The notes beneath the pieces were generated by a model that did no database searches, had not been told where the DNA came from, and saw nothing but the letters and a program-made list of their open reading frames with translations. A DNA stretch of 64,000 nt from Streptomyces sp. 840.1 (GTDB lineage Bacteria > Actinomycetota > Actinomycetes > Streptomycetales > Streptomycetaceae), in the NCBI RefSeq assembly GCF_003751445.1, contig NZ_RJUU01000001.1, positions 1,431,001 through 1,495,000 of the forward strand, in the 5' to 3' direction. This document shows, in pieces, positions 1-64,000 of this stretch. The translations under genes and the position numbers were made by a program. The first letter of the stretch is position 1, and the number at the start of each line of letters is the position of its first letter.

Positions 1-1060
1 CGTGGGCGTAGAACTCGGTCCAGCGGGTGACGGCGCGTACGACGCAGGTCGTCTCGTCGAAGCACTGGAGCGCCTTGGTGCCGAGCATGGAGCCGGCGGC
101 GCCGACGCCCTCGTAGTCGAGGGGTACGTCGAGGTGCTCGTCGGTGAACATCGGGGTGGACGAGCCGCCCGGGGTCCAGAACTTGAGCCGGTGGCCGGGG
201 CGCATGCCGCCGCTGATGTCGAGGAGCTGGCGCAGCGTGACGCCGAGCGGGGCCTCGTACTGGCCGGGGCCCGCGACGTGGCCGCTGAGCGAGTAGAGCG
301 TGAAGCCCGGGGACTTCTCGCTGCCCATCGACTTGAACCAGTCCTTGCCCTTGTTCAGGATCGCGGGAACCGAGGCGATGGACTCGACGTTGTTCACCAC
401 AGTGGGGCAGGCGTACAGACCGGCGACCGCGGGGAAGGGCGGCCGGAGCCGGGGCTGGCCGCGCCGTCCTTCGAGCGAGTCGAGCAGCGCCGTCTCCTCA
501 CCGCAGATGTAGGCGCCGGCGCCCGCGTGCACGGTGAGTTCCAGATCGAGTCCGGAGCCCAGGATGTCCTTGCCGAGATAGCCCGCCTCCCGCGCCTCGC
601 GTACGGCCTCGTGCAGCCGCCGCAGTACGGGGACGACTTCGCCGCGCAGGTAGATGAAGGCGTGCGAGGAGCGGATCGCGTAGCAGGCGATCACGATGCC
701 TTCGATGAGGCTGTGCGGGTTGGCGAAGAGGAGCGGGATGTCCTTGCAGGTCCCCGGCTCCGACTCGTCGGCGTTGACCACCAGGTAGTGCGGTTTGCCG
801 TCGCCCTGCGGGATGAACTGCCACTTCATCCCGGTGGGGAAGCCTGCGCCGCCCCGGCCGCGCAGACCGGAGTCCTTGACGTACGCGATGAGGTCGTCCG
901 GGGACATGGCCAGCGCCTTGCGCAGACCTTCGTAGCCCTCGTGGCGGCGGTAGGTCTCCAGCGTCCAGGACTCTGGCTCGTCCCAGAAGGCGGACAGGAC
1001 CGGTGCCAGAAGCTTCTCGGGACTGGTCCCGTTCTTGTCGATTTCGGCGGCCAACGTCAT
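1..1060 (-). CDS. nuoF: NADH-quinone oxidoreductase subunit F (C-terminus outside window)
   Basis: NADH-oxidising, FMN-binding subunit of complex I. About 353 residues are visible; the window edge removes the C-terminus, which would hold the N3 [4Fe-4S] cysteines. The glycine-rich nucleotide/FMN motif GRGGAGFPTGMKW lies at residues 68-80 and the second conserved stretch GAGAYICGEETALLDS at about 180-195. The ATG at 1060 shares one base with the nuoE stop (TGATG), so translation is probably coupled. Sixth gene of the minus-strand run nuoA-B-C-D-E-F. The family assignment is not in doubt. Confidence 0.97.
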   Translation of the reverse strand, partial: MTLAAEIDKNGTSPEKLLAPVLSAFWDEPESWTLETYRRHEGYEGLRKALAMSPDDLIAYVKDSGLRGRGGAGFPTGMKWQFIPQGDGKPHYLVVNADESEPGTCKDIPLLFANPHSLIEGIVIACYAIRSSHAFIYLRGEVVPVLRRLHEAVREAREAGYLGKDILGSGLDLELTVHAGAGAYICGEETALLDSLEGRRGQPRLRPPFPAVAGLYACPTVVNNVESIASVPAILNKGKDWFKSMGSEKSPGFTLYSLSGHVAGPGQYEAPLGVTLRQLLDISGGMRPGHRLKFWTPGGSSTPMFTDEHLDVPLDYEGVGAAGSMLGTKALQCFDETTCVVRAVTRWTEFYAH

Positions 1061-1908
1061 CACTCCCCCTCCTCGGCGGCGGGACCGGCCGGGTGGTCCG
1101 GGTCGGATGCCGAGGTCTGCTGTGGCGCGTCATGGGAGCTGAGGTGTTCGGCACCCTTCTGCGGTTCGTCGCGCGGGGCTTCGCCGCGCTGGCCCACCAC
1201 GCGGGGCTGCGGCCCGGCCTCGCCCTTGGCCAGCTTCAGGCCGATCAGCGAGGCGGGTCCGGCGCCGCCGGTCGCCTCGACCGCGCCGGGGCGCTCGTCG
1301 GGGAAGCCGGCCAGTATCCGGGCGGTGTCCTTGTACGAGCACAGCGGGGCACCGCGGGTCGGCTCGACGGTGCGGCCGGCGATCAGGTCGTCGACGAGCC
1401 GGGTCGCGCTCTCGGGCGTCTGGTTGTCGAAGAACTCCCAGTTCACCATCACGACGGGCGCGAAGTCGCAGGCCGCGTTGCACTCGATGTGTTCGAGGGT
1501 GACCTTGCCGTCCTCGGTCGTCTCGTCGTTGCCGACGCCGAGGTGCTCCTTGAGCGTGTCGAAGATGGCGTCGCCGCCCATCACCGCGCAGAGCGTGTTG
1601 GTGCAGACGCCGACCTGGTAGTCACCGCTCGGCCTGCGCCGGTACATCGTGTAGAAGGTGGCGACCGCGGTGACCTCGGCGGTGGTGAGGCCGAGCAGTT
1701 CGGCGCAGAACGCCATGCCCGTGCGGGAGACGAACCCCTCCTCCGACTGCACCAGGTGCAGCAGCGGCAGCAGCGCGGAGCGGCTGCCGGGGTAGCGCGC
1801 GATCACCTCCTTCGCGTCCGCTTCGAGCCTGGCGCGCACCTCGGCCGGGTAGGCGGGGGCGGGGAGCTGCGGCATCCCCAGACTGACTTCGCTGCGTGCT
1901 TCGGTCAC
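1060..1908 (-). CDS. nuoE: NADH-quinone oxidoreductase subunit E
   Basis: Thioredoxin-fold subunit that carries the N1a [2Fe-2S] cluster beside NuoF. Ligands are visible as C102, C107, C143 and C147 (CTNTLC and CNAAC). The domain ends near residue 190. A further 90 or so polar, Pro/Gly/Glu-rich residues follow, so at 282 aa it is much longer than the ~166 aa enterobacterial subunit. Long disordered NuoE tails are usual in streptomycetes. The ATG overlaps the nuoD stop by 4 nt. Confidence 0.97.
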
Positions 1909-3227
1909 CGGTCGACGCCTCCCATCACGGGGTCGATGGACGCGACGGCGACGATGACGTCAGCGACCTGGCCGCCCTCGCACATCGCCGCCATGGCCTG
2001 GAGGTTGGTGAAGGACGGGTCGCGGAAGTGGACCCGGTAGGGGCGGGTGCCGCCGTCCGAGACGACGTGCACCCCGAGTTCGCCCTTGGGCGACTCGACG
2101 GCGGTGTACGCCTGCCCGGCCGGGACCCGGAAGCCCTCGGTCACCAGCTTGAAGTGGTGGATCAGGGCCTCCATGGAGGTGCCCATGATCTTCCTGATGT
2201 GGTCGAGCGAGTTGCCGAGTCCGTCCGGTCCGAGCGCGAGCTGCGCGGGCCAGGCGATCTTCTTGTCGGCCACCATGACCGGGCCGGGGGCGAGCCGGTC
2301 GATGCACTGCTCGACGATCCGCAGCGACTGGCGCATCTCCTCCAGCCGGATGAGGAAGCGGCCGTAGGAGTCGCAGCTGTCGGCGGTGGGGACGTCGAAC
2401 TCGTAGTCCTCGTAGCCGCAGTACGGGTCGGTCTTGCGCAGGTCGTGCGGGAGTCCGGCGGAGCGCAGGACGGGACCGGTGGCGCCGAGCGCCATGCAGC
2501 CGGTCAGGTCGAGGTAGCCGACGTCCTGCATGCGGGCCTTGAAGATGGGGTTGCCGGTGGCTAGCTTGTCGTACTCCGGCAGGTTCTTCTTCATGGTCTT
2601 CACGAACTCGCGCAGGTGGTCGACCGCACCCGGCGGCAGGTCCTGGGCGAGTCCGCCGGGCCGGACGAACGCGTGGTTCATCCGCAGGCCGGTGATCAGC
2701 TCGAAGAGATCGAGAACCAGTTCACGATCGCGGAAGCCGTAGATCATGATCGTGGTGGCGCCGAGCTCCATGCCGCCGGTGGCGATGCACACCAGGTGCG
2801 AGGAGATCCGGTTGAGCTCCATCAGCAGCACGCGCAGGACGGTCGCCCGGTCGGGGATCTGGTCCTCGATGCCGAGGAGCTTCTCCACCCCCAGGCAGTA
2901 CGCCGTCTCGTTGAAGAACGGCGTCAGGTAGTCCATGCGCGTGACGAAGGTGGTGCCCTGCGTCCAGTTCCGGAATTCGAGGTTCTTCTCGATTCCGGTG
3001 TGGAGGTAGCCGATGCCGCAGCGGGCCTCGGTGACGGTCTCGCCGTCGATCTCCAGGATCAGCCGGAGCACACCGTGCGTGGACGGGTGCTGGGGGCCCA
3101 TGTTGACGATGATGCGTTCGTCGTCCGAGGCGGCCGCCGACTGGACGACCTCGTCCCAGTCGCCGCCGGTGACTGTATATACAGTCCCCTCGGTGGTGGC
3201 CCTGGGCGTTGCGTGGGGAGTGGTCAT
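1905..3227 (-). CDS. nuoD: NADH-quinone oxidoreductase subunit D
   Basis: The 49-kDa-type subunit that forms the quinone pocket with NuoB; derived from the NiFe-hydrogenase large subunit. 440 aa. The early motif [15 protein letters not shown] (residues ~42-56) is the hallmark of the family. In complex I the hydrogenase nickel cysteines are absent, as here. The quinone used is presumably menaquinone, made partly by genes in this window. The ATG at 3227 shares one base with the nuoC stop. Confidence 0.98.
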
Positions 3228-3940
3228 CAGGAGTACGACCTCCGCTGGTCCGGAGCCGGGATCTGGGCGCCCTTGTACTCGACGGCGATGCCGCCGAGCG
3301 GGTAGTCCTTGCGCTGCGGGAAGCCCTGCCAGTCGTCCGGCATCATGATCCGGGTGAGGGCGGGATGCCCGTCGAAGACGAGCCCGAAGAAGTCGTAGGT
3401 CTCGCGCTCGTGCCAGTCGTTGGTCGGATAGACCGATACGAGGGACGGGATGTGCGGATCGCGGTCCGGTGCGGACACCTCCAGCCGGATCAGCCGGCCG
3501 TGGGTGAGCGAGCGCAGGTGGTAGACGGCGTGCAGCTCACGCCCCTTGTCACCGAGGAAGTGGACGCCGCTCACCCCCGTACAGAGCTCGAAGCGCAGTG
3601 CCGGGTCGTCGCGCAGGGTCTTCGCGACGGTGGGCAGGTGCTCGCGGGCGATGTGGAAAGTCAGCTCGCCCCGGTCCACGACGGTCTTCTCGATGGCGTT
3701 GGCGGGAAGCAGGCCCTGTTCCTCCAGGGCCCCTTCGAGCTCATCGGCCACCTCGTCGAACCAGCCGCCGTACGGGCGCGAGGTGGCGCCCGGCAGCGTG
3801 ACGGTACGGACGAGCCCGCCGTAGCCCGAGGTGTCGCCGCCGTTGTTGGCGCCGAACATGCCCTTGCGTACGCCGATGACCTCGCCGGTCTCGTCGCGCG
3901 GGGAGGGGACGCCGTTGGCGCCGGGCTCCTGCTCGCTCAT
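3227..3940 (-). CDS. nuoC: NADH-quinone oxidoreductase subunit C
   Basis: The 30-kDa-type peripheral-arm subunit. The frame stays open upstream to 4099 but those codons lie inside nuoB. The start chosen is the ATG at 3940 ([10 protein letters not shown]), which overlaps the nuoB stop by 4 nt (ATGA). This gives 237 aa. The family signature is seen near the C-terminus ([20 protein letters not shown], then [16 protein letters not shown]). Separate from NuoD, not fused as in E. coli. Confidence 0.97.
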
Positions 3941-4491
3941 CGAAGCAGCCCCTTCATCTCGATCAGGGGCAGTGCGTTGATCGCCGCTTCCTCCGCCTCG
4001 CGGGCGGCCTCCTCCGCGTTGACCCCGAGCTTGGAGCCCTGGATCTTCTGGTGGAGCTTGAGGATCGCGTCGATCAGCATCTCGGGACGCGGCGGGCAAC
4101 CCGGCAAATAGATATCAACCGGCACAATATGGTCAACACCCTGAACAATGGCGTAGTTATTGAACATCCCGCCCGATGACGCGCAAACCCCCATGGAGAT
4201 GACCCACTTGGGGTTCGGCATCTGGTCGTAGACCTGCCGCAGAACGGGCGCCATCTTCTGGCTGACCCGTCCTGCCACGATCATCAGGTCCGCCTGCCGC
4301 GGCGATCCGCGGAAGACCTCCATCCCGAACCGGGCCAGGTCGTAGCGACCGGCCCCGGTCGTCATCATCTCGATGGCGCAGCAGGCGAGGCCGAAGGTGG
4401 CCGGGAAGACGGAGGACTTCCGTACCCAGCCGGCGGCCTGCTCGACAGTGGTCAGCACGAAGCCGCTGGGCAGCTTCTCTTCGAGTCCCAT
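3937..4491 (-). CDS. nuoB: NADH-quinone oxidoreductase subunit B
   Basis: PSST-type subunit carrying the N2 [4Fe-4S] cluster that passes electrons to quinone. 184 aa. Tandem cysteines C37-C38 ([11 protein letters not shown]) and two later ones in MGVCASSGG and LPGCPPRPE form the four-ligand set expected for N2. The C-terminal ~35 residues are Ala/Glu-rich. A 17-nt gap separates it from nuoA. Confidence 0.98.
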
Positions 4492-4508
4492 AAGTGCCCC
4501 TCAGCCCC

Positions 4509-4868
4509 TCAGTCCCATTCCAGGCCGCCACGACGCCACACATACGCGTAGGCGACGAAGACGGTGAGCACGAAGAGCAGCATCTCGACGAGCCCGAAAA
4601 TCCCCAGGGCGTCGAAGGTGACCGCCCAGGGATAGAGGAAGACGATCTCGATGTCGAAGACGATGAAGAGCATCGCCGTCAGGTAGTACTTGATCGGGAA
4701 ACGGCCGCCTCCGGCTGGAGTGGGGGTGGGTTCGATACCGCACTCGTACGCTTCCTGCTTTGCCCGGTTGTACCGCTTGGGGCCGATAAGCGTGGCGCTG
4801 ACCACGGAGAAGATCGCAAACCCTGCCCCGAGGGCGCCGAGCACGAGGATGGGCGCGTAGGCATTCAC
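4509..4868 (-). CDS. nuoA: NADH-quinone oxidoreductase subunit A
   Basis: Small membrane subunit of complex I, 119 aa with three predicted helices and the loop motif YECGIEPTP that contributes to the quinone-site region. The start is a GTG at 4868 (reads MNAYAPILVLG) with a GAGGA ribosome-binding site just upstream. The frame is open further upstream, but that extension is not membrane-like. First gene of the operon. A Rex-type operator candidate sits about 80-100 nt upstream. Confidence 0.95.
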   Translation of the reverse strand: MNAYAPILVLGALGAGFAIFSVVSATLIGPKRYNRAKQEAYECGIEPTPTPAGGGRFPIKYYLTAMLFIVFDIEIVFLYPWAVTFDALGIFGLVEMLLFVLTVFVAYAYVWRRGGLEWD

Positions 4869-4949
4869 GCTCCTCGCTCCTTCCAGTCGTCCTTGACCGT
4901 TGGACCGCATCGGGCAATCTGGCTCGCCACCCCACCAAGATCGTGCACA

Positions 4950-4965
4950 TGTGAGGCAGTTCACA
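4950..4965. promoter_or_regulatory. candidate Rex operator upstream of nuoA
   Basis: Seen: TGTGA-N6-TCACA (TGTGAGGCAGTTCACA), the arms and spacing of the Rex operator core TTGTGAAnnnnTTCACAA, with an extra A extending the 3' arm. It lies 82-97 nt upstream of the nuoA GTG. Known: the redox sensor Rex of S. coelicolor represses respiratory genes including nuoA through such sites. Inferred: NADH/NAD-responsive control of this operon. Confidence 0.6.
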
Positions 4966-5512
4966 AGCCTGACTGCCCCGCATCCTATGCCCGCCATCCT
5001 GTGATCTGCGACACGGGGTACGACAACGCCTTTGTGATCTCCACCACCTGACGAACGATCATGAAGTCGGATGAGCGGTGATCTTCATACACGAAGCGGC
5101 CGAGTGATCACGAGACGTGACATCCGGTGTCGTCATGGCTGGTCAAAGGGGTGTCGCTCTATCAAGAGATGGTGGCTACAGCAAAATTGGCGATGGACGC
5201 GATGCGGTGATATAGGGATCTGCCCCACTCTGGGGCGACGACGGAACTCCGGGGCGATCGAGGCCATCGGGGTCGCGGGGGCCCATCGACGTCACCGGGG
5301 TCGCCACGGACAGGCGAATCCCTACGATCCGGACATCAACCCTCTTCCGGACGAATAGGCCACCGTGCGCAGTCAGTTCGACGGCCGCGCCACACCTCTC
5401 GCGCGAGGTGCTCGTATGTCCGTCACGTCGAGACCATGCTGTGACCTGCGTCACTCAACCATCCCCGTCATATAAGCGGGCTTGGCCAACCGTGTGAACG
5501 GATGGTAAGTGA

Positions 5513-5580
5513 CGGGCAATTCGGGCGTATTACCGAAAACCCGTGATCACAGCCGTGATCGCTCCCGCCCGATTTGCCCG
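5513..5580. repeat. 15-bp inverted repeat in the NlpC/P60 gene leader
   Basis: The left arm CGGGCAATTCGGGCG (5513-5527) is complementary to CGCCCGATTTGCCCG (5566-5580) at 14 of 15 positions. The 38-nt loop contains CCGTGATC twice (5541-5548 and 5553-5560). It ends about 110 nt before the chosen ATG. This could fold as a leader RNA stem or serve as protein sites. I looked for the c-di-AMP ydaO motif often found before Streptomyces wall hydrolases and did not recognise it. Confidence 0.45.
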
Positions 5581-5692
5581 TTACGGCGTCAATAAAGGCC
5601 ACCGGAAAGCGGATTCACAGATTCCGGACGTAACTGTGTCGCAACACACGTTTCTTGATGGGACCCCTGAGGCCCTGATAGCGCTAGTACCC

Positions 5693-6547
5693 ATGTCCCA
5701 CACCGCTCTCATACCCAGCCACCGGAAGCCCCGCCAAAGCGCCTCGAAGACGGCACTGCGGGCCGGAGTTGCCGGTGGCGTCCTCAGCACCATCGCGGTC
5801 GCAGGCGCTGCCGGTCCGGCCCAGGCCGAGCCGGTGACCCAGACCATCGAGATGCCCACCATCACGGCAGGCCTCTCCACCACCGTCGCGGCGTCCGCCG
5901 AGGCCACGCAGCAGGTCGCCCTGGACCTGGAGACGCAGGCCAGCGAGGACGCCGCAGCCGCGACCGCGGCCAAGGCCGCCAAGAAGGCCAAGGCGGAGGC
6001 CGTCCGCAAGGCAGAGGCCAAGAAGAAGGCCGAAGCCGCCGCGGAGGCCAAGGCGGAGGCCGCCGAGCGCGCCTCCCGCTCCGCCGAGCGCACGGCGCTG
6101 AGCGCCCCCTCCGGCTCTTCCTCCTCTTCCTCCTCCTCTTCCTCCGGTTCCTCGGTGTCGACCGCTTCGGCGCCCGCCTCCTCGTCCGCCACGGGCTCCG
6201 CGGCCTCCGTCGTCTCCTTCGTGCAGATGCAGGTCGGCGACGCGTACGTGTCCGGCGGCACCGGCCCCAACTCGTGGGACTGCTCCGGCCTCGTCCAGGC
6301 CGCGTTCCGCACGGTGGGCGTCGACCTGCCGCGCGTCTCGCAGAGCCAGTCGACCGCCGGCACCCAGGTCGGGCTCGGCAACCTCCAGCCGGGCGACATC
6401 CTTTACTGGGGCGGCGCGGGCAGCGCGTACCACGTCGGGGTCTACGTGGGCGGCGGCCAGTTCGTCGGTGCGCAGAACTCCTCCACCGGTGTGGTGCAGC
6501 GCCCGCTGGACTACGACATGCCGACCGGCGCGGTCCGCGTCCTCTGA
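5693..6547 (+). CDS. secreted NlpC/P60 peptidoglycan endopeptidase
   Basis: Cell-wall hydrolase cleaving stem-peptide bonds outside the cell. From the ATG at 5693 (284 aa): Arg/Lys-rich start, hydrophobic segment and an AGPAQA-type signal cleavage site near residue 45. Next comes an Ala/Lys/Glu-rich coiled coil (~85-145), a Ser-rich linker with ten serines in a row, then the NlpC/P60 domain from ~170. Catalytic Cys is C197 (NSWDCSGLV) and His is H247 (YHVGVYVG). An alternative GTG at 5543 would start inside the leader stem-loop and is disfavoured. S. coelicolor also has an NLP/P60 gene beside nuoA. Confidence 0.88.
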   Translation: MSHTALIPSHRKPRQSASKTALRAGVAGGVLSTIAVAGAAGPAQAEPVTQTIEMPTITAGLSTTVAASAEATQQVALDLETQASEDAAAATAAKAAKKAKAEAVRKAEAKKKAEAAAEAKAEAAERASRSAERTALSAPSGSSSSSSSSSSGSSVSTASAPASSSATGSAASVVSFVQMQVGDAYVSGGTGPNSWDCSGLVQAAFRTVGVDLPRVSQSQSTAGTQVGLGNLQPGDILYWGGAGSAYHVGVYVGGGQFVGAQNSSTGVVQRPLDYDMPTGAVRVL

Positions 6548-6856
6548 GTCCCGCTCACTGAGTTCACGGATTCACAAGCGCCCAGGCGCACATCGACAGG
6601 CGCACATCGAAGGGCCGTCGCTCCCCCGCTCGGGAGCGACGGCCCTTCGCCGTTCCCGGCCATCGGTTCAGCCGGCCGATTCCACGTGCGCTTCCGCCGT
6701 GCGCGTCCAGCGTGCGCTTCCGGCTGCCGGTTCCAGCGAAAAGGCGACATCACCCCGGCGACCGCGGTTGACGTCGGGAACCTGCCGGACACCGGCCGCG
6801 CGCGCTTGTGAACTGGAGCGAACAGCCCCGCTCCACGAGCACAGGACGGCCCCGCC
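6548..6856. other. 309-bp intergenic region
   Basis: Contains the terminator at 6608-6649, then about 200 bp leading to the MFS gene. The sequence GTGCGCTTCCG or a close variant recurs around 6685-6725. I see no gene. Confidence 0.4.
6608..6649 (+). terminator. strong stem-loop terminator after the NlpC/P60 gene
   Basis: Perfect 18-bp stem CGAAGGGCCGTCGCTCCC (6608-6625) with 6632-6649, 6-nt loop, about 60 nt after the stop codon. It has no long T-run, as is normal for streptomycetes. Confidence 0.85.
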
Positions 6857-8092
6857 ATGCGCCACACGCCCGCCACGGACACCGCCACCTCCGCCACGTC
6901 CCGCACCGGCGCTCCACCCCGCGCACACTTACGCGGCATCCCGGCGGTGTTCTCCCTGACGCTGGCCCTCTTCGCCATCGTCACCACGGAGATCCTGCCG
7001 ATCGGTCTGCTGACGCCGATCGGGGCCGAGTTCGGCGTCGCGGACGGCACGGCGGGCCTGATGATGACGATGCCCGGCCTCCTCGCCGCCGTCGCCGCCC
7101 CGACGGTGACCCTCGCGACGGCCCGCGTCGACCGCAGGCTGATGCTCTGCGCCCTGGTCCTGCTGCTCGCGGTGGCCAACTTCCTCAGCGCCGCCGCGAC
7201 GGCCTACTGGATGGTGCTGGTCGCCCGGGTCCTCGTCGGCGTCACCATCGGCGGCTTCTGGTCGATCGGCGCCGGGCTGGCCGGCCGGCTGGTCCCGCCC
7301 GCCTCGGCCGCGCGGGCCACGGCGGTCCTCTTCGCGGCCGTGCCCCTCGGCTCCGTCCTCGGCGTCCCCGCCGGCACGCTCATCGGCGATCTGGCGGGCT
7401 GGCGCACCGCGTTCGCGGTGCTGGGGCTGCTGAGCACCGGCGCACTGGCCCTGCTGCTCCTCACGCTCCCCACGCTGCCCCCGGCCGAAGTCACCCGCCT
7501 CCCGGTGCTCCGTAGCCTGCTGCGCGGCACGGGCACCCGGTACGCCCTGGGCATGACGTTCCTCGTCGTACTGGCCCATTTCGCCGCGTACACCTACGTA
7601 AGCCCCTTTCTGCGCCAGGCCACTGGGGCCGGTCCGGGCCGGATCACCGCCTTCCTGCTCGTCTACGGCGCCGCCGGGGTGCTCGGCAACTTCATCGGGG
7701 GCGCACTGGCCACCCGCGCCCCGCACCTCGCGTTCGGGGCGGTCGCCGCGACGATCGCCGCCGCGACCGCCCTGCTGCCCGCCCTCGGCCGCACCGACGC
7801 GGGCGCGCTCGCCCTGCTCGTCGCCTGGGGACTCGGCTACGGCGCGGTCCCGGTCTGCTCCCAGACCTGGTTCACCCGCGCCGCCCCACGGACCCCCGAG
7901 GCGGCGTCGGTCCTGTTCACCGCGTCCTTCCAGGCAACCCTCGCGGCCGGCGCCCTCACGGGCGGCACGATCGTCGACCACGCCTCGCTCCGCGCTGTCA
8001 TGTGGTGGGGGGCGGTGGTGGCGGGGGGCGCGGTGGTGGTGGCGGGGCGGGCCGCGCTCGCCTCGCACACGCACGGCGGCCATCCGGGCTGA
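6857..8092 (+). CDS. MFS transporter, DHA1 family (AraJ/YdhP-like efflux)
   Basis: 411-aa major facilitator protein with about 12 hydrophobic helices. The first helix reads FSLTLALFAIVTTEILPIGL, characteristic of the AraJ/sugar-efflux-like DHA1 branch. The cytoplasmic loop has VDRRLMLC, and RVLVGVTIGGFW corresponds to the helix 4 motif. The first ~28 residues are polar and cytoplasmic. Substrate cannot be deduced; relatives export drugs, sugars or amino acids. Transcribed alone, with its end 42 nt from the convergent HATPase gene. Confidence 0.88.
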   Translation: MRHTPATDTATSATSRTGAPPRAHLRGIPAVFSLTLALFAIVTTEILPIGLLTPIGAEFGVADGTAGLMMTMPGLLAAVAAPTVTLATARVDRRLMLCALVLLLAVANFLSAAATAYWMVLVARVLVGVTIGGFWSIGAGLAGRLVPPASAARATAVLFAAVPLGSVLGVPAGTLIGDLAGWRTAFAVLGLLSTGALALLLLTLPTLPPAEVTRLPVLRSLLRGTGTRYALGMTFLVVLAHFAAYTYVSPFLRQATGAGPGRITAFLLVYGAAGVLGNFIGGALATRAPHLAFGAVAATIAAATALLPALGRTDAGALALLVAWGLGYGAVPVCSQTWFTRAAPRTPEAASVLFTASFQATLAAGALTGGTIVDHASLRAVMWWGAVVAGGAVVVAGRAALASHTHGGHPG

Positions 8093-8134
8093 GGCGTCGG
8101 GCCCGCCGGCAGGAGGGGGTCGGCCCCGAAGAGC

Positions 8135-8623
8135 TCAGCTCCGCGCGCCCACGACCGCCGCGCGCTCCACGAGCACGAACCAGACGGTCTTCGCGGTCCG
8201 CACCCGCCCGCCGCGCGTCGTGGTCCCCCAACGGTCGGTCAGGCTCTCCACGATGACGAGCCCGCGCCCGCTCTCCGCGTGTGGCGCGTATGGCGTGTGT
8301 GGCACATGTGGCGCTACGCCCGGCTTCGGCAGCCGGGCCGGTTCGTCGTCGGTCACGTAGACCATCACCTGGCGCCGGTTCACCGTCACGTCGACCCGGA
8401 TGCGGGCCGACCGCGTGTGGCAGTGCGCGTTGGACACCACCTCGCTCACGCACAACCGGGCGTCGTCGGCCAGCCCGGGGTGCTCGGTGGTCCGCAGCAG
8501 CGCTCCCACGAAATCCCGCGCGATGCGGGGCGCGGTGGGGGTGTTCGGCGCGACGAGCCGGTAGCGCTCGCCGCGCTGCGGGAGGTACGGGGCGGGCGCG
8601 GGCGGAACGGATACGGGGGTCAT
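8135..8623 (-). CDS. ATP-binding regulatory protein (anti-sigma-type HATPase)
   Basis: 162 aa with a single GHKL/HATPase_c_2 fold. The N-box is LCVSEVVSNAHCH (normally SELVTNAVRH), and the G-box region is AESGRGLVIVESLTDRWG. Such RsbW-like proteins are very numerous in Streptomyces and act as anti-sigma or partner-switch kinases, often beside XRE/DUF397 genes as here. The second His/Cys replacement in the N-box (NAHCH) is unusual. Divergent from the XRE gene at 8886. Confidence 0.85.
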   Translation of the reverse strand: MTPVSVPPAPAPYLPQRGERYRLVAPNTPTAPRIARDFVGALLRTTEHPGLADDARLCVSEVVSNAHCHTRSARIRVDVTVNRRQVMVYVTDDEPARLPKPGVAPHVPHTPYAPHAESGRGLVIVESLTDRWGTTTRGGRVRTAKTVWFVLVERAAVVGARS

Positions 8624-8780
8624 GGCACGGTCTCCCTACGGGTGTGGGTCTCCGGTACGTCGCCGGACCGTTCCGGTGGACCGTGGCATCGGCCGGGGCC
8701 CGTACGAGGTCAACTCGATTGAGGGTGGCTGCACTTCGGAGCACCGAGCCGTTGCCGGTCGATACCGTCGGACGCTAGGG

Positions 8781-8811
8781 CACAACATTGGGACGGCGCA
8801 ACAATGGGACG
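8781..8811. promoter_or_regulatory. direct-repeat operator candidate before the XRE gene
   Basis: Two direct copies of a 15-bp element, CACAACATTGGGACG (8781-8795) and CGCAACAATGGGACG (8797-8811), offset 16 bp. They lie 75-105 nt upstream of the XRE start. The same element recurs inverted at 10007-10034. Probably the binding site of the XRE protein encoded alongside; that is inference. Confidence 0.55.
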
Positions 8812-8885
8812 GCCGTAGCACCCATACGAGTGGACCAGCGGCACAGTGGCGCGGCACACTCGTACCCGCACGAAAGGGAGGGCCG

Positions 8886-9734
8886 ATGCCGCCAAGGAGC
8901 TACCCGACCGCCAGACAGAAGCGATTGGGCGCGGAGCTTCGCAAGCTGCGCGAGCGCGCCGGAATGTCCGGGAGCGAGGCCGCCGCGTTCCTGGGTGGCG
9001 AGCGCGCGCAGATCAGCCACATCGAATCCGGTCGCTACGGCGTGAGCGACCAGCGCGTACGTCGCCTGGCCGCCCATTACTCGGCCGGTGACAAGCACCT
9101 GGTGGACGCACTCGCGAGCATGGCCGAGGAGCGCACGAAGGGATGGTGGGACGAATACCGCGGCATACTCTCGCCGGGATTCCTGGACCTGGCCGAGCTG
9201 GAGCACCGCGCCACGTACATCCGCGCCATTCAGATGCTGAACATTCCGGGAATCTTCCAGACAGAGGCGTACGCACGGGATCTGATCCGCAGCGGCGTCT
9301 CCGACCTTCCGGCCGCAGAGCTAAACGCTCGTGTCGAGCACCGCGCGCGACGTCGGGACATCTTCGATCGGCCCGCCCCGACCTCGTTCGAGGCATTCGT
9401 CCACGAGGCCGCGCTCCGCATGCGCTACTGCGGCACCGGCATCATGCGCGAACAGCTCAACTTCCTTCACGAGGCTTCCACCTGGCCATCCGTGACGATC
9501 CGCGTCATCCCGTTCACAGCGCAGATCACCGGTTCGGCGCATTCGATGCTGTACGCAGGGGCCAGCATTCCGGCGCTCGACACCGTGCAGATCGACAGCG
9601 CTTTCGACGCCGGATTTCTGGACGCCGAAGCCCAGCTCGCCAGATACCGAGAACTGCTTGATTCCATCGAGTCGATCTCCCTCGGCCCGGAGGAATCGGC
9701 TCAGTTCATCCAACTCATCGCACACGAAATGTGA
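8886..9734 (+). CDS. XRE-family regulator with DUF5753 domain
   Basis: 282 aa. HTH at residues ~14-68 (LRKLRERAGMSGSEAAAFLG, then AQISHIESGRYGVS). The C-terminal DUF5753 region is recognised by MLNIPGIFQTEAYARDLI and later VTIRVIPFTAQITGSAHSM. This is the WhiJ-like class that pairs with a DUF397 protein. The ATG at 8886 follows a GGGAGG ribosome-binding site; the frame is open upstream across the repeat pair, so a longer start is unlikely. Stop overlaps the DUF397 start by 4 nt. Confidence 0.92.
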   Translation: MPPRSYPTARQKRLGAELRKLRERAGMSGSEAAAFLGGERAQISHIESGRYGVSDQRVRRLAAHYSAGDKHLVDALASMAEERTKGWWDEYRGILSPGFLDLAELEHRATYIRAIQMLNIPGIFQTEAYARDLIRSGVSDLPAAELNARVEHRARRRDIFDRPAPTSFEAFVHEAALRMRYCGTGIMREQLNFLHEASTWPSVTIRVIPFTAQITGSAHSMLYAGASIPALDTVQIDSAFDAGFLDAEAQLARYRELLDSIESISLGPEESAQFIQLIAHEM

Positions 9735-9946
9735 GTCGAAGCGACATGACCGACGCAATCAACTGGCAGAAGTCGTCATTCTCGGGAGCGGACAATAACC
9801 AGAGCTGCATCGAGCTGGCCCCCGTGGACGGTGCGATCAAGATGCGCGAGAGCGATGACCCCGACCTGGTCGTCACGACGAGCGTCGCCAAGCTCCGAGC
9901 CTTCGTCCTGGGCGTCAAGGCCGGCGAGTTCGACCACCTGATCTGA
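9731..9946 (+). CDS. DUF397 protein (partner of the XRE regulator)
   Basis: 71 aa (or 66 aa from the ATG at 9746, MTDAINWQKSSFSG). Shows the DUF397 pattern W-x-KSSFSG...C-IELA...I-MRES...F-x-x-G--- with L-AFVLGVKAGEFD. Members act as antagonists or partners of adjacent XRE/DUF5753 proteins. Translationally coupled to the gene before it and followed directly by a hairpin terminator. Confidence 0.88.
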   Translation: MSRSDMTDAINWQKSSFSGADNNQSCIELAPVDGAIKMRESDDPDLVVTTSVAKLRAFVLGVKAGEFDHLI

Positions 9947-9960
9947 CCAACTCAGCCGAA

Positions 9961-9991
9961 CGCCCTCCGCCTGCACTCCAGGTGGAGGGCG
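9961..9991 (+). terminator. hairpin terminator after the DUF397 gene
   Basis: 13-bp stem CGCCCTCCGCCTG (9961-9973) pairing with 9979-9991 with one mismatch, 5-nt loop, then TTTCG. Begins 15 nt after the stop. Confidence 0.75.
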
Positions 9992-10006
9992 TTTCGCGTG
10001 GTGAGG

Positions 10007-10052
10007 CACAACTTTGGGACGTCCCACTGTTGCGCCGCACACAATGGTGACG
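10007..10052. promoter_or_regulatory. inverted copies of the XRE-locus half-site
   Basis: CACAACTTTGGGACG (10007-10021) on plus overlaps CGCAACAGTGGGACG read on minus (10020-10034), giving a head-to-head palindrome. A looser third copy, CACACAATGGTGACG, is at 10038-10052. It matches the pair at 8781-8811 and lies 130-180 nt upstream of the ATG at 10184. Confidence 0.55.
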
Positions 10053-10183
10053 CTACGGTCACCGTACGTCGCCGCCCCGGTCGAGCGCATCACTCAACCG
10101 CACCGGGAGACGCCGTAACTTCCCCTGCATCCAGCCCAGTTGCAGGCCGCGCGCACCCCCACGCCGTGATCGGACGGTCGACC

Positions 10184-10627
10184 ATGCGTACATCTCCCCG
10201 CCCCACCTCCGTAGAGGCCCGCGTCGAACGCGGCTTCCGGTTCGAAGTGCTCAGGTACGGGCCGGCGACCGGCTTCGTCCCGGAACCGGTCGACCTACGC
10301 GTCCTGCCCGGCCCCCGTGAGGCGATCCGCGCCATCCGCGTCCAGCTCCGCGCGAGCCACGTACTGGGGCTGACCCCGCGCGAGACGGCGCGGGCGCTCT
10401 ACTGGGCGGACCAGGGCGGCTGGGTGCAGGCGCTCGGCGCGCTCCATCGCGGGGAGCCCTGCGGGTTCACGCTGATGCTCCGCAGGGGGCGCCACATCGA
10501 GTGGCACGTACGCCCCCTGCTGCACCTGTCGCTCACGCCTTCGGGGCCTCCGCCGGGAGCCCACCGAAGTGGGCAGCCGTCGCCTGCGGGTCCCCCGGCT
10601 CGGCTGCGCGGCGGTATTCGGCGTTGA
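10184..10627 (+). CDS. hypothetical protein with WHVRP tail
   Basis: 147 aa from the ATG at 10184 (MRTSPRPTSVEARVERGFRF). No known domain recognised. Mostly polar with one short amphipathic region (RAIRVQLRASHVLGLTPRETARALYWA), ending in IEWHVRPLLHLSLTP. The last ~30 codons run into the opposite-strand MerR gene, so the present C-terminus may be a read-through extension. A decayed copy of the WHVRP tail lies at about 12090-12145. Its promoter region carries the same half-sites as the XRE gene, suggesting common control. Confidence 0.55.
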   Translation: MRTSPRPTSVEARVERGFRFEVLRYGPATGFVPEPVDLRVLPGPREAIRAIRVQLRASHVLGLTPRETARALYWADQGGWVQALGALHRGEPCGFTLMLRRGRHIEWHVRPLLHLSLTPSGPPPGAHRSGQPSPAGPPARLRGGIRR

Positions 10628-10916
10628 TGCGCTGGGCCTCTTCGAGCTGGTCCTCGAGGATCACGATGCGGCAGGCGTCCTCGATCTTCGTTCCCTGGTC
10701 GACGAGCTCACGGGCCCGTGCGGCGATGCGCAGCTGGTAGCGGGAGTAACGGCGGTGGCCGCCGTCCGAACGCAAGGGGGTGATCAGCCGGTTCTCACCG
10801 AGAGTACGGAGGAAGGCGGGGGTGGCGCCGAGCATCTCTGCGGCACGGCCCATGGTGTAGGCGGGGTAATCGTCATCGTCAAGAACATCGTTGGAACGGG
10901 GACTCCGAGGGGGCAT
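10533..10916 (-). CDS. MerR-type HTH transcriptional regulator
   Basis: 127 aa. N-terminal winged-helix MerR domain (YTMGRAAEMLGATPAFLRTLG at ~17-37, HRRYSRYQLRIAARARELV at ~54-72), then a coiled coil (EDACRIVILEDQLEEAQRINAEYR) and a short tail. There are no cysteines and no ligand domain, unlike metal-sensing MerR proteins. This short type is common in streptomycetes. Its 3' end overlaps the convergent hypothetical gene by 95 nt. Confidence 0.85.
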   Translation of the reverse strand: MPPRSPRSNDVLDDDDYPAYTMGRAAEMLGATPAFLRTLGENRLITPLRSDGGHRRYSRYQLRIAARARELVDQGTKIEDACRIVILEDQLEEAQRINAEYRRAAEPGDPQATAAHFGGLPAEAPKA

Positions 10917-10945
10917 AGCACCTCATCTTTCGGGGACACGATCGA

Positions 10946-10977
10946 GGGGCCCGAGTGCCTTGCGGCACCCGGGCCCC
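10946..10977. terminator. stem-loop, probable terminator
   Basis: GGGGCCCGAGTGCC (10946-10959) pairs with GGCACCCGGGCCCC (10964-10977), one mismatch, loop TTGC. It lies 17 nt beyond the stop of the possible minus-strand micro-gene, which is the main support for that gene. It is also 30 nt upstream of the MerR start. Confidence 0.6.
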
Positions 10978-10993
10978 GAGCTTTCAACACCAT

Positions 10994-11128
10994 CTACCGG
11001 CTGACTGCACCGGCCTTCTTGTTCCGCTTGTCCGCCTGGGAGGGCAGAGGTGCGGAGATCGCATATGCGTGACCGGGGACCACCTTCCGTTCCGGGGTCT
11101 GCGGTACCCGAGCGGCGCTCGTCCTCAC
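10994..11128 (-). CDS. possible small basic protein (44 aa)
   Basis: Reading from the GTG at 11128: [19 protein letters not shown]..., ending [15 protein letters not shown]. The basic C-terminus, in-frame stop and adjacent hairpin look gene-like. A well-placed AGGAG lies further upstream (about 11152-11156), better spaced for a non-standard ATC codon at 11143 than for the GTG. No family recognised. Could be spurious. Confidence 0.3.
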
Positions 11129-11539
11129 TCGGGCGATCCTGATGGCGTCTGCTCCTTACCTCGTTCGAAATATCGGTCGTTACTGCGGGTACTGCGGGTA
11201 CTGCTCGCGACCCCTGGGGCCGCTCGGCCCGGCTGCCAGCGAGGGAGCCCACCACTTCCGGCTCCGCCACTCCACCGCCGTTCCGCATCCTGTTCTGATC
11301 CTGCACGCACGGCAGTTCGTGTCTGCCGTGCCGTCCTTGCCGTCCTGGTTACGAGGAAAACACTACCCACGTCGAAAGCCAGATGTCTACTCTCCCCATG
11401 ACAGTTTTTCTTCGTTGTGCAGTCGGCTTCTTCTTGCTGCACCCATGCGAGGGAAATTGCTCCGCTGTGGGCATGAAGACCGATGATCCGGGCACGCGAA
11501 CCTGTCAGCGGTACAACCGACGCAGTGGGGTGATCGCGC

Positions 11540-12046
11540 ATGAACAGCACGGCGACGACCGGCGCGGCAGCGCCCGAAGCCCTGGTCATCGAGGACGACA
11601 GCCCGGCAGGCGTGGCTCGCGCCCGCGATGCCACCCGCGCCTTCGCGCGCGGCCTGGACCCGGCCCTGGAAGCCGAAGCGGCGGACACCCTCGCCCTGGT
11701 GGTGTCCGAACTCGCCACCAACGCGGTGCGCCACGGGGGCGGCCGCTACACCCTCCGGCTCGACGCCACCGCCGAATCGGTGCACGTGGCTGTGAGCGAC
11801 CCCAGCCCCTCGCCCCCGCGCGAACGCACCCCGGACCTGAGCGGCGGCACGGGGGGCTTCGGCTGGCACATGATCCGCCATCTCAGCGACACCGTGACCA
11901 CCGTCCCCGGCCCGGGGCGGGGGAAGACCATCCACGCCCATCTGGGCCGACACCGGACCAAGGCGGGCAGTGCCGCCACCGCACAGCCGCCCCTGGCGAT
12001 GCGCGGCCGCCGGAATGCCGTTCAGTGCTCCGGTGCGACTTCATGA
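11540..12046 (+). CDS. ATP-binding regulatory protein (anti-sigma-type HATPase)
   Basis: 168 aa with canonical GHKL boxes: N-box VVSELATNAVRHGGG (~54-68), D-box VAVSDPSPSPP and G-box GGTGGFGWHMIRHLSD. Same family as the protein at 8135 but with the normal NAVRH core. Likely an RsbW/SpoIIAB-like anti-sigma kinase of unknown partner. The last ~30 residues are low-complexity and may not be part of the fold. Not in an operon. Confidence 0.85.
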   Translation: MNSTATTGAAAPEALVIEDDSPAGVARARDATRAFARGLDPALEAEAADTLALVVSELATNAVRHGGGRYTLRLDATAESVHVAVSDPSPSPPRERTPDLSGGTGGFGWHMIRHLSDTVTTVPGPGRGKTIHAHLGRHRTKAGSAATAQPPLAMRGRRNAVQCSGATS

Positions 12047-12089
12047 TCCAGGCTTAGTGATCCAGGCGTCCGGGGCGCTCATGAGGCGT

Positions 12090-12145
12090 CGAACGACTGG
12101 CACGTACGCCCCGCTCCCCACCTGACACTCACGCCCCCGGCGTCC
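12090..12145 (+). pseudogene. decayed tail of a WHVRP-type hypothetical gene
   Basis: In one frame it reads DWHVRPAPHLTLTPPASAH, matching EWHVRPLLHLSLTP of the gene at 10184-10627. The run TGGCACGTACGCCCC is identical at the DNA level. No start or upstream portion remains. It sits 45-100 nt after the HATPase gene and just before the end of hemC. Confidence 0.5.
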
Positions 12146-12158
12146 GCGCACCGGTTCT

Positions 12159-13109
12159 TCAGTGCGCGATGCCGTCGATCAGTTCACGCGCGCCCTGGCG
12201 CAGCAGGCTGACGGCGACGGAGGTGCCGAGGGTCGCGGGGTCCAGGGGGCCCGCCCACTCGTGGGCGTTGAGGACGGTCTTGCCGTCGGGGGTGAACACC
12301 TTCGCCCGGAGGGAGAGTTCACCACTCCCCTCGACCTGGGCGTACCCGGCGATGGGGCTGTTGCAGTGCCCCTGCAGGACGTGGAGCAGCATGCGCTCGG
12401 CGGTGGTCTCCCGGTGGGTGGAGGCGTCACCGAGCTCGCTGATGACGTCGATGAGTGCGGTGTCGTCCTCGCGGCACTGCAGGGCAAGGACTCCCGCGCC
12501 GATGGGCGGGCACATCGTCTCGGGCGACAGCACCTCGGTGATCACGTCGGTGCGGCCGATCCGTTCGAGCCCGGAGAGCGCCAGGAGCAGCGCGTCGGCC
12601 TCGCCGGCGGCGAGCTTCTCCAGGCGCCGGTTGGCGTTGCCGCGCATCGGTACGCAGTCCAGGTGCGGGTGTGAGGCGGCCAGCTGGGCGACGCGCCGGA
12701 CCGACGAGGTGCCGACGCGGGTGCCGGCCGGAAGCTCGTCGAGACGGAGGCCGCCCGGGTGGATGAGCGCGTCCCGGATGTCGTCACGGGCGAGGAACGC
12801 GGCGAACGTCGTACCGGCGGGCAGCGGCCGGTCGGCCGGGATGTCCTTGACGCAGTGCACCGCGAGGTCCGCCTCGCCCGCGAGGAGCGCCTGGTCGACC
12901 TCCTTCGTGAACGCGCCCTTGCCCTCGACCGCCGCGAGGTCGCCCATCCACTTGTCGCCGGTCGTCCTGACGGGGACGACCTCGGTGGCGGTGTCCGGGC
13001 AGCGGGCGGCCAGCAGGGCGCGGACGCGCTCCACCTGGGCGAGGGCCATGGGCGAATCGCGGGACACGATGCGGATGAGATTCAGTTCAGAGGCGGGCAC
13101 AGCGCCCAC
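12159..13109 (-). CDS. hemC: hydroxymethylbilane synthase (porphobilinogen deaminase)
   Basis: Condenses four porphobilinogen units into hydroxymethylbilane in tetrapyrrole synthesis (cytosol). 316 aa. Features: [10 protein letters not shown] near 88-97, SSVRRVAQL (135-143), RGNANRRL (156-163) and the dipyrromethane-cofactor cysteine C249 in [11 protein letters not shown]. All expected residues are present, so it should be active. It stands alone, whereas streptomycetes normally keep hemC with hemA/hemD; this may be a second copy. The start could be the ATG at 13109 or a nearby downstream GTG. Confidence 0.93.
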
Positions 13110-13231
13110 GATAGACCTCGGCGCGAGGCACTCGGCGTCAACCCCCGGCGGTCATCTCAGCAATGTGCGGCGCGGGTTGGGGCATCGGACAGCAGTGCGA
13201 GACAGCCACCGGCGCACGGACGCCGGTGGGG

Positions 13232-14547
13232 TCATCCGGCTCGCAGACGGTCGAGGAAGTCGGCCACACCCTCGACCTGTCGGTAGGGCTCAAAGGCCGG
13301 AACGAGTTCACGGACCAGGGTGACGCACCGCCCGGCCCCGATCCTGGTGGCGAGGTCAAGTGATTCGGTGGTGACGGCAAGGGCCTGTTCGATGTCGTCG
13401 GACCGAAGGAATCCCTTGGCCTGGTAGGTCAAGAAGATGCCGCGCGTCTTGTCCCTGGCCCTCGGTAGGAGAGCCAGGCCCTCGGTCATCTTGGTCCGAG
13501 CTTCGCCGGTCCGGCCGAGGTCGAGCAGGCACTGTCCCGAATCCACCGCCAGGTCCGCCGGACTCATCCATGCGCACCAGCCCGGTGCGGGATCGACCGC
13601 AGGCGCCGCCAGTTCGGTCTCGGCCCGGGACAGGTCCCGGTAGCAGTCGGTCCGCCGACCGAGGGCCGCGTAAGCCCTGGCCCTGCGCACGAACAGCAGC
13701 GACCGGGCGGTGGGTGGCCGGTGCTCGAGATCGCGTGGCCGAGCTGTTCCACGGAGACAGCAGGCATGCCCAGCCAGTTGGACTGGTAGGCGAAGTCGGA
13801 GAGCACCCCGGCGCCGAAGTCTCGGTCACCTGCGGCGTGGGAGGCGTGCAGGGCCGCTGTCCAGAGCTTGCCTGCCGCGTAGTGCTTCCCCTGATCGAAG
13901 CGGTACCAGCCGCAAGTGGTGGACAGCGCGGCGGCCAGGGAGTGCAGACGCATGCCGGTCCGTTCGGAGCACCGGCCGCCGTCGATCAGGTCGGTGACTG
14001 TGGCCAGGTGGGCATCCGCGAGCTTGATTGTGTGCTGGCGCTGTTCGGTGGGAAGGGCCGTCAGCTTCGCGCTGGTGTCCTCCAGCCAGTCGACGAGTTC
14101 GGTGTCGACAGCCGTCCGCCCGCTGAGTGCGGCGCTGAGGCGGCCCGTCTCGATCGTGGCCCACTGGGCGGCGAGGCCGGCCAGCGCAGCCGCGCTGTAG
14201 GTCATGAAGCTGCGACGGTCCATGGCTGCTTTCTGTGCGTCTCGAAGTACGTGAACCGGGTACGCCGTCCCGAGTGGCATGGGGAGGTCCCGGCCGGGAA
14301 GCCAGTCGGGCCAGCCGCACAACTCCACTTCGCTCAGGGGGATGCCCAAGGCTTCGGCTATCAGGATCTGTGAGTCGGGGCCGGGCTTCTTGCGCCCGTT
14401 CTCCCAGCGGCTGACGGCTGTCTTGTCCGTACCGGAACGGAGTCCGTGTCTGCGGGCGACCCGGTCGAGGTGTGCGGCCAGGTCGCTCTGCGACCACCCG
14501 CGCAGTTCGCGGGCGTAGGCGAGGGGGTGCCGGATCGGATCGTCCAC
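13232..14547 (-). pseudogene. XRE/TPR regulator of the RiPP cluster, frameshifted
   Basis: From the GTG at 14547 (VDDPIRHPLAYARELRGWSQ): HTH at ~9-62 (SDLAAHLDRVARRHG, KTAVSRWENGRKKPGPD), then a TPR-like helical region (DRRSFMTYSAAALAGLAAQW onward). Near 13718-13723 the frame breaks: one frame ends VEQLGHAISSTGHP and the next continues ARSLLFVRRARAYAALGRR to a natural end at 13232. One missing base in GGGCGGTGGGTGG restores a ~438-aa protein. It may be a real mutation or a sequencing error. Divergent from the ATP-grasp RiPP genes, so probably their regulator. Confidence 0.75.
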
Positions 14548-14568
14548 GCACCAATTCCACCATCGACA

Positions 14569-14584
14569 GTATCCGCAGGGATAC
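14569..14584. promoter_or_regulatory. operator candidate between regulator and RiPP genes
   Basis: Perfect inverted repeat GTATCC-GCAG-GGATAC, 22 nt upstream of the regulator start and about 215 nt upstream of the precursor ATG. A plausible site for the XRE protein; not otherwise supported. Confidence 0.4.
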
Positions 14585-14799
14585 GGCGAGTGAGGGCGGG
14601 ACAACCCCGGGACTACACATGGGACCTGTTCGGCGGCCGGTCTCTGGGCTGTACTCAACACACATCGACAAGTTCCCGCATGCAGCGGAAGGACACTGCC
14701 ATGAAACGACGCCCCGAAGCCATCGGCCTGGACCCCGCGACGATCGGAGACCACTTGCCGGGCCTGGTCGCAGCGAGCCAAAGGATCGAGGAGACCCCG

Positions 14800-15066
14800 A
14801 TGTCCATCCCCGTCCAGCCGTGGGGCATCAACCGCCTGGCCCTCTACCCGAACACCGTGCGGTACCCGTTCACCCGGACCGAGATCGACCCCGAGACGCA
14901 GGCGACACGCTACTTCGACCCGGCGGGCCGGGCCGTCGACATGAGTAGCGCACACGGCACCAATCAGTCGACGGCCTCACCGACCGCGACCGGTTCCGAC
15001 GGCGGCGGCTCGCAGCCGCCCGCTCCCGCGGACTCGGACGCGCTCGAAGACCACGTGCCGGACTGA
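14800..15066 (+). CDS. tgmA: ATP-grasp-modified RiPP precursor
   Basis: 88 aa from the ATG at 14800, preceded by GAGGAG at 6-7 nt spacing; an ATG at 14701 with GGAAGG would add 33 residues. The conserved leader block PWGINRLALYPN... leads to TEIDPETQATRYFDPAGRAVDM, the family signature of ATP-grasp RiPP precursors. The C-terminal half is Ser/Thr/Asp/Gly-rich (SSAHGTNQSTASPTATGSDG, ending DALEDHVPD), supplying hydroxyl and carboxyl side chains for ester linkage. One nt separates it from the maturase. Confidence 0.85.
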   Translation: MSIPVQPWGINRLALYPNTVRYPFTRTEIDPETQATRYFDPAGRAVDMSSAHGTNQSTASPTATGSDGGGSQPPAPADSDALEDHVPD

Positions 15067-15067
15067 C

Positions 15068-16033
15068 ATGACCGACTCGCCGGTTCTCGTCATCACCGCA
15101 CTCGGTGACGTCACAGCGGATCTGGTGCTGAGTGAGCTGTACGGCCGGGGCATCCCGGCCGTACGGCTCGACCCCGCAGTCGACTTCCCCGAGCCGGCCC
15201 GCATGAGCGTCCGGGTCGGGGCAGCCTCGTTCACGGGGAATCTGGCCACAGCTTCCAGACACGTCGAACTCTCCGCCGTCCGTTCGGTCTACTGGCGGCG
15301 CCCCACGCCCTACGGCGACCCGAGGCGGAGCGAGTCGCCGCCGCAGCGGTTCGCCCTCGAACAGTCCCGCGCCGGATACACGGGAACGCTGACCGCGCTC
15401 CCCGGAGCGCTGCACGTCAACCACCCCGTCCGTAACCGAGCCGCCGACCACAAGTCCGGCCAGCTCGGCACAGCCGCTCGCCTCGGCTTCTCTGTTCCCG
15501 AGACCCTGATCACGAACGTTCCGCGGCACGCCCGCGAGTTCGCCGCCGAGCACGGGACCGTGATCTACAAACCGGTTCATGGCGTGCACCTCACAGGTGA
15601 GGACGGCCGTAACCGGACCATCTGGGTTCGTCCCGTGCACGCCGACGAACTGGACGACTCGATTGCCCTGTGCCCCCACCTGTTCCAAGCCTGTGTCCCG
15701 AAGATCGCGGACATCCGGCTCGCCGCCGTCGGTGACAAGTTGTTCGCCACACGGATCGACACCACCGGAGATCACTTGGACTGGCGGCAGGATCAACGTC
15801 TGATCACCTGCTCGCCGATGCCCATCCCGTACACGGTCCGCGAGGGCGTGGAGTACTTCCTCCGCGCGTTCGGGCTCACCTTCGGCGCCTTCGACTTCGC
15901 GCTCGACGGAAACGGCCGATGGTGGTTCCTCGAATGCAATCCGAACGGGCAGTGGGCGTTCGTCGACGAGCCCACAGTCCGGGACATCGCGAGCGCGCTC
16001 GCTGACATCCTCCAGAAGGGCTCCCCCACATGA
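15068..16033 (+). CDS. tgmB: ATP-grasp ribosomal peptide maturase
   Basis: 321 aa, MvdD/MdnC-like ATP-grasp ligase. Such enzymes activate Asp/Glu carboxylates of the precursor and join them to Ser/Thr/Lys side chains. N-terminal pre-ATP-grasp region 1-105 (YWRRPTPYG at ~78-86), central lysine region GTVIYKPVHGVHL, and Mg-binding ECNPNGQWAFVD near the C-terminus (~288-299), with FGAFDFALDGNGRWWFLE before it. Fits the SAV_5884-type maturase family. Stop overlaps the methyltransferase ATG by 4 nt. Confidence 0.92.
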   Translation: MTDSPVLVITALGDVTADLVLSELYGRGIPAVRLDPAVDFPEPARMSVRVGAASFTGNLATASRHVELSAVRSVYWRRPTPYGDPRRSESPPQRFALEQSRAGYTGTLTALPGALHVNHPVRNRAADHKSGQLGTAARLGFSVPETLITNVPRHAREFAAEHGTVIYKPVHGVHLTGEDGRNRTIWVRPVHADELDDSIALCPHLFQACVPKIADIRLAAVGDKLFATRIDTTGDHLDWRQDQRLITCSPMPIPYTVREGVEYFLRAFGLTFGAFDFALDGNGRWWFLECNPNGQWAFVDEPTVRDIASALADILQKGSPT

Positions 16034-17190
16034 CCCCTGACAACTCCGCAGCCCTGCGCCGCCGCCTCGTCGAAGAGCTCGTCCACGAAGACCTGCTGCA
16101 CGACTCGGACGTGCTCCGCGCGGCCGGGGCCGTACCGCGCGAGACGTTCCTCGGTCGCGCGGTCTACCTGCCGAGCGACCCGCCGGGTGTCACCGTGTGG
16201 ACGCCCACTCGGCGCGCCGACGTTCCCGCCGAAGAGTGGATGCGCCTCACCTACCGGAACGCGACGTGGGTGACGCAGATCGACGGAGTGCTCGCGGAGG
16301 ACGCCGCCGGACCGGTCACCGGCGGCACGCCGACGTCGTCCTCGACCCTCCCCGGGCTGATCCTTTGGATGATCGAGCAGGCCCGGGTCGCGGCCGGCAC
16401 CCGGGCCCTGGTCATCGGCGCCGGTACGGGGCTTTCGACCGCCTACGTCTGCGAGATCGCGGGCGAGGACACCACCACCGCGATCGAGACCGACCCCGGC
16501 GTCGCGGAGCGGGCTCGCGCAGCCCTCGCCGAGGCCGGGTACGAGCCGACGCTGATCACAGGCGACGGGCTGCGCGGGCATGCCGACCGGGCACCGTACG
16601 ACGTCGTCCTCGCGTTCTGCTCCATGCGCCATGTCCCGTACGGCCTGCTCCGGCAGGTCAGGAAAGGGGGAACCCTGCTCGTCACGCTGGCCGGGTGGGG
16701 GTTCGGGCACGGACTGGTGCTGCTCATCGCCGACGGGGAGGGCGGAGCGCGCGGCCGGTTCCTGCCCGGGTACACCTCGTTCATGATGGCCCGCACACAC
16801 GACCGGCCGCCGCACGGCCCCTTCGAGCTGCTGCCGGGCGAACAGCGGCCGAGCAGGATCGACCCCGCCCTGCTCGACGACTGGAACGGGCGGTACGTCG
16901 CCCAGCTCGCCGCGCCCTCGGCCGAACGGCTCGGCGCGGGGGACGACCAGATCCTGCTCGACGTCGCCACAGGCTCGCAGGCGCGCACCCGGGCTGCCGA
17001 GGGCGGCGACGGGTGGACCGTGATCCAGCGCGGCCCGCTCAAGCTGTGGGACGCCGTCGAGGAGTCGGTCGCCCGCTGGCAGGCCCACGGTTCGCCGCAC
17101 CTGTCCGAGTTCGGTATGACGATCACACCCCATGCCCAGCGAGTGTGGCTCGGCACTCCGGACGGTCCGGGCTGGATGCTGCCCGTCTAG
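16030..17190 (+). CDS. tgmC: PIMT-like methyltransferase of the ATP-grasp RiPP system
   Basis: 386 aa. Protein-L-isoaspartate O-methyltransferase-like Rossmann domain with the SAM loop ALVIGAGTGLSTAYVCEIAG (~129-148), followed by a ~190-residue C-terminal extension. In related clusters such as that of fuscimiditide, the enzyme methylates an Asp of the ester-crosslinked peptide, which then closes to an aspartimide. Here it probably acts on the product of the adjacent maturase. Translationally coupled to it. No export or protease gene follows. Confidence 0.88.
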   Translation: MTPDNSAALRRRLVEELVHEDLLHDSDVLRAAGAVPRETFLGRAVYLPSDPPGVTVWTPTRRADVPAEEWMRLTYRNATWVTQIDGVLAEDAAGPVTGGTPTSSSTLPGLILWMIEQARVAAGTRALVIGAGTGLSTAYVCEIAGEDTTTAIETDPGVAERARAALAEAGYEPTLITGDGLRGHADRAPYDVVLAFCSMRHVPYGLLRQVRKGGTLLVTLAGWGFGHGLVLLIADGEGGARGRFLPGYTSFMMARTHDRPPHGPFELLPGEQRPSRIDPALLDDWNGRYVAQLAAPSAERLGAGDDQILLDVATGSQARTRAAEGGDGWTVIQRGPLKLWDAVEESVARWQAHGSPHLSEFGMTITPHAQRVWLGTPDGPGWMLPV

Positions 17191-17551
17191 AGCGCGTCTC
17201 TTTGATGGGTTGACCTGATGTGTCTGTTCGGATAGTGATCACTGGCGATGTGGGACCGGATCGAGCCGCAGATGTCGGCAGATCAGGTCCGTGGACGACA
17301 GTGGGCCGACCACCACCGGACCCTGGAAGCCATCGCGCGGAAGTACCGCACCTGCTCACCTTGGCGTGACCTGCCGGAGGCAGCTTGGACCTCTTCAGGC
17401 CGCACACGAACGCTTGCTCAGGTGGGCCGTCGAGCGGTGCATCGCCCGACTCAAGCAGTGGCGCGGTCTCGCAAGGCGGTCGGACAAGCCCGCCAGCGCC
17501 CACCAGGCCGCACTCCACCTTGTTGCCATCCCTATCTGGACCCGGCGCTGA
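17191..17551 (+). pseudogene. IS5-like transposase remnant
   Basis: From the ATG at 17248: MWDRIEPQMSADQVRGRQWA, HRTLEAIARKYRTCSPWRDL, the N-terminus of an IS5-family transposase. It shifts frame near 17380, continues as LGPLQAAHERLLRWAV, then jumps directly to a C-terminal ERCIARLKQWRGLARRSDK ending IWTRR at 17551. The central DDE part is missing. GAGCGCGTCTCTTTGATGGG at 17190 onward resembles an IS left end; I do not see a matching right end. Confidence 0.8.
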
Positions 17552-17571
17552 GCGAGGCTCCGAAGGATTCG

Positions 17572-17871
17572 TCAGGCCGGCGGCCCATGCACGACGAGCC
17601 GGTTCTGCTCTCCGTCAAAGACTCCGGCCAAGACATCGGCGTCCAGCCGGTCCCCACCGAAGAGCCCCCGCTGGTCGACGTGCACGATCAGAATGTCGTG
17701 GCTGTCGATCACCTCAGAGATGCCCCGAGCCTCGATCGTGTCCGACCATGCGTCCAGGTTCCGGCCGAACCACTCCGGCAGTCCGCACGGCTCGCTCACC
17801 GCGTCCCAGAAGTCGTTGAGTGTCTCGATCAACCGACCACGCAGGTCAACGACCAACTCGCTATCAGTCAT
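17572..17871 (-). CDS. barstar-family RNase inhibitor-like protein
   Basis: 99 aa. Barstar fold signature: LNDFWDAVSEPCGLPEWFGR at ~18-37, NLDAWSDTIEARG, then the strand ILIVHVDQRGLFG. Barstar homologues bind and block barnase-like ribonucleases in the cytosol. No cognate RNase is visible nearby, so it is an orphan immunity or antitoxin-like gene. It lies between a transposase remnant and a gene fragment, which suggests it was carried in. Confidence 0.8.
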   Translation of the reverse strand: MTDSELVVDLRGRLIETLNDFWDAVSEPCGLPEWFGRNLDAWSDTIEARGISEVIDSHDILIVHVDQRGLFGGDRLDADVLAGVFDGEQNRLVVHGPPA

Positions 17872-17946
17872 CGCAGCAGACTATCCAGCCCCCACCACGA
17901 GGCATTTACCGGTCAGAGAGACAGGCTCCAGGAGGGGGCTCGAAGA

Positions 17947-18153
17947 CCGCGCTGCGTGGCGAACTTCACGACCTTCGGGTTGCCGATCAGCTTCACGAAG
18001 GCGCGACCCTTCGTCGTTCAGCAGCCGCCGTAGGTGCCCTTGAGCACCCTTTGGGTGCTTGTTCAGGACCAGTTCGCGCTGCGCCGGGGTCGCACGGGCG
18101 TGCACGTGCACGATGACGTCCAATGCCATCTCGCCCGACTCCATGGCGTACAC
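17947..18153 (-). pseudogene. partial, decayed copy of the downstream prenyl reductase gene
   Basis: Minus-strand reading starts YAMESGEMALDVIVHVHARATPAQRELVLN, matching YAMESGQIAADVIVQAHARSTPAQRELALN in the intact gene (18296-19579). It then diverges by frameshift. At the DNA level 17947-18151 aligns with about 18419-18622, including CATGACCTTCGGG/CACGACCTTCGGG and ACGAAGGCGCG. Only a third of the gene's 3' part is present. Substitutions and indels show the copy is not new. Confidence 0.8.
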
Positions 18154-18295
18154 CGCACCTCACAAAGCGGTTCGACGGACTTCGCCGTTCTGGGCGTCAG
18201 GGTTTCGGCCCGCCTCGATTTCCATGCAGCCCACCGTCCTGCTGCCGCTCGCAGCTTCCGTCGAAGAGGCCGCCGAGAAGGACACAGGCAGATTC

Positions 18296-19579
18296 TCAGG
18301 CCTTCGGCGCCACCTTGGAGAGGCCGTTGATGATGCGGTCCATCGCGTCGCCGCCCGTCGGGTCGGTGAGGTTGGCGAGCATCTTCAGGGTGAACTTCAT
18401 CAGCAGCGGGTGGGTCAGGCCGCGCTGGGTGGCGATCTTCATGACCTTCGGGTTGCCGATCAGCTTCACGAAGGCGCGGCCCATCGTGTAGTAGCCGCCG
18501 TAGGTCTCCTTGAGCACCTTCGGGTAGTTGTTCAGGGCCAGTTCGCGCTGGGCCGGGGTGGAGCGGGCGTGGGCCTGGACGATGACGTCGGCGGCGATCT
18601 GGCCCGACTCCATGGCGTACGCGATGCCTTCGCCGTTGAACGGGTTGACCATGCCGCCCGCGTCACCGACGAGCAGCAGGCCCTTGGTGTAGTGCGGCTG
18701 GCGGTTGAAGGCCATCGGGAGGGCGGCGCCGCGGATCGGCATCGTCATGTTGTCCGGGGTGTAGCCCCAGTCCTCGGGCATGGACGCGCACCAGGCCTTG
18801 AGGACCTCGCGCCAGTCCAGCTCCTTGAAGGCGGCGGAGGAGTTGAGGATGCCGAGGCCGACGTTGGAGGTGCCGTCGCCCATGCCGAAGATCCAGCCGT
18901 AGCCGGGCAGCAGCCGGTCCTCGGTGCCCCGGCGGTCCCAGAGTTCCAGCCAGGACTCCAGGTAGTCGTCGTCGTGGCGGGGCGAGGTGAAGTACGTACG
19001 GACCGCGACGCCCATCGGGCGGTCCTCGCGGCGGTGCAGGCCCATCGCGAGGGAGAGCCGGGTGGAGTTGCCGTCGGCGGCGACGACGAGGGGGGCGTGG
19101 AAGGTGACCGGGGTCTTCTCCTCGCCGAGCTTCGCGTGCACGCCGGTGATCCGGCCGGTGCGGGGGTCGGTGATCGGGGCGCCGACGTTGCAGCGCTCGT
19201 ACAGCCGCGCGCCGCCCTTCTGCGCCTGGCGGGCCAGCTGCTCGTCGAAGTCGTCTCGCTTGCGGACCAGGCCGTAGTCCGGGTAGGAGGCGAGATCCGG
19301 CCAGTCCAGCTGGAGCCGGACACCGCCGCCGATGATGCGCAGGCCCTTGTTGCGGAGCCAGCCCGCCTCTTCGGAGATGTCGATGCCCATGGAGACGAGC
19401 TGCTTGGTGGCGCGCGGGGTGAGGCCGTCGCCGCAGACCTTCTCGCGGGGGAAGGCGGTCTTCTCCAGGAGGAGGACGTCCAGGCCCGCCTTGGCGAGGT
19501 AGTACGCGGTCGTGGAGCCGGCTGGGCCTGCCCCGACGACGATCACATCCGCACTGTGTTCGGACAGGGGCTCGGTCAC
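18296..19579 (-). CDS. geranylgeranyl reductase-family FAD oxidoreductase (probable menaquinone tail reductase)
   Basis: 427 aa from the GTG at 19579 (reads MTEPLSEHSADVIVVG), with GGGAGA upstream. N-terminal FAD site VIVVGAGPAGSTTAYYLAKA, family motif EKVCGDGLTPRATK (~45-58), and second FAD motif LLLVGDAGGMVNPFNGEG (~285-302). Relatives reduce isoprenoid double bonds; the mycobacterial homologue MenJ saturates the menaquinone side chain. Position next to menG supports that role here. It faces the GNAT gene divergently and a partial copy lies 140 nt downstream. Confidence 0.85.
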   Translation of the reverse strand: MTEPLSEHSADVIVVGAGPAGSTTAYYLAKAGLDVLLLEKTAFPREKVCGDGLTPRATKQLVSMGIDISEEAGWLRNKGLRIIGGGVRLQLDWPDLASYPDYGLVRKRDDFDEQLARQAQKGGARLYERCNVGAPITDPRTGRITGVHAKLGEEKTPVTFHAPLVVAADGNSTRLSLAMGLHRREDRPMGVAVRTYFTSPRHDDDYLESWLELWDRRGTEDRLLPGYGWIFGMGDGTSNVGLGILNSSAAFKELDWREVLKAWCASMPEDWGYTPDNMTMPIRGAALPMAFNRQPHYTKGLLLVGDAGGMVNPFNGEGIAYAMESGQIAADVIVQAHARSTPAQRELALNNYPKVLKETYGGYYTMGRAFVKLIGNPKVMKIATQRGLTHPLLMKFTLKMLANLTDPTGGDAMDRIINGLSKVAPKA

Positions 19580-19677
19580 GGTCGGATCTCCCGAAGACTC
19601 GAAATCGCGTGCCGCGCGGCACATGTCCCGTGCAGTCTATGGGGGCCTGCTGATCAACCTCCCGAAGGGCTCCCCAC

Positions 19678-20214
19678 ATGTCGATCGCGCCCCGCGCACT
19701 CCCTGTCGTTCAGCTGCGTGTCCCGACCGACGAGGACGCGGTGGCCTGGCACCGCGCCTTCGCGGACCCCGAGGTCATGGCGTTCCTCGGCGGCCGCCCG
19801 TCCGAGCTGTCGCTGTACGACGAGTGGACCGCCAGGCAGCGCCGCCTGGATGCCGAACGCGGCTTCTGCCTCTGGAGCGTGCTCGACGAGGACGGCGGGT
19901 TCGTCGGCTTCACCGGTGCGCAGCCCTGGCCACAGAGCGCGTACGGGCCGGTGGGCGAGATCGAGATCGGCTGGCGGCTGGCCCGTCCGGCGTGGGGCCG
20001 GGGCTACGTGACGGCGGCCGCGCGCCTCACGCTGGAGCGGTTGCGCGCGGCCGAGGTGGAGCGGGTGGTGGCGGCGGTCGACGAGCGGAACGAGCGGTCG
20101 GTCGCGGTGGCCCGGCGCCTCGGCATGGAGCCGGCCGAGACCTTCACGGAGCCCCGGTCGGGGCAGCCGGTGCGCTGCTTCCGGCTGGAACTGGAGCGGG
20201 AGCCGGGCCGGTGA
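19678..20214 (+). CDS. GNAT-family N-acetyltransferase
   Basis: 178 aa. RimJ/RimL-type GNAT fold: EIEIGWRLARPAWGRGYVTA (~96-115) contains the acetyl-CoA loop, followed by AVARRLGMEPAETF. The substrate (small molecule, ribosomal protein or antibiotic) cannot be told. Divergent from the prenyl reductase with a 98-nt gap. Confidence 0.85.
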   Translation: MSIAPRALPVVQLRVPTDEDAVAWHRAFADPEVMAFLGGRPSELSLYDEWTARQRRLDAERGFCLWSVLDEDGGFVGFTGAQPWPQSAYGPVGEIEIGWRLARPAWGRGYVTAAARLTLERLRAAEVERVVAAVDERNERSVAVARRLGMEPAETFTEPRSGQPVRCFRLELEREPGR

Positions 20215-20350
20215 GCCGGTGAGCCGACTGGACCGCTGAGCCCTGTGAGCCGGTGAGTCCGGTGAGGCGGTGAGTCCGGTGAGCCCGGTGAGCCGGTGAG
20301 TCCGGTAAGGCGGTGAGTCCGGTGAGCCCACTGGGCCGGTGAGCCAGGTG
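20205..20350. repeat. degenerate tandem repeat of a 9-bp unit
   Basis: Roughly 14 copies of GGTGAGCCG/GGTGAGTCC with variants fill the gap between the convergent GNAT and menG genes. Some longer units repeat, e.g. GGTGAGTCCGGTGAGGCGGT. Probably a slippage-prone minisatellite; it may also form weak structures at both 3' ends. Confidence 0.8.
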
Positions 20351-20404
20351 GGCCGCCCGCCGTGGCGCGGAGCCCGGTGAAGGGCCGGGCCCCGTGCTGC
20401 GCTG

Positions 20405-21106
20405 TCAGGCGCGGACGCCCCGGTGCAGCGCGACCACGCCGCCGGTGAGGTTGCGCCAGGCGACGTCCGACCAGCCGGCCCGCTGGAGCCTGGCGGCGAG
20501 CCCGGCCTGGTCGGGCCAGGCGCGGATCGACTCGGCGAGGTAGACGTACGCGTCGGGGTTGGACGACACCGCGCGCGCGACCGGCGGCAGGGCCCTCATC
20601 AGGTACTCGGTGTAGACGGTCCGGAACGGTGTCCAGACCGGCTGGGAGAACTCGCAGATGACGACCCGGCCGCCCGGCTTCGTCACCCGGTACAGCTCGC
20701 TCAGCGCCGCGTCCGTGTCCTGGACGTTGCGCAGCCCGAAGGAGATCGTCACCGCGTCGAACGTCTCGTCCCGGAACGGCAGCCGCGTCGCGTCGCCCGC
20801 GGTGAACGGCAGCCAGGAGTTGCGCTTCTTGCCCTCCTGGAGCATGCCGATGGAGAAGTCGCACGGCACGACGTACGCCCCGGTCGCGGCGAACGGCAGC
20901 GAGGACGTCGCGGTCCCGGCGGCCAGGTCGAGGACCTTCTCCGCAGGCCGGGCGTGGACCGCCTTGGCGACCTCCTTGCGCCACAGCCGGGCCTGGCCGA
21001 GCGAGAGCACGTCGTTGGTGAGGTCGTAGTTCGCCGCCACGTCGTCGAACATCGAGGCGACTTCGTGCGGCTGCTTGTCCAGGGAGGCTCGGGTCACGTC
21101 TCCCAT
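20405..21106 (-). CDS. menG: demethylmenaquinone methyltransferase
   Basis: 233-aa UbiE/MenG-type enzyme; SAM-dependent C-methylation of demethylmenaquinone, the last ring step. [19 protein letters not shown] at 19-37 is the family N-terminal signature. The SAM motif is [17 protein letters not shown], and [15 protein letters not shown] (~115-129) is diagnostic. Works downstream of the futalosine-route enzymes MqnA and MqnC, which lie 6-10 kb away, to supply quinone to complex I. Confidence 0.95.
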
Positions 21107-21301
21107 TCAAGCAGTCCGCCCGGGGGGCGGCGGGGCGGGCCCGCCGCCCGGCCACCCAGCCCTGCCGTACCGCTCAGCATTCGGACAGGACACGGACAGC
21201 ACAGGACTCGGACACTGATTCGGATTCGGCTTCAACCTTTCCGGCCCGTGAGCTCTCAGTAACAGGAGGAGAGACCACCGACGGACCGTGAAGGGGGCCG
21301 G

Positions 21302-21811
21302 ATGAGCGCGGGGACCGGCCCGGACGCCGACAGCTTCGAGGAGTTCGCGCGGGCGAGCCAGCGCCGGCTGTACCGCACCGCGTACCTGCTGTGCGGCGAC
21401 GCCGAGGCGGCCCGTGACCTGACCCAGACGACGCTGGCCAAGCTGTTCCAGCACTGGCACCGGGTGAGTGCCGCCCACCATCCGGACGCCTACGCCCGGA
21501 CCGTGCTGACCCGCACCTACATCGCCGAGCGGCGGCGACGGCTGCGCGACTTCCGTGCCCATACGCCGATCGCGGCGCACGCGCCCGCGATCGGCCCCGA
21601 GCTGACGGTCACGCTGCTGGCCGCCCTGGCCGAACTGCCGCCCCGCGCGCGGGCGATGGTCGTGCTGCGCTACTGGGAGGACCTGAGCGTCGAGACGGTC
21701 TCCGACCTGCTGCGGTGCAGCCCGTCCACCGTGAAGAGCCAGTGCTCGCGCGCACTCGCCACGCTGCGTAAGCGGCTGGGCGACGCACACCTCTACACCA
21801 CCCGAAGCTGA
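21302..21811 (+). CDS. SigE70-family ECF RNA polymerase sigma factor
   Basis: 169 aa. Region 2 at ~12-78 (YRTAYLLCGDAEAARDLTQT, AYARTVLTRTYIAERRRR) and region 4 at ~105-160 (LPPRARAMVVLRYWEDLSVE, CSPSTVKSQCSRALATLR). Belongs to the SigE70 group common in actinomycetes. GTG/ATG start with AAGGGGG upstream. The next gene, 11 nt on, encodes a single-pass membrane protein that may be its anti-sigma factor. Confidence 0.92.
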   Translation: MSAGTGPDADSFEEFARASQRRLYRTAYLLCGDAEAARDLTQTTLAKLFQHWHRVSAAHHPDAYARTVLTRTYIAERRRRLRDFRAHTPIAAHAPAIGPELTVTLLAALAELPPRARAMVVLRYWEDLSVETVSDLLRCSPSTVKSQCSRALATLRKRLGDAHLYTTRS

Positions 21812-21822
21812 GGAGAACCGTC

Positions 21823-22839
21823 GTGGACACGTCTTCTGACCGCTTTCCCGGCGACCGGGCACCAGAACCGGACGAAGGAGCAGCGGAGGCCGGCTTCCTG
21901 CTGATCAGGGCCGCCATGGAACAGGCGACGGACGAGGCACCTGCCCTGCCCGACCTGGTGCCCGGCGCCCTGGTCCAGGGCCGGCGGCGCCGCACCCGGG
22001 CCCGCGTGACCATCGGGGCGGCGGTGACGGGTGTGGTGGCGCTCGGTGTGCTCGGCGCGGTGCTGCCGCTGTGGAGCGGGGGCGGCGGCGCGGAGCCCGC
22101 CCGGGGGTGGTCCGCCGCCTCGCAGCGTACGAGCGTCTCTCCGTCGCCGGACCAGGCCCCGGGCCCGTCCCCGACTCCCACGAACGTGCCGTCACCGGTT
22201 TCGTCGGACGTGCCGTCGGAGGCGTCATCGGCCCCGCAACCCCCCTTTGCCACGGACGCCCCCGGGCCGTCCACCGTGCACGTCGAGCCGTCCCCCGGCC
22301 AGTCCTCGATGGCCGACCTGCCGGCTGCCGAACGCATCCGGCAGGAGAAGTTCCAGCTGCACGCCGCGCTGCTGTTCGGGGAGTTGCTGCCCCGGCAGGC
22401 CGGTCCGGTCCATCCGGTGGACCTCGCCGTCAGCCGGTACCAGGCCGGGAGGGACGGCACCGTCTTCCCGATCGTCTTCTCGGTACGCCCCGGGAGCGAT
22501 CGGAGCGTCGCTCCGCAGGAGGCGCCGTGCAGCGAATACCCGGACACGAAGCTGCGGTGCGAGCAGGCGACGCTTCCCGGCGGGATCGAGGCCCATGCCG
22601 TGACCTCGGTGGCCGACCTGAACGGGGCTCCGGTCTCCACGGGCACCGTCGTCCGGTTCACCTACGGCACCAGCACCGTCGCCCTCTCGGTCGACGGTGA
22701 CGAGGACACGACGAGGCCGGCCCCCGTCACCGCTGATCAATTGCTCGCCGTCGCGGGGAACTCCAGGTTCCTTGAGCTTGTGAAGTACGCGGCGGCACAC
22801 CCCATGGAACCGAAGGAGTACGCGGATCGTGTCGGCTGA
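21823..22839 (+). CDS. single-pass membrane protein, possible anti-sigma factor
   Basis: 338 aa from a GTG with GAGGAG upstream. Cytoplasmic ~60 residues (EAGFLLIRAAMEQATDEAPA, LPDLVPGALVQGRRRRTRAR), TM at ~64-84, Pro/Ser/Thr-rich linker, and an extracytoplasmic domain from ~155 with two cysteines (PCSEYPDTKLRCEQ) that could form a disulphide. Topology and position after an ECF sigma gene fit an anti-sigma factor, but no zinc-binding HxxxCxxC motif is visible. Last 11 nt overlap the DUF3152 gene. Confidence 0.7.
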   Translation: MDTSSDRFPGDRAPEPDEGAAEAGFLLIRAAMEQATDEAPALPDLVPGALVQGRRRRTRARVTIGAAVTGVVALGVLGAVLPLWSGGGGAEPARGWSAASQRTSVSPSPDQAPGPSPTPTNVPSPVSSDVPSEASSAPQPPFATDAPGPSTVHVEPSPGQSSMADLPAAERIRQEKFQLHAALLFGELLPRQAGPVHPVDLAVSRYQAGRDGTVFPIVFSVRPGSDRSVAPQEAPCSEYPDTKLRCEQATLPGGIEAHAVTSVADLNGAPVSTGTVVRFTYGTSTVALSVDGDEDTTRPAPVTADQLLAVAGNSRFLELVKYAAAHPMEPKEYADRVG

Positions 22840-23770
22840 GGTACGCAGACAGCAGAGACAGCGACATGGCGGGGGGTCCCGGCGGCGCTCGCGGCGGGAG
22901 CGCCGCCGCCGCAGCCGAATACGGTTGCTGCTCGCGGTCCTCGTGCCGGCGGCGGTGGCCTGTGTCGCGGTCGCGGCCGCACCGCTGTGGACGGACGGGG
23001 ACGGTCTATCGACGGCGGCCGCCGCGTCCGGGTCGGACGGTCCCGCCAAGGACCCGGCTGCCTCGGCCTCGGCGTCCGGTCCCGGCTCGAAGACCGGGGC
23101 CGGCACAGGGCCGAAGGTGAGCCACAGGCCCAAGGCGAGCCACAAGCCCGGCCCGAAGACGAAGCCCGGTTCCGGGTCCGGCTCCGGCTCCAAGACCGGC
23201 GGCCACCCCGCCATCCCCCCGTCCGGCCCCGGCACCTTCACGGTCGCGCGGGCGGGCGCGACCTCGGGCGGCGGCAACGCCTACCGGGTCGAGGTCGAGG
23301 ACGGTTCCGGCGTCGACCCGGACGCGGCCGCCGAGCAGATCGCCGGTTTCCTGGCCGCGCCGCGCGGCTGGGCGCACGGCGGCGAGCACACGTTCCACCA
23401 GGTCACGGATGGCCCGGCAGGGCTGGTCGTCCGCATCGCCACGGCGGCCACGACCGACCGGATCTGCGGGAGCAGCGGCCTCGACACGCACGGCGAGGTC
23501 AACTGCCGCGTCGGCGTGAACGTCATGGTCAACCTCAAGCGCTGGCAGACCGGTTCACCCGAGTTCGACGGCCCCCTGGCCGACTACCGCGCCCTCATCA
23601 TCAACCACGAGGTCGGCCACTGGCTCGGCCACGGCCACGAAACCTGCCCCGGCAAGGGCCGCCCCGCGCCCGCCATGATGCAGCAGATCTACGGCCTCAA
23701 GGGCTGCGTCGCCAACGCCTGGCCCTACGACACCAACGGCCGATACCTGAGCGGACCATCCGTACCCTGA
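22829..23770 (+). CDS. DUF3152 membrane-anchored putative zinc metalloprotease
   Basis: 313 aa. Arg-rich start, TM at ~31-50, long Ser/Pro/Lys/Gly linker to ~130, then a DUF3152 domain. That domain contains INHEVGHWLGHGHETCPG (~255-272), an HExxH-like zinc motif (HEVGHWLGHGH) and four or more cysteines. Function is unproven; the motif suggests a secreted metallopeptidase. Its C-terminal ~105 residues differ at only four positions from the paralogue at 25432. GTG start, overlapping the upstream gene by 11 nt. Confidence 0.85.
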   Translation: MSAEVRRQQRQRHGGGSRRRSRRERRRRSRIRLLLAVLVPAAVACVAVAAAPLWTDGDGLSTAAAASGSDGPAKDPAASASASGPGSKTGAGTGPKVSHRPKASHKPGPKTKPGSGSGSGSKTGGHPAIPPSGPGTFTVARAGATSGGGNAYRVEVEDGSGVDPDAAAEQIAGFLAAPRGWAHGGEHTFHQVTDGPAGLVVRIATAATTDRICGSSGLDTHGEVNCRVGVNVMVNLKRWQTGSPEFDGPLADYRALIINHEVGHWLGHGHETCPGKGRPAPAMMQQIYGLKGCVANAWPYDTNGRYLSGPSVP

Positions 23771-23801
23771 CACCCCTGTGACTGGCGTCCACGGCCACTG
23801 G

Positions 23802-25223
23802 TCACGCTCTGCGCCAGGCGCCCAGCAGTTCTACGGGCCCGTACGCCGCCTGGAGCCCGGAACAGGCGGTCCCGTTGCGCGAGACCGCCACGAGCGGCAC
23901 CGGCTCGTCGGTGAGCGCGGCCCGGTGCTTCTGGAGCGCGGCCAGGTCGTGGCTGTCGAACGCGGAGTTCTCCAGCCACTTGACCGAACCGAGGAAGAGC
24001 AACTCCTTGGCCACCGGCTGCCGGTCGGCACCGACCAGGTCGATTTCGACATCGTTGCTTCGGGTCCAGTAGCCGCCGATCGCCGGAGCGGCGGGCAGGA
24101 GCCCGTCCGGCAGGAGGCGGGCGAGGGATTCCCGGACGAGGGGTTCGATCGCACGCCCCCGCCAGCTCGTCCACTGCTCCTTGATCCGCCGCAGCGTGAG
24201 ATCCCCCCGCATCCGCTCGATCTCCGCCATGTGCGGATCAAGGAACGAGAGCCAGAACCGTAGGTAGGGATCGGCCACGCGGTAGCGGCGTTCCTTCGAC
24301 GGCCTCAGTGAGAGGGGCAGCTCGGCTGCTACCACCCGCTTCTCGGTCAGGACGTCGGCGGCTCGCGTGAGGGTGGTGTGGGCGATACCGCCCGCCGCGC
24401 GAGCGATGTTGGTGAAGGTTCTCTCGCCGCTTCCGATGGCCCGCAGGACCTGCCGGCTCATCGTCTGCGGCGGAAACTCCGCGGCAAGCGATCGCTCGGC
24501 GGAGACCAGCAGCGCCGAGATCGGGTTGTCGAGCGAGTCGCGGAGGAACTCCCGGACATCTGCTCCGGGCCGCCACTCCGCGCAGATCAGCGGAAGGCCG
24601 CCGGTGATCAGAGCGGCGTCGAAAGCGGCTGCCGGCTCAAGCCCGAGCATCTCGCCGATGTCGGCCGGGTTCAGCGGCCCCACGACCATGTCCCGGCCAC
24701 GCTGGTTGAAGGGGCGGTCGTAGCTGTTCAGCGCCTCCATCATCGCCAGGTCGGAGCCGACCAGGAGGAGCAGTACGGGTTTGCGACTCAGCAGACGGTC
24801 CCATGCTCGCTGGAGCATGCCCTCGAAGGCGTCGATGCGGTCCATCAGGTACGGAACCTCGTCCATGACGACCACGCTCGGGCTGTCGTCGGGAAGGATC
24901 TCCGCGAGCAGCCTGAATGCCGCATTCCATTGCGTCGGCGTCTCCTCGGAGAACAGTGCCCGCTCCGGCAGGGCGGATCTGGCGACGGTGTCGAGCAGCT
25001 CCGTCAGCTCGTCCTCCGCTCCGCCCCCCGCCGCGGTGAAGAAGAGGTGCGGCACCTCGGCGCGTCGGAGGAATTCCTCGACGAGGCTGGACTTGCCGAC
25101 TCGTCTGCGTCCGCGCATCAGGATGCACTGTCCGGGCTTCGCCGAGCCGACGGCGTCGTGGACCGACCGCAGGGCTCTGCCGAGCACGTTCAGCTCGTGG
25201 TCCCGTCCGATGAAGCGCCTCAC
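23802..25223 (-). CDS. archaeal-type AAA ATPase (DUF234-like)
   Basis: 473 aa. STAND-like ATPase with Walker A GRRRVGKSS (38-46), Walker B SVVVMDEVPYL (~114-124), a winged helix (TFTNIARAAGGIAHTTLTRA) and a C-terminal PD-(D/E)XK-like region (DVEIDLVGADRQPVAKELLF), matching the DUF234 nuclease-like module. The family is patchily distributed and often considered mobile or defence-like; the actual role is unknown. It sits between two near-identical DUF3152 genes in the opposite orientation. Confidence 0.82.
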   Translation of the reverse strand: MRRFIGRDHELNVLGRALRSVHDAVGSAKPGQCILMRGRRRVGKSSLVEEFLRRAEVPHLFFTAAGGGAEDELTELLDTVARSALPERALFSEETPTQWNAAFRLLAEILPDDSPSVVVMDEVPYLMDRIDAFEGMLQRAWDRLLSRKPVLLLLVGSDLAMMEALNSYDRPFNQRGRDMVVGPLNPADIGEMLGLEPAAAFDAALITGGLPLICAEWRPGADVREFLRDSLDNPISALLVSAERSLAAEFPPQTMSRQVLRAIGSGERTFTNIARAAGGIAHTTLTRAADVLTEKRVVAAELPLSLRPSKERRYRVADPYLRFWLSFLDPHMAEIERMRGDLTLRRIKEQWTSWRGRAIEPLVRESLARLLPDGLLPAAPAIGGYWTRSNDVEIDLVGADRQPVAKELLFLGSVKWLENSAFDSHDLAALQKHRAALTDEPVPLVAVSRNGTACSGLQAAYGPVELLGAWRRA

Positions 25224-25243
25224 ACAAGCCTCCCGTCAAGGAA

Positions 25244-25261
25244 AGTATCGGTAGCGATACT
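25244..25261. promoter_or_regulatory. palindromic operator candidate before the AAA ATPase gene
   Basis: Perfect inverted repeat AGTATCG-GTAG-CGATACT, 21-38 nt upstream of the ATPase start. Position overlaps the expected promoter or RBS spacer, which suits a repressor site. Confidence 0.5.
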
Positions 25262-25397
25262 ATCTCTGACGCTACCATCCCTTCATTCGGGTGCGACTCT
25301 CGCGACACTGCGCCTCGGTGGCCCCGGCACGCTTTCCGAGCGAGTGGACTGAACCAATCCGAGCCCGCAGCAGTCATTACAGGGGGAAGTACGAACA

Positions 25398-25411
25398 CCG
25401 GAGTACTCCGG
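25398..25411. promoter_or_regulatory. 14-bp perfect palindrome before the second DUF3152 gene
   Basis: CCGGAGTACTCCGG, 21-34 nt upstream of the ATG at 25432. Could be a regulator site or a short RNA hairpin near the ribosome-binding site. No counterpart seen before the first DUF3152 gene. Confidence 0.4.
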
Positions 25412-25431
25412 AGCACTGGGGAGGGGCGCGG

Positions 25432-26133
25432 ATGTCCGGATCGGACGTGCGTCAGCAGGGGCAGCGAAGACGTGGCCGGAACCGGCTGCTCGTCATGGCC
25501 GTCGTCCCGGCCGTCCTGGTGGCGGCCACCGTGGCGGGGCTGCGGTGGAAGAGCGAGCGCGCGGGCGGTACCGGCGACTCGGGCTCCGCCGCCTCGTTCA
25601 CCGTCGCCCGCGCGGACGCGTCGGCCACCGGCAGGGGTCACGCGTACCGGGTCGAGGTGGAGGACGGCTCCGGCCTGGACCCGGACAAGGCGGCTGCCGA
25701 GGTCGCCCGCATCCTGGCCGCGCCCCGGGGCTGGTCGCACCACGGCGAGAACACCTTCCGCCAGGTGGCCCAAGGGCCGGCGGGGCTGGTCGTACGCATC
25801 GCCTCACCCCGGACCACGGACCGGATCTGCGGGAAGAGCGGCCTCGACACGCACGGCGAGGTCAACTGCCGTGTCGGCGTGGACGTCATGGTCAACCTCA
25901 AGCGCTGGCAGACCGGTTCGCCCGAGTTCGACGGCCCCCTGGCCGACTACCGCGCCCTCATCATCAACCACGAGGTCGGCCACTGGCTCGGCCACGGCCA
26001 CGAGACCTGCCCCGGCGCAGGCCGCCCCGCGCCCGCCATGATGCAGCAGATCTACGGCCTCAAGGGCTGCGTCGCCAACGCCTGGCCCTACGACACCAAC
26101 GGCCGATACCTGGGCGGACCATCCGTGCCCTGA
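25432..26133 (+). CDS. DUF3152 membrane-anchored putative zinc metalloprotease (paralogue)
   Basis: 233 aa from the ATG at 25432 with GAGGGG upstream. Same plan as the gene at 22829 but with a much shorter linker: TM at ~18-36, then the DUF3152 domain with INHEVGHWLGHGHETCPG. The last ~325 nt are almost identical in DNA to the first copy, while the N-terminal halves differ greatly. This indicates duplication with later sequence conversion. Transcribed alone. Confidence 0.85.
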   Translation: MSGSDVRQQGQRRRGRNRLLVMAVVPAVLVAATVAGLRWKSERAGGTGDSGSAASFTVARADASATGRGHAYRVEVEDGSGLDPDKAAAEVARILAAPRGWSHHGENTFRQVAQGPAGLVVRIASPRTTDRICGKSGLDTHGEVNCRVGVDVMVNLKRWQTGSPEFDGPLADYRALIINHEVGHWLGHGHETCPGAGRPAPAMMQQIYGLKGCVANAWPYDTNGRYLGGPSVP

Positions 26134-26156
26134 GGCTCCTGAGGAAACCGCGCCGC

Positions 26157-26807
26157 TCAGCGCCGCCGGTACACCAGCCGCCCGGCGAGGACGGTGACCA
26201 CGCAGGACGCCGCCCCCACCGCGACGAGCGCGGTCTCGTCGGGCACGTCGAAGACCGCGAAATCGGCGCGGACGCCGGTGCCGAGCGGGGTGTGCACGGA
26301 GCCCGGCAGGTCACGGCCCCCGGCGAGCGGATCGAGGTCCCGGACCTCACTGTCGGGAACCCCGGCGGCGGGCGGCACCTCGACCAGCCCGGAGCGGGAC
26401 ACGGCGGTACGCACGGCCGGGTCGCGGAAGGGGCCGGTGAGGTGCGTCGTGCCGTGCCGCAGCATCTGCTGGAGGCCCCGCCGTACGCTCCCGGCCCACC
26501 GGGTCGCGTCCAGCTCGCCCGCGAGCCGCGCGAACGCCCCGCCCGAGAGCGGTTCGGTCCCGAGCGCGTCCGCCTCTCGCGGGTCGGGGTGGTAGCAGCG
26601 GGTCAGCAGCCACTCGGCGTGCGGCTGCCGGAGGCCGGGGGCGATGACTCCCGGCCACTGCCGCACCCGCGCCGACGGGTACGCGGCGGCGACCTCGTCG
26701 TACGGGCCGAGGGCGGTGATCCGGTCCCCGTCCACGGCCACCGCGCCCCGCTCGACCACGGCCGCGCCGGCCGGGAGTACCAGCGGCGCGGCGTGAACGG
26801 TCAGCAC
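26157..26807 (-). CDS. degenerate amidohydrolase-like (imidazolonepropionase-like) protein
   Basis: 216 aa from a GTG, 7 nt after mqnC. The ends resemble a composite amidohydrolase: N-terminal AAVVERGAVAVDGDRITALG and VIAPGLRQPHAEWLL; C-terminal ADFAVFDVPDETALVAV and VVTVLAGRLVYRRR. The usual PGLVxxHxHL metal motif is reduced to PGLRQPHAEW, and the central barrel with the other metal ligands is mostly missing. Hydrolase activity is doubtful. Conserved linkage with mqnC suggests a futalosine-pathway accessory role, which is inference. Confidence 0.6.
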   Translation of the reverse strand: MLTVHAAPLVLPAGAAVVERGAVAVDGDRITALGPYDEVAAAYPSARVRQWPGVIAPGLRQPHAEWLLTRCYHPDPREADALGTEPLSGGAFARLAGELDATRWAGSVRRGLQQMLRHGTTHLTGPFRDPAVRTAVSRSGLVEVPPAAGVPDSEVRDLDPLAGGRDLPGSVHTPLGTGVRADFAVFDVPDETALVAVGAASCVVTVLAGRLVYRRR

Positions 26808-26814
26808 GGCGTCG

Positions 26815-28014
26815 TCAGTTGGCGCTGAGGAGCTTCAGCTCCGGGTGGGCGGTGCCGCCGGCGATCGCGGTGGACGAGATGTGCGAGACGACGCGCTCGT
26901 CGACCGGGTCGTTCGCCGGGTCGTCGTGCACGACGAGGTGCTCGTAGGTGGTGGCGCGCTGGGCCGGGACCCGGTCCGCCTTGCGGATCAGGTCGATGAT
27001 CTCCAGCCGGTTGGAGCGGTGCTTGGCACCGGCCGATGAGACGACGTTCTCCTCCAGCATGATCGAGCCGAGGTCGTCCGCGCCGTAGTGCAGCGACAGC
27101 TGGCCGACCTCCTTGCCGGTGGTGAGCCAGGAGCCCTGGATGTGGGCGACGTTGTCCAGGAACAGCCGGGCGATGGCGATGATCCGCAGGTACTCGAAGA
27201 GCGTGGCCTGCGTCTGGCCCTTCAGCTTGTTGTTCTCCGGCTGGTACGTGTAGGGGATGAAGGCGCGGAAGCCGCCCGTGCGGTCCTGCACGTCCCGGAT
27301 CATGCTGAGGTGCTCGATGCGCTCGGCGTTGGTCTCGCCGGTGCCCATCAGCATGGTGGAGGTCGACTCGACGCCCAGGCCGTGCGCGATCTCCATGATC
27401 TCCAGCCAGCGCTCGCCGGACTCCTTGAGCGGGGCGATCGCGGTACGCGGACGGGCCGGCAGCAGCTCGGCGCCGGCGCCCGCGAAGGAGTCGAGGCCGG
27501 CGGCGTGGATGCGGCTGATGGCCTCCTCGGCGGAGACCTTGGAGATCCGGGCCATGTGCTCGATCTCGGAGGCGCCGAGCGAGTGGATGACCAGCTGCGG
27601 GAACGCCTTCTTGATCGCGGAGAAGTGCTCCTCGTAGTACTCCACGCCGTAGTCCGGGTGGTGCCCGCCCTGGAACATGATCTGCGTTCCGCCGAGCTCG
27701 ACGGTCTCCGCGCAGCGGCGCAGGATGTCGTCGAGGTCGCGGGACCAGCCCTTGGCGGTGTCCTTGGGCGCCGCGTAGAACGCGCAGAACTTGCACGCCG
27801 TCACGCACACGTTCGTGTAGTTGATGTTGCGCTCGATGATGTACGTCGCGATGTGCTCCGTACCGGCGTAACGGCGTCGGCGTACGGCGTCGGCGGCCGC
27901 GCCCAGCGCGTGCAGCGGAGCGGAGCGGTAGAGGTCGAGCGCCTCCGCCGGAGTGATCCGACCGCCTTCGGCGGCTCGGTCGAGGATGGGCTGGAGGTCG
28001 GCCTTCTCGGTCAC
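26815..28014 (-). CDS. mqnC: cyclic dehypoxanthinyl futalosine synthase
   Basis: 399-aa radical SAM enzyme that cyclises dehypoxanthine futalosine in the futalosine menaquinone pathway. The CxxxCxxC cluster is C70, C74, C77 (NVCVTACKFCAFY). Downstream conserved blocks are GTQIMFQGGHHPDYGVEYYE and TSTMLMGTGETNAERIEH. All expected catalytic elements are present. First gene of a two-gene run with the amidohydrolase-like gene. Confidence 0.96.
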   Translation of the reverse strand: MTEKADLQPILDRAAEGGRITPAEALDLYRSAPLHALGAAADAVRRRRYAGTEHIATYIIERNINYTNVCVTACKFCAFYAAPKDTAKGWSRDLDDILRRCAETVELGGTQIMFQGGHHPDYGVEYYEEHFSAIKKAFPQLVIHSLGASEIEHMARISKVSAEEAISRIHAAGLDSFAGAGAELLPARPRTAIAPLKESGERWLEIMEIAHGLGVESTSTMLMGTGETNAERIEHLSMIRDVQDRTGGFRAFIPYTYQPENNKLKGQTQATLFEYLRIIAIARLFLDNVAHIQGSWLTTGKEVGQLSLHYGADDLGSIMLEENVVSSAGAKHRSNRLEIIDLIRKADRVPAQRATTYEHLVVHDDPANDPVDERVVSHISSTAIAGGTAHPELKLLSAN

Positions 28015-28086
28015 CGGGCTGTCACCTTTCGGCGGTTTTTCAACGGATCTACGGACCGGTTCAGCGTACGCCAGCCCTGCCGCAGG

Positions 28087-29808
28087 TCAGCCGCCGGACC
28101 GGTTGAGCGTGCCGTAGGGAAGCCCCGCGCCCCGCTCGTCGGACCGGAAGCGCAGGGTGTCGTCGGTGACGCGGGTGAAGTGGATGTCCGTGGTGGTGGT
28201 CGTGCACAGGCCTGCGGTGCCGGGGCGTTCCGGGTCGGCGCGCTCCCGCAACGTCAGCTCCTTGTCGGTGGCGGAGGTGAGGGAGGCGACGCTGTGACAG
28301 CTGACCTCGACGCCGAGGCTGGAGATCGTCGTGCTCGTACGGACCACGTCGGCGCCCTTCTTCCCCTTCCTGATCACCACGCTGAGCGTGCCGTGCGGCT
28401 GGCCGGTCGTCTTCTCGGTGAGCGGCCCCTCCCAGGTGCCGATGAAGCCCTGCGGTACCTCGACGGCCCGGCGGTCCGGAGTGGCTTCGGCGCCGTCCCC
28501 CGGGCGGGTCGGCGCGGGGGACGCGGTGGCGCCCGGGGTGCGGTCGGTGCCTCCGTGTCCGGCGGTGTTGTCGCCGCCACCGCCCGGCATCAGGTCCAGC
28601 ACGTAGGCGCTGCCCACCGTCACCGCGGCCAGCGCACCGGCCACCGCGAGGGCGACGGTGCAGCTCAGCCTGCGCCCCCGGCGCTCGCCCGGCCGGGAGT
28701 CGGCGCTCACCGTCACGGCGAACCGGGGGTCGGGGGCGCGCTGCGCCGGCACCCCGTCCGTCCCCGGCGCGGGCGGGAACGGCGGCGGCGTCGGGCCGGC
28801 CAGGTGGGCGGCCGGTTCGACCGGCGGACCGAACACACCGAGGGCGGGGCCCCCGTTGGCCCCGTGCGAGGCGTTGGTGAACGGCACCGGACCCGATCGC
28901 ACCGGGGCGTCCTGCGGTTCCAGGTCCAGCAGCGCGACCGCGGACCGGCTGACCTCGCGCACCAGCGGGCCGGGCAGCCAGCCCGCCGCCACCCGGGCCG
29001 CCGCGCCGTCGGGGGCCAGCCGGTGCGCGAGCTCCGCCGGAGTGGGCCGGTGCGCCGGGTCCTTCGCCAGGCAGGAGGCGACGACCTCGCGCAGCGGGCC
29101 CGCCAGCTCACCCAGTTCGGGCTCCTCGTGCACCACCTTGTAGAGCAGCACGGCGGAGGAGTCGCCGAGGAAGGGGGCCGCGCCGGTGGCCGCGTACGCG
29201 AGCACCGCGCCCAGCGAGAAGACGTCGGCCGCGCCCGAGATCTCCCGGCCCCGGATCTGCTCCGGGGCCATGTAGCCGGGCGAGCCGACCGAGACCCCGG
29301 TGGAGGTGAGCGAGGCGGTGGCGTCGACAGCCCTGGCGATCCCGAAGTCGATCAGGCGGGGGCCATCGAGGGCGAGCAGGACGTTGGAGGGCTTCACGTC
29401 CCGGTGGATCAGGCCCTGTTCGTGGACCGCCCCGAGCGCCTCGGCCAGCCCGGCGCCCAGGGTGCGTACCGCGTGTTCGGGCAGCGGGCCGTGTTCGGCG
29501 ACCGCGGCGGAGAGCGGGGGCCCGGCCACGTAGCCGGTCGCGACCCACGGGACGGGTGCGTCGGGGTCGGCGTCCAGGACGGGCGCGGTCCACTGGGCGC
29601 CGATCCGCCGCGCCGCGTCCACCTCGCGCCGGAACCGGGCGCGGAACTGCTCGTCGAGCGCGAAGTGCGGATGGACCACCTTGACCGCGACGGTGCGGCC
29701 GCCGGTGCTGCGTCCCAGGTACACGCGCCCCATGCCACCGGCACCGAGCCGGCCGATCAGCCGGTAGGCACCGATGCTCGGCGGTTCGCCGGCTTCCAGC
29801 GGCTGCAT
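28087..29808 (-). CDS. membrane Ser/Thr protein kinase
   Basis: 573 aa Hanks-type kinase. G-loop IGRLGAGGMGRVYLGRS (~18-34), catalytic lysine in VAVKVV, HRDVKPSNVLL, DFGIAR, and APEQIRG; all active residues are present. Kinase ends ~275. Then a Pro-rich juxtamembrane region, TM at ~387-408 (SCTVALAVAGALAAVTVGSA), and an extracytoplasmic domain of ~150 residues (IGTWEGPLTEKTTGQPHGTL...) with two to three Cys, possibly a ligand sensor. No PASTA repeats. Monocistronic. Confidence 0.92.
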   Translation of the reverse strand: MQPLEAGEPPSIGAYRLIGRLGAGGMGRVYLGRSTGGRTVAVKVVHPHFALDEQFRARFRREVDAARRIGAQWTAPVLDADPDAPVPWVATGYVAGPPLSAAVAEHGPLPEHAVRTLGAGLAEALGAVHEQGLIHRDVKPSNVLLALDGPRLIDFGIARAVDATASLTSTGVSVGSPGYMAPEQIRGREISGAADVFSLGAVLAYAATGAAPFLGDSSAVLLYKVVHEEPELGELAGPLREVVASCLAKDPAHRPTPAELAHRLAPDGAAARVAAGWLPGPLVREVSRSAVALLDLEPQDAPVRSGPVPFTNASHGANGGPALGVFGPPVEPAAHLAGPTPPPFPPAPGTDGVPAQRAPDPRFAVTVSADSRPGERRGRRLSCTVALAVAGALAAVTVGSAYVLDLMPGGGGDNTAGHGGTDRTPGATASPAPTRPGDGAEATPDRRAVEVPQGFIGTWEGPLTEKTTGQPHGTLSVVIRKGKKGADVVRTSTTISSLGVEVSCHSVASLTSATDKELTLRERADPERPGTAGLCTTTTTDIHFTRVTDDTLRFRSDERGAGLPYGTLNRSGG

Positions 29809-29889
29809 ATGCGGACTCCCCCTGTGGACCGGCCCCGGACCTCCGACGAAGCCTAAGGTCTTTCGCTTTCCCGAGGGGCTTCGCTTGAG

Positions 29890-29965
29890 GGAGCGTGACT
29901 GAGGGGGCGCGTTTGAGGGGTGTGTGCTTGAGGGGTGTGTGCTTGAGGGGTGCGTGCTTGGGGGA
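29890..29965. repeat. tandem 15-bp minisatellite
   Basis: Three to four imperfect units of CTTGAGGGGTGTGTG lie between the kinase start and the membrane-protein end (clearest at 29912-29958). In-frame translations are trivial repeats. Probably non-coding; it sits in the likely kinase promoter region. Confidence 0.75.
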
Positions 29966-29971
29966 CGTGCG

Positions 29972-30616
29972 TCAGGACCGTCGGCGCATCCCGCCGTAGA
30001 ACACGGCGCCGGCGGTCAGCAGGAGGAGACCTGCGGCGATCTCCGCCGAGATCTCCGCGTCGGAGTGCCCCGGGCCGTCGGGCATCCGAGGCGGAAACAG
30101 GCCGAGCGGATCCTTGCGGATCTCGATGCGCTCGCCCGCCTCGACCCCGCCGAAGCAGTTCTGCTGCTGGGAGAGTTCGTACTTCTTGTGGCCGCCGCCG
30201 GCCTCCGCCACGGCGCAGTGCCAGTCGGAGCCCTGCCCGTCGTTGTCGTCGGTCAGCTCCGTCACCACCGCCGCGACCGGATCGCCCGCGGTCTTCATGT
30301 AGACGTCGTACAGCGCGGGGCCCGCGAAGAGCATCAGGGCGAAGCCGCTGACACAGACCAGCGTCGCGGCGCCCGCGCGGCTCCAGACGCCACCGACCAG
30401 GCAGCCGGCGACCGCGACGACCGCGAGCATGACGACCACACCGGCCCACATCATCCAGTTGGCGATCCCGGCTCCGAGGACCATGAGGGCGGGAAGGAGC
30501 ACGGCCCACATCAGGGAGCCGAACAGCTTCCCCGGGCCCGCAGCCGGCCGCCCCGGCCCGCGCACCGCGGCCCCGGGCGTGCCGCCCGGATCCGTGGTCG
30601 TCCTGTTCCCGCTCAT
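29972..30616 (-). CDS. four-helix membrane protein of unknown function
   Basis: 214 aa from the ATG at 30616 (MSGNRTTTDPGG). TM helices at ~36-55, 58-76, 80-98, and a last one at ~188-206. An extracytoplasmic or cytoplasmic loop of ~85 residues between the third and fourth contains WHCAVAEAGGGHKKY and QQQNCFGG. This loop resembles a small beta domain of the DUF3592 kind (VVTELTDDNDGQGSDWHCAV, GERIEIRKDPLG). No recognised catalytic motif. Confidence 0.7.
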   Translation of the reverse strand: MSGNRTTTDPGGTPGAAVRGPGRPAAGPGKLFGSLMWAVLLPALMVLGAGIANWMMWAGVVVMLAVVAVAGCLVGGVWSRAGAATLVCVSGFALMLFAGPALYDVYMKTAGDPVAAVVTELTDDNDGQGSDWHCAVAEAGGGHKKYELSQQQNCFGGVEAGERIEIRKDPLGLFPPRMPDGPGHSDAEISAEIAAGLLLLTAGAVFYGGMRRRS

Positions 30617-31038
30617 CGGCCCCCGCCCCCTGCGGCGCGTGCCGCTCGGTGCCACACGATAGCGCGGCATTTCCGCCCGAAACTTACGCGGACAGCGGCT
30701 TTCCCGTTCTCACCGCACGGCCTGCGGAGTGGATTGGCCGATGAATACCGAATGGGTACGCCGCCCGGCCCCCGGCCGCGACCGAGCGCACAGCCGGAGG
30801 AGGAATGCCTTCCGTTTACCGCAATGCCCGGTCGCAATCCGGACGACAGGCGCCATTGCGGTGGAAGTGACATTCCGGGGCAATCGAAATGGGCGTCCGG
30901 CCCGCCCCGGACGTACCGCTATTCGGACCAGTCCAATTCCGTACGGACGCGTTCCGGGAACGACATGGAGGGACCCGCCGCCCGCGTTCGGGCAGCGGGT
31001 CCGGACAGGCGGGCGCGTGCCGGGTCCGGCGCGTGCGC
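30617..31038. other. 422-bp intergenic region, no gene recognised
   Basis: Locally lower GC around 30665-30760 and 30800-30930. One short frame (ATG at 30804, 21 codons) follows GGAGGA too closely to be translated well. I see no convincing gene, RNA or repeat. It probably holds the promoter of the membrane protein and the 3' end of mqnA. Confidence 0.4.
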
Positions 31039-32328
<1,290 letters not shown>

Positions 32329-32532
32329 ATGGCTACCGGAACCGTCAAGTGGTTCAACGCTGAAAAGGGCTTCGGCTTCATCGCCCAGGACGGCGGCGGC
32401 CCGGATGTCTTCGTCCATTACTCCGCGATCAACGCGTCCGGGTTCCGCTCCCTCGAGGAGAACCAGGTCGTGAACTTCGACGTCACTCAGGGACCCAAGG
32501 GTCCGCAGGCTGAGAACGTCACCCCGGCCTAG
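32329..32532 (+). CDS. cold-shock protein (CspA family)
   Basis: 67 aa single cold-shock domain. RNP1 KGFGFIAQ and RNP2 VFVHYSAI are intact (~13-33). Binds single-stranded RNA/DNA as an RNA chaperone. The start follows AGGAGGG. It has a ~130-nt leader, usual for csp genes, and an own terminator, so it is monocistronic. In S. coelicolor a csp gene is also next to mqnA. Confidence 0.97.
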
Positions 32533-32911
32533 TTGCCCGGGTCGGCCGATCGCGGCCGGTAACGCAGTACCCAAGGAGCCCCGTTCCCCCGCCTCGGCAG
32601 GGGAACGGGGCTCCTGCCTGTGCGCTCCGCCGCCTGTGCGCGCTACTTCCTGGGGGTCTCGTCGCGGCTGTTCACGACTCCTCGGCCGAGCGCGGCCTGC
32701 ATCTCGGTCACGGCGCCCTTCCTGCCCGGCACGGTGTCCTGGACGAGGCAGGCGCGCAGGCCCGGGTAGGCGTAGCTGTTGGCGTCGAAGGCCAGCTCCG
32801 TGCGCTCGTGGTTTGCGCTCGTCCGTGCGGGCGAGCGCCACGCCGGGGCAGCCCTTAGGCGCTGCGATTCTTGACCTTGACACCGTGTGAGGCCGTGCAC
32901 TGGGAGACATC
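32533..32911. other. 379-bp region with terminator and a possible gene remnant
   Basis: Besides the terminator, the minus strand from about 32826 to 32643 encodes TELAFDANSYAYPGLRACLV and ends RDETPRK. It reads like a real C-terminal stretch but I cannot place it in a family and see no proper start. It may be the relic of a deleted gene. Confidence 0.3.
32574..32615 (+). terminator. terminator after the cold-shock gene
   Basis: Perfect 16-bp stem AGGAGCCCCGTTCCCC (32574-32589) with 32600-32615, 10-nt loop, 41 nt after the stop. Confidence 0.88.
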
Positions 32912-33748
32912 ATGTTCACCATCGGAGACTTCGCCCGCCACGGGCGGGTATCGGCCCGCATGCTGCGCCACTACGACGCGATCGGGCTGCTGCCCCCCGA
33001 CATGACCGACCCCGCCACCGGCTACCGCTCCTACGGCGGCGGCCAGCTCGCCCGGCTCAACCGGATCATCGCCCTCAAGGACCTCGGCTTCACGCTCCAG
33101 CAGGTGCGGGCCGTCCTGGACGAGGAGGTGGGCCCGCAGGAGCTGCGCGGGATGCTGCGGCTGCGGCGGTCGGAACTGGCGGAGGCCATGGCCGCGGCGG
33201 CGGCCCGGCTGATCCAGGTCGAGGCGAGGCTCCGGTCGATCGAGAGCGAGGGACACATGCCAGTGGACGATGTGGTGGTCAAGAGCGTCGCGGCGGTACG
33301 GGTCGCGGAGCTGACCGGGGTGGCGGCAGGGTACGGGCCGCAGGACATCACGCCGGTGATCCGCCCCCTGTACGAGCGGCTGCTCCCGCTGCTGGGCCGG
33401 GCCGGGGTCTCCCCGACGGGCCCCGGGATCGCCCGCTACGAGGACGCCCCGGAGGGCGGCGGCTCGGTCGTCGTCCACGCCGGGGTGACGGTCTCGGAGC
33501 CCGTGGGGCCGCTGGGCGACACCGGGATCACGGTGGTCGAGCTGCCCCCGTTCGAGGCGGCGACCGTCATCCACCGGGGCCCGATGGACGGCGTACTGCC
33601 GACGTCCCAGACCCTGGCCCGCTGGATCGACGGCTCCGGCTACCGGTCGGCGGGGTACGCCCGCGAGGTCAGCCTGGAGTGCCCCGAGGACGAGTCGCAG
33701 TGGGTGACGGAGCTCCAGGAGCCGGTCGAGGCGGTCACCAACAGCTGA
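32912..33748 (+). CDS. MerR-family regulator with GyrI-like effector domain
   Basis: 278 aa. N-terminal MerR HTH (MFTIGDFARHGRVSARMLRH, YRSYGGGQLARLNRIIALKD), coiled coil to ~115, then a GyrI-like/SOUL-type ligand domain (~125-270, VIHRGPMDGVLPTSQTLARW). This layout is like BmrR/TipA-type drug-sensing activators. No obvious regulated transporter adjacent. Separated from the convergent amidohydrolase by a shared terminator. Confidence 0.9.
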   Translation: MFTIGDFARHGRVSARMLRHYDAIGLLPPDMTDPATGYRSYGGGQLARLNRIIALKDLGFTLQQVRAVLDEEVGPQELRGMLRLRRSELAEAMAAAAARLIQVEARLRSIESEGHMPVDDVVVKSVAAVRVAELTGVAAGYGPQDITPVIRPLYERLLPLLGRAGVSPTGPGIARYEDAPEGGGSVVVHAGVTVSEPVGPLGDTGITVVELPPFEAATVIHRGPMDGVLPTSQTLARWIDGSGYRSAGYAREVSLECPEDESQWVTELQEPVEAVTNS

Positions 33749-33763
33749 CGCGGCAAGGACTGA

Positions 33764-33803
33764 CGGGTGCCGCGGCCGTCCGAGGGGACGGCTGCGGCAC
33801 CCG
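33764..33803. terminator. bidirectional terminator between convergent genes
   Basis: 18-bp stem (33764-33781 with 33786-33803, one mismatch, loop GAGG) centred between the MerR stop and the amidohydrolase stop, so it can serve both. Confidence 0.85.
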
Positions 33804-33809
33804 CCCGTC

Positions 33810-35042
33810 TCACGCCCCGGTGCCGGGTCCCGCCCACAGCCCTTCGTCGGTGAGCCCGAGCAGGTCGATCGCGTTGCGGCGCACGATGCGGTCCACCACG
33901 TCCGCGTCCAGGTGCCCCATCTGTTCCTCGCCGACCTCACGGGACTTGGGCCAGGTCGAGTCGGAGTGCGGGTAGTCCGTCTCGTACAGCACGTTGGCGA
34001 CGCCGATCGCGTCCAGGTTCTTCAGCCCGAAGGCGTCGTCGAAGAAGCAGCCGTAGACGTGCTCGGTGAACAGCTCCGACGGCGGCCGGTGGACCTTGTC
34101 CGCGACCCCGCCCCAGCCCCGGTTCTCCTCCCAGACCACGTCGGCGCGTTCCAGGATGTACGGGATCCAGCCGATCTGCCCCTCCGCGTACATGATCCGC
34201 AGGTTAGGGAAGCGCTCGAACTTGCCGCTCATCAGCCAGTCGACCATCGAGAAGCAGCAGTTGGCGAAGGTGATGGTGGAGCCGACGGCCGGCGGGGCGT
34301 CGGCCGAGGTGGACGGCATCTTCGAGGACGAGCCGATGTGCATGGCGATCACCGTCCCCGTCTCGTCGCAGGCCCGCAGGAACGGATCCCACTCGTCCGT
34401 ATGAATGGACGGCAGTCCGAGATGTGGAGGTATTTCGGAGAACGCCACCGCACGCACCCCGCGCGCCGCGTTGCGCCTGACCTCGTCGGCCGCCAGCTGC
34501 GCGTCCCAGAGCGGGACCAGAGTGAGCGGGATGAGCCGGCCGTGCGCGTCCGGGCCGCACCACTCGTCGACCATCCAGTCGTTGTACGCGCGCACGCCGA
34601 GCAGGCCCAGTTCGCGGTCCTTCGCTTCGGTGAAGGTCTGGCCGCAGAAGCGGGGGAAGGTCGGGAAGCAGAGCGCGGACTGCACGTGGTTGATGTCCAT
34701 GTCCGCGAGCCGCTCGGGCACCGAGAACGAACCGGGGCGCATCTGCTCGTAAGTGATGACTTCGAGCTTTATCTCGTCCCTGTCGTAGCCGACGGAGGTG
34801 TCGAGGCGGGTGAGCGGGCGGTGCAGGTCCTCGTACACCCACCAGTCGCCGATCGGGCCGTCGTCGCCCTTCGCACCCATCACGGGCGCGAACTTGCCGC
34901 CCATGAACGTCATTTCCTTGAGCGGCGCCCGGACGATGCGCGGGCCGGAGTCGGCGTACTTGGACGGGAGCCGGTCCCGCCAGACATGAGGGGGCTCCAC
35001 CGTGTGGTCGTCCACCGAGATGATCTTCGGGAAGGTCTCCAT
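33810..35042 (-). CDS. amidohydrolase (ACMSD-like, amidohydrolase_2 family)
   Basis: 410 aa from the ATG at 35042 (METFPKIISVDDHTVEPPHV). Metal-dependent TIM-barrel hydrolase or decarboxylase. Metal-site DDHTVEPP replaces the usual DxHxH. Later conserved parts are VIAMHIGSSS, MYAEGQIGWIPYILER and YETDYPHSDSTWP (the catalytic Asp region). Such proteins are common in actinobacterial lipid/steroid and aromatic degradation clusters. Its promoter has a CTGACG-N3-CGTCAG site, shared with the acyl-CoA genes further on. Confidence 0.88.
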   Translation of the reverse strand: METFPKIISVDDHTVEPPHVWRDRLPSKYADSGPRIVRAPLKEMTFMGGKFAPVMGAKGDDGPIGDWWVYEDLHRPLTRLDTSVGYDRDEIKLEVITYEQMRPGSFSVPERLADMDINHVQSALCFPTFPRFCGQTFTEAKDRELGLLGVRAYNDWMVDEWCGPDAHGRLIPLTLVPLWDAQLAADEVRRNAARGVRAVAFSEIPPHLGLPSIHTDEWDPFLRACDETGTVIAMHIGSSSKMPSTSADAPPAVGSTITFANCCFSMVDWLMSGKFERFPNLRIMYAEGQIGWIPYILERADVVWEENRGWGGVADKVHRPPSELFTEHVYGCFFDDAFGLKNLDAIGVANVLYETDYPHSDSTWPKSREVGEEQMGHLDADVVDRIVRRNAIDLLGLTDEGLWAGPGTGA

Positions 35043-35063
35043 GCGTACCACGGTAGCGCTGAT

Positions 35064-35078
35064 CTGACGAACCGTCAG
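35064..35078. promoter_or_regulatory. shared palindrome, site A (amidohydrolase / afsR interval)
   Basis: CTGACGAACCGTCAG: perfect CTGACG-N3-CGTCAG. 22-36 nt upstream of the amidohydrolase ATG, in the interval divergent to afsR. Matches sites at 40522, 50828 and 50933. Confidence 0.7.
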
Positions 35079-35279
35079 CAATCTGTGCGAGGCTCCGTTC
35101 CACAATCGTTGTCGAGGGCTCGTGCAGACAGTCACCCACTGCTGACGTGTCCACCCTTCACAAGGCAGACTGTTGACGGCGATACGAACGGTATGGAGCA
35201 ATCCGGATCTCCTCGGCGGTGTCCCGACATGTTCGGTGCGGCACTGGGCAGTGCGCAGAGAGCAGGACAGGAGGCGGCA

Positions 35280-38234
35280 ATGGGCCGTGACGGCGAGCCA
35301 CGGGTGCGTGTTCCGGAACAGCGAGCTCCGGAGCGACAGCCGGCGGACGGCACAGAGCTGCGCTTTTCCGTGCTCGGACCGGTACGGGCCAGGCGGGGCG
35401 ACGAGACGCTGCCGTCGGGTTCACCGCAGCAGCGCGCCCTGTTGTCGGCCCTGTTGCTGCGCGGCGGCCACACCGCCACGTCCGGTGAGCTGATCGACGC
35501 CATCTGGGGCGACGAGCCGCCCTCCCAGGCGCTGGCCGCCGTACGCACCTACGCCTCCCGGCTCCGCAAGATCCTGGGCCCGCAGACCCTGGCGAGCGAT
35601 TCCGGCGGGTACGCGATGCGGACCGGGCCCGACGCGCTCGATGTGACCGTGGCCGAGGAACTGGCCTCCGGCGCCGACAAGGCCCGCGCCTCGGGCGACC
35701 GCTGCCGCGCCAGGGAGCTGCTGAACAAGGCGCTCGCCCTGTGGGACGGCGAGGCGCTCGCCTCGGTGCCCGGCCCGTACGCGGAGAACCAGCGCACCCG
35801 CCTGGAGGAGTGGCGCCTCCAGCTCACCGAGACCCGCCTGGACCTGGACCTGGAGGTCGGCTGCCACGCGGAGGCCGTCTCCGAACTGACCGCGCTCACC
35901 GCCGCGCACCCGCTGCGCGAACGGCTGCGCGAGCTGCTGATGGTGGCCCTGTACCGCAGCGGGCGCCAGGCCGAGGCCCTCGCCGTGTACGCCGACACCC
36001 GGCGACTGCTCGCCGAGGAACTGGGCGTCGACCCGCGCCCCGAACTGGCCCAGCTCCAGCAGCGCATCCTCCGGGCCGACGAGGAGCTGGCCCGCCCGGC
36101 CGACGAGCCCGTCCAGGCCGCCGCCCCGCTCCGCCCGGCCCAGCTCCCGGCCACCGTCCCGGACTTCACCGGCCGCACCTCCTTCGTCCGCGAGCTGGGC
36201 GACCGGCTCGCCACCGCCGAGGGCTCCGTCATGGCCGTCTCCGCGCTGGCCGGCATCGGCGGCGTCGGCAAGACGACCCTGGCCGTGCACGTCGCCCACC
36301 AGGCCCGCCCGCACTTCCCGGACGGCCAGCTGTACGTCGACCTCCAGGGCGCGGGCGCCCGCGCCGCCGAACCGGAGACGGTGCTCGGCGCCTTCCTGCG
36401 CGCCCTGGGCACGGCGGACTCCGCCATCCCCGACTCCCTCGACGAACGCGCCGCGCTCTACCGCTCCACGCTCGACGGCCGCCGCATCCTGGTCCTCCTG
36501 GACAACGCCCACGACGCGGCCCAGATCCGCCCCCTGCTCCCGGGTACGGCGGGCTGCGCGGCGCTCGTCACCAGCCGGGTCCGGATGGTCGACCTGGCCG
36601 GCGCGCACCTGGTCGACCTGGACGTGATGTCGCCCGAGGAGGCGCTCCAGCTCTTCACCCGCATCGTGGGCGAGGAGCGCATCAACTCCGAGCGCGAGGC
36701 CGCCCTCGACGTGGTCGCCGCCTGCGGCTTCCTCCCCCTCGCCATCCGCATCGCCGCCTCCCGGCTGGCCGCCCGCCGCACCTGGACGGTCTCGGTCCTG
36801 GCCGCGAAGCTCGCGGACGAGCGCCGCCGCCTGGACGAACTCCAGGCGGGCGACCTCGCGGTGAAGGCCACCTTCGAACTCGGCTACGGCCAGCTGGAAC
36901 CCGCCCAGGCCCGCGCCTTCCGCCTCCTCGGCCTCGCGGACGGACCGGACATCTCCCTCGCCGCCGCGGCCGCCCTGCTGAACCTGGAGACGCACGCGGC
37001 GGAGGACCTCCTGGAGGCCCTGGTCGACACGTCCCTGCTGGAGTCGGCGGCCCCGGGCCGCTACCGCTACCACGACCTGGTCCGCCTCTACGCGCGTTCG
37101 TGCGCGGAACGGGACGAGAAGTCGCCGCAGGAGCGGGAGTCGGCCCTCTCCCGGCTGCTGGACTTCTACCTGGCCACGGCGGCGGGGGTGTACGCGCTGG
37201 AGCGGCCGGGGGACCGGGCGGTGGATCACCTGGTGGCGCCGGACAACCCCGGTCTCCGGTTCAGCGACGGCCACACCGCCGTGGACTGGCTCTACAGCGA
37301 GGCCAGTGCGCTGCTCGCCTGCGCTCACCAGAGCGCCGGCAGCGGGATGCTCCGGCGCGCTGTCGACCTGCTGTGCGCCTCGAAGGACCTGGCCGAGTCG
37401 GGTGCGAACTCCCGCCAGTACGAGACGACCGGAACAGCTCTGCGCAACGCGGCGCAGGCGGAGAACGACTCCCGCGCGGAAGCGCGCGCCCGCGCCTCGT
37501 TGTCCACGGTCTACCTCGTGTCCGGCCGGTTCGCGCTGGCCGACGAGGAGGCCATGCACGCGATGGAGCTCGCCAGGGACTCCGGTGACCCGATCCCCGC
37601 CTGCTGGGCCCCGAACGACCGGGGAATCATCGCCTTCTACCAGGGCCGGCACTCGGACGGCGAGAAGTTCCTGCAGGAGGCGATCGACAACTACCGCGCG
37701 GACAGGAACCTCGTGGGCGAGGCATCCGCGTTGTGCAACCTCTCGCGGATCCACGTGGACATGGGTCGCACGACGAGCGCGGTCGAACTCGCTCAGCAGG
37801 GCACGGCCATCTTCGACGGCATGGGGCTCAGCCTGCGTACCGCCAACGGCCGTTTCGCCCTGGGTATCGCACTCACCCGGGCCGGGCGCACCACCGAGGC
37901 ACTGCAACAACTGGCCAAGGCGATGAGCCTGTTCCAGAGCACCCGCCAGCGCCTCTGGGAAGGGTCGACCCACTTCCGTATCGCCGAGGCCTACCTGGCG
38001 TCACAGCAGACGGCGCTCGCCGCCCAGCACGCGGAGCAGGCCCTTGCGCTGCGCGTCATCGGGGGCGAATGGATGCGTGGCAACGTCCTGACGACGCTGG
38101 GCCGCGCCCTCCTGGACCTGGGGCAGACCGATCGGGCGCGGGCGTGCTGGCAGGAGGCGTTGTCCATCTACGAGCAGACCGGTGCTGCGGAAGCGGCCGC
38201 GGTCCGCGCGCTCCTCGCCCCCGCCGCTGCCTGA
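35280..38234 (+). CDS. afsR: AfsR-type SARP/NB-ARC/TPR global regulator
   Basis: 984 aa from the ATG at 35280, preceded by AGGAGG; the frame is open far upstream but coding character starts here. SARP winged helix at ~28-105 (LRFSVLGPVRARRGDETLPS, SGELIDAIWGDEPPSQALA), bacterial activation domain to ~265, NB-ARC ATPase with Walker A GIGGVGKTT (~325-333), and C-terminal TPRs from ~720. Same plan and length as S. coelicolor AfsR, the DNA-binding ATPase phosphorylated by AfsK that activates afsS. A small afsS-like gene follows and an afsK-like gene lies 6 kb on, supporting orthology. Confidence 0.9.
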   Translation: MGRDGEPRVRVPEQRAPERQPADGTELRFSVLGPVRARRGDETLPSGSPQQRALLSALLLRGGHTATSGELIDAIWGDEPPSQALAAVRTYASRLRKILGPQTLASDSGGYAMRTGPDALDVTVAEELASGADKARASGDRCRARELLNKALALWDGEALASVPGPYAENQRTRLEEWRLQLTETRLDLDLEVGCHAEAVSELTALTAAHPLRERLRELLMVALYRSGRQAEALAVYADTRRLLAEELGVDPRPELAQLQQRILRADEELARPADEPVQAAAPLRPAQLPATVPDFTGRTSFVRELGDRLATAEGSVMAVSALAGIGGVGKTTLAVHVAHQARPHFPDGQLYVDLQGAGARAAEPETVLGAFLRALGTADSAIPDSLDERAALYRSTLDGRRILVLLDNAHDAAQIRPLLPGTAGCAALVTSRVRMVDLAGAHLVDLDVMSPEEALQLFTRIVGEERINSEREAALDVVAACGFLPLAIRIAASRLAARRTWTVSVLAAKLADERRRLDELQAGDLAVKATFELGYGQLEPAQARAFRLLGLADGPDISLAAAAALLNLETHAAEDLLEALVDTSLLESAAPGRYRYHDLVRLYARSCAERDEKSPQERESALSRLLDFYLATAAGVYALERPGDRAVDHLVAPDNPGLRFSDGHTAVDWLYSEASALLACAHQSAGSGMLRRAVDLLCASKDLAESGANSRQYETTGTALRNAAQAENDSRAEARARASLSTVYLVSGRFALADEEAMHAMELARDSGDPIPACWAPNDRGIIAFYQGRHSDGEKFLQEAIDNYRADRNLVGEASALCNLSRIHVDMGRTTSAVELAQQGTAIFDGMGLSLRTANGRFALGIALTRAGRTTEALQQLAKAMSLFQSTRQRLWEGSTHFRIAEAYLASQQTALAAQHAEQALALRVIGGEWMRGNVLTTLGRALLDLGQTDRARACWQEALSIYEQTGAAEAAAVRALLAPAAA

Positions 38235-38262
38235 GGGAGCCCCGTCGCCGATTGCCGTCGGC

Positions 38263-38284
38263 GTTCATCGATTGTTTATCGCCG
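38263..38284 (+). promoter_or_regulatory. AfsR/PhoP-type direct repeat upstream of afsS
   Basis: Two 11-nt direct units, GTTCATCGATT and GTTTATCGCCG, 167-188 nt before the afsS ATG. Spacing and GTTCA core are those of PHO-box units. In S. coelicolor, AfsR and PhoP bind overlapping sites at the afsS promoter. A -10-like TAGGGT is at 38354-38359; a nearer CAGTCT is at 38290-38295. Confidence 0.5.
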
Positions 38285-38450
38285 CTCGGCAGTCTGGTGC
38301 CCATCGATCCGTCGCGTCGGGGGGCAGGCGGATCGTACGGGGGACCACACCGCTAGGGTGAACGGTCCTTGTACGCCCGTCCGGCAGCCCACGGGGGAGC
38401 AGCCGGACGGGCATCGCCGACCGCGCACGTAACACCTCTGGGAGACAGGC

Positions 38451-38663
38451 ATGAGCGACGCAATCAAGCCCAAGGCCGGCAACGCCACGACGCAGGAGAA
38501 CCACGCGGGCAGCCCGGCCGCCGACGGCGGCACGGTCACTCCGCTGGAGAACCACGCGGGCAGCGTCACCGAGGGTGTCGCCACCCTGGAGAACCACGCC
38601 GGCGGCACGCCGAAGGACCTTCTCAAGCCGCAGGAGAACCACGCGGGCTCCGAGAAGGCCTAA
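38451..38663 (+). CDS. afsS: AfsS-like small protein with four ENHAG repeats
   Basis: 70 aa. The pentapeptide ENHAG recurs at residues 16-20, 33-37, 47-51 and 62-66, each preceded by Q or L and separated by Pro/Gly/Thr-rich spacers. AfsS of S. coelicolor is likewise a small (63 aa), repeat-based 'sigma-factor-like' protein encoded right after afsR and activated by it. The repeats there centre on DNH, so this is a variant motif. No signal peptide, TM or enzyme domain. Start has GGGAGAC upstream. Confidence 0.78.
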   Translation: MSDAIKPKAGNATTQENHAGSPAADGGTVTPLENHAGSVTEGVATLENHAGGTPKDLLKPQENHAGSEKA

Positions 38664-38738
38664 AGACCAGAGCGACGGGGTGGGGGAACGGCCGCGGCGG
38701 CGCGGAGGGGGAGCCGTCGCGGCCGCCGCACGTCCGGG

Positions 38739-38880
38739 CCCCGGCCGGGCTGCCGGCCCGCGATCACCGCGAGGGCCGCGTCGACGGCGTACTTGTGGCC
38801 GTGCAGGCCGGTCGCCCTGAGCAGGCGGATCGCCTCGTCCGCGATGTCCTTGGTGACCGGCTCGACGACGACCCGCACAG
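38739..38880 (-). pseudogene. PIN-domain (VapC-like) toxin fragment
   Basis: Minus strand reads VVVEPVTKDIADEAIRLLRATG, HGHKYAVDAALAVIAGRQPG, the C-terminal part of the common streptomycete PIN-domain family (GLHGHKYAIDA motif). The N-terminal half is absent and the end runs into unrelated Arg/Pro codons. It abuts the 3' end of the ligase gene. Confidence 0.6.
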
Positions 38881-38896
38881 GGCGATCAGTTCGTCC

Positions 38897-40462
38897 TCAG
38901 GAGGGACCGCCCTCCCCCCGCAGCTCCCCCTTCACCACCTTGCCGCTCGCGTTGCGCGGGAGGCCGCTGACGAACTCCACCGCCCTGGGCACCTTGTAGT
39001 TCGCCATCTCGCGCCGCGACCAGGCGATCAGGTCGTCGGCGGTCACCGTCGCGCCGGGGCGGCGGACCGCGTACGCCTTGCCGACCTCGCCGAGGCGGGG
39101 GTCGGGGATGCCGATGACCGCGACGTCGGCGACGTCCGGGTGCAGGCCCAGGAGCTGTTCGATCTCCGCGGGGTAGGCGTTGAAGCCGCCGACGATGAAC
39201 ATGTCCTTGATCCGGTCCGTGATGCGCAGGCTGCCGTCCGTGTCCAGGACGCCCACGTCGCCGGTGTGCAGCCAGCCGTCCGAGGTGATCGTGGCGGCCG
39301 TCGTCTCCGGGTCCTCGAAGTAGCCGCTCATCACGTTGAAGCCGCGGACCAGGACCTCGCCCGGTTCGCCGGGGGCGGCCAGGACGCGGATCTCGGTGCC
39401 GGGGATCGCGCGGCCGGAGGTGGCGGCGATGGTGCGGGCCGGATCGCCCCGGCGGCACATCGAGACGATGCCGCTCGCCTCGGAGAGGCCGTAGGCGGTC
39501 AGGACCGTGGCGATGCCGAGTTCGGTGCGCAGGCGCTCCACCAGCTGGAGCGGGACCACCGCCGCGCCCGTCACGACCAGGCGGAGCGCGGAGAGGTCGT
39601 GGGTGGAGCGGGCCGGGTGGTCCAGCAGTGACTGGTGGAGCGTGGGCGGGCCGGGGAGGACGGAGATGCGCTCGGCGGCGATGTTGGCGAGGACCGTGTC
39701 CACGTTGAAGACGGGCTGCGGGATCATCGTCGCGCCCCGCATCAGACAGGCGATGACGCCCGCCTTGTAGCCGAAGGTGTGGAAGAACGGGTTCACGATC
39801 AGATAGCGGTCGCCCTCGCGCAGACCGGCCAGTTCGCTCCAGATCTCGTAGCAGCGCAGCGTCTGGGCGTGGCTGATGACGGCGCCCTTGGGGCGTCCCG
39901 TGGTGCCGGAGGTGTAGATGATGTCGGAGGGGGAGGACGGGTCGATGGCGTCGGCCCGTGCCCGTACCCGCTCGGGGGAGATCCGCTCGCCCGAGGCCAG
40001 GAAGTCCTTCCAGGTGACGTAGTCGGCGGGGGCGGTGTCGGCGAGGACCACCACCTTCTCCAGGTCCGGGAGTTCGATGTCGGCGCGGCGCAGGGAGGCC
40101 ACGTACGAGGTGCCGAGGAAGGTGCCGGTGACGAACAGCAGCCTGGCCCGGCTCCGCTCCAGGATGTACGCCGCCTCCGTGCCCTTGAAGCGGGTGTTGA
40201 GCGGGACCAGGACCGCGCCGGCCGTGACCGCGCCCAGCGCGGAGACGATCCAGTCCAGGGTGTTGGGCGCCCAGACCGCCACCCGGTCCCCCGGCTCCAC
40301 CCCGGAGGCCATGCACGCGGCGGCGGCCCGTTCCACGCGTTCGCCGAGTTCCGTGTAGGTGATCCTGGTGCGGCCCTCGGCCACCGCCTCGCGGTCGCCG
40401 TAGCGTCGCGCCGCCTCCCGTACCAGGTTCGGGACGGTGGACCATTCCTCGTCGCCGCGCAT
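38897..40462 (-). CDS. FadD3-like fatty-acyl/steroid-acid CoA ligase
   Basis: 521 aa ANL-superfamily enzyme. AMP motif YTSGTTGRPKGA (~183-194), aromatic FFHTFGY, GWLHTGD (~395-401), and the catalytic C-terminal lysine in NASGKVVKG. Resembles FadD3, which activates the steroid C/D-ring acid HIP, but the substrate cannot be proven. Divergent from the Ltp2-like operon, sharing the palindrome at 40522. There are no steroid ring-cleavage genes in view. Confidence 0.9.
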   Translation of the reverse strand: MRGDEEWSTVPNLVREAARRYGDREAVAEGRTRITYTELGERVERAAAACMASGVEPGDRVAVWAPNTLDWIVSALGAVTAGAVLVPLNTRFKGTEAAYILERSRARLLFVTGTFLGTSYVASLRRADIELPDLEKVVVLADTAPADYVTWKDFLASGERISPERVRARADAIDPSSPSDIIYTSGTTGRPKGAVISHAQTLRCYEIWSELAGLREGDRYLIVNPFFHTFGYKAGVIACLMRGATMIPQPVFNVDTVLANIAAERISVLPGPPTLHQSLLDHPARSTHDLSALRLVVTGAAVVPLQLVERLRTELGIATVLTAYGLSEASGIVSMCRRGDPARTIAATSGRAIPGTEIRVLAAPGEPGEVLVRGFNVMSGYFEDPETTAATITSDGWLHTGDVGVLDTDGSLRITDRIKDMFIVGGFNAYPAEIEQLLGLHPDVADVAVIGIPDPRLGEVGKAYAVRRPGATVTADDLIAWSRREMANYKVPRAVEFVSGLPRNASGKVVKGELRGEGGPS

Positions 40463-40521
40463 CTCGTGCCCTCCCGCCGGACCGCACCGCGGTGGTCGGC
40501 TCCGGTGGCCGGCCGCAGTAG

Positions 40522-40536
40522 CTGACTATCCGTCAG
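40522..40536. promoter_or_regulatory. shared palindrome, site B (ligase / Ltp2-like operon)
   Basis: CTGACTATCCGTCAG: one mismatch to CTGACG-N3-CGTCAG. In the 128-nt gap between divergent starts (40462 and 40591), 60-74 nt from the ligase start. Confidence 0.65.
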
Positions 40537-40590
40537 ATTAGCTGTAGCCTCCTCCGCTGTCAGCAGTCATGACGGCCTCGGAGGTGGCGG

Positions 40591-41739
40591 GTGGCGACGC
40601 TCAAGGACAAGACAGCGATAGCCGGGATAGGGCAGACGCGGTTCGCGAAACACCTGCCCGAGTCGGAGAAGACCCTGGCCTGCCGGGCCATCGTCGCGGC
40701 GCTCGACGACGCGGGCATCGCCGCGTCGGAGGTGGACGCGTTCGCCTCGTACACGATGGAGGAGACCGACGAGGTCGAGGTCGCCAAGTCCATCGGGGCC
40801 GGTGACGTGACCTTCTTCAGCAAGGTGGGGTACGGGGGCGGCGGCTCCTGCGCGACGCTCGCGCATCTCGCCGCCGCCGTCGCGACCGGACAGGCGAGCG
40901 TCGGGGTCGCCTGGCGGTCGCGCAAGCGCGGATCGGGGCCCCGGCCCTGGAAGAACACCGCCGTGCAACTGCCGACGCCCGCCCAGTGGACCCGTCCGTA
41001 CGGACTGCTGCGGCCCGCCGACGAGATCGGCATGCTGGCCCGGCGCTACATGCACGAGTACGGGGCCACCCGCGACCACCTCTTCAACGTCGCGCTGGCC
41101 TGCCGCAACCGGGCCAACCAGAACCCCGACGCCGTGATGTACGAACGCCCGCTGACCCGCGACATGTATATGACCTCGCGCTGGATCAGCGAGCCGCTCT
41201 GCCTCTTCGACAACTGCCTGGAGACGGACGGCGCGCTGGCCTGCGTCATCGTCTCCGCCGAACGGGCCCGCGACTGCCGGCAGAAGCCCGTCTACCTCCA
41301 CTCGGTCGCCCAGGGACTGCCCGCCCAGCACCACGGGATGGTCAACTACTGGAACGAGGACCCGCTCACCGGACCGGCCTGGGCCGCCGCCCGACAACTC
41401 TGGAAGCAGGCCGACTTCGGCCCGGACGACGTCGATGTCGCCCAGATCTACGACGCGTTCACCCCGCTCATCCCGCTCTCCCTGGAGGGCTACGGGTTCT
41501 GCGGGCGCGGCGAGGGCGCCGCGTTCACCGAGGGCGGGGCACTGGAGAGCGGCGGCCGGCTGCCCGTCAACACCGGCGGCGGCGGGCTCAGCGAGGGGTA
41601 CGTGCACGGCTTCAACCTCATCAACGAGGGCGTGAAGCAGCTGCGCGGCGTCTCCACCGCCCAGGTCCCCGACGCCTCGACCTGCCTGGTCACCGCCGGG
41701 GAGGGCGTCCCCACGTCCGCCGTACTGCTGAGGAATTGA
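40591..41739 (+). CDS. Ltp2-like lipid-transfer/thiolase-fold aldolase
   Basis: 382 aa from a GTG. Thiolase-fold protein of the SCPx/Ltp type, with VGYGGGGSCATLAHLAAAV around the former nucleophile, IYDAFTPLIPLSLEGYGFCG and NTGGGGLSEGYVHGFNLINE. The YDAFT and LSEGY tyrosines are those used by Ltp2, a retro-aldolase of cholesterol side-chain degradation that needs a DUF35 partner. Exactly such a partner is encoded next. Probable function: C-C cleavage of a beta-hydroxyacyl-CoA. Confidence 0.85.
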   Translation: MATLKDKTAIAGIGQTRFAKHLPESEKTLACRAIVAALDDAGIAASEVDAFASYTMEETDEVEVAKSIGAGDVTFFSKVGYGGGGSCATLAHLAAAVATGQASVGVAWRSRKRGSGPRPWKNTAVQLPTPAQWTRPYGLLRPADEIGMLARRYMHEYGATRDHLFNVALACRNRANQNPDAVMYERPLTRDMYMTSRWISEPLCLFDNCLETDGALACVIVSAERARDCRQKPVYLHSVAQGLPAQHHGMVNYWNEDPLTGPAWAAARQLWKQADFGPDDVDVAQIYDAFTPLIPLSLEGYGFCGRGEGAAFTEGGALESGGRLPVNTGGGGLSEGYVHGFNLINEGVKQLRGVSTAQVPDASTCLVTAGEGVPTSAVLLRN

Positions 41740-41752
41740 GGAGCGATTCGCG

Positions 41753-42193
41753 ATGGATGGACTGTTGCTGCCCGTCGTCGACGAGGACGGCGCGCCCTTC
41801 TGGGAGTACGCGGCCCGCGGCGAACTGCGCGTCCAGGCCTGCGCGGCCCCGGACTGCGGAAAGCTCCGCTTCCCGCCCCGGCCGTGCTGCCCGCACTGCC
41901 AGTCGTTCGAGAGCGAGTGGCGGGCGATGAGCGGGCGCGGCCGCATCTGGTCGTACGTGCTGCCGCACCCGCCGCTGCTCCCCGCCTACGCCGACCAGGC
42001 CCCGTACAACGCGGTGGTGGTCGAACTGGCCGAGGCCCCCGGGATCCGGCTGGTCGGCAACGTGGTCAGCGGGCCCGACGCGCCGCTGAACTCCGTCGAC
42101 CCGGAGCGGCTGCGGATCGGCGCGGCCGTGAAGGCGGTCTTCTGCCCCGTCTCGCCCGAGGTGACCATGGTCCGCTGGCTGCTGGAGCGGTGA
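41753..42193 (+). CDS. DUF35 OB-fold/zinc-ribbon protein, partner of the Ltp2-like enzyme
   Basis: 146 aa. Rubredoxin-like zinc ribbon C30, C35, C45/C46 and C49 (QACAAPDCGK, PPRPCCPHCQ), then an OB-fold acyl-CoA-binding domain (GRIWSYVLPHPPLLPAYADQ, YNAVVVELAE). Forms complexes with thiolase-like Ltp enzymes. 13 nt after the Ltp2-like gene and 6 nt before the hydratase. Confidence 0.9.
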   Translation: MDGLLLPVVDEDGAPFWEYAARGELRVQACAAPDCGKLRFPPRPCCPHCQSFESEWRAMSGRGRIWSYVLPHPPLLPAYADQAPYNAVVVELAEAPGIRLVGNVVSGPDAPLNSVDPERLRIGAAVKAVFCPVSPEVTMVRWLLER

Positions 42194-42199
42194 GGGGCG

Positions 42200-42985
42200 A
42201 TGGCGCTGCGCACGGAGACGGACGGGGCGACCGGGGTCGCGCTGCTCACCCTGGACCGGCCGGAGAAGCTCAACGCGATCGACCTCGCTACGGCCGCCGA
42301 ACTGACCGCCGCCTGGCGGGCGTTCCGCTACGACGACGAAGTGCGGGCGGTCGTGGTGACCGGCGCGGGCGGCCGGGCGTTCTGTACCGGGATCGACCGG
42401 GGCGCGGACGTCCCGCAGCCCTCGTCCCCGTACACGATCGACGATCCGCTGATCGCGATCGGGCCGAAGGCCAACGACCTGTGGAAGCCGGTGATCGCGG
42501 CCGTGGAGGGGATGGCCTGCGGCGGGGCGTTCTACCTGCTGGGCGAGGCGGAGTTCGTCATCGCGTCCGAGGAGGCGACGTTCTTCGACCCGCACACCAC
42601 GTACGGCATGGTCAGCGCGTACGAGGCGATCTCGATGGCGCAGCGGATGCCGTTCGGTGAGGTCGCCCGGATGTCCCTGATGGGGACGGCCGAGCGGGTG
42701 TCGGCCCGGCGCGCGTACGAGACCGGGCTGGTCAGCGAGGTCACCCCGGCCGGCGGCGCGGTGGCGGCCGCGCTGCGGGCGGCGGCGGTCATCGCCTCGT
42801 ACCCGGCCGGGGCGGTGGAGGGCACGGTACGGGCCGTCTGGTCCGCCAAGGAGGCCGCCAGGACCCAGGCGCTGGCCCATGCCCCGCACCTGATCGCGCT
42901 CGGGAACCTGACGCCGGAGCGGCAGGCGGAGCTGTTCAGGGAGCGGGGCAGGGGGGCCGGTGGCGGTGAACCCCGTCTGAGGTGA
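42200..42985 (+). CDS. enoyl-CoA hydratase/isomerase family protein
   Basis: 261 aa crotonase fold. VALLTLDRPEKLNAIDLA (N-terminal), oxyanion-hole segments GGRAFCTGIDRG (~61-72) and GMACGGAFYLLGEAEFVIAS (~100-119). The second catalytic position has TYGMVSAYEA in place of the usual Glu-containing PExGLxP, so it may not be a standard hydratase. Last gene of the three-gene operon. Confidence 0.87.
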   Translation: MALRTETDGATGVALLTLDRPEKLNAIDLATAAELTAAWRAFRYDDEVRAVVVTGAGGRAFCTGIDRGADVPQPSSPYTIDDPLIAIGPKANDLWKPVIAAVEGMACGGAFYLLGEAEFVIASEEATFFDPHTTYGMVSAYEAISMAQRMPFGEVARMSLMGTAERVSARRAYETGLVSEVTPAGGAVAAALRAAAVIASYPAGAVEGTVRAVWSAKEAARTQALAHAPHLIALGNLTPERQAELFRERGRGAGGGEPRLR

Positions 42986-43019
42986 GGACCGTCCGAGATG
43001 AGCGCCGGAGCCGCGTCCG

Positions 43020-43577
43020 TCAGTAGCTCAGCTCGGCGGTGACCGAGCACTTCTTCACCCGGGAGACCTTGCTCGGGTTGTCCATCCGGACGGAGAGGGT
43101 CTGCGTGACGCCGCCGTCGACGTTCACGCTGGCCTCCCCCCTGTCCACGGTGTTGCCGCGCGAGTCGAGGAACGTCACGTCGACCTCGTAGGTGTGGCTG
43201 CCGGCCGCGTTCGCCGTGAGCCGCACGGTGGAGAAGGTGACGGCCTTGCGCTTGCCCTTGCCGGGTGCCGCGCAACGGAACACGTACGCGCGGGGCGCGT
43301 CCGTCGCGGTGGCGGTGGGGGTCGCCGTGCCGTAGGTGGAGCCGGTGGACGAGCTGTAGTCGTCATCGTCGTAGTCGGAGTCGGAGTCGGTGTCGTGGTA
43401 AGTGCCGTTGCTCTTCTTGGAGTTGGAGCACCCGCCGCCACTGCTGCTGCTGCCGCCGCTGCTGGACTTTCGGCTCTTGCTGCCGCTCTTGCTGCCGTGT
43501 CCGTGGCTGGAGAAGCCCGTGAGCGCGAGGACCACCGCGACCAGGACCACTGTCAGTTTCATGTGCTGCCGCATCAT
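43020..43577 (-). CDS. secreted Ser/Asp-rich protein
   Basis: 185 aa. Signal peptide at the N-terminus (HMKLTVVLVAVVLALTGFSS), then a low-complexity Ser/Gly/Lys/Asp tract with SDSDSDYDDDDYSS-like acidic repeats. The C-terminal ~85-residue beta domain (YVFRCAAPGKGKRKAVTFST ... VKKCSVTAELSY) has two Cys likely in a disulphide. No lipobox cysteine. It resembles FxLYD-type small extracellular domains. Three nearby starts are possible (43577, 43574, 43562). Confidence 0.7.
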   Translation of the reverse strand: MMRQHMKLTVVLVAVVLALTGFSSHGHGSKSGSKSRKSSSGGSSSSGGGCSNSKKSNGTYHDTDSDSDYDDDDYSSSTGSTYGTATPTATATDAPRAYVFRCAAPGKGKRKAVTFSTVRLTANAAGSHTYEVDVTFLDSRGNTVDRGEASVNVDGGVTQTLSVRMDNPSKVSRVKKCSVTAELSY

Positions 43578-43844
43578 CGATGCAGCCCCCCTTGTGTTGT
43601 GACTCGTCTCTTCGCCGTCGCACGGCGCGCGACACCGTAGCGCACAGCATGGCCGGTCCCGGTCGGCAGCCCGGTCATGGCCCTGTCACGGTCTTGTCAT
43701 CATCTGCCCGTGATCGGAACGCGGCCCGGCATATCTCCGTCTGGTGGCGGGCGTCATTCGCCCGGCGTAGCGTCGGGAGGCGAGAGCGGTGCTGATCCGC
43801 GCCACCGGCCGGTGGCGCCTCGCGCGTCCCGCTGGAGGCCGGAG

Positions 43845-44486
43845 ATGATCCGTAACGTCCTCGGCTCGATCGTCGCTCTCATCGGAGCGGCGGCCGCCGT
43901 GCTGAGCCCCTTCCGTGACTGGTACGACGGCCGCCTCGGGCGGCACTACCGGATCGGCGACCTCTTCACCGGCACCGGCGTCACCGGGGCGCACCCCGGC
44001 CTGTTCGGCTCGCTGATGCTGCCCTTCGTGCTGGCCGCGGTCGTGACGGTCGTCGGCGTGGTCCTGCGCTCCCGGCTGCTGGTGGCCCTCGCGGGCGTGG
44101 TGGTGCTCGGGTTCACCGTGCTGTGGATGGTCCGCCAGGGCCAGGCGGCCGGCGAACTGACGGTCGCGGGCGACGGTTCCGGGCTTCAGCAGGGCGTGGC
44201 GAACGCCGCGGGCGGCGGGGTGCTGCTCCTGCTGGGGGCGGCGCTGATGTCGGGGCGCCGCCGCCGGAGCGCGGCGCGGCCGGAGCCGTACGACGCGCCG
44301 GGGTCGGCGGATCCCGATACCTGGCCGCCCACCCGGGAGCCGGGCCCCTCGGTGCAGACGAGCCCCTGGCCGGAGCCGGAGGCGGACCCGTACGTGGGAC
44401 CGGATTCGGAGTCGGGCCCGCCTCCGGACCCGGGCCCCGGGCCGGAATCAGGCCCGCCGCCGAAATCAGGCCCGTCCGGCGGCTGA
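43845..44486 (+). CDS. four-helix membrane protein with Pro-rich tail
   Basis: 213 aa from the ATG at 43845, with GGAGG upstream. Helices at ~3-22, 57-77, 79-97 and 117-135, then RRRRSAARP and ~70 Pro/Ser/Glu/Gly-rich residues, presumably cytoplasmic (three or four SGPPP-type repeats near the end). Actinobacterial family of unknown function. Convergent with afsK, 33 nt apart. Confidence 0.72.
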   Translation: MIRNVLGSIVALIGAAAAVLSPFRDWYDGRLGRHYRIGDLFTGTGVTGAHPGLFGSLMLPFVLAAVVTVVGVVLRSRLLVALAGVVVLGFTVLWMVRQGQAAGELTVAGDGSGLQQGVANAAGGGVLLLLGAALMSGRRRRSAARPEPYDAPGSADPDTWPPTREPGPSVQTSPWPEPEADPYVGPDSESGPPPDPGPGPESGPPPKSGPSGG

Positions 44487-44519
44487 TCGCCGGAGGAGCC
44501 AGAAGGGCCGGACGGGCGT

Positions 44520-46931
<2,412 letters not shown>

Positions 46932-47107
46932 TTACCTGCCACCCTCCCCGTACGGCCCCCGGTCGCCCGAGGTCCGCGAATTCCCGCCCTGTGCAGCGTC
47001 TCACCACTGGGCACCACCCGACGGTGCGCACCCCGATTGTTCCTGGCGGAGGCGCCGGTTGCGAACCCGGGGGCAGAACCGGGTGTCGTGGATCACTCCG
47101 GGCGGTA

Positions 47108-47917
47108 TCAGGACACCGGTGGCTGAAGTACGGCGAAGACGGCGGCCTGGTCGTCCTGGAGCACCGCCATCCGCCCGTACGGGATGTCGAAAGGCGGTGC
47201 GGAGACCCGGCCGCCGAGCCGGACGACGGTCTCGGCCGACTCGTCGCAGTCCGCCACGGCGAAGTAGTTGAGGAAGTAGCTGGGCATCATCGCGGGGAAC
47301 GCGTCGGTGATGACGCTGCGCCCGCCGACCGCGGTGTCCGGCCCGGGTTCGGTGCCGGCCGGCGACCACATGCGGTAGTCGACGCGGGACTCGTCCGTGC
47401 CGGGGGCACCGGGGGTGCCGGGGCCCGCCTCGTCCGGGTCGGTGGAGCGGAAGCCGAAGACCTGCTCGTAGAAGGGGTCCACGCGCTCCTTCTGCCGGGT
47501 GTAGACCTCGGTCCAGCAGAAGGAACCGGGCTCGTTCTGCTTCTGGAAGCCCTGGCGTTCACCCGCCTGCCAGAGCCCGAAGACCGCGCCTCCGGGGTCG
47601 GCGGCCTGGGCGAGCGCCCCCAGCCGGCCGGCCCGCACCGGTTCGGTGATCACCTGCCCGCCCGCCTCCCGGACGCGGGCGACCGAGGCGGTGATGTCGT
47701 CGGTCGCGAAGTAGACGCCCCAGGCGGTCGGCATCCGGCCGTCCTGCTTGGCGGCGAGCGCGGCGACCAGGGCGCCGCCGCTGAGGGCGTCGGTGTACGG
47801 GCCCTCGCCCGCCCGGAAGGTCCAGCCGAAGAGCTCACCGTAGAAGCGCTTGCCGGCTTCGAGGTCGGGGAGCTGCACATCCACCCAGCACGGCGCGGAC
47901 TGCGCGAATGCGGCCAT
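47108..47917 (-). CDS. VOC-family (glyoxalase-fold) protein
   Basis: 269 aa from the ATG at 47917 (MAAFAQSAPCWVDVQLPDLE). Two VOC modules: CWVDVQLPDLEAGKRFYGEL at the start and FCWTEVYTRQKERVDPFYEQ from ~130, the hydroxylase/Cfp30B-like arrangement. It lies upstream of afsK on the same strand. In S. coelicolor the AfsK-binding protein gene kbpA neighbours afsK, so this could be its positional equivalent; I cannot confirm the match from sequence alone. Confidence 0.85.
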   Translation of the reverse strand: MAAFAQSAPCWVDVQLPDLEAGKRFYGELFGWTFRAGEGPYTDALSGGALVAALAAKQDGRMPTAWGVYFATDDITASVARVREAGGQVITEPVRAGRLGALAQAADPGGAVFGLWQAGERQGFQKQNEPGSFCWTEVYTRQKERVDPFYEQVFGFRSTDPDEAGPGTPGAPGTDESRVDYRMWSPAGTEPGPDTAVGGRSVITDAFPAMMPSYFLNYFAVADCDESAETVVRLGGRVSAPPFDIPYGRMAVLQDDQAAVFAVLQPPVS

Positions 47918-48241
47918 GGGCCCGGATCCTTCCGTCGCGGTGACGCTCGTCACAGCCAACGTAGCCTCGGCCCGTCCCGTGCGCGCCCCAGCCTCTCCGA
48001 TACGAACATATTTTCGAGATGAATTTCCCGGATTGTCGGTGTTCCGGCTCCGTCACGGAAAGTTATCCACGGAAGTTATCCACAGGCTGTTGATAATACT
48101 AATCAGCCTGTGGGGAACGGCGGGAGCGGAACTGCGGGGCACATCGCCGGAAATCCCCGCACTCCCCCCGCCATTCCTGCGGCCCTCCCCATTTGCAGTC
48201 GGCCGAATCGCGCTCCGATCACCCGTCGGTAAGCTGACGGC
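47918..48241. other. 324-bp region with DnaA-box-like sites before the TetR gene
   Basis: Unusually AT-rich centre. TTATCCACG (48063-48071) and TTATCCACA (48076-48084) are in tandem. The inverted repeat CCACAGGCTG (48080-48089) / CAGCCTGTGG (48104-48113) has the loop TTGATAATACTAAT. No gene. Probable promoter of the TetR gene and possibly of the VOC gene. Confidence 0.5.
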
Positions 48242-48889
48242 ATGACAGGACAAGTACGCACCGTCGACGGCCGCGTGGCCGGCCGACGCGGACAGGCGAC
48301 GCGGCAGAAGCTGCTCGACTGCCTCAGCGAGATGCTCAGTTCCTCGCCGTACCGGGACGTCAAAGTCATCGACGTCGCCCGGAAGGCGGGGACTTCACCC
48401 GCGACCTTCTATCAGTACTTCCCCGACGTCGAGGGCGCCGTCCTCGAGATCGCGGAGGAAATGGCCAAGGAGGGTGCCGGACTGACCGAACTGGTCGCCG
48501 GGCGCTCCTGGGTCGGCAAATCCGGCTGGCAGACGGCCGAAGAACTCGTCGAGGGCTTCCTCGACTTCTGGCGGCGCAACGACGCGATCCTCCGCGTGGT
48601 CGACCTCGGCGCGGCCGAGGGCGACAAGCGGTTCTACAAGATCCGCATGAAGATCCTGAACTCCGTCACCAACTCCCTTACGGATTCGGTGAAGGAACTC
48701 CAGGCCAAGGGCAAGGTGGACAAGGACATCAGCCCCGCGGCGATGGCCGGTTCGCTGGTCGCGATGCTGGCCGCGGTCGCCTCGCACCAGAAGGGCTTCA
48801 CCACCTGGGGCGTGAAGCAGGCCGAACTCCGGCCCAACCTCGCGCTGTTGGTGCATCTGGGCATCACCGGCAAGAAGCCGGCCAAGTAG
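48242..48889 (+). CDS. TetR-family transcriptional regulator
   Basis: 215 aa. N-terminal TetR HTH (RRGQATRQKLLDCLSEMLSS, DVARKAGTSPATFYQYFPDV at ~43-62) and a long helical ligand domain (AEELVEGFLDFWRRNDAIL..., DKRFYKIRMKILNSVTNSL). Followed by a strong terminator. It is the only TetR gene near the acyl-CoA genes, so the likeliest reader of the CTGACG palindromes. A degenerate version, CTGACGGCATGACAG (48234-48248), overlaps its own start. Confidence 0.92.
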   Translation: MTGQVRTVDGRVAGRRGQATRQKLLDCLSEMLSSSPYRDVKVIDVARKAGTSPATFYQYFPDVEGAVLEIAEEMAKEGAGLTELVAGRSWVGKSGWQTAEELVEGFLDFWRRNDAILRVVDLGAAEGDKRFYKIRMKILNSVTNSLTDSVKELQAKGKVDKDISPAAMAGSLVAMLAAVASHQKGFTTWGVKQAELRPNLALLVHLGITGKKPAK

Positions 48890-48952
48890 CGCCCGCGCCG
48901 GAATCCCGTACTGGGTGACGCGCGGTGATCCCGGGCGCCCCAGGTCCTGTCT

Positions 48953-48990
48953 CACCGACGGCGGACCACCCATGTGGTCCGCCGTCGGTG
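48953..48990. terminator. bidirectional terminator between TetR and F420-reductase genes
   Basis: Perfect 17-bp stem CACCGACGGCGGACCAC (48953-48969) with 48974-48990, 4-nt loop, between the convergent stops. Confidence 0.88.
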
Positions 48991-49037
48991 CATCCGGACA
49001 CCGCCGCGAGCCCGCACCCCCTGCGCCCCCGCGCCGC

Positions 49038-49535
49038 TCACCCCGACGCGTCGCGCCGCTCCAGCCTGAACAGCCGGATCTCCCGGTCGATCCGGGCCTG
49101 GTACGCCGCGTAGGGCGGCCAGAACCTCAGCGCCGCCTCCCACACCTCGGCGCGCTCCTCCCCCGCCAGCAGCCGGGCCCGTACCGGAATGCCGACGCCC
49201 TTCCAGCTGATCACCGGCGCCTCCGGGTGCGCCAGCAGGTTCGCCGTCCAGGCCGGATGACCCGGACGGCCGAAGTTGCTGCCGACCAGCACCCAGCCGC
49301 CCGGACCGCCGTCCCGCCCCACCGGCATGCAGGCCAGCGGCGTCGTCCTGAGCTGCCCGCTGCGCGCCCCCGGCACCGTCAGCACCACCCCCGGCAGCAT
49401 CTGTGCGCTGAGCAGCACCCTGCCGCGGGTCAGCCGGTGGACCGCGCGGTCCATGGCGGGCACCACATGGGGGGCGATCCGCGCGAAGGCCCGGGTGGAG
49501 GAGACCTTCTGGACGAGGCGCACACCGGGCGCCAT
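49038..49535 (-). CDS. deazaflavin (F420)-dependent nitroreductase-family protein
   Basis: 165 aa Ddn-like split-barrel protein. LLSAQMLPGVVLTVPGARSG, TTPLACMPVGRD and GWVLVGSNFGRPGHPAWTAN are the F420-binding signatures. The C-terminal LRFWPPYAAYQARIDREIRL is also typical. Probably reduces an enone or quinone using F420H2. Start ATG shares one base with the acyl-CoA dehydrogenase stop (TGATG), so the two are co-translated. Confidence 0.88.
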   Translation of the reverse strand: MAPGVRLVQKVSSTRAFARIAPHVVPAMDRAVHRLTRGRVLLSAQMLPGVVLTVPGARSGQLRTTPLACMPVGRDGGPGGWVLVGSNFGRPGHPAWTANLLAHPEAPVISWKGVGIPVRARLLAGEERAEVWEAALRFWPPYAAYQARIDREIRLFRLERRDASG

Positions 49536-50788
49536 CAGACGGCCACCCGTTCGGCCGGACCGTTCCCGGCCGCCTGCCGCTGCCCGGCGCCCGGCCCCTC
49601 CGCCGCGCTCCCGAAGAGTCCCGCCCGCTGGGCCGCGTGGTCGCGGAGCCGGTGGACGGGGCCCAGGAGCAGTTCGGCGGCGGCGGCCCGCTTGAAGTAG
49701 AGCTGCGCCTCGTGCTCCCAGGTGAAGCCGATGCCGCCGTGCAGCTGCACGGCCTCGGCGGTGGTGACCCGCAGTGCCTCCAGCGCCTGGGCGAGGGCGA
49801 GCCCGCCGGCCTCCGGGTCCCAGGCCGCGTAGTACGCCGCCGAGCGGGCCGACTGCACCCGGACGTACAGATCGGCCAGCCGGTGCTTCACCGCCTGGAA
49901 GGAGCCGATCGCCCGGCCGAACTGCTCGCGCTCCCCGACGTAGGCGACCGTCCGCTCCAGCGCGCTCGCCGCCGTCCCCACCGCCTCGGCGGCGAGCACG
50001 GCGGCGGCGGCACGGCCTGCCACGGCGAGGGCCCCGGCCGCGTCCACCGTGTCGTCGGCGCCGAGGAGTTCGGCCTCGGTGTCGCGCAGCTGGACCCGGG
50101 CGAGCGGCCGGGTCTCGTCCAGCGCGGTCTGCCGGGTGCGGACGAGCCCGGCGGGCGGCTGCGGCCCGTCCGTCCGGACCAGGAACAGCAGGGTGCGGCT
50201 GCGCGGGAAGCCGCCCGTGTGCGCGGCGACCAGGAGGAGTCCGGCACTGTGCCCGTCCAGCACCTGATCGGCCTCCCCGTACAGCCGCCATCCCCCCTCG
50301 TCGCCGCCGGCCGGCCTGGCCTGGACGCCGCCCGCCCGGCCGCCGCCCGCCCAGCTGCCGCCGGTCAGGTCGCCGGTGAGGCCGAGGGCGGTGGCGAGCG
50401 AGCCGCCCGGGACGGCCAGGGTCGCGGTGAGCCCGCCCGCCGCGATCTCCGGCAGCAGGGCGGTGCGCTGCTCCTCGGTGCCGAGGGCGGCGATCAGGGG
50501 CGCGGCGAGCACGGCGGTGGCGAGCAGCGGCGACGGCAGCAGCGCGCGGCCCGCCTCCTCGCAGACGACGGCGAGCTCGGCGGGGCCGCAGCCGGCGCCT
50601 CCGTACTCCTGCGGGAGGGCGAGTCCGGGCAGCCCGAGGTCCTGGGCGAGCCGGCGCCACAGTTCGGCGTCGTAGCCGTCCCGCGTGCCCACCGCGCTCC
50701 TGACGTCGTCGGGGCCGCTGTGTCTGGCCAGCAGTTCGCGCACGGTGCGGCGGATCTCGTCCTGTTCCGCGGTGAAGGCGGCATCCAT
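49535..50788 (-). CDS. acyl-CoA dehydrogenase
   Basis: 417 aa from the ATG at 50788 with AAGGAG upstream. N-terminal FTAEQDEIRRTVRELLARHS, LGLPGLALPQEYGGAGCGPA. C-terminal VAYVGEREQFGRAIGSFQAV and AVQLHGGIGFTWEHEAQLYF (the FAD-site signature). It looks like the FadE heteromeric partners of actinobacterial steroid degradation (variable middle domain with DGHSAGLLLVAA), so the active-site Glu should be checked. Transcribed with the F420-type gene. Confidence 0.9.
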   Translation of the reverse strand: MDAAFTAEQDEIRRTVRELLARHSGPDDVRSAVGTRDGYDAELWRRLAQDLGLPGLALPQEYGGAGCGPAELAVVCEEAGRALLPSPLLATAVLAAPLIAALGTEEQRTALLPEIAAGGLTATLAVPGGSLATALGLTGDLTGGSWAGGGRAGGVQARPAGGDEGGWRLYGEADQVLDGHSAGLLLVAAHTGGFPRSRTLLFLVRTDGPQPPAGLVRTRQTALDETRPLARVQLRDTEAELLGADDTVDAAGALAVAGRAAAAVLAAEAVGTAASALERTVAYVGEREQFGRAIGSFQAVKHRLADLYVRVQSARSAAYYAAWDPEAGGLALAQALEALRVTTAEAVQLHGGIGFTWEHEAQLYFKRAAAAELLLGPVHRLRDHAAQRAGLFGSAAEGPGAGQRQAAGNGPAERVAV

Positions 50789-50827
50789 CGTCGGACTCCT
50801 TCCCCTCAGAGGCCGACGGCCTCTGAT

Positions 50828-50842
50828 CTGACGGGGCGTCAT
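50828..50842. promoter_or_regulatory. shared palindrome, site D (acyl-CoA dehydrogenase side)
   Basis: CTGACGGGGCGTCAT: one mismatch to CTGACG-N3-CGTCAG, 40-54 nt upstream of the dehydrogenase ATG. Confidence 0.65.
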
Positions 50843-50929
50843 GCTAGGGCGGATCCTCCGAGATTCCCAGAGCCGCGCACCGCGACGACGCCCAAGATCC
50901 AGGCTCCACGCGCTGGTTCACGTCACCAC

Positions 50930-50950
50930 AATCTGATGTACCGTCAGATT
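50930..50950. promoter_or_regulatory. shared palindrome, site C (thiolase side)
   Basis: Inner core CTGATGTACCGTCAG (50933-50947, one mismatch). It extends to perfect 7-bp arms AATCTGA (50930-50936) and TCAGATT (50944-50950). It ends 1 nt before the thiolase ATG at 50952, so bound protein would block initiation; the mRNA is perhaps nearly leaderless. Confidence 0.7.
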
Positions 50951-50951
50951 C

Positions 50952-52121
50952 ATGCCCTCTTCCTCCCGCAAGGTCGCTGTCGTCGGCATATCACTGGCCG
51001 ACTGCGGACGCGTCGACACCGCGACGCCGTACGCCCTGCACGCCCAGGCCGCCCGCCGGGCGCTGGCGGACTCGGGTCTGGACCGGTCGGTCGTCGACGG
51101 GTTCGCCTCCGCCGGGCTCGGCACCCTCGCCCCGGTCGAGGTCGCGGAGTACCTGGGGCTGAAACCCACCTGGGTGGACTCCACCTCGGTCGGCGGATCG
51201 ACCTGGGAGGTGATGGCGGCCCACGCCGCGGACGCCATCGCGGCGGGCCGCGCCAACGCCGTACTGCTGGTCTACGGGTCGACGGCGCGGGCGGACATCA
51301 AGGCGGGCCGCCGCACGTCCAACCTCTCCTTCGGGGCCCGGGGCCCGCTCCAGTTCGAGGTGCCGTACGGGCACTCGCTGATCGCCAAGTACGCGATGGC
51401 CGCCCGCCGCCACATGCACGAGTACGGCACCACGCTGGAGCAGCTGGCCGAGGTGGCGGTGCAGGCCCGCGCGAACGCGGCGGCCAACCCGGACGCGATG
51501 TTCCGCGACCCCGTCACGGTCGACGAGGTCCTCTCCGGCCCGATGATCGCCGACCCGTTCACCAAGCTGCACTGCTGCATCCGCAGCGACGGCGGCTGCG
51601 CGGTGCTGCTGGCCGCCGAGGAGTACGTACCGGACACGGCGAAGGACCCGGTCTGGATCCTCGGAACCGGTGAGCACGTCTCGCACTCCGCCATGTCCGA
51701 GTGGGACGACTTCACGGTCTCGCCCGCCGCCGTCTCCGGCCGCCTCGCGTTCGAGCGGGCGGAGGTGCGGCCCGCCGAGATCGATCTGGCTGAGATCTAC
51801 GACGCGTTCACCTACATGACCCTGGTGACGCTGGAGGACCTGGGCTTCTGCGCGAAGGGCGAGGGCGGCGCGTACGTCGAGAAGGGCCGCACCGGCCTGA
51901 CCGGCGAGCTCCCGGTGAACACGGACGGCGGCGGCCTGTCCGCCTGCCACCCCGGCATGCGCGGGCTGTTCCTGCTGGTGGAGGCGGTACGCCAGCTGCG
52001 CGGCGAGGCGGGGGAACGGCAGGTCCGCAAGGCGGGCGGCCGGCTGCCGGAACTGGCCGTGGCGTCCGGGACGGGCGGCTGGTTCTGCTCGTCGGGGACG
52101 GTGGTGCTCGGTCGGGGGTGA
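50952..52121 (+). CDS. thiolase-fold/lipid-transfer protein
   Basis: 389 aa. SCPx/Ltp-type thiolase fold: KVAVVGISLADCGRVDTATP, STSVGGSTWEVMAAHAADAI (where thiolases have the nucleophile Cys; here a Ser/Trp context), IYDAFTYMTLVTLEDLGFCA, NTDGGGLSACHPG. Resembles the Ltp2-like protein at 40591 but without its own DUF35 gene; the one at 41753 might serve. Likely acts in beta-oxidation-like or aldol cleavage. Confidence 0.85.
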   Translation: MPSSSRKVAVVGISLADCGRVDTATPYALHAQAARRALADSGLDRSVVDGFASAGLGTLAPVEVAEYLGLKPTWVDSTSVGGSTWEVMAAHAADAIAAGRANAVLLVYGSTARADIKAGRRTSNLSFGARGPLQFEVPYGHSLIAKYAMAARRHMHEYGTTLEQLAEVAVQARANAAANPDAMFRDPVTVDEVLSGPMIADPFTKLHCCIRSDGGCAVLLAAEEYVPDTAKDPVWILGTGEHVSHSAMSEWDDFTVSPAAVSGRLAFERAEVRPAEIDLAEIYDAFTYMTLVTLEDLGFCAKGEGGAYVEKGRTGLTGELPVNTDGGGLSACHPGMRGLFLLVEAVRQLRGEAGERQVRKAGGRLPELAVASGTGGWFCSSGTVVLGRG

Positions 52122-52128
52122 GGCGCGC

Positions 52129-52533
52129 TCACACGGCGACGACCGTGAGCATCCCTTCGAGCCCCCTGAAGTCGTCCGCGTTACGGGTGAACAGCGGCAG
52201 CTCCCTGACGGACGCGATGGAAGCGATCATCAGGTCCATCCGCCGGGGCCGGGGGTTACGGCCTGCGGCGACGACGAGAGACACCAGACTCCCGTAACGG
52301 GCGGCAGCTTCTCCATCGAAGGGCAGCGGTTCGAAGTCGGCCACCGCGGCGCCCAGCTTCTCCATCCGTGCCGCCCGCCCGGCCGGGTCCCCGGCCATCG
52401 CCACACCTTGCTGAAGCTCGGCCATCGTCACGGCGGTGAGCAACGGAAAGGCCGGCAGATCCTCGGCGCTCAACAGATCGAGATCGATATAGGCGCAGGT
52501 GTCGAGCACCCCCGAGCCGAAGCGCTCAGCCAC
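52129..52533 (-). CDS. VapC-type PIN-domain toxin
   Basis: 134 aa from the GTG at 52533. PIN fold with first acidic residue in [10 protein letters not shown] (D11), [43 protein letters not shown]. Expected RNase of a type II toxin-antitoxin pair. Start overlaps the antitoxin stop by 8 nt, typical coupling. Positioned tail-to-tail with the thiolase gene. Confidence 0.88.
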
Positions 52534-52804
52534 GTGCGCGCTCCCAGGGATCGTCGCCCCCGACGCGGTCCTCATCACCGAAGAGGTCGTCCGCTTCGCG
52601 GCGCATCAGCACGGCATCCACTCGGGGCAGCCGTCGATGCCGGGCCACGAGCTCCTCGGCACTCAGCTTCCGCTTGCGCGTGAGCGGCCTGAGCTCCGCG
52701 ACCTCTATCCCGTTACGGGTGATGTGGAAGACCTCCCCCTCTTCCACGGCGTTCATGACATCGGCGGAGCTGTTACGGAACTCTCGCTGCGTAATGGTCC
52801 TCAT
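52526..52804 (-). CDS. Phd/YefM-type antitoxin
   Basis: 92 aa. [39 protein letters not shown]: the Phd DNA-binding N-terminus. The C-terminus ([20 protein letters not shown]) is the toxin-binding part. Represses its own operon and neutralises the VapC-like toxin. Promoter at about 52805-52850, where ACACTCACTGTAG is AT-richer. Confidence 0.9.
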
Positions 52805-52906
52805 ACACTCACTGTAGCGCCACGTGTCCCGCCGTGCTACAGCGTGAGGCGGCAAGAGCGCAGTCGTGGCTTCGGTTCCGGCCCGCTCGTGAGGTCCAAT
52901 GGCCGC

Positions 52907-53608
52907 ATGACCGACGCCTCCGCACAGCACGCCTTCCGCGCACTGCTCCACACCCAGCGCGTGTGGGACATCGAGCTGCCCGCCTTCGACCCCGCCGCCG
53001 CGCCGGACACCCCCCTCCCGCTCTTCCACGCGTGGTTCGCCGAGGCGGTGGCCGCCGGGCAGGCGGAGCCGCACGCGATGACCCTGGCCACGTCCGACGC
53101 GGAGGGGCTGCCCGATGTGCGGACCCTGATGCTGCACGACGCGGACGAGCGAGGCTGGCACTTCGCCACCCACGCCACCAGCGCGAAGGGCCGCCAGCTG
53201 GCCGCCCGCCCGCACGCCGCGCTCGGCTTCTACTGGCCCGCGCAGGGGCGGCAGGTACGGGTACGGGGTCCGGTCACCGCGTGCCCGGCCGCCGAGAGCC
53301 GGGCCGATCTGCACGCCCGGTCCACCGGGGCACTGGCCTCCGCGCTGGTGGGGCGGCAGAGCGAGGTGCTCGGCTCGTCCGAGGAGCTGGCCCGCGCCTC
53401 CGACGCCGCCTGGGACCGGGCCCGGGAGGAACCGGATGCGGAGGTGGCGTCCTGGACGCGGTACGTGGTCGAACCGTACGAGGTGGAGTTCTTCCAGGGC
53501 GACGCGCGGCGCCGGCACATCAGGCTGCGCTACCACCGGGGGGCCGGGACCGGGACCGGGGCGGCGGGGGCCGCCGGGGCCTGGCAGCGGGAGCTGCTCT
53601 GGCCCTGA
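52907..53608 (+). CDS. pyridoxamine 5'-phosphate oxidase-family protein
   Basis: 233 aa. FMN-binding split barrel of the PdxH type: [61 protein letters not shown]-terminal [16 protein letters not shown]. Length and end match PNPOx or the related PhzG-like enzymes rather than small F420 proteins. Could oxidise PNP/PMP, or another substrate. No vitamin B6 genes adjacent. Confidence 0.85.
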
Positions 53609-53638
53609 CGGCAGCCGGTCGCCCCGGTCGCGGAGCGC

Positions 53639-53833
53639 TCAGTTCACCGTGATCGCCTGCACGGGGCAGGCGCGGGCCGCCTCGCCGACCATGGGACCGG
53701 TGAGGGCGTCGCCCGGTTCGGGCAGCAGCTCGCTGAACCCGTCGTCGTCCTGGGTGAACACCCTGGGAGCGACGAGCGCGCACTGCCCCGCGCCGATGCA
53801 CACGTCCTTGTCAATATCGATCTTCATCGTCAT
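53639..53833 (-). CDS. ferredoxin for the adjacent cytochrome P450
   Basis: 64 aa [3Fe-4S]-type ferredoxin. Ligands C12 and C18 (VCIGAGQC) and C56 (ACPVQAITVN); the fourth position is Ala-containing, as in P450 ferredoxins (CxxxxxC...CP). Donates electrons to the P450 whose gene ends 50 nt upstream on the same strand. Start at ATG 53833 with GAGGTG. Confidence 0.92.
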   Translation of the reverse strand: MTMKIDIDKDVCIGAGQCALVAPRVFTQDDDGFSELLPEPGDALTGPMVGEAARACPVQAITVN

Positions 53834-53883
53834 CTGCACCTCGCCTGAGCCTTCGTTCGGATGTCGGTCGTCCCGGATGCCGG

Positions 53884-55140
53884 TCACCATGTGACGGGCA
53901 GTTCCAGCAGCCCCTGGAGCGTGTCGCCCGGCTTGAACGGGACGTCCTCGGCGGGCACCGCCAGCCGCAGGCCGGGAAGGCGCTCGAAGAGGGCGGGCAG
54001 CGCGATCTCCAGCTCGGCCCGTGCCAGGTTCTGGCCCAGGCACTGGTGGATGCCGAAGCCGAACGCGACGTGGTTGCGCGCGTTGCGGCCGAGGTCCAGC
54101 TCGTCGGGCGACGGGTACACGGACTCGTCGCGGTTGATCACCGACGTGGACAGCAGGACGCCGTCCCCCGCCCGCACGGTCACCCCGCCCACCTCGATGT
54201 CCTGGACGGCCACCCGCGACAGCCCGTCCGCGATGGACAGGAACCGCAGCAGCTCCTCCACCGCGGCGGGCATCCCGCTGCCGGGGGCGTCATCGGTGGA
54301 GGCACCGGCGGCGCGCAGACGGGCCAGCTGTTCCGGGTGCTGGAGAAGGGTGAAGGTGCCCAGCGAGATCATGTTCGCGGTCGTCTCGTGACCGGCCACG
54401 AGCAGGATCTCGGCCAGCCGCACCAGCTCCTCGGTGTCCACCGCGCCGGTCTCCAGCTGCTTGACGATCAGCTCGTCGAGCAGCCCCTCGCCGGGATCGC
54501 GCCGCTTGCGCCCGATCAGTACCCGGAAGTACTCGTCGAGGGCGTCCCGCGCGGCCTCGACGTCGGAGGCCTCGGGGCCGCGGAGCAGCTTGCGCGACTG
54601 GGCTTCGAAGAAGTCGTGGTCCGCGTAGGGGACGCCGAGCAGCGCGCAGATGACCATCGAGGGCACCGGCAGCGCGAAGGCGGTGACCAGGTCCGCCGGT
54701 GGCCCCTGCTCGACCATCGCGTCGAGCAGGGCGTCCACGGTCGCCCGGATCTGCGGCCGCAGCGCCGCCGTCCGCCTGACCGTGAAGCTCGGGATGAGCA
54801 TCCGGCGCTGGGCGTTGTGCTCGGGATCGTCGACGCCGATCAGCTCGACGCGCCGCTGGGTGGTCTCGGCCTGCCGTTTGACGAAGAGCGGGAAGTCGGG
54901 GTGTTCCCGGTCGGACGACAGCCTGGGGTCCACCAGGAGCGACCGCGCCTCGGCGTGACCGGTCACCAGCCACACCGTCCGGCCGGTGTAGAGACGGACG
55001 GGGGTCACCGACTGCTGGCCCCGGCTCTCGCTCGGGTATCCCGTCGGCGGGTGGTAGGGGCAGCTGCGGTTCTGCGGAAAGGCGACGGTTCCGGTGTCGG
55101 TCTCGGTGACGACCTGGTTCTCGGTGTCGGTCTCTGTCAT
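53884..55140 (-). CDS. cytochrome P450 (CYP105-like)
   Basis: 418 aa. I-helix LLVAGHETTANMISLGTFTL, K-helix EELLRF, heme loop FGFGIHQCLGQNLARAELEI with C367 as the iron ligand. N-terminal SCPYHPPTGYPSESRGQQS and the adjacent ferredoxin gene fit the CYP105 family of soluble, broad-range bacterial P450s. No shared palindrome in its upstream region, so its membership in the acyl-CoA regulon is doubtful. Divergent from htpX. Confidence 0.93.
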   Translation of the reverse strand: MTETDTENQVVTETDTGTVAFPQNRSCPYHPPTGYPSESRGQQSVTPVRLYTGRTVWLVTGHAEARSLLVDPRLSSDREHPDFPLFVKRQAETTQRRVELIGVDDPEHNAQRRMLIPSFTVRRTAALRPQIRATVDALLDAMVEQGPPADLVTAFALPVPSMVICALLGVPYADHDFFEAQSRKLLRGPEASDVEAARDALDEYFRVLIGRKRRDPGEGLLDELIVKQLETGAVDTEELVRLAEILLVAGHETTANMISLGTFTLLQHPEQLARLRAAGASTDDAPGSGMPAAVEELLRFLSIADGLSRVAVQDIEVGGVTVRAGDGVLLSTSVINRDESVYPSPDELDLGRNARNHVAFGFGIHQCLGQNLARAELEIALPALFERLPGLRLAVPAEDVPFKPGDTLQGLLELPVTW

Positions 55141-55337
55141 GGAGGACCTCGCAAAGAGATGGGGGAGTCCTGCCGATCACTCACCACTAGATGCCCCAGG
55201 CACCTAATTGGGCTAGGCGTAGTTCGGCCAAATCCCCCGTACCGGACTCGCCCGTCATGGCTCGTACGCTGCCACCCTTATCCCATTTCAACCACCGAGG
55301 AGCACTATGGGAAGCAGATGAGGACTGGAGGTCACCC

Positions 55338-56249
55338 ATGACCCGAACCCGTAGCCGGTACGCCTCGGACCGCGGTCTCACCACACGCATGGTCACCACC
55401 ATGTTCCTGATCGGCTTGCTGTACGTGGTCCTGGTCGGCGTACTGCTCGCCGTGCTGCGCGGTGCCTGGCCGATCATCCTGATCATCACCGGGGGCATGT
55501 TCATCGCCCAGTTCTGGTTCAGCGACCGCATCGCGGCCTTCAGCATGGGCGCCCGCGAGGTCACACCCGAGCAGGCACCGGAACTGCACGGCGCGATCGA
55601 CCGCATCTGCGCCCTCGCCGACATGCCGAAACCACGGGTGGCCATCGCCGAGAGCGATGTCCCGAACGCGTTCGCCACCGGCCGCAGCGAGAAGACGGCC
55701 CTCGTCTGCGCGACCACGGGACTGCTGCGCAGACTGGAGCCCGAGGAGCTGGAGGGCGTGCTCGCCCACGAGATGTCGCACGTCGCGCACCGTGACGTCG
55801 CCGTCATGACGATCGCCTCGTTCCTCGGCGTACTCGCGGGCATCATCACCCGGGTCGCCCTGTGGGGCGGGTTCTCCCGCAACAGCCGGAGCAACGACCC
55901 CGTCGGCATCGCGATCATGCTGATTCCGCTGATCAGCGCCGTCGTCTACGCGCTGAGCTTCCTGCTGACCCGGCTGCTCTCGCGCTACCGCGAGCTGTCC
56001 GCCGACCGCACCGCCGCACTGCTCACCGGCCGCCCCTCGGCCCTGGCCTCCGCCCTCACCAAGGTGAGCGGCCAGATGGCCCGGATCCCGACGGAGGACC
56101 TGCGGAAGGCGGAGCCGTACAACGCCTTCTACTTCGTCCCGGCCTTCTCCTCCAAGGAGAGCCTGAGCCGGCTGCTCTCCTCGCACCCGACCCTCGAACA
56201 GCGCCTCGACCAGCTGTCCCGCATCTCCGCCGACCTGTCCCGTCCCTGA
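55338..56249 (+). CDS. htpX: membrane zinc metalloprotease HtpX
   Basis: 303 aa from the ATG at 55338 with TGGAGG. Two N-terminal TMs (~20-38, 42-58), zinc site HEMSH (H144, E145, H148), further TMs at ~154-170 and ~186-206, and the third ligand in RYRELSADRTAALL. Degrades damaged or misfolded membrane proteins. Followed 16 nt later by pspAB, a pairing usual in actinomycetes. Confidence 0.95.
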   Translation: MTRTRSRYASDRGLTTRMVTTMFLIGLLYVVLVGVLLAVLRGAWPIILIITGGMFIAQFWFSDRIAAFSMGAREVTPEQAPELHGAIDRICALADMPKPRVAIAESDVPNAFATGRSEKTALVCATTGLLRRLEPEELEGVLAHEMSHVAHRDVAVMTIASFLGVLAGIITRVALWGGFSRNSRSNDPVGIAIMLIPLISAVVYALSFLLTRLLSRYRELSADRTAALLTGRPSALASALTKVSGQMARIPTEDLRKAEPYNAFYFVPAFSSKESLSRLLSSHPTLEQRLDQLSRISADLSRP

Positions 56250-56265
56250 ACCGAGGAGTACGTCC

Positions 56266-56850
56266 GTGGGCCTGCTCGACACCATCCTGGGCCGCAGCAA
56301 ACCGGTCCGCCCGGACCTCGACCAGCTTTTCGCCGTCCCGTCGGCCGCGCTCACCCTCCAGGCGGCGACGGGCTTCGTCCCGACCGGCCTCGGCTCGGTG
56401 TGCTTCGCGGGGGTGGAGGGCGCCACCTTCGCCCGTATCCAGCAGGACGTACGGGAGCTGCTGGACGCGGACACCGCGAGCGGCGGCATCCCGGTGGAGT
56501 TCAGCCGGGACTCCTACGGCTACACCTGGCTGCTCGCCCGCCAGCCCGCCGAGGACACCGCCGCACTGGTCAACGACCTGCACGCGGTCAACACCCTGCT
56601 CCAGGACGGCGGCTTCGGCCCGCAGCTGCTCTGCTCCCTGATCGCCTTCCGCGACGAGCAGGAGCGCCCACTGGCCCTGGTCTACCTCTACAAGCGGGGC
56701 ACGTTCTACCCCTTCGCCCCGGTGCCGGGCAGCGGCGAGAAGCGCGACAACCAACTGGAGCTGCAGACCCGGGCCGCCCTCGGCGACGACCTGCGCGTGG
56801 AGAAGGACCTGGCCCGGTGGTTCCCGGTGTGGGGAGCGCCTGGGCTGTGA
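56266..56850 (+). CDS. pspAB: PspA-associated protein PspAB
   Basis: 194 aa from a GTG with GAGGAG. MGLLDTILGRSKPVRPDLDQ, LFAVPSAALTLQAATGFVPT and GYTWLLARQPAEDTAALVND match the actinobacterial PspAB family, linked to the PspA envelope-stress system. The htpX-pspAB operon suggests a membrane-stress role. Biochemical function is unknown. Confidence 0.88.
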   Translation: MGLLDTILGRSKPVRPDLDQLFAVPSAALTLQAATGFVPTGLGSVCFAGVEGATFARIQQDVRELLDADTASGGIPVEFSRDSYGYTWLLARQPAEDTAALVNDLHAVNTLLQDGGFGPQLLCSLIAFRDEQERPLALVYLYKRGTFYPFAPVPGSGEKRDNQLELQTRAALGDDLRVEKDLARWFPVWGAPGL

Positions 56851-56880
56851 GGGCCGGCGCGCGTGATACCGCGCTGAGTG

Positions 56881-57354
56881 TCACGGGCCCGTGGGGAGCA
56901 GCCCAGGCGGGCACAGGTAGAACAGCTCCGGGTCCCCCTCGTCCAGGCCGTGGAGCAGGCCGGCCGGGCTCCATCCCGCGCGCTGCAGGAGCCGCTGCAT
57001 CGGCTGGTTGGACACGTTGGTCGAGGTGAACAGCTTGGGAGTGACACATGAGGCCGCGGCCTCCGCGAGCAGCCGGCCGCCCACACCCCGGCCACGGGCG
57101 GCCGGGGCCACCATCAGCATCGTGAGGAAGCCCTGCTCGAAGAACGTGTACTCCACCACGCAGTAGCCCAGCGGCCCGGACGCGTCCTCTGCCACGGCCG
57201 CGAGGCCTCGGCCGCACCAGCGCCGGATGTCCGTGCGCCGAGCGTCGTCACCGTCCGCCGCGACCGAATCGATCCGGACCAGCGCTTCCGCATCCGACTC
57301 GCGCCCGCGCCGCACGGCGAACCGTCCCCGCTCCCCTGCATCCATGTCGTCCAC
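56881..57354 (-). CDS. GNAT-family N-acetyltransferase
   Basis: 157 aa (or 154 from the second Met). FAVRRGRESDAEALVRID, CVVEYTFFEQGFLTMLMVAP, then the acetyl-CoA loop ARGRGVGGRLLAEAA (~88-102) and NVSNQPMQRLLQRAGWSPAG. RimI-like. Substrate unknown. Convergent with pspAB. Confidence 0.85.
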   Translation of the reverse strand: MDDMDAGERGRFAVRRGRESDAEALVRIDSVAADGDDARRTDIRRWCGRGLAAVAEDASGPLGYCVVEYTFFEQGFLTMLMVAPAARGRGVGGRLLAEAAASCVTPKLFTSTNVSNQPMQRLLQRAGWSPAGLLHGLDEGDPELFYLCPPGLLPTGP

Positions 57355-57887
57355 AGTGGCATCAACACGCGGTGCGTGCGGGTTGACGCGTGGAAGCAGT
57401 CATCGGGGTGGGCGGCCGCCGGGGCTGCACGCGGCCACCCTAACGGGGTAATGCCCGACAGATCACGGGATAGTACATTAGGGACGGCACCGAAGAAGAC
57501 AAGTGACTGAGCTTCAGGTCCGGTGTCCGAGCGCCCCACGCGGTTTGCCCAGCAGTAGTGGCAGCATCGCGAAGTGGGGCCGACACGGCCGCTTCCGCTT
57601 CCCACCCCACGTACCTGACCGGCTGCGGGAGCACGTAGCCGGATGACGACCGACGTCAGGTCGGTCAGCCAGCCACTGCCGGGCGAGCGGTCCGCCCCAT
57701 GGCCCTCTCCGCTCCCCGGCCGAACGGTCGGATTCAGGCCGCCGTCATCCCCTCAACGCCCCAGGCGCGACTCTCCTCCGTGTCGGCCGACGAGCCGACG
57801 CACCACTCCCTCCGCGCACCCACCGCGCCGAGGGGCACGAGACACACCCTCACTGCCATCACTCCACCCTCCAGCAGGAGTTGACCC
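57355..57887. other. 533-bp intergenic region, no gene recognised
   Basis: Lower GC between 57440 and 57500 (GATAGTACATTAGGG). I checked it for a tRNA and saw no T-arm or acceptor pairing. Short frames on both strands have no recognisable protein. It is the likely promoter region of the Cys/Pro-rich orphan and of the GNAT gene. Confidence 0.4.
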
Positions 57888-59459
57888 ATGAGCGGATGCG
57901 GCTGCGGGCAGTCCCCCATCGCACTGTCCCCCAACACCCAGTCCCCCATCGCCATCGGCGGCCGCCACCCCTCCAAGCCGGCCTGTCCCCCGGCGCCTTG
58001 CCCCCCAGTGGCCTGTCCCCCCGTGGCCTGCCCCGGCTCCAAGCCGTGCGAGCACTGCGAGACGACCCCACTGCGCGACTCCGCGCCGTACCGGGTCGCG
58101 GCGAGCGCGATCAGCACCGACCCGTCGCCGTACTACACCATCGCCAACACCCATGCCGCGCTGGACCCGGTCGTCGCCCAGACCGTCCTGGACAGCGGCA
58201 CGGGCACGTTCCCGGCCGACGACGGAACGCACGACGGCCGGCACACCTGGCTGGCCGGCGTCGTGCGCATCGACCCCGAGTCCGTGCGCGGCAACCCCAC
58301 CAGTGTCACGGTCAGCGCCTCGGTCCACGTCCACAACGACGGCCCGAACGCGGCCTGCCGGCTCTACGGCCGCTTCGCCCTGTGGAACGGTACGACTCCG
58401 GTCCGCACCGACCTCCTCGGCCCACCCGACCTGCCGGCGGGCGGTGACGACAACGGCGTCATCCCACCGACTACCGTGCCCCTCGCGGATGTCCTCGCGG
58501 GAAGGGTCGTCGTCGAACTCAACCTGGAAACGGGCAACGACGGCGCCTGCCGCGTCGGCCCCAAGCAGTGGACCGTCGACAGCTTCGTCCTCACCGTTCA
58601 GGCGGCCACCCCGGGCTGCGGCAGGCACTTCCTCCGTACGACGTGCCGCACCTGCGACGGCACGGTCACCTGCACGACCGACACCCTCGACGGCTCATCG
58701 ACCCCCTACGCCCCGGTCCCGCCGGTCGTCCCGGCCGACTCCTGTCAGGAGGGGTGCTCCACCGACCGGCCCCCGTGCATCTCCACCGACCGGGGCAACG
58801 CGATCACCCGGGGCAGCGACGGGTGCCTCTACGCGCCCGACGCGCCTGCTCTGGACCCGTCCCCCTGCAATGCCGCACGGAACACGACCGGCGGGCTGCT
58901 CGTACCGCGGATCGACCTGGCGGGTATCGCTCCCGGCGGCAACAGCGGCGTAGAGCGGTCGGTGGACATCGACGTCACCGGCGCGCCCGGCTGTCCCGAA
59001 AGGTGGAAGATCGGCGCCCGACTCACGCCGGTGAGCGCGTTCCTCAACTCCGAGCGGCAGAACGCCGACCTGCTGGCCCGGACCGGTGCCGACGTGCCGA
59101 TCCCCGAGTCCGACATCGTGCTCCCGGAAGCCGGGGTCTACCACATCGACAGCGACGTGCGGTACGGACTCGGTTCCGCCACCGGAGGCAGCGGCTACAT
59201 CATCGGCTGGCTCAGGGACGAGACCACGGACACCCTCCTGACGAGCTTCACGCAGATCTCGGTGATCAACGCGGCGAGGCAGGAGCAGCACGGCGGAACC
59301 ACACACATCATGACCGAGTACACGGTCAGCTCCGGCCCCCGGACGGTTCGCCTGCACCTGATGTTCGTCCTCACCGGCGGCAAGATCACCAACGCCGAGG
59401 CCGGCGGCACCGACAGCAACGGCGCGACCCGGATGCGCTTCCTCAAGGTCAGGGACTGA
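57888..59459 (+). CDS. large Cys/Pro-rich orphan protein
   Basis: 523 aa from an ATG with AGGAG. N-terminal ~60 residues have near-repeats SPIALSPN/SPIAIGG and CPPAPCPPVACPPVACPG, giving many cysteines. Next a beta-rich domain (~65-250, SVTVSASVHVHNDGPNAACR), a second Cys-rich linker (CGRHFLRTTCRTCDGTVTCT), and a C-terminal domain (~345-520) with IPESDIVLPEAGVYHIDSDV and GSGYIIGWLRDE. The last resembles C1q/phage-fibre-like jelly-roll ends. No signal peptide or TM. No family recognised; possibly a phage- or spore-surface-type structural protein. Confidence 0.7.
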   Translation: MSGCGCGQSPIALSPNTQSPIAIGGRHPSKPACPPAPCPPVACPPVACPGSKPCEHCETTPLRDSAPYRVAASAISTDPSPYYTIANTHAALDPVVAQTVLDSGTGTFPADDGTHDGRHTWLAGVVRIDPESVRGNPTSVTVSASVHVHNDGPNAACRLYGRFALWNGTTPVRTDLLGPPDLPAGGDDNGVIPPTTVPLADVLAGRVVVELNLETGNDGACRVGPKQWTVDSFVLTVQAATPGCGRHFLRTTCRTCDGTVTCTTDTLDGSSTPYAPVPPVVPADSCQEGCSTDRPPCISTDRGNAITRGSDGCLYAPDAPALDPSPCNAARNTTGGLLVPRIDLAGIAPGGNSGVERSVDIDVTGAPGCPERWKIGARLTPVSAFLNSERQNADLLARTGADVPIPESDIVLPEAGVYHIDSDVRYGLGSATGGSGYIIGWLRDETTDTLLTSFTQISVINAARQEQHGGTTHIMTEYTVSSGPRTVRLHLMFVLTGGKITNAEAGGTDSNGATRMRFLKVRD

Positions 59460-59508
59460 CTGCCGAGGACGAGCCGGCGTCGGGGTGCCCGCCGCTGCCT
59501 CGCGGGCG

Positions 59509-60117
59509 TCAGCGCAGTGCGACCTCGCCGGCGCGGACGGTCCCCATCACGCGCTCGACGGTCTCCTGGACTTCACCGACCGGAGCCGCGTAGCCGATGG
59601 CAGCGCGCGCGGCGTCCTCCCCGAGCATCCGGGTGATCACCCACCCGGCAAGGTACTGCGAGGCCAGGCAGCCGCCCGCCGTGGCGATGTTTCCCTCGGC
59701 GTGGAACGGCGCGTCCAGCACGGTGACGTCGCACGCCTCGACATAGGGCCGGCTCTTCACATCCGTGCAGACCGGCATCGCGCCCAGCAACCCGAGCCGT
59801 GCGAGCACCAGCGCACCGGAGCACTGCGAACCGATCAGCTGCCGCGACGGGTCGAGCGGCAGCATGGCGAGCATTCGGTCATCGGCGACCACGTCGCGCG
59901 TCTTCACCCCGCTGCCGATCAGCACGACGTCGGCCTCGGTTACGAACTCCATCGGACGCTGCCCGGTCACCTCGACTCCGTTCATCGACGTGACCACGGG
60001 CGCGGGCGTCGTGATGAAGGCTTCCAGACCGTCCTTGCGACAGCGGTTGATCAGCGCTGAGGCGATGAAACTGTCGAGTTCGTTGAACCCGTCGAAGGTG
60101 ACCACGGCTACCTGCAT
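59509..60117 (-). CDS. DJ-1/PfpI-family protein
   Basis: 202 aa from the ATG at 60117 with GGGAG. QVAVVTFDGFNELDSFIASA, ADVVLIGSGVKTRDVV, and the nucleophile elbow region LIGSQCSGALVLARLG, whose Cys (~C103) is the reactive residue of the family. Glutamine amidotransferase-like fold. Could be an isonitrile hydratase-like or regulatory-domain-like protein. No HTH attached. Confidence 0.85.
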   Translation of the reverse strand: MQVAVVTFDGFNELDSFIASALINRCRKDGLEAFITTPAPVVTSMNGVEVTGQRPMEFVTEADVVLIGSGVKTRDVVADDRMLAMLPLDPSRQLIGSQCSGALVLARLGLLGAMPVCTDVKSRPYVEACDVTVLDAPFHAEGNIATAGGCLASQYLAGWVITRMLGEDAARAAIGYAAPVGEVQETVERVMGTVRAGEVALR

Positions 60118-60211
60118 CACAACTCCCTGAATATGCCGTCCGGGCACCCAGCCTCTCAGACGCGCCGGGCCCGGTTAAGAGCCAGTCGGCGGCCGTGAGG
60201 TGCCGCTGCTC

Positions 60212-60463
60212 TCAGTTGCCGACCGCGTGCCCCAGGAACGCGGTCCAGGCGGCGGGGGCGACCGCGAAGGTCGGCCCGTCGGTGACCTTGGAGTCGCGGA
60301 CGTGGACGGTGTGGGGGCAGGTGGCGACCTCTACACAGGCCGCTCCCTCGTTGGCGCTGTAACTGGACTTGTGCCAGTCGTAGGCGACTTCGATGCACTC
60401 GGCACCCTCGTTGCCGCTGTAGCTGGACTTGAACCAGATCAGTCCGGTGGCGTGGTGGCTCAC
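60212..60463 (-). CDS. DUF397 protein with duplicated motif
   Basis: 83 aa. The DUF397 N-terminal motif appears twice in tandem: WFKSSYSGNEGAECIEVA (10-27) and WHKSSYSANEGAACVEVA (30-47), then one C-terminal part (VHVRDSKVTDGPTFAVAPAA, W-AFL). Start overlaps the XRE stop by 4 nt. Partner of that regulator. Confidence 0.9.
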   Translation of the reverse strand: MSHHATGLIWFKSSYSGNEGAECIEVAYDWHKSSYSANEGAACVEVATCPHTVHVRDSKVTDGPTFAVAPAAWTAFLGHAVGN

Positions 60464-61272
60464 AGTTGCCCCATCTTCTTCTCGATGATCTCTGCGGATT
60501 CCCAGGGGTTGTGCGCCTGAGCCCGCAAGGTGCCGAAGAGGTCGAACATGTCGACGACCTGGTCCGGCTGCGAGATAAACCTATCCCCGCCACGCGCCTC
60601 CACGTACACGAGCGCGCGTCCCTCCGACGTGGAGATCAGGTGCATGGGCCCCGTCAGCCCCGCATGGGTGTGCTGCGCTGTCGGCATCACCTGCACGGTC
60701 AGGTGGTTGTAGCGCTCGATGCAGTCGAGCATGTGCCGCAGTTGCGCCTTCAGCACCTCCGGCCCGCCCAAGCACCGTTCCAACACCGACTCCTCCACCA
60801 CGATTCCGATGTGCGGAGGCGGTGTGCGGGTCAGAACCGCCTGCCGTTCCAGCCTCGCTTCCACGCGGCTGATGACCTCGGCCTCCGTGTACGCGGGGAC
60901 GCGCACGCGGTGCAGTGCGTAGGCGTACGCCTCGGACTGAAGCAGGCCTGGCATTACCATCGTGTCGTACCCGTTGATGACACGCGCGGTCCGCTCGGAC
61001 TGTGCCCAGCTCACGAACTTCGGCGGATACTTCTCCTCGTCCAGCATCTCGCAGCACTCCACCAGAGCGCCGTTCGCTGCGAACAGTTCATCGGCCGCCA
61101 CCAACAGATCGATCGACGGAATCCGTTCCGCGCGCTCCACCGCGCCCATCAGCGACTCCGAGATCAGCAGCTGCTCAGCGGCCGTCTTCTGTGTGAACCC
61201 GGCACGCACTCGGTGAACGCGAATCAGCTCCCCCACGAGCCGCCGAACATGAGATGCCTCGGTCTTCCCCAC
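60460..61272 (-). CDS. XRE-family regulator with DUF5753 domain
   Basis: 270 aa. HTH ~12-65 (VGELIRVHRVRAGFTQKTAA, LLISESLMGAVERAERIPSI) and the DUF5753 domain (YDTMVMPGLLQSEAYAYALH, LTVQVMPTAQHTHAGLTGPM). Second such pair in this window; protein sequence differs clearly from that at 8886. I do not find the CACAACNNTGGGACG half-site in front of it, which agrees with separate targets. Confidence 0.92.
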   Translation of the reverse strand: MGKTEASHVRRLVGELIRVHRVRAGFTQKTAAEQLLISESLMGAVERAERIPSIDLLVAADELFAANGALVECCEMLDEEKYPPKFVSWAQSERTARVINGYDTMVMPGLLQSEAYAYALHRVRVPAYTEAEVISRVEARLERQAVLTRTPPPHIGIVVEESVLERCLGGPEVLKAQLRHMLDCIERYNHLTVQVMPTAQHTHAGLTGPMHLISTSEGRALVYVEARGGDRFISQPDQVVDMFDLFGTLRAQAHNPWESAEIIEKKMGQL

Positions 61273-61354
61273 AACTCACCACCGTTCCCCACACCGCGCG
61301 ATGTGGACCGTTTCCTCCTGGTCACGCTACGCAGTCGCCGCGATGCTCGTAGAC

Positions 61355-61759
61355 ATGACGAGCAAGAAACTCCCCGAATGGGTACCCGCCTCGGGGCTCC
61401 AACTGCACCTGTCCGGCATCCACTTCGACGCGATCCGGCTACGCGGAGTGCGGGGCGAGGCGGCGCTGCACCATCTGGCCACCCTCACCGACGGCGATCC
61501 GGGGCCCGTCGTCCGGGAGATCGCGGGGGCGCGGTGGACGTACTTCCTGCTGGCCCCCGGTGCGAGCCGGGACTTCGACTGGCCGCCCGGCGCGAAGTGC
61601 TTCGGCCCGGCCGCCCGCGACCAGTACGTGGGGATCCCCGCGCCGGACGGCAACACGTACCCGCTGAGCTGGCGGTGCAGGGCCCCGGACGCCGGGGACT
61701 TCGTGGACGCTGAGCTGCTCCACGGAGTCGTGATGGCCCAACTCGTGCCGGAGGAGTGA
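61355..61759 (+). CDS. hypothetical protein
   Basis: 134 aa from the ATG at 61355 (MTSKKLPEWVPASGLQLHLS) or 138 aa from 61343. A small soluble protein with GEAALHHLATLTDGDPGPVV, TYFLLAPGASRDFDWPPGAK, CFGPAARDQYVGIPAPDG and WRCRAPDAGDFVDAELLHGV. I recognise no catalytic motif. The neighbouring XRE/DUF397 pair is divergent, a frequent arrangement for such hypothetical genes. Confidence 0.75.
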   Translation: MTSKKLPEWVPASGLQLHLSGIHFDAIRLRGVRGEAALHHLATLTDGDPGPVVREIAGARWTYFLLAPGASRDFDWPPGAKCFGPAARDQYVGIPAPDGNTYPLSWRCRAPDAGDFVDAELLHGVVMAQLVPEE

Positions 61760-61796
61760 CCGGCCGGAGCCGCAGCGTCTCCGTATCATCAGGTGC

Positions 61797-61883
61797 ATGG
61801 CTGCAGAGCCCTCGCGATCCGCCGTCATCCGCAACCCCAACCTCCGGGAGCTCCGCAGGCGGCGCAAGGCAATCGGCCGCTGA
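61797..61883 (+). CDS. possible 28-aa basic peptide
   Basis: MAAEPSRSAVIRNPNLRELR then RRRKAIGR. AGGTG lies 2-6 nt before the ATG and TATCAT upstream resembles a -10. Strongly basic. It could be a short real gene or chance. Confidence 0.25.
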   Translation: MAAEPSRSAVIRNPNLRELRRRRKAIGR

Positions 61884-61898
61884 ACCGCGCACACCGCC

Positions 61899-62681
61899 TT
61901 ACGCGGGCCGGACGGTGAGGATCTGCTGGGCGTGGCCGACCGGTCCGTTGATGTCGTGCAGGACGGTACTGGTGATGCCCTGGCCGGTCGGGCCGAACAC
62001 GACGGTGGTGTCCAGTCCGGTCCAGCGACCCTCGGGTGCGCGGTGGAGGTGGATCGTCAGGTCCACGTTAGGGAATATCCACTCGGTGGGCGCCTGGCGC
62101 ACCGCGATGCCGTTGGCCGTGTCGACGAGTGCGACGTAGGACGCGAGCGGGCTCGCCTCCTCGCCCGCGACCAGGCCGAGGGGCGTCGAGATCCACGCGG
62201 TGGTGCGGCCCGGCTGCGGCTGCGCGAGGGGGCGGACGTCGATCGACGCGATGTAGCCGCCTGGCCAGAGCTCGGCCATCGGCCAGGGCGCGAGTTCCTC
62301 GGGAGCCGTGAGCCTGTCGGCGGTGCCGCCCGCGACGGCGGCCGTGTCGACGGCGGCGAGGCACCAGGCCCTGGCCCGTACGACGGGACGGTCCCCGATG
62401 AGGGCGACTGCCTCGACCAGTTCGATGGTGCGGCCGGGCCGGATGGTCTCGACCCGGATCTCGCACTCGTCCAGGGCCAGCCGGCCGAGGATGTCGAAGC
62501 TGATCCGGGACAGCAGCAGGCTCTCCCCCGGCCGGTCGGCAAGGTGGCGGTCGATGGCGTGCACGATGAGGCCGCCGAGCGGACTGAAGTGCACTTCGTC
62601 CGTGCTCCACGCGCCACCGGCGTGGGCCGTGGGCTTGTAACGGTGGTCGTCGGTGCGCTCGTAATAGCTGCCGGTGTTCAA
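61899..62681 (-). CDS. TesB-like acyl-CoA thioesterase family protein
   Basis: 260 aa double-hotdog protein. YYERTDDHRYKPTAHAGGAW at the start, GESLLLSRISFDILGRLALD, C-terminal EWIFPNVDLTIHLHRAPEGR and TTVVFGPTGQGITSTVLHDI, all typical of the TesB-like/TE_3 family. Hydrolyses acyl-CoA; chain preference unknown. Confidence 0.88.
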   Translation of the reverse strand: MNTGSYYERTDDHRYKPTAHAGGAWSTDEVHFSPLGGLIVHAIDRHLADRPGESLLLSRISFDILGRLALDECEIRVETIRPGRTIELVEAVALIGDRPVVRARAWCLAAVDTAAVAGGTADRLTAPEELAPWPMAELWPGGYIASIDVRPLAQPQPGRTTAWISTPLGLVAGEEASPLASYVALVDTANGIAVRQAPTEWIFPNVDLTIHLHRAPEGRWTGLDTTVVFGPTGQGITSTVLHDINGPVGHAQQILTVRPA

Positions 62682-62761
62682 TGCGTGCTTCCCTCGCGGC
62701 CGTACGGATCAAGGAACCTCAGCCTGACACCCGCACGGCCGCCGCCCTGCGCCCGGGTCCC

Positions 62762-63829
62762 TCAGGCAGGTCCTGCGGCACCGGGGTGCAGGACGATCTT
62801 TCCCACGTGCTCCCGGCGGGAGAGCTCGTCCTGCGCCTCGGCGGCCCGGTCCAGCGGGAAGGCCGCAGCGATGACGGGCCGGACCTCCGCCCGGCGGGCC
62901 AGGTCCATGAGGAGGGCGAAGTGCCGGGGCGTGTGCATCGCGGACCCGATGACCTGGGCGTTGTGCAGGTAGAGACGGCGCACGTCAAAGCTCACGCCGT
63001 ACCCGCCGAGTGCGCCCGCGATGACCCACCGGCCGCCCTCGCGCAGCAGCGGAAGCCCCTCATTCACGAGTTCGCCGGCCACGACGTCGAGCGCGACGTC
63101 GATGCCTTCCGGGGCGGCGGCCCGGATCTGCCCGGCGACGTCTCCCGCACGGTCGACGACCGCGTGCGCGCCCGCCGCCCGCACCGCGTCGATCTTGGGT
63201 CCGCTGCTGATGGCGAGGACCCTCGCCCCGCGCGCACGGGCGATCTGTACCAGCGCGAGGCCGACCCCGCCGGACGCCCCCGAGACCAGGGCGGTCTCCC
63301 CCTGCCGCAGCCGGCCCCGTTCGATCATGCCCAGCGCGGTGCCGTAGGCGGTCGGCAGCGTCGCGAGCTGGTCGTCCGTGAGCGGGGATTCCGTCACGTC
63401 GTGCACGCGCTCCGCCGGCGCGGTCACGTACTCGGCGTACCCGCCGTCGCGCTCGCTCCCCATCAGGCCCACCGGGTTGGCGTCCGGCCCCTCGCTGTCG
63501 TAGATCGCGGGGTCGACGACCACACGGCGTCCGACGAGGCCGCCCGGCACCCCGGCCCCGACGGCCACGACGCGGCCGGCCACGTCGGCACCCTGGATCC
63601 GGGGGAAGTCGATCGGGCCGCGCCAGCCCGACTTCGCGTCCGGGTCCCCCGGCCGCCCGTAGGCACCCTCCCGCGTCCAGAGGTCGGTGTTGTTGAGGGC
63701 CACCGCGCCGACCCGGACCAGCACCTCCCCTGCTCCGGGCACGGGCGTCGGGACCTTAGCCGGCTCAAGGACCTCCGGACCTCCGTGCCCCGTGATCCGC
63801 ACCGCTCGCATGACCTGGGGCTCACCCAT
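62762..63829 (-). CDS. zinc-type alcohol dehydrogenase/quinone oxidoreductase
   Basis: 355 aa from the ATG at 63829 (MGEPQVMRAVRITGHGGPEV) after GAGGAGG. MDR-superfamily, NADPH-quinone reductase branch: PAPGAGEVLVRVGAVALNNT-like N-terminus, IQGADVAGRVVAVGAGV, and the nucleotide loop ALVSGASGGVGLALVQIA (~165-182). No zinc cysteines. Divergent from a gene starting at 63904, with an inverted repeat between them. Confidence 0.9.
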   Translation of the reverse strand: MGEPQVMRAVRITGHGGPEVLEPAKVPTPVPGAGEVLVRVGAVALNNTDLWTREGAYGRPGDPDAKSGWRGPIDFPRIQGADVAGRVVAVGAGVPGGLVGRRVVVDPAIYDSEGPDANPVGLMGSERDGGYAEYVTAPAERVHDVTESPLTDDQLATLPTAYGTALGMIERGRLRQGETALVSGASGGVGLALVQIARARGARVLAISSGPKIDAVRAAGAHAVVDRAGDVAGQIRAAAPEGIDVALDVVAGELVNEGLPLLREGGRWVIAGALGGYGVSFDVRRLYLHNAQVIGSAMHTPRHFALLMDLARRAEVRPVIAAAFPLDRAAEAQDELSRREHVGKIVLHPGAAGPA

Positions 63830-63852
63830 CGCTTGAACCTCCTCGCAGGTAT

Positions 63853-63890
63853 ACTGATCTGTGAACACGTTCCACTGTACACCGATCAGT
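63853..63890. promoter_or_regulatory. inverted-repeat operator between divergent genes
   Basis: ACTGATCTGTG (63853-63863) pairs with CACCGATCAGT (63880-63890), 10 of 11 positions, 16-nt spacer. It overlaps both likely promoters. The classic arrangement of a TetR-type repressor with a divergently transcribed oxidoreductase. Confidence 0.65.
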
Positions 63891-63903
63891 GAAGAGGCTC
63901 GCA

Positions 63904-64000
63904 GTGACGGAACCCGCAGGGCACGAACTCACGGGGCAAGAGCTCACGGGGCACGAGCTCTCCGGAGCGGAGGCGCGGCCTGTGACGGCGGCCGGTCTCC
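63904..64000 (+). CDS. start of a gene cut by the window end (possibly a TetR regulator)
   Basis: GTG at 63904; 32 residues visible: VTEPAGHELTGQELTGHELS then GAEARPVTAAGL. The repeat ELTGxELTGHELSG is odd. Nothing visible identifies the family. The divergent position and operator make a TetR-type repressor of the quinone reductase the likeliest guess. Confidence 0.4.
   Translation, partial: MTEPAGHELTGQELTGHELSGAEARPVTAAGL

What the first reader, a model, noticed from the sequence alone, without database searches (positions are those of the whole stretch)
14547..17190. ATP-grasp RiPP (graspetide) cluster with a PIMT-like methyltransferase
Seen: a precursor with the PWG...EIDPETQATRYFDPAGR block, an ATP-grasp maturase and a PIMT-like methyltransferase, tightly coupled (1-nt gap, 4-nt overlap). 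Known: in related systems the ligase makes side-chain esters or amides and the PIMT enzyme converts an Asp to an aspartimide. Inferred: this strain makes a crosslinked, aspartimide-bearing peptide. The precursor's C-terminal half (S/T/D/G-rich, ending DALEDHVPD) is the likely core. No dedicated protease or transporter is seen, so the role may be intracellular.
Basis: partly seen in the sequence, partly recalled or inferred. Interest (0 to 1): 0.78.

Follow-up and report, generated by a model that had tools for sequence, protein, structure and literature searches.

The report
Crosslinked-peptide gene cluster, known type
A Streptomyces three-gene cluster that very probably makes a small peptide pinned into a hairpin by four ester bonds with a modified aspartate in its loop; it is a new member of an already described peptide family whose biological role is still unknown.

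The parts
14800..15066 (+). precursor peptide gene, most probable start (Met34 of the 121-aa ORF; 88 aa)
   Evidence: TIGR04186 and PF14408 over cut-off, scored on the 121-aa form; substitution pattern and GGAG before the ATG; start shared with five relatives
14701..14799 (+). in-frame upstream extension (codons 1-33), probably untranslated 5' region, possibly coding
   Evidence: no third-position excess of substitutions against L002; kept open in P0002-P0004
14818..14826 (+). leader recognition motif PWG (residues 40-42)
   Evidence: PWG in nearly all precursors printed (PWA in L014, PWD in L077; P0011 and P0016 have PWA); probable counterpart of the RPFG motif of fuscimiditide (PMC13003496 passage)
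14881..14931 (+). conserved leader block EIDPETQATRYFDPAGR (residues 61-77)
14959..15063 (+). core hairpin, residues 87-121: four donor Thr (87, 91, 95, 97), loop 98-110, four acceptor Asp (111, 113, 117, 121)
14998..15003 (+). Asp100-Gly101, predicted aspartimide site in the loop
   Evidence: D followed by G or S lies near the middle of each of the 84 cores used, though that motif is short and L015 and L029 have it without a ladder; it was part of the selection pattern, so its invariance there is no evidence; Asp-Gly is the methylation site of the four characterised relatives (PMC13001092)
15068..16033 (+). ATP-grasp graspetide synthetase (maturase)
   Evidence: TIGR04187 377.5 bits; PDB relatives 9bou, 7m4s, 5ig9, 5ig8, 7mgv, 7drm; FDF (275-277), E289 and N291 invariant in 15 maturases
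16030..17190 (+). PIMT-like peptide L-aspartyl O-methyltransferase with C-terminal RiPP domain
13235..14547 (-). divergent XRE-TPR regulator; reading frame interrupted near 13711-13714 relative to the 438-aa ORF of L002; role in the cluster not shown

Best explanation
A group 13 graspetide (graspimiditide) biosynthetic operon. Shown here by sequence: family matches of all three proteins, operon order, conserved enzyme and substrate motifs, and a conserved mirror-symmetric set of Thr and Asp in the core. Inferred from characterised relatives: the maturase binds the PWG leader segment and uses ATP to activate Asp side chains, joining them to Thr side chains as four nested esters (T97-D111, T95-D113, T91-D117, T87-D121; in 88-aa numbering T64-D78, T62-D80, T58-D84, T54-D88), perhaps from the loop outwards as in amycolimiditide (the fuscimiditide ligase has no fixed order). 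The methyltransferase then recognises the stapled hairpin, not the linear peptide, and methylates Asp100 (Asp67 in 88-aa numbering), which cyclises to an aspartimide and may later hydrolyse to isoAsp. An unlinked host protease would remove the leader. Biological role unknown; a secreted signalling or antagonistic peptide is only a guess.
For: Family profiles. Operon coupling. A methyltransferase match in 77 of the 80 related loci kept (best 80 of 164 found); of the other three, L002's held DNA ends 110 nt after the maturase match. T91, T95, T97, D111, D113, D117 and D121 in 28 of 28 unique loop-13 cores, T87 in 25 of 28. One register (i+j=208) holds all four pairs; it carries 4.32 T/D cells per sequence, and the best other register from 202 to 214 carries 2.00. 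In the window alone, 4 T/D rungs were reached in 0.44% of 20,000 half-preserving shuffles. In 84 unique cores the mean best ladder is 3.63 rungs against 2.36 shuffled (largest of 300 shuffled means 2.54); in 13 cluster representatives 44 rungs against 28.8 shuffled, 0 of 2,000 reaching it. Published fuscimiditide links T7-D18 and T3-D22 have the same property, i+j=25 (PMC12291112 passage). Maturase and methyltransferase motifs and fold. Order of links and need for a crosslinked substrate from PMC13003496, PMC12291112 and PMC13001092.
Against: No mass or expression data. TIGR04188 is 0.2 bits under its cut-off. If Ser and Glu count as donors and acceptors, the window's ladder is no better than shuffles (fraction 0.78). 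The parallel register is enriched too (42 against 31.4, 0 of 2,000), because spacings of 2 and 4 recur; only the window (4 to 3) and L004 (5 to 4) of 13 representatives discriminate, both for antiparallel. Individually only 42 of 84 cores fall under a 0.05 shuffle fraction. The 28 cores were picked with the pattern [SA]D[GS]GG and a fixed tail length, so conservation of positions 99-103 there is built in. L015 and L029 have related maturases (62%, 60%) but no clear ladder and no methyltransferase in the DNA held. The predicted 13-residue loop is longer than the 10-12 stated for graspimiditides (PMC12291112).
Confidence: 0.88

Rival explanations
1. Same operon type, but with a different or incomplete link pattern: for example only two or three esters, Glu116 or a Ser used, a shifted register, or a fifth ester to the C-terminal carboxylate.
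For: The relative SsfA carries five esters, the fifth postulated to the C-terminus (PMC10787088 and PMC13001092). Ser90, Ser93 and Glu116 are available. The sister clade adds a T89-D119 rung.
Against: Glu116 is not conserved (E 20, P 4, D 3, S 1 of 28), and the partners of Ser90 and Ser93 at i+j=208 are His118 and Leu115. Position 208-122 is Gly86, so no Thr mirrors a point beyond the C-terminus. Asp121 is itself C-terminal and mirrors Thr87.
Confidence: 0.25
2. The methyltransferase yields an isoAsp peptide as the functional product; the aspartimide is only an intermediate.
For: SsfM gave a mixture of isoAsp and Asp, and aspartimides of fuscimiditide and amycolimiditide hydrolyse mainly to isoAsp (PMC10787088; PMC13001092).
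Against: Three of the four characterised relatives were purified as aspartimides (PMC13001092). Sequence cannot tell the two apart.
Confidence: 0.4
3. The cluster is silent or decaying: the neighbouring regulator has a broken reading frame, so no product is made.
For: The XRE-TPR frame is interrupted relative to L002.
Against: All three biosynthetic genes are open and keep residues invariant among relatives. A regulator homologue is found within the held flanks of only 7 of 80 related loci, L002 itself included and the other six at 24-29% identity, so it is not a fixed part of the cluster. A sequencing error is possible.
Confidence: 0.12

Closest known systems
Group 13 graspetides / graspimiditides: fuscimiditide, amycolimiditide, albusimiditide, SsfA(BM) (PMC13001092, PMC12291112, PMC10787088; parts and passages read)
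   Same: precursor, ATP-grasp ligase and PIMT homologue in one cluster; stem-loop core with Thr donors N-terminal and Asp acceptors C-terminal of a loop holding Asp-Gly
   Different: predicted loop of 13 residues rich in Gly and Pro, against the 10-12 stated in PMC12291112; rung spacing 4-4-2 on the donor side (T87, 91, 95, 97) mirrored as 2-4-4 on the acceptor side; four predicted links, the number published for amycolimiditide
Sister Streptomyces cores L004-L009, L011, L012, L014, L083, L085, P0018 (genome and protein scans, not characterised)
   Same: same loop length; shared positions 91, 95, 97, 100, 111, 113, 117, 121
   Different: an additional T89-D119 pair, five rungs in all (nine of these in the tree)
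Microviridin-type ligases (PDB 5ig9, 5ig8, 7m4s)
   Same: ATP-grasp ligase family, aligned over nearly the whole maturase
   Different: [quoted passage not shown] no PIMT partner is mentioned in the passages I read. That 5ig8 and 5ig9 are microviridin ligases is recalled; the PDB names them ATP grasp ligase
Imiditides / pamtides (PMC13001092)
   Same: PIMT homologue with extra C-terminal domain and WXXXGXP
   Different: those act on linear or zinc-folded peptides, the cluster being precursor plus PIMT homologue
Thermotoga maritima PIMT 1DL5
   Different: 17% identity; rmsd 4.8 there and TM-score 0.54-0.56 by query length in Foldseek, so the arrangement of the parts may differ; named as a protein-L-isoaspartate methyltransferase, not a RiPP enzyme

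Membership tests
Group 13 graspetide (graspimiditide) | precursor of the ATP-grasp-modified RiPP family with PWG/RPFG-type leader motif | tested here: met
   TIGR04186 53.5 bits over cut-off 25; PWG at residues 40-42
Group 13 graspetide (graspimiditide) | ATP-grasp ligase of the TIGR04187 subfamily with intact active-site residues | tested here: met
   377.5 bits over cut-off 350; YKP, FDF, E289 and N291 invariant in 15 aligned maturases; that these are active-site residues is recalled, not from a call
Group 13 graspetide (graspimiditide) | adjacent PIMT homologue of the TIGR04188 type | tested here: inconclusive
   379.8 bits against a curated cut-off of 380, so formally 0.2 bits under; E 1.6e-113 over profile positions 1-362 of 363; 4-nt overlap with the maturase
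Group 13 graspetide (graspimiditide) | core with Thr donors, a loop holding a methylatable Asp, then Asp acceptors | tested here: met
   controls and weak points in the Against line
Group 13 graspetide (graspimiditide) | Thr-Asp esters and aspartimide actually formed | not testable with these tools
   needs co-expression and MS
RiPP-associated PIMT (PAMT) | SAM motif GXGXG | tested here: met
   G130, G132 and G134 invariant in 23 aligned methyltransferases
RiPP-associated PIMT (PAMT) | extra C-terminal domain with WXXXGXP | tested here: met
   W350 invariant, G354 and P356 in 90% or more of 23; AlphaFold model (pLDDT 86.8) aligned to 1DL5 from residue 9 to 376. The model's element order after residue 270 is strand-helix-three strands-helix-three strands, close to but not the same as the strand-helix-four strands-helix given in PMC10787088
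Imiditide / pamtide (PIMT as sole maturase) | no primary cyclising enzyme beside the PIMT | tested here: not met
   an ATP-grasp ligase gene overlaps the methyltransferase gene

The most novel reading that the evidence does not exclude
The crosslinks of this whole peptide family follow one sequence-readable positional code: Thr i is joined to Asp j with i+j constant, the predicted loop may vary from 6 to 15 residues without disturbing it, and whole rungs are gained or lost as pairs (T89/D119 present together in the sister clade, both replaced in the window's clade). The window then encodes a four-rung staple around an unusually long Gly/Pro loop, and products of uncharacterised members can be predicted from sequence alone.
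Probability: 0.6. Interest if true: 0.4.

Novelty: new member of a known kind. Interest (0 to 1): 0.24.

Why it matters
The cluster adds a member of a family for which PMC13001092 names the link to biological function as the bigger open challenge. Its use is as a clean test: the core gives an exact, falsifiable link map and mass series, and a sister clade differing by one predicted rung offers a natural comparison of ring number, methyltransferase recognition and activity.

Tried and rejected
Search of the last 41 residues against PDB sequences at E up to 10: no match, so the published graspimiditide structures were not reached by sequence. Two key papers (PMC10993234, PMC10078976) are not held, so I could not check whether this core type is one of the eight published core clusters. 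The precursor on plasmids: 2 records, at 36% and 35% identity. The idea that the upstream XRE-TPR regulator belongs to the system: a homologue was found in 7 of 80 loci, L002 itself included, so not pursued. A Ser/Glu-inclusive ladder: not distinguishable from shuffles. The coupling of 89 with 119 (12 both, 1 T only, 0 D only, 15 neither of 28) follows a split between two sister clades in the maturase tree, which holds 9 of the 12 and 4 of the 15, so one event may explain it and it is weak evidence by count.

Rows dropped before counts. One search kept the best 80 of 164 loci. Of these 80, no precursor was extracted from 4 (L016, L053, L055, L061). L011 and L012 were lost to a pattern but included. 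Of L083-L111, 14 of 29 were not extracted. L098 was dropped from the shuffle test, leaving 84 of 85 unique cores. L015 and L029 were kept and have no clear ladder. The 28 unique cores (from 34 rows) were selected by the pattern [SA]D[GS]GG followed by a fixed tail.
Full report
The three genes are at 14701-15066, 15068-16033 and 16030-17190 on the plus strand with the stated spacing.

Identity. NCBIfam gives TIGR04186 (53.5 bits, cut-off 25), TIGR04187 (377.5, cut-off 350) and TIGR04188 (379.8, cut-off 380, formally 0.2 bits short). Pfam gives PF14408 for the precursor and PF01135 for the methyltransferase. The genome, a Streptomyces judged by its relatives, holds one TIGR04186 match, one TIGR04187 match and one near-full-length TIGR04188 match, plus five weak ones to the last. 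In one search, 112 of 295 genomes of the same genus, drawn evenly from a larger group and counting this one, had a match to the precursor at E up to 0.001. The type is published: PMC8939145 lists the TIGR04188 methyltransferase among the proteins most often found with ATP-grasp loci (717 occurrences; passage); [quoted passage not shown] PMC13001092 reviews four characterised members (parts 1-3 of 5 read).

Start codon. Against L002 (maturase 91% identical), codons 1-33 of the 121-aa frame differ at positions 1/2/3 as 10/5/6, codons 34-121 as 10/5/13. The first stretch shows no coding signature; GGAG precedes ATG 14800 in both, and five homologues start there. I take the 88-aa form as probable. 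The counts are small, P0002-P0004 keep the longer frame open, and an SD-like GGAAGGA lies before ATG 14701 too.

Core logic. In fuscimiditide, Thr7 joins Asp18 and Thr3 joins Asp22 (PMC12291112 passages), that is i+j=25 for both. In the window, T87, T91, T95, T97 and D121, D117, D113, D111 all sum to 208. In 28 unique cores picked for an [SA]D[GS]GG loop and the same tail length, the seven others are invariant and T87 is T in 25, S in 2, N in 1; Asp100 is fixed there by the selection itself, with Gly after it in 27 and Ser in 1. The same arrangement with other spacings and predicted loops of 6 to 15 residues appears in most cores examined: 82 of 84 have three or more rungs, although three rungs alone are not rare by chance. 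Mean best ladder 3.63 rungs against 2.36 after shuffling each half (84 cores; largest of 300 shuffled means 2.54), and 44 against 28.8 for 13 representatives, 0 of 2,000 shuffles reaching it. Weak points: a parallel pairing control is also enriched (42 against 31.4), only 2 of 13 representatives discriminate (both for antiparallel), half of the cores are not individually significant, and allowing Ser and Glu removes significance for the window alone. Nested pairing therefore rests on the characterised relatives together with the window's asymmetric spacing, not on statistics alone.

A sister clade carries a fifth pair, T89-D119, where the window's clade has mostly Gln and Val. Both sides differ together, but the maturase tree shows one split, so this may be a single event; the tree holds 9 of the 12 cores with the pair. 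The published five-ester SsfA (Asp81-Gly82-Asn83, Gly77-Thr78, fragment ending at 97, four Asp and no Glu in the last 12; PMC10787088 parts 1-2 of 5) resembles the L057-type core in these few positions; its full sequence was not seen.

Mechanism and prediction. Leader-guided ATP-dependent esterification of four Thr/Asp pairs (-72.04 Da), then SAM-dependent methylation of Asp100 on the stapled hairpin, aspartimide formation (-90.05 in all) and possible hydrolysis to isoAsp (-72.04). That the methyltransferase needs the crosslinked substrate is published for relatives (PMC13001092, PMC10787088). Links form in strict order from the loop in amycolimiditide but in any order with the fuscimiditide ligase (PMC13003496, PMC12291112 passages), so the order here is open. 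Leader removal, export and role are open too, and the absence of a protease and transporter beside the genes says nothing about an intracellular role, since the native protease is not determined for any graspimiditide (PMC12291112 passage).

Verdict. A well-supported new member of a known kind. I did not find the i+j rule spelled out in the passages I read; nested stem-loop links are published. The paper most likely to discuss core classes was not held, so I make no claim of priority.

Noticed in passing
window 13235-14547 (-): XRE-TPR regulator whose reading frame is interrupted near 13711-13714 relative to a 438-aa ORF in L002: frameshifted gene or sequencing error.
   Followed up: partly
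window 12162-13109 (-): A second, divergent porphobilinogen deaminase (hemC) paralogue, 39% identical to the other match in this genome; part of a homologue (residues 227-316, 90% identity) also lies beside the cluster in L002.
   Followed up: partly
L015 and L029: Maturases 62% and 60% identical to the window's, with PWG-type precursors but no methyltransferase found in the DNA held and no T/D ladder in the core: a possible PIMT-free branch with another core type.
   Followed up: partly
window about 17934-18360 (-): Two pieces resembling the C-terminal part of the neighbouring FAD-dependent oxidoreductase gene 18299-19624 (39% and 74% identity), looking like a decayed partial duplication.
   Followed up: no
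window 17575-17871 (-): Barstar-like protein (PF01337) downstream of the cluster; no partner looked for.
   Followed up: no
window 8622-9943 (+): XRE-DUF5753 and DUF397 pair about 5 kb upstream; PMC13097080 reports such pairs with some group 11 and 13 graspetides, but here other genes lie between.
   Followed up: no
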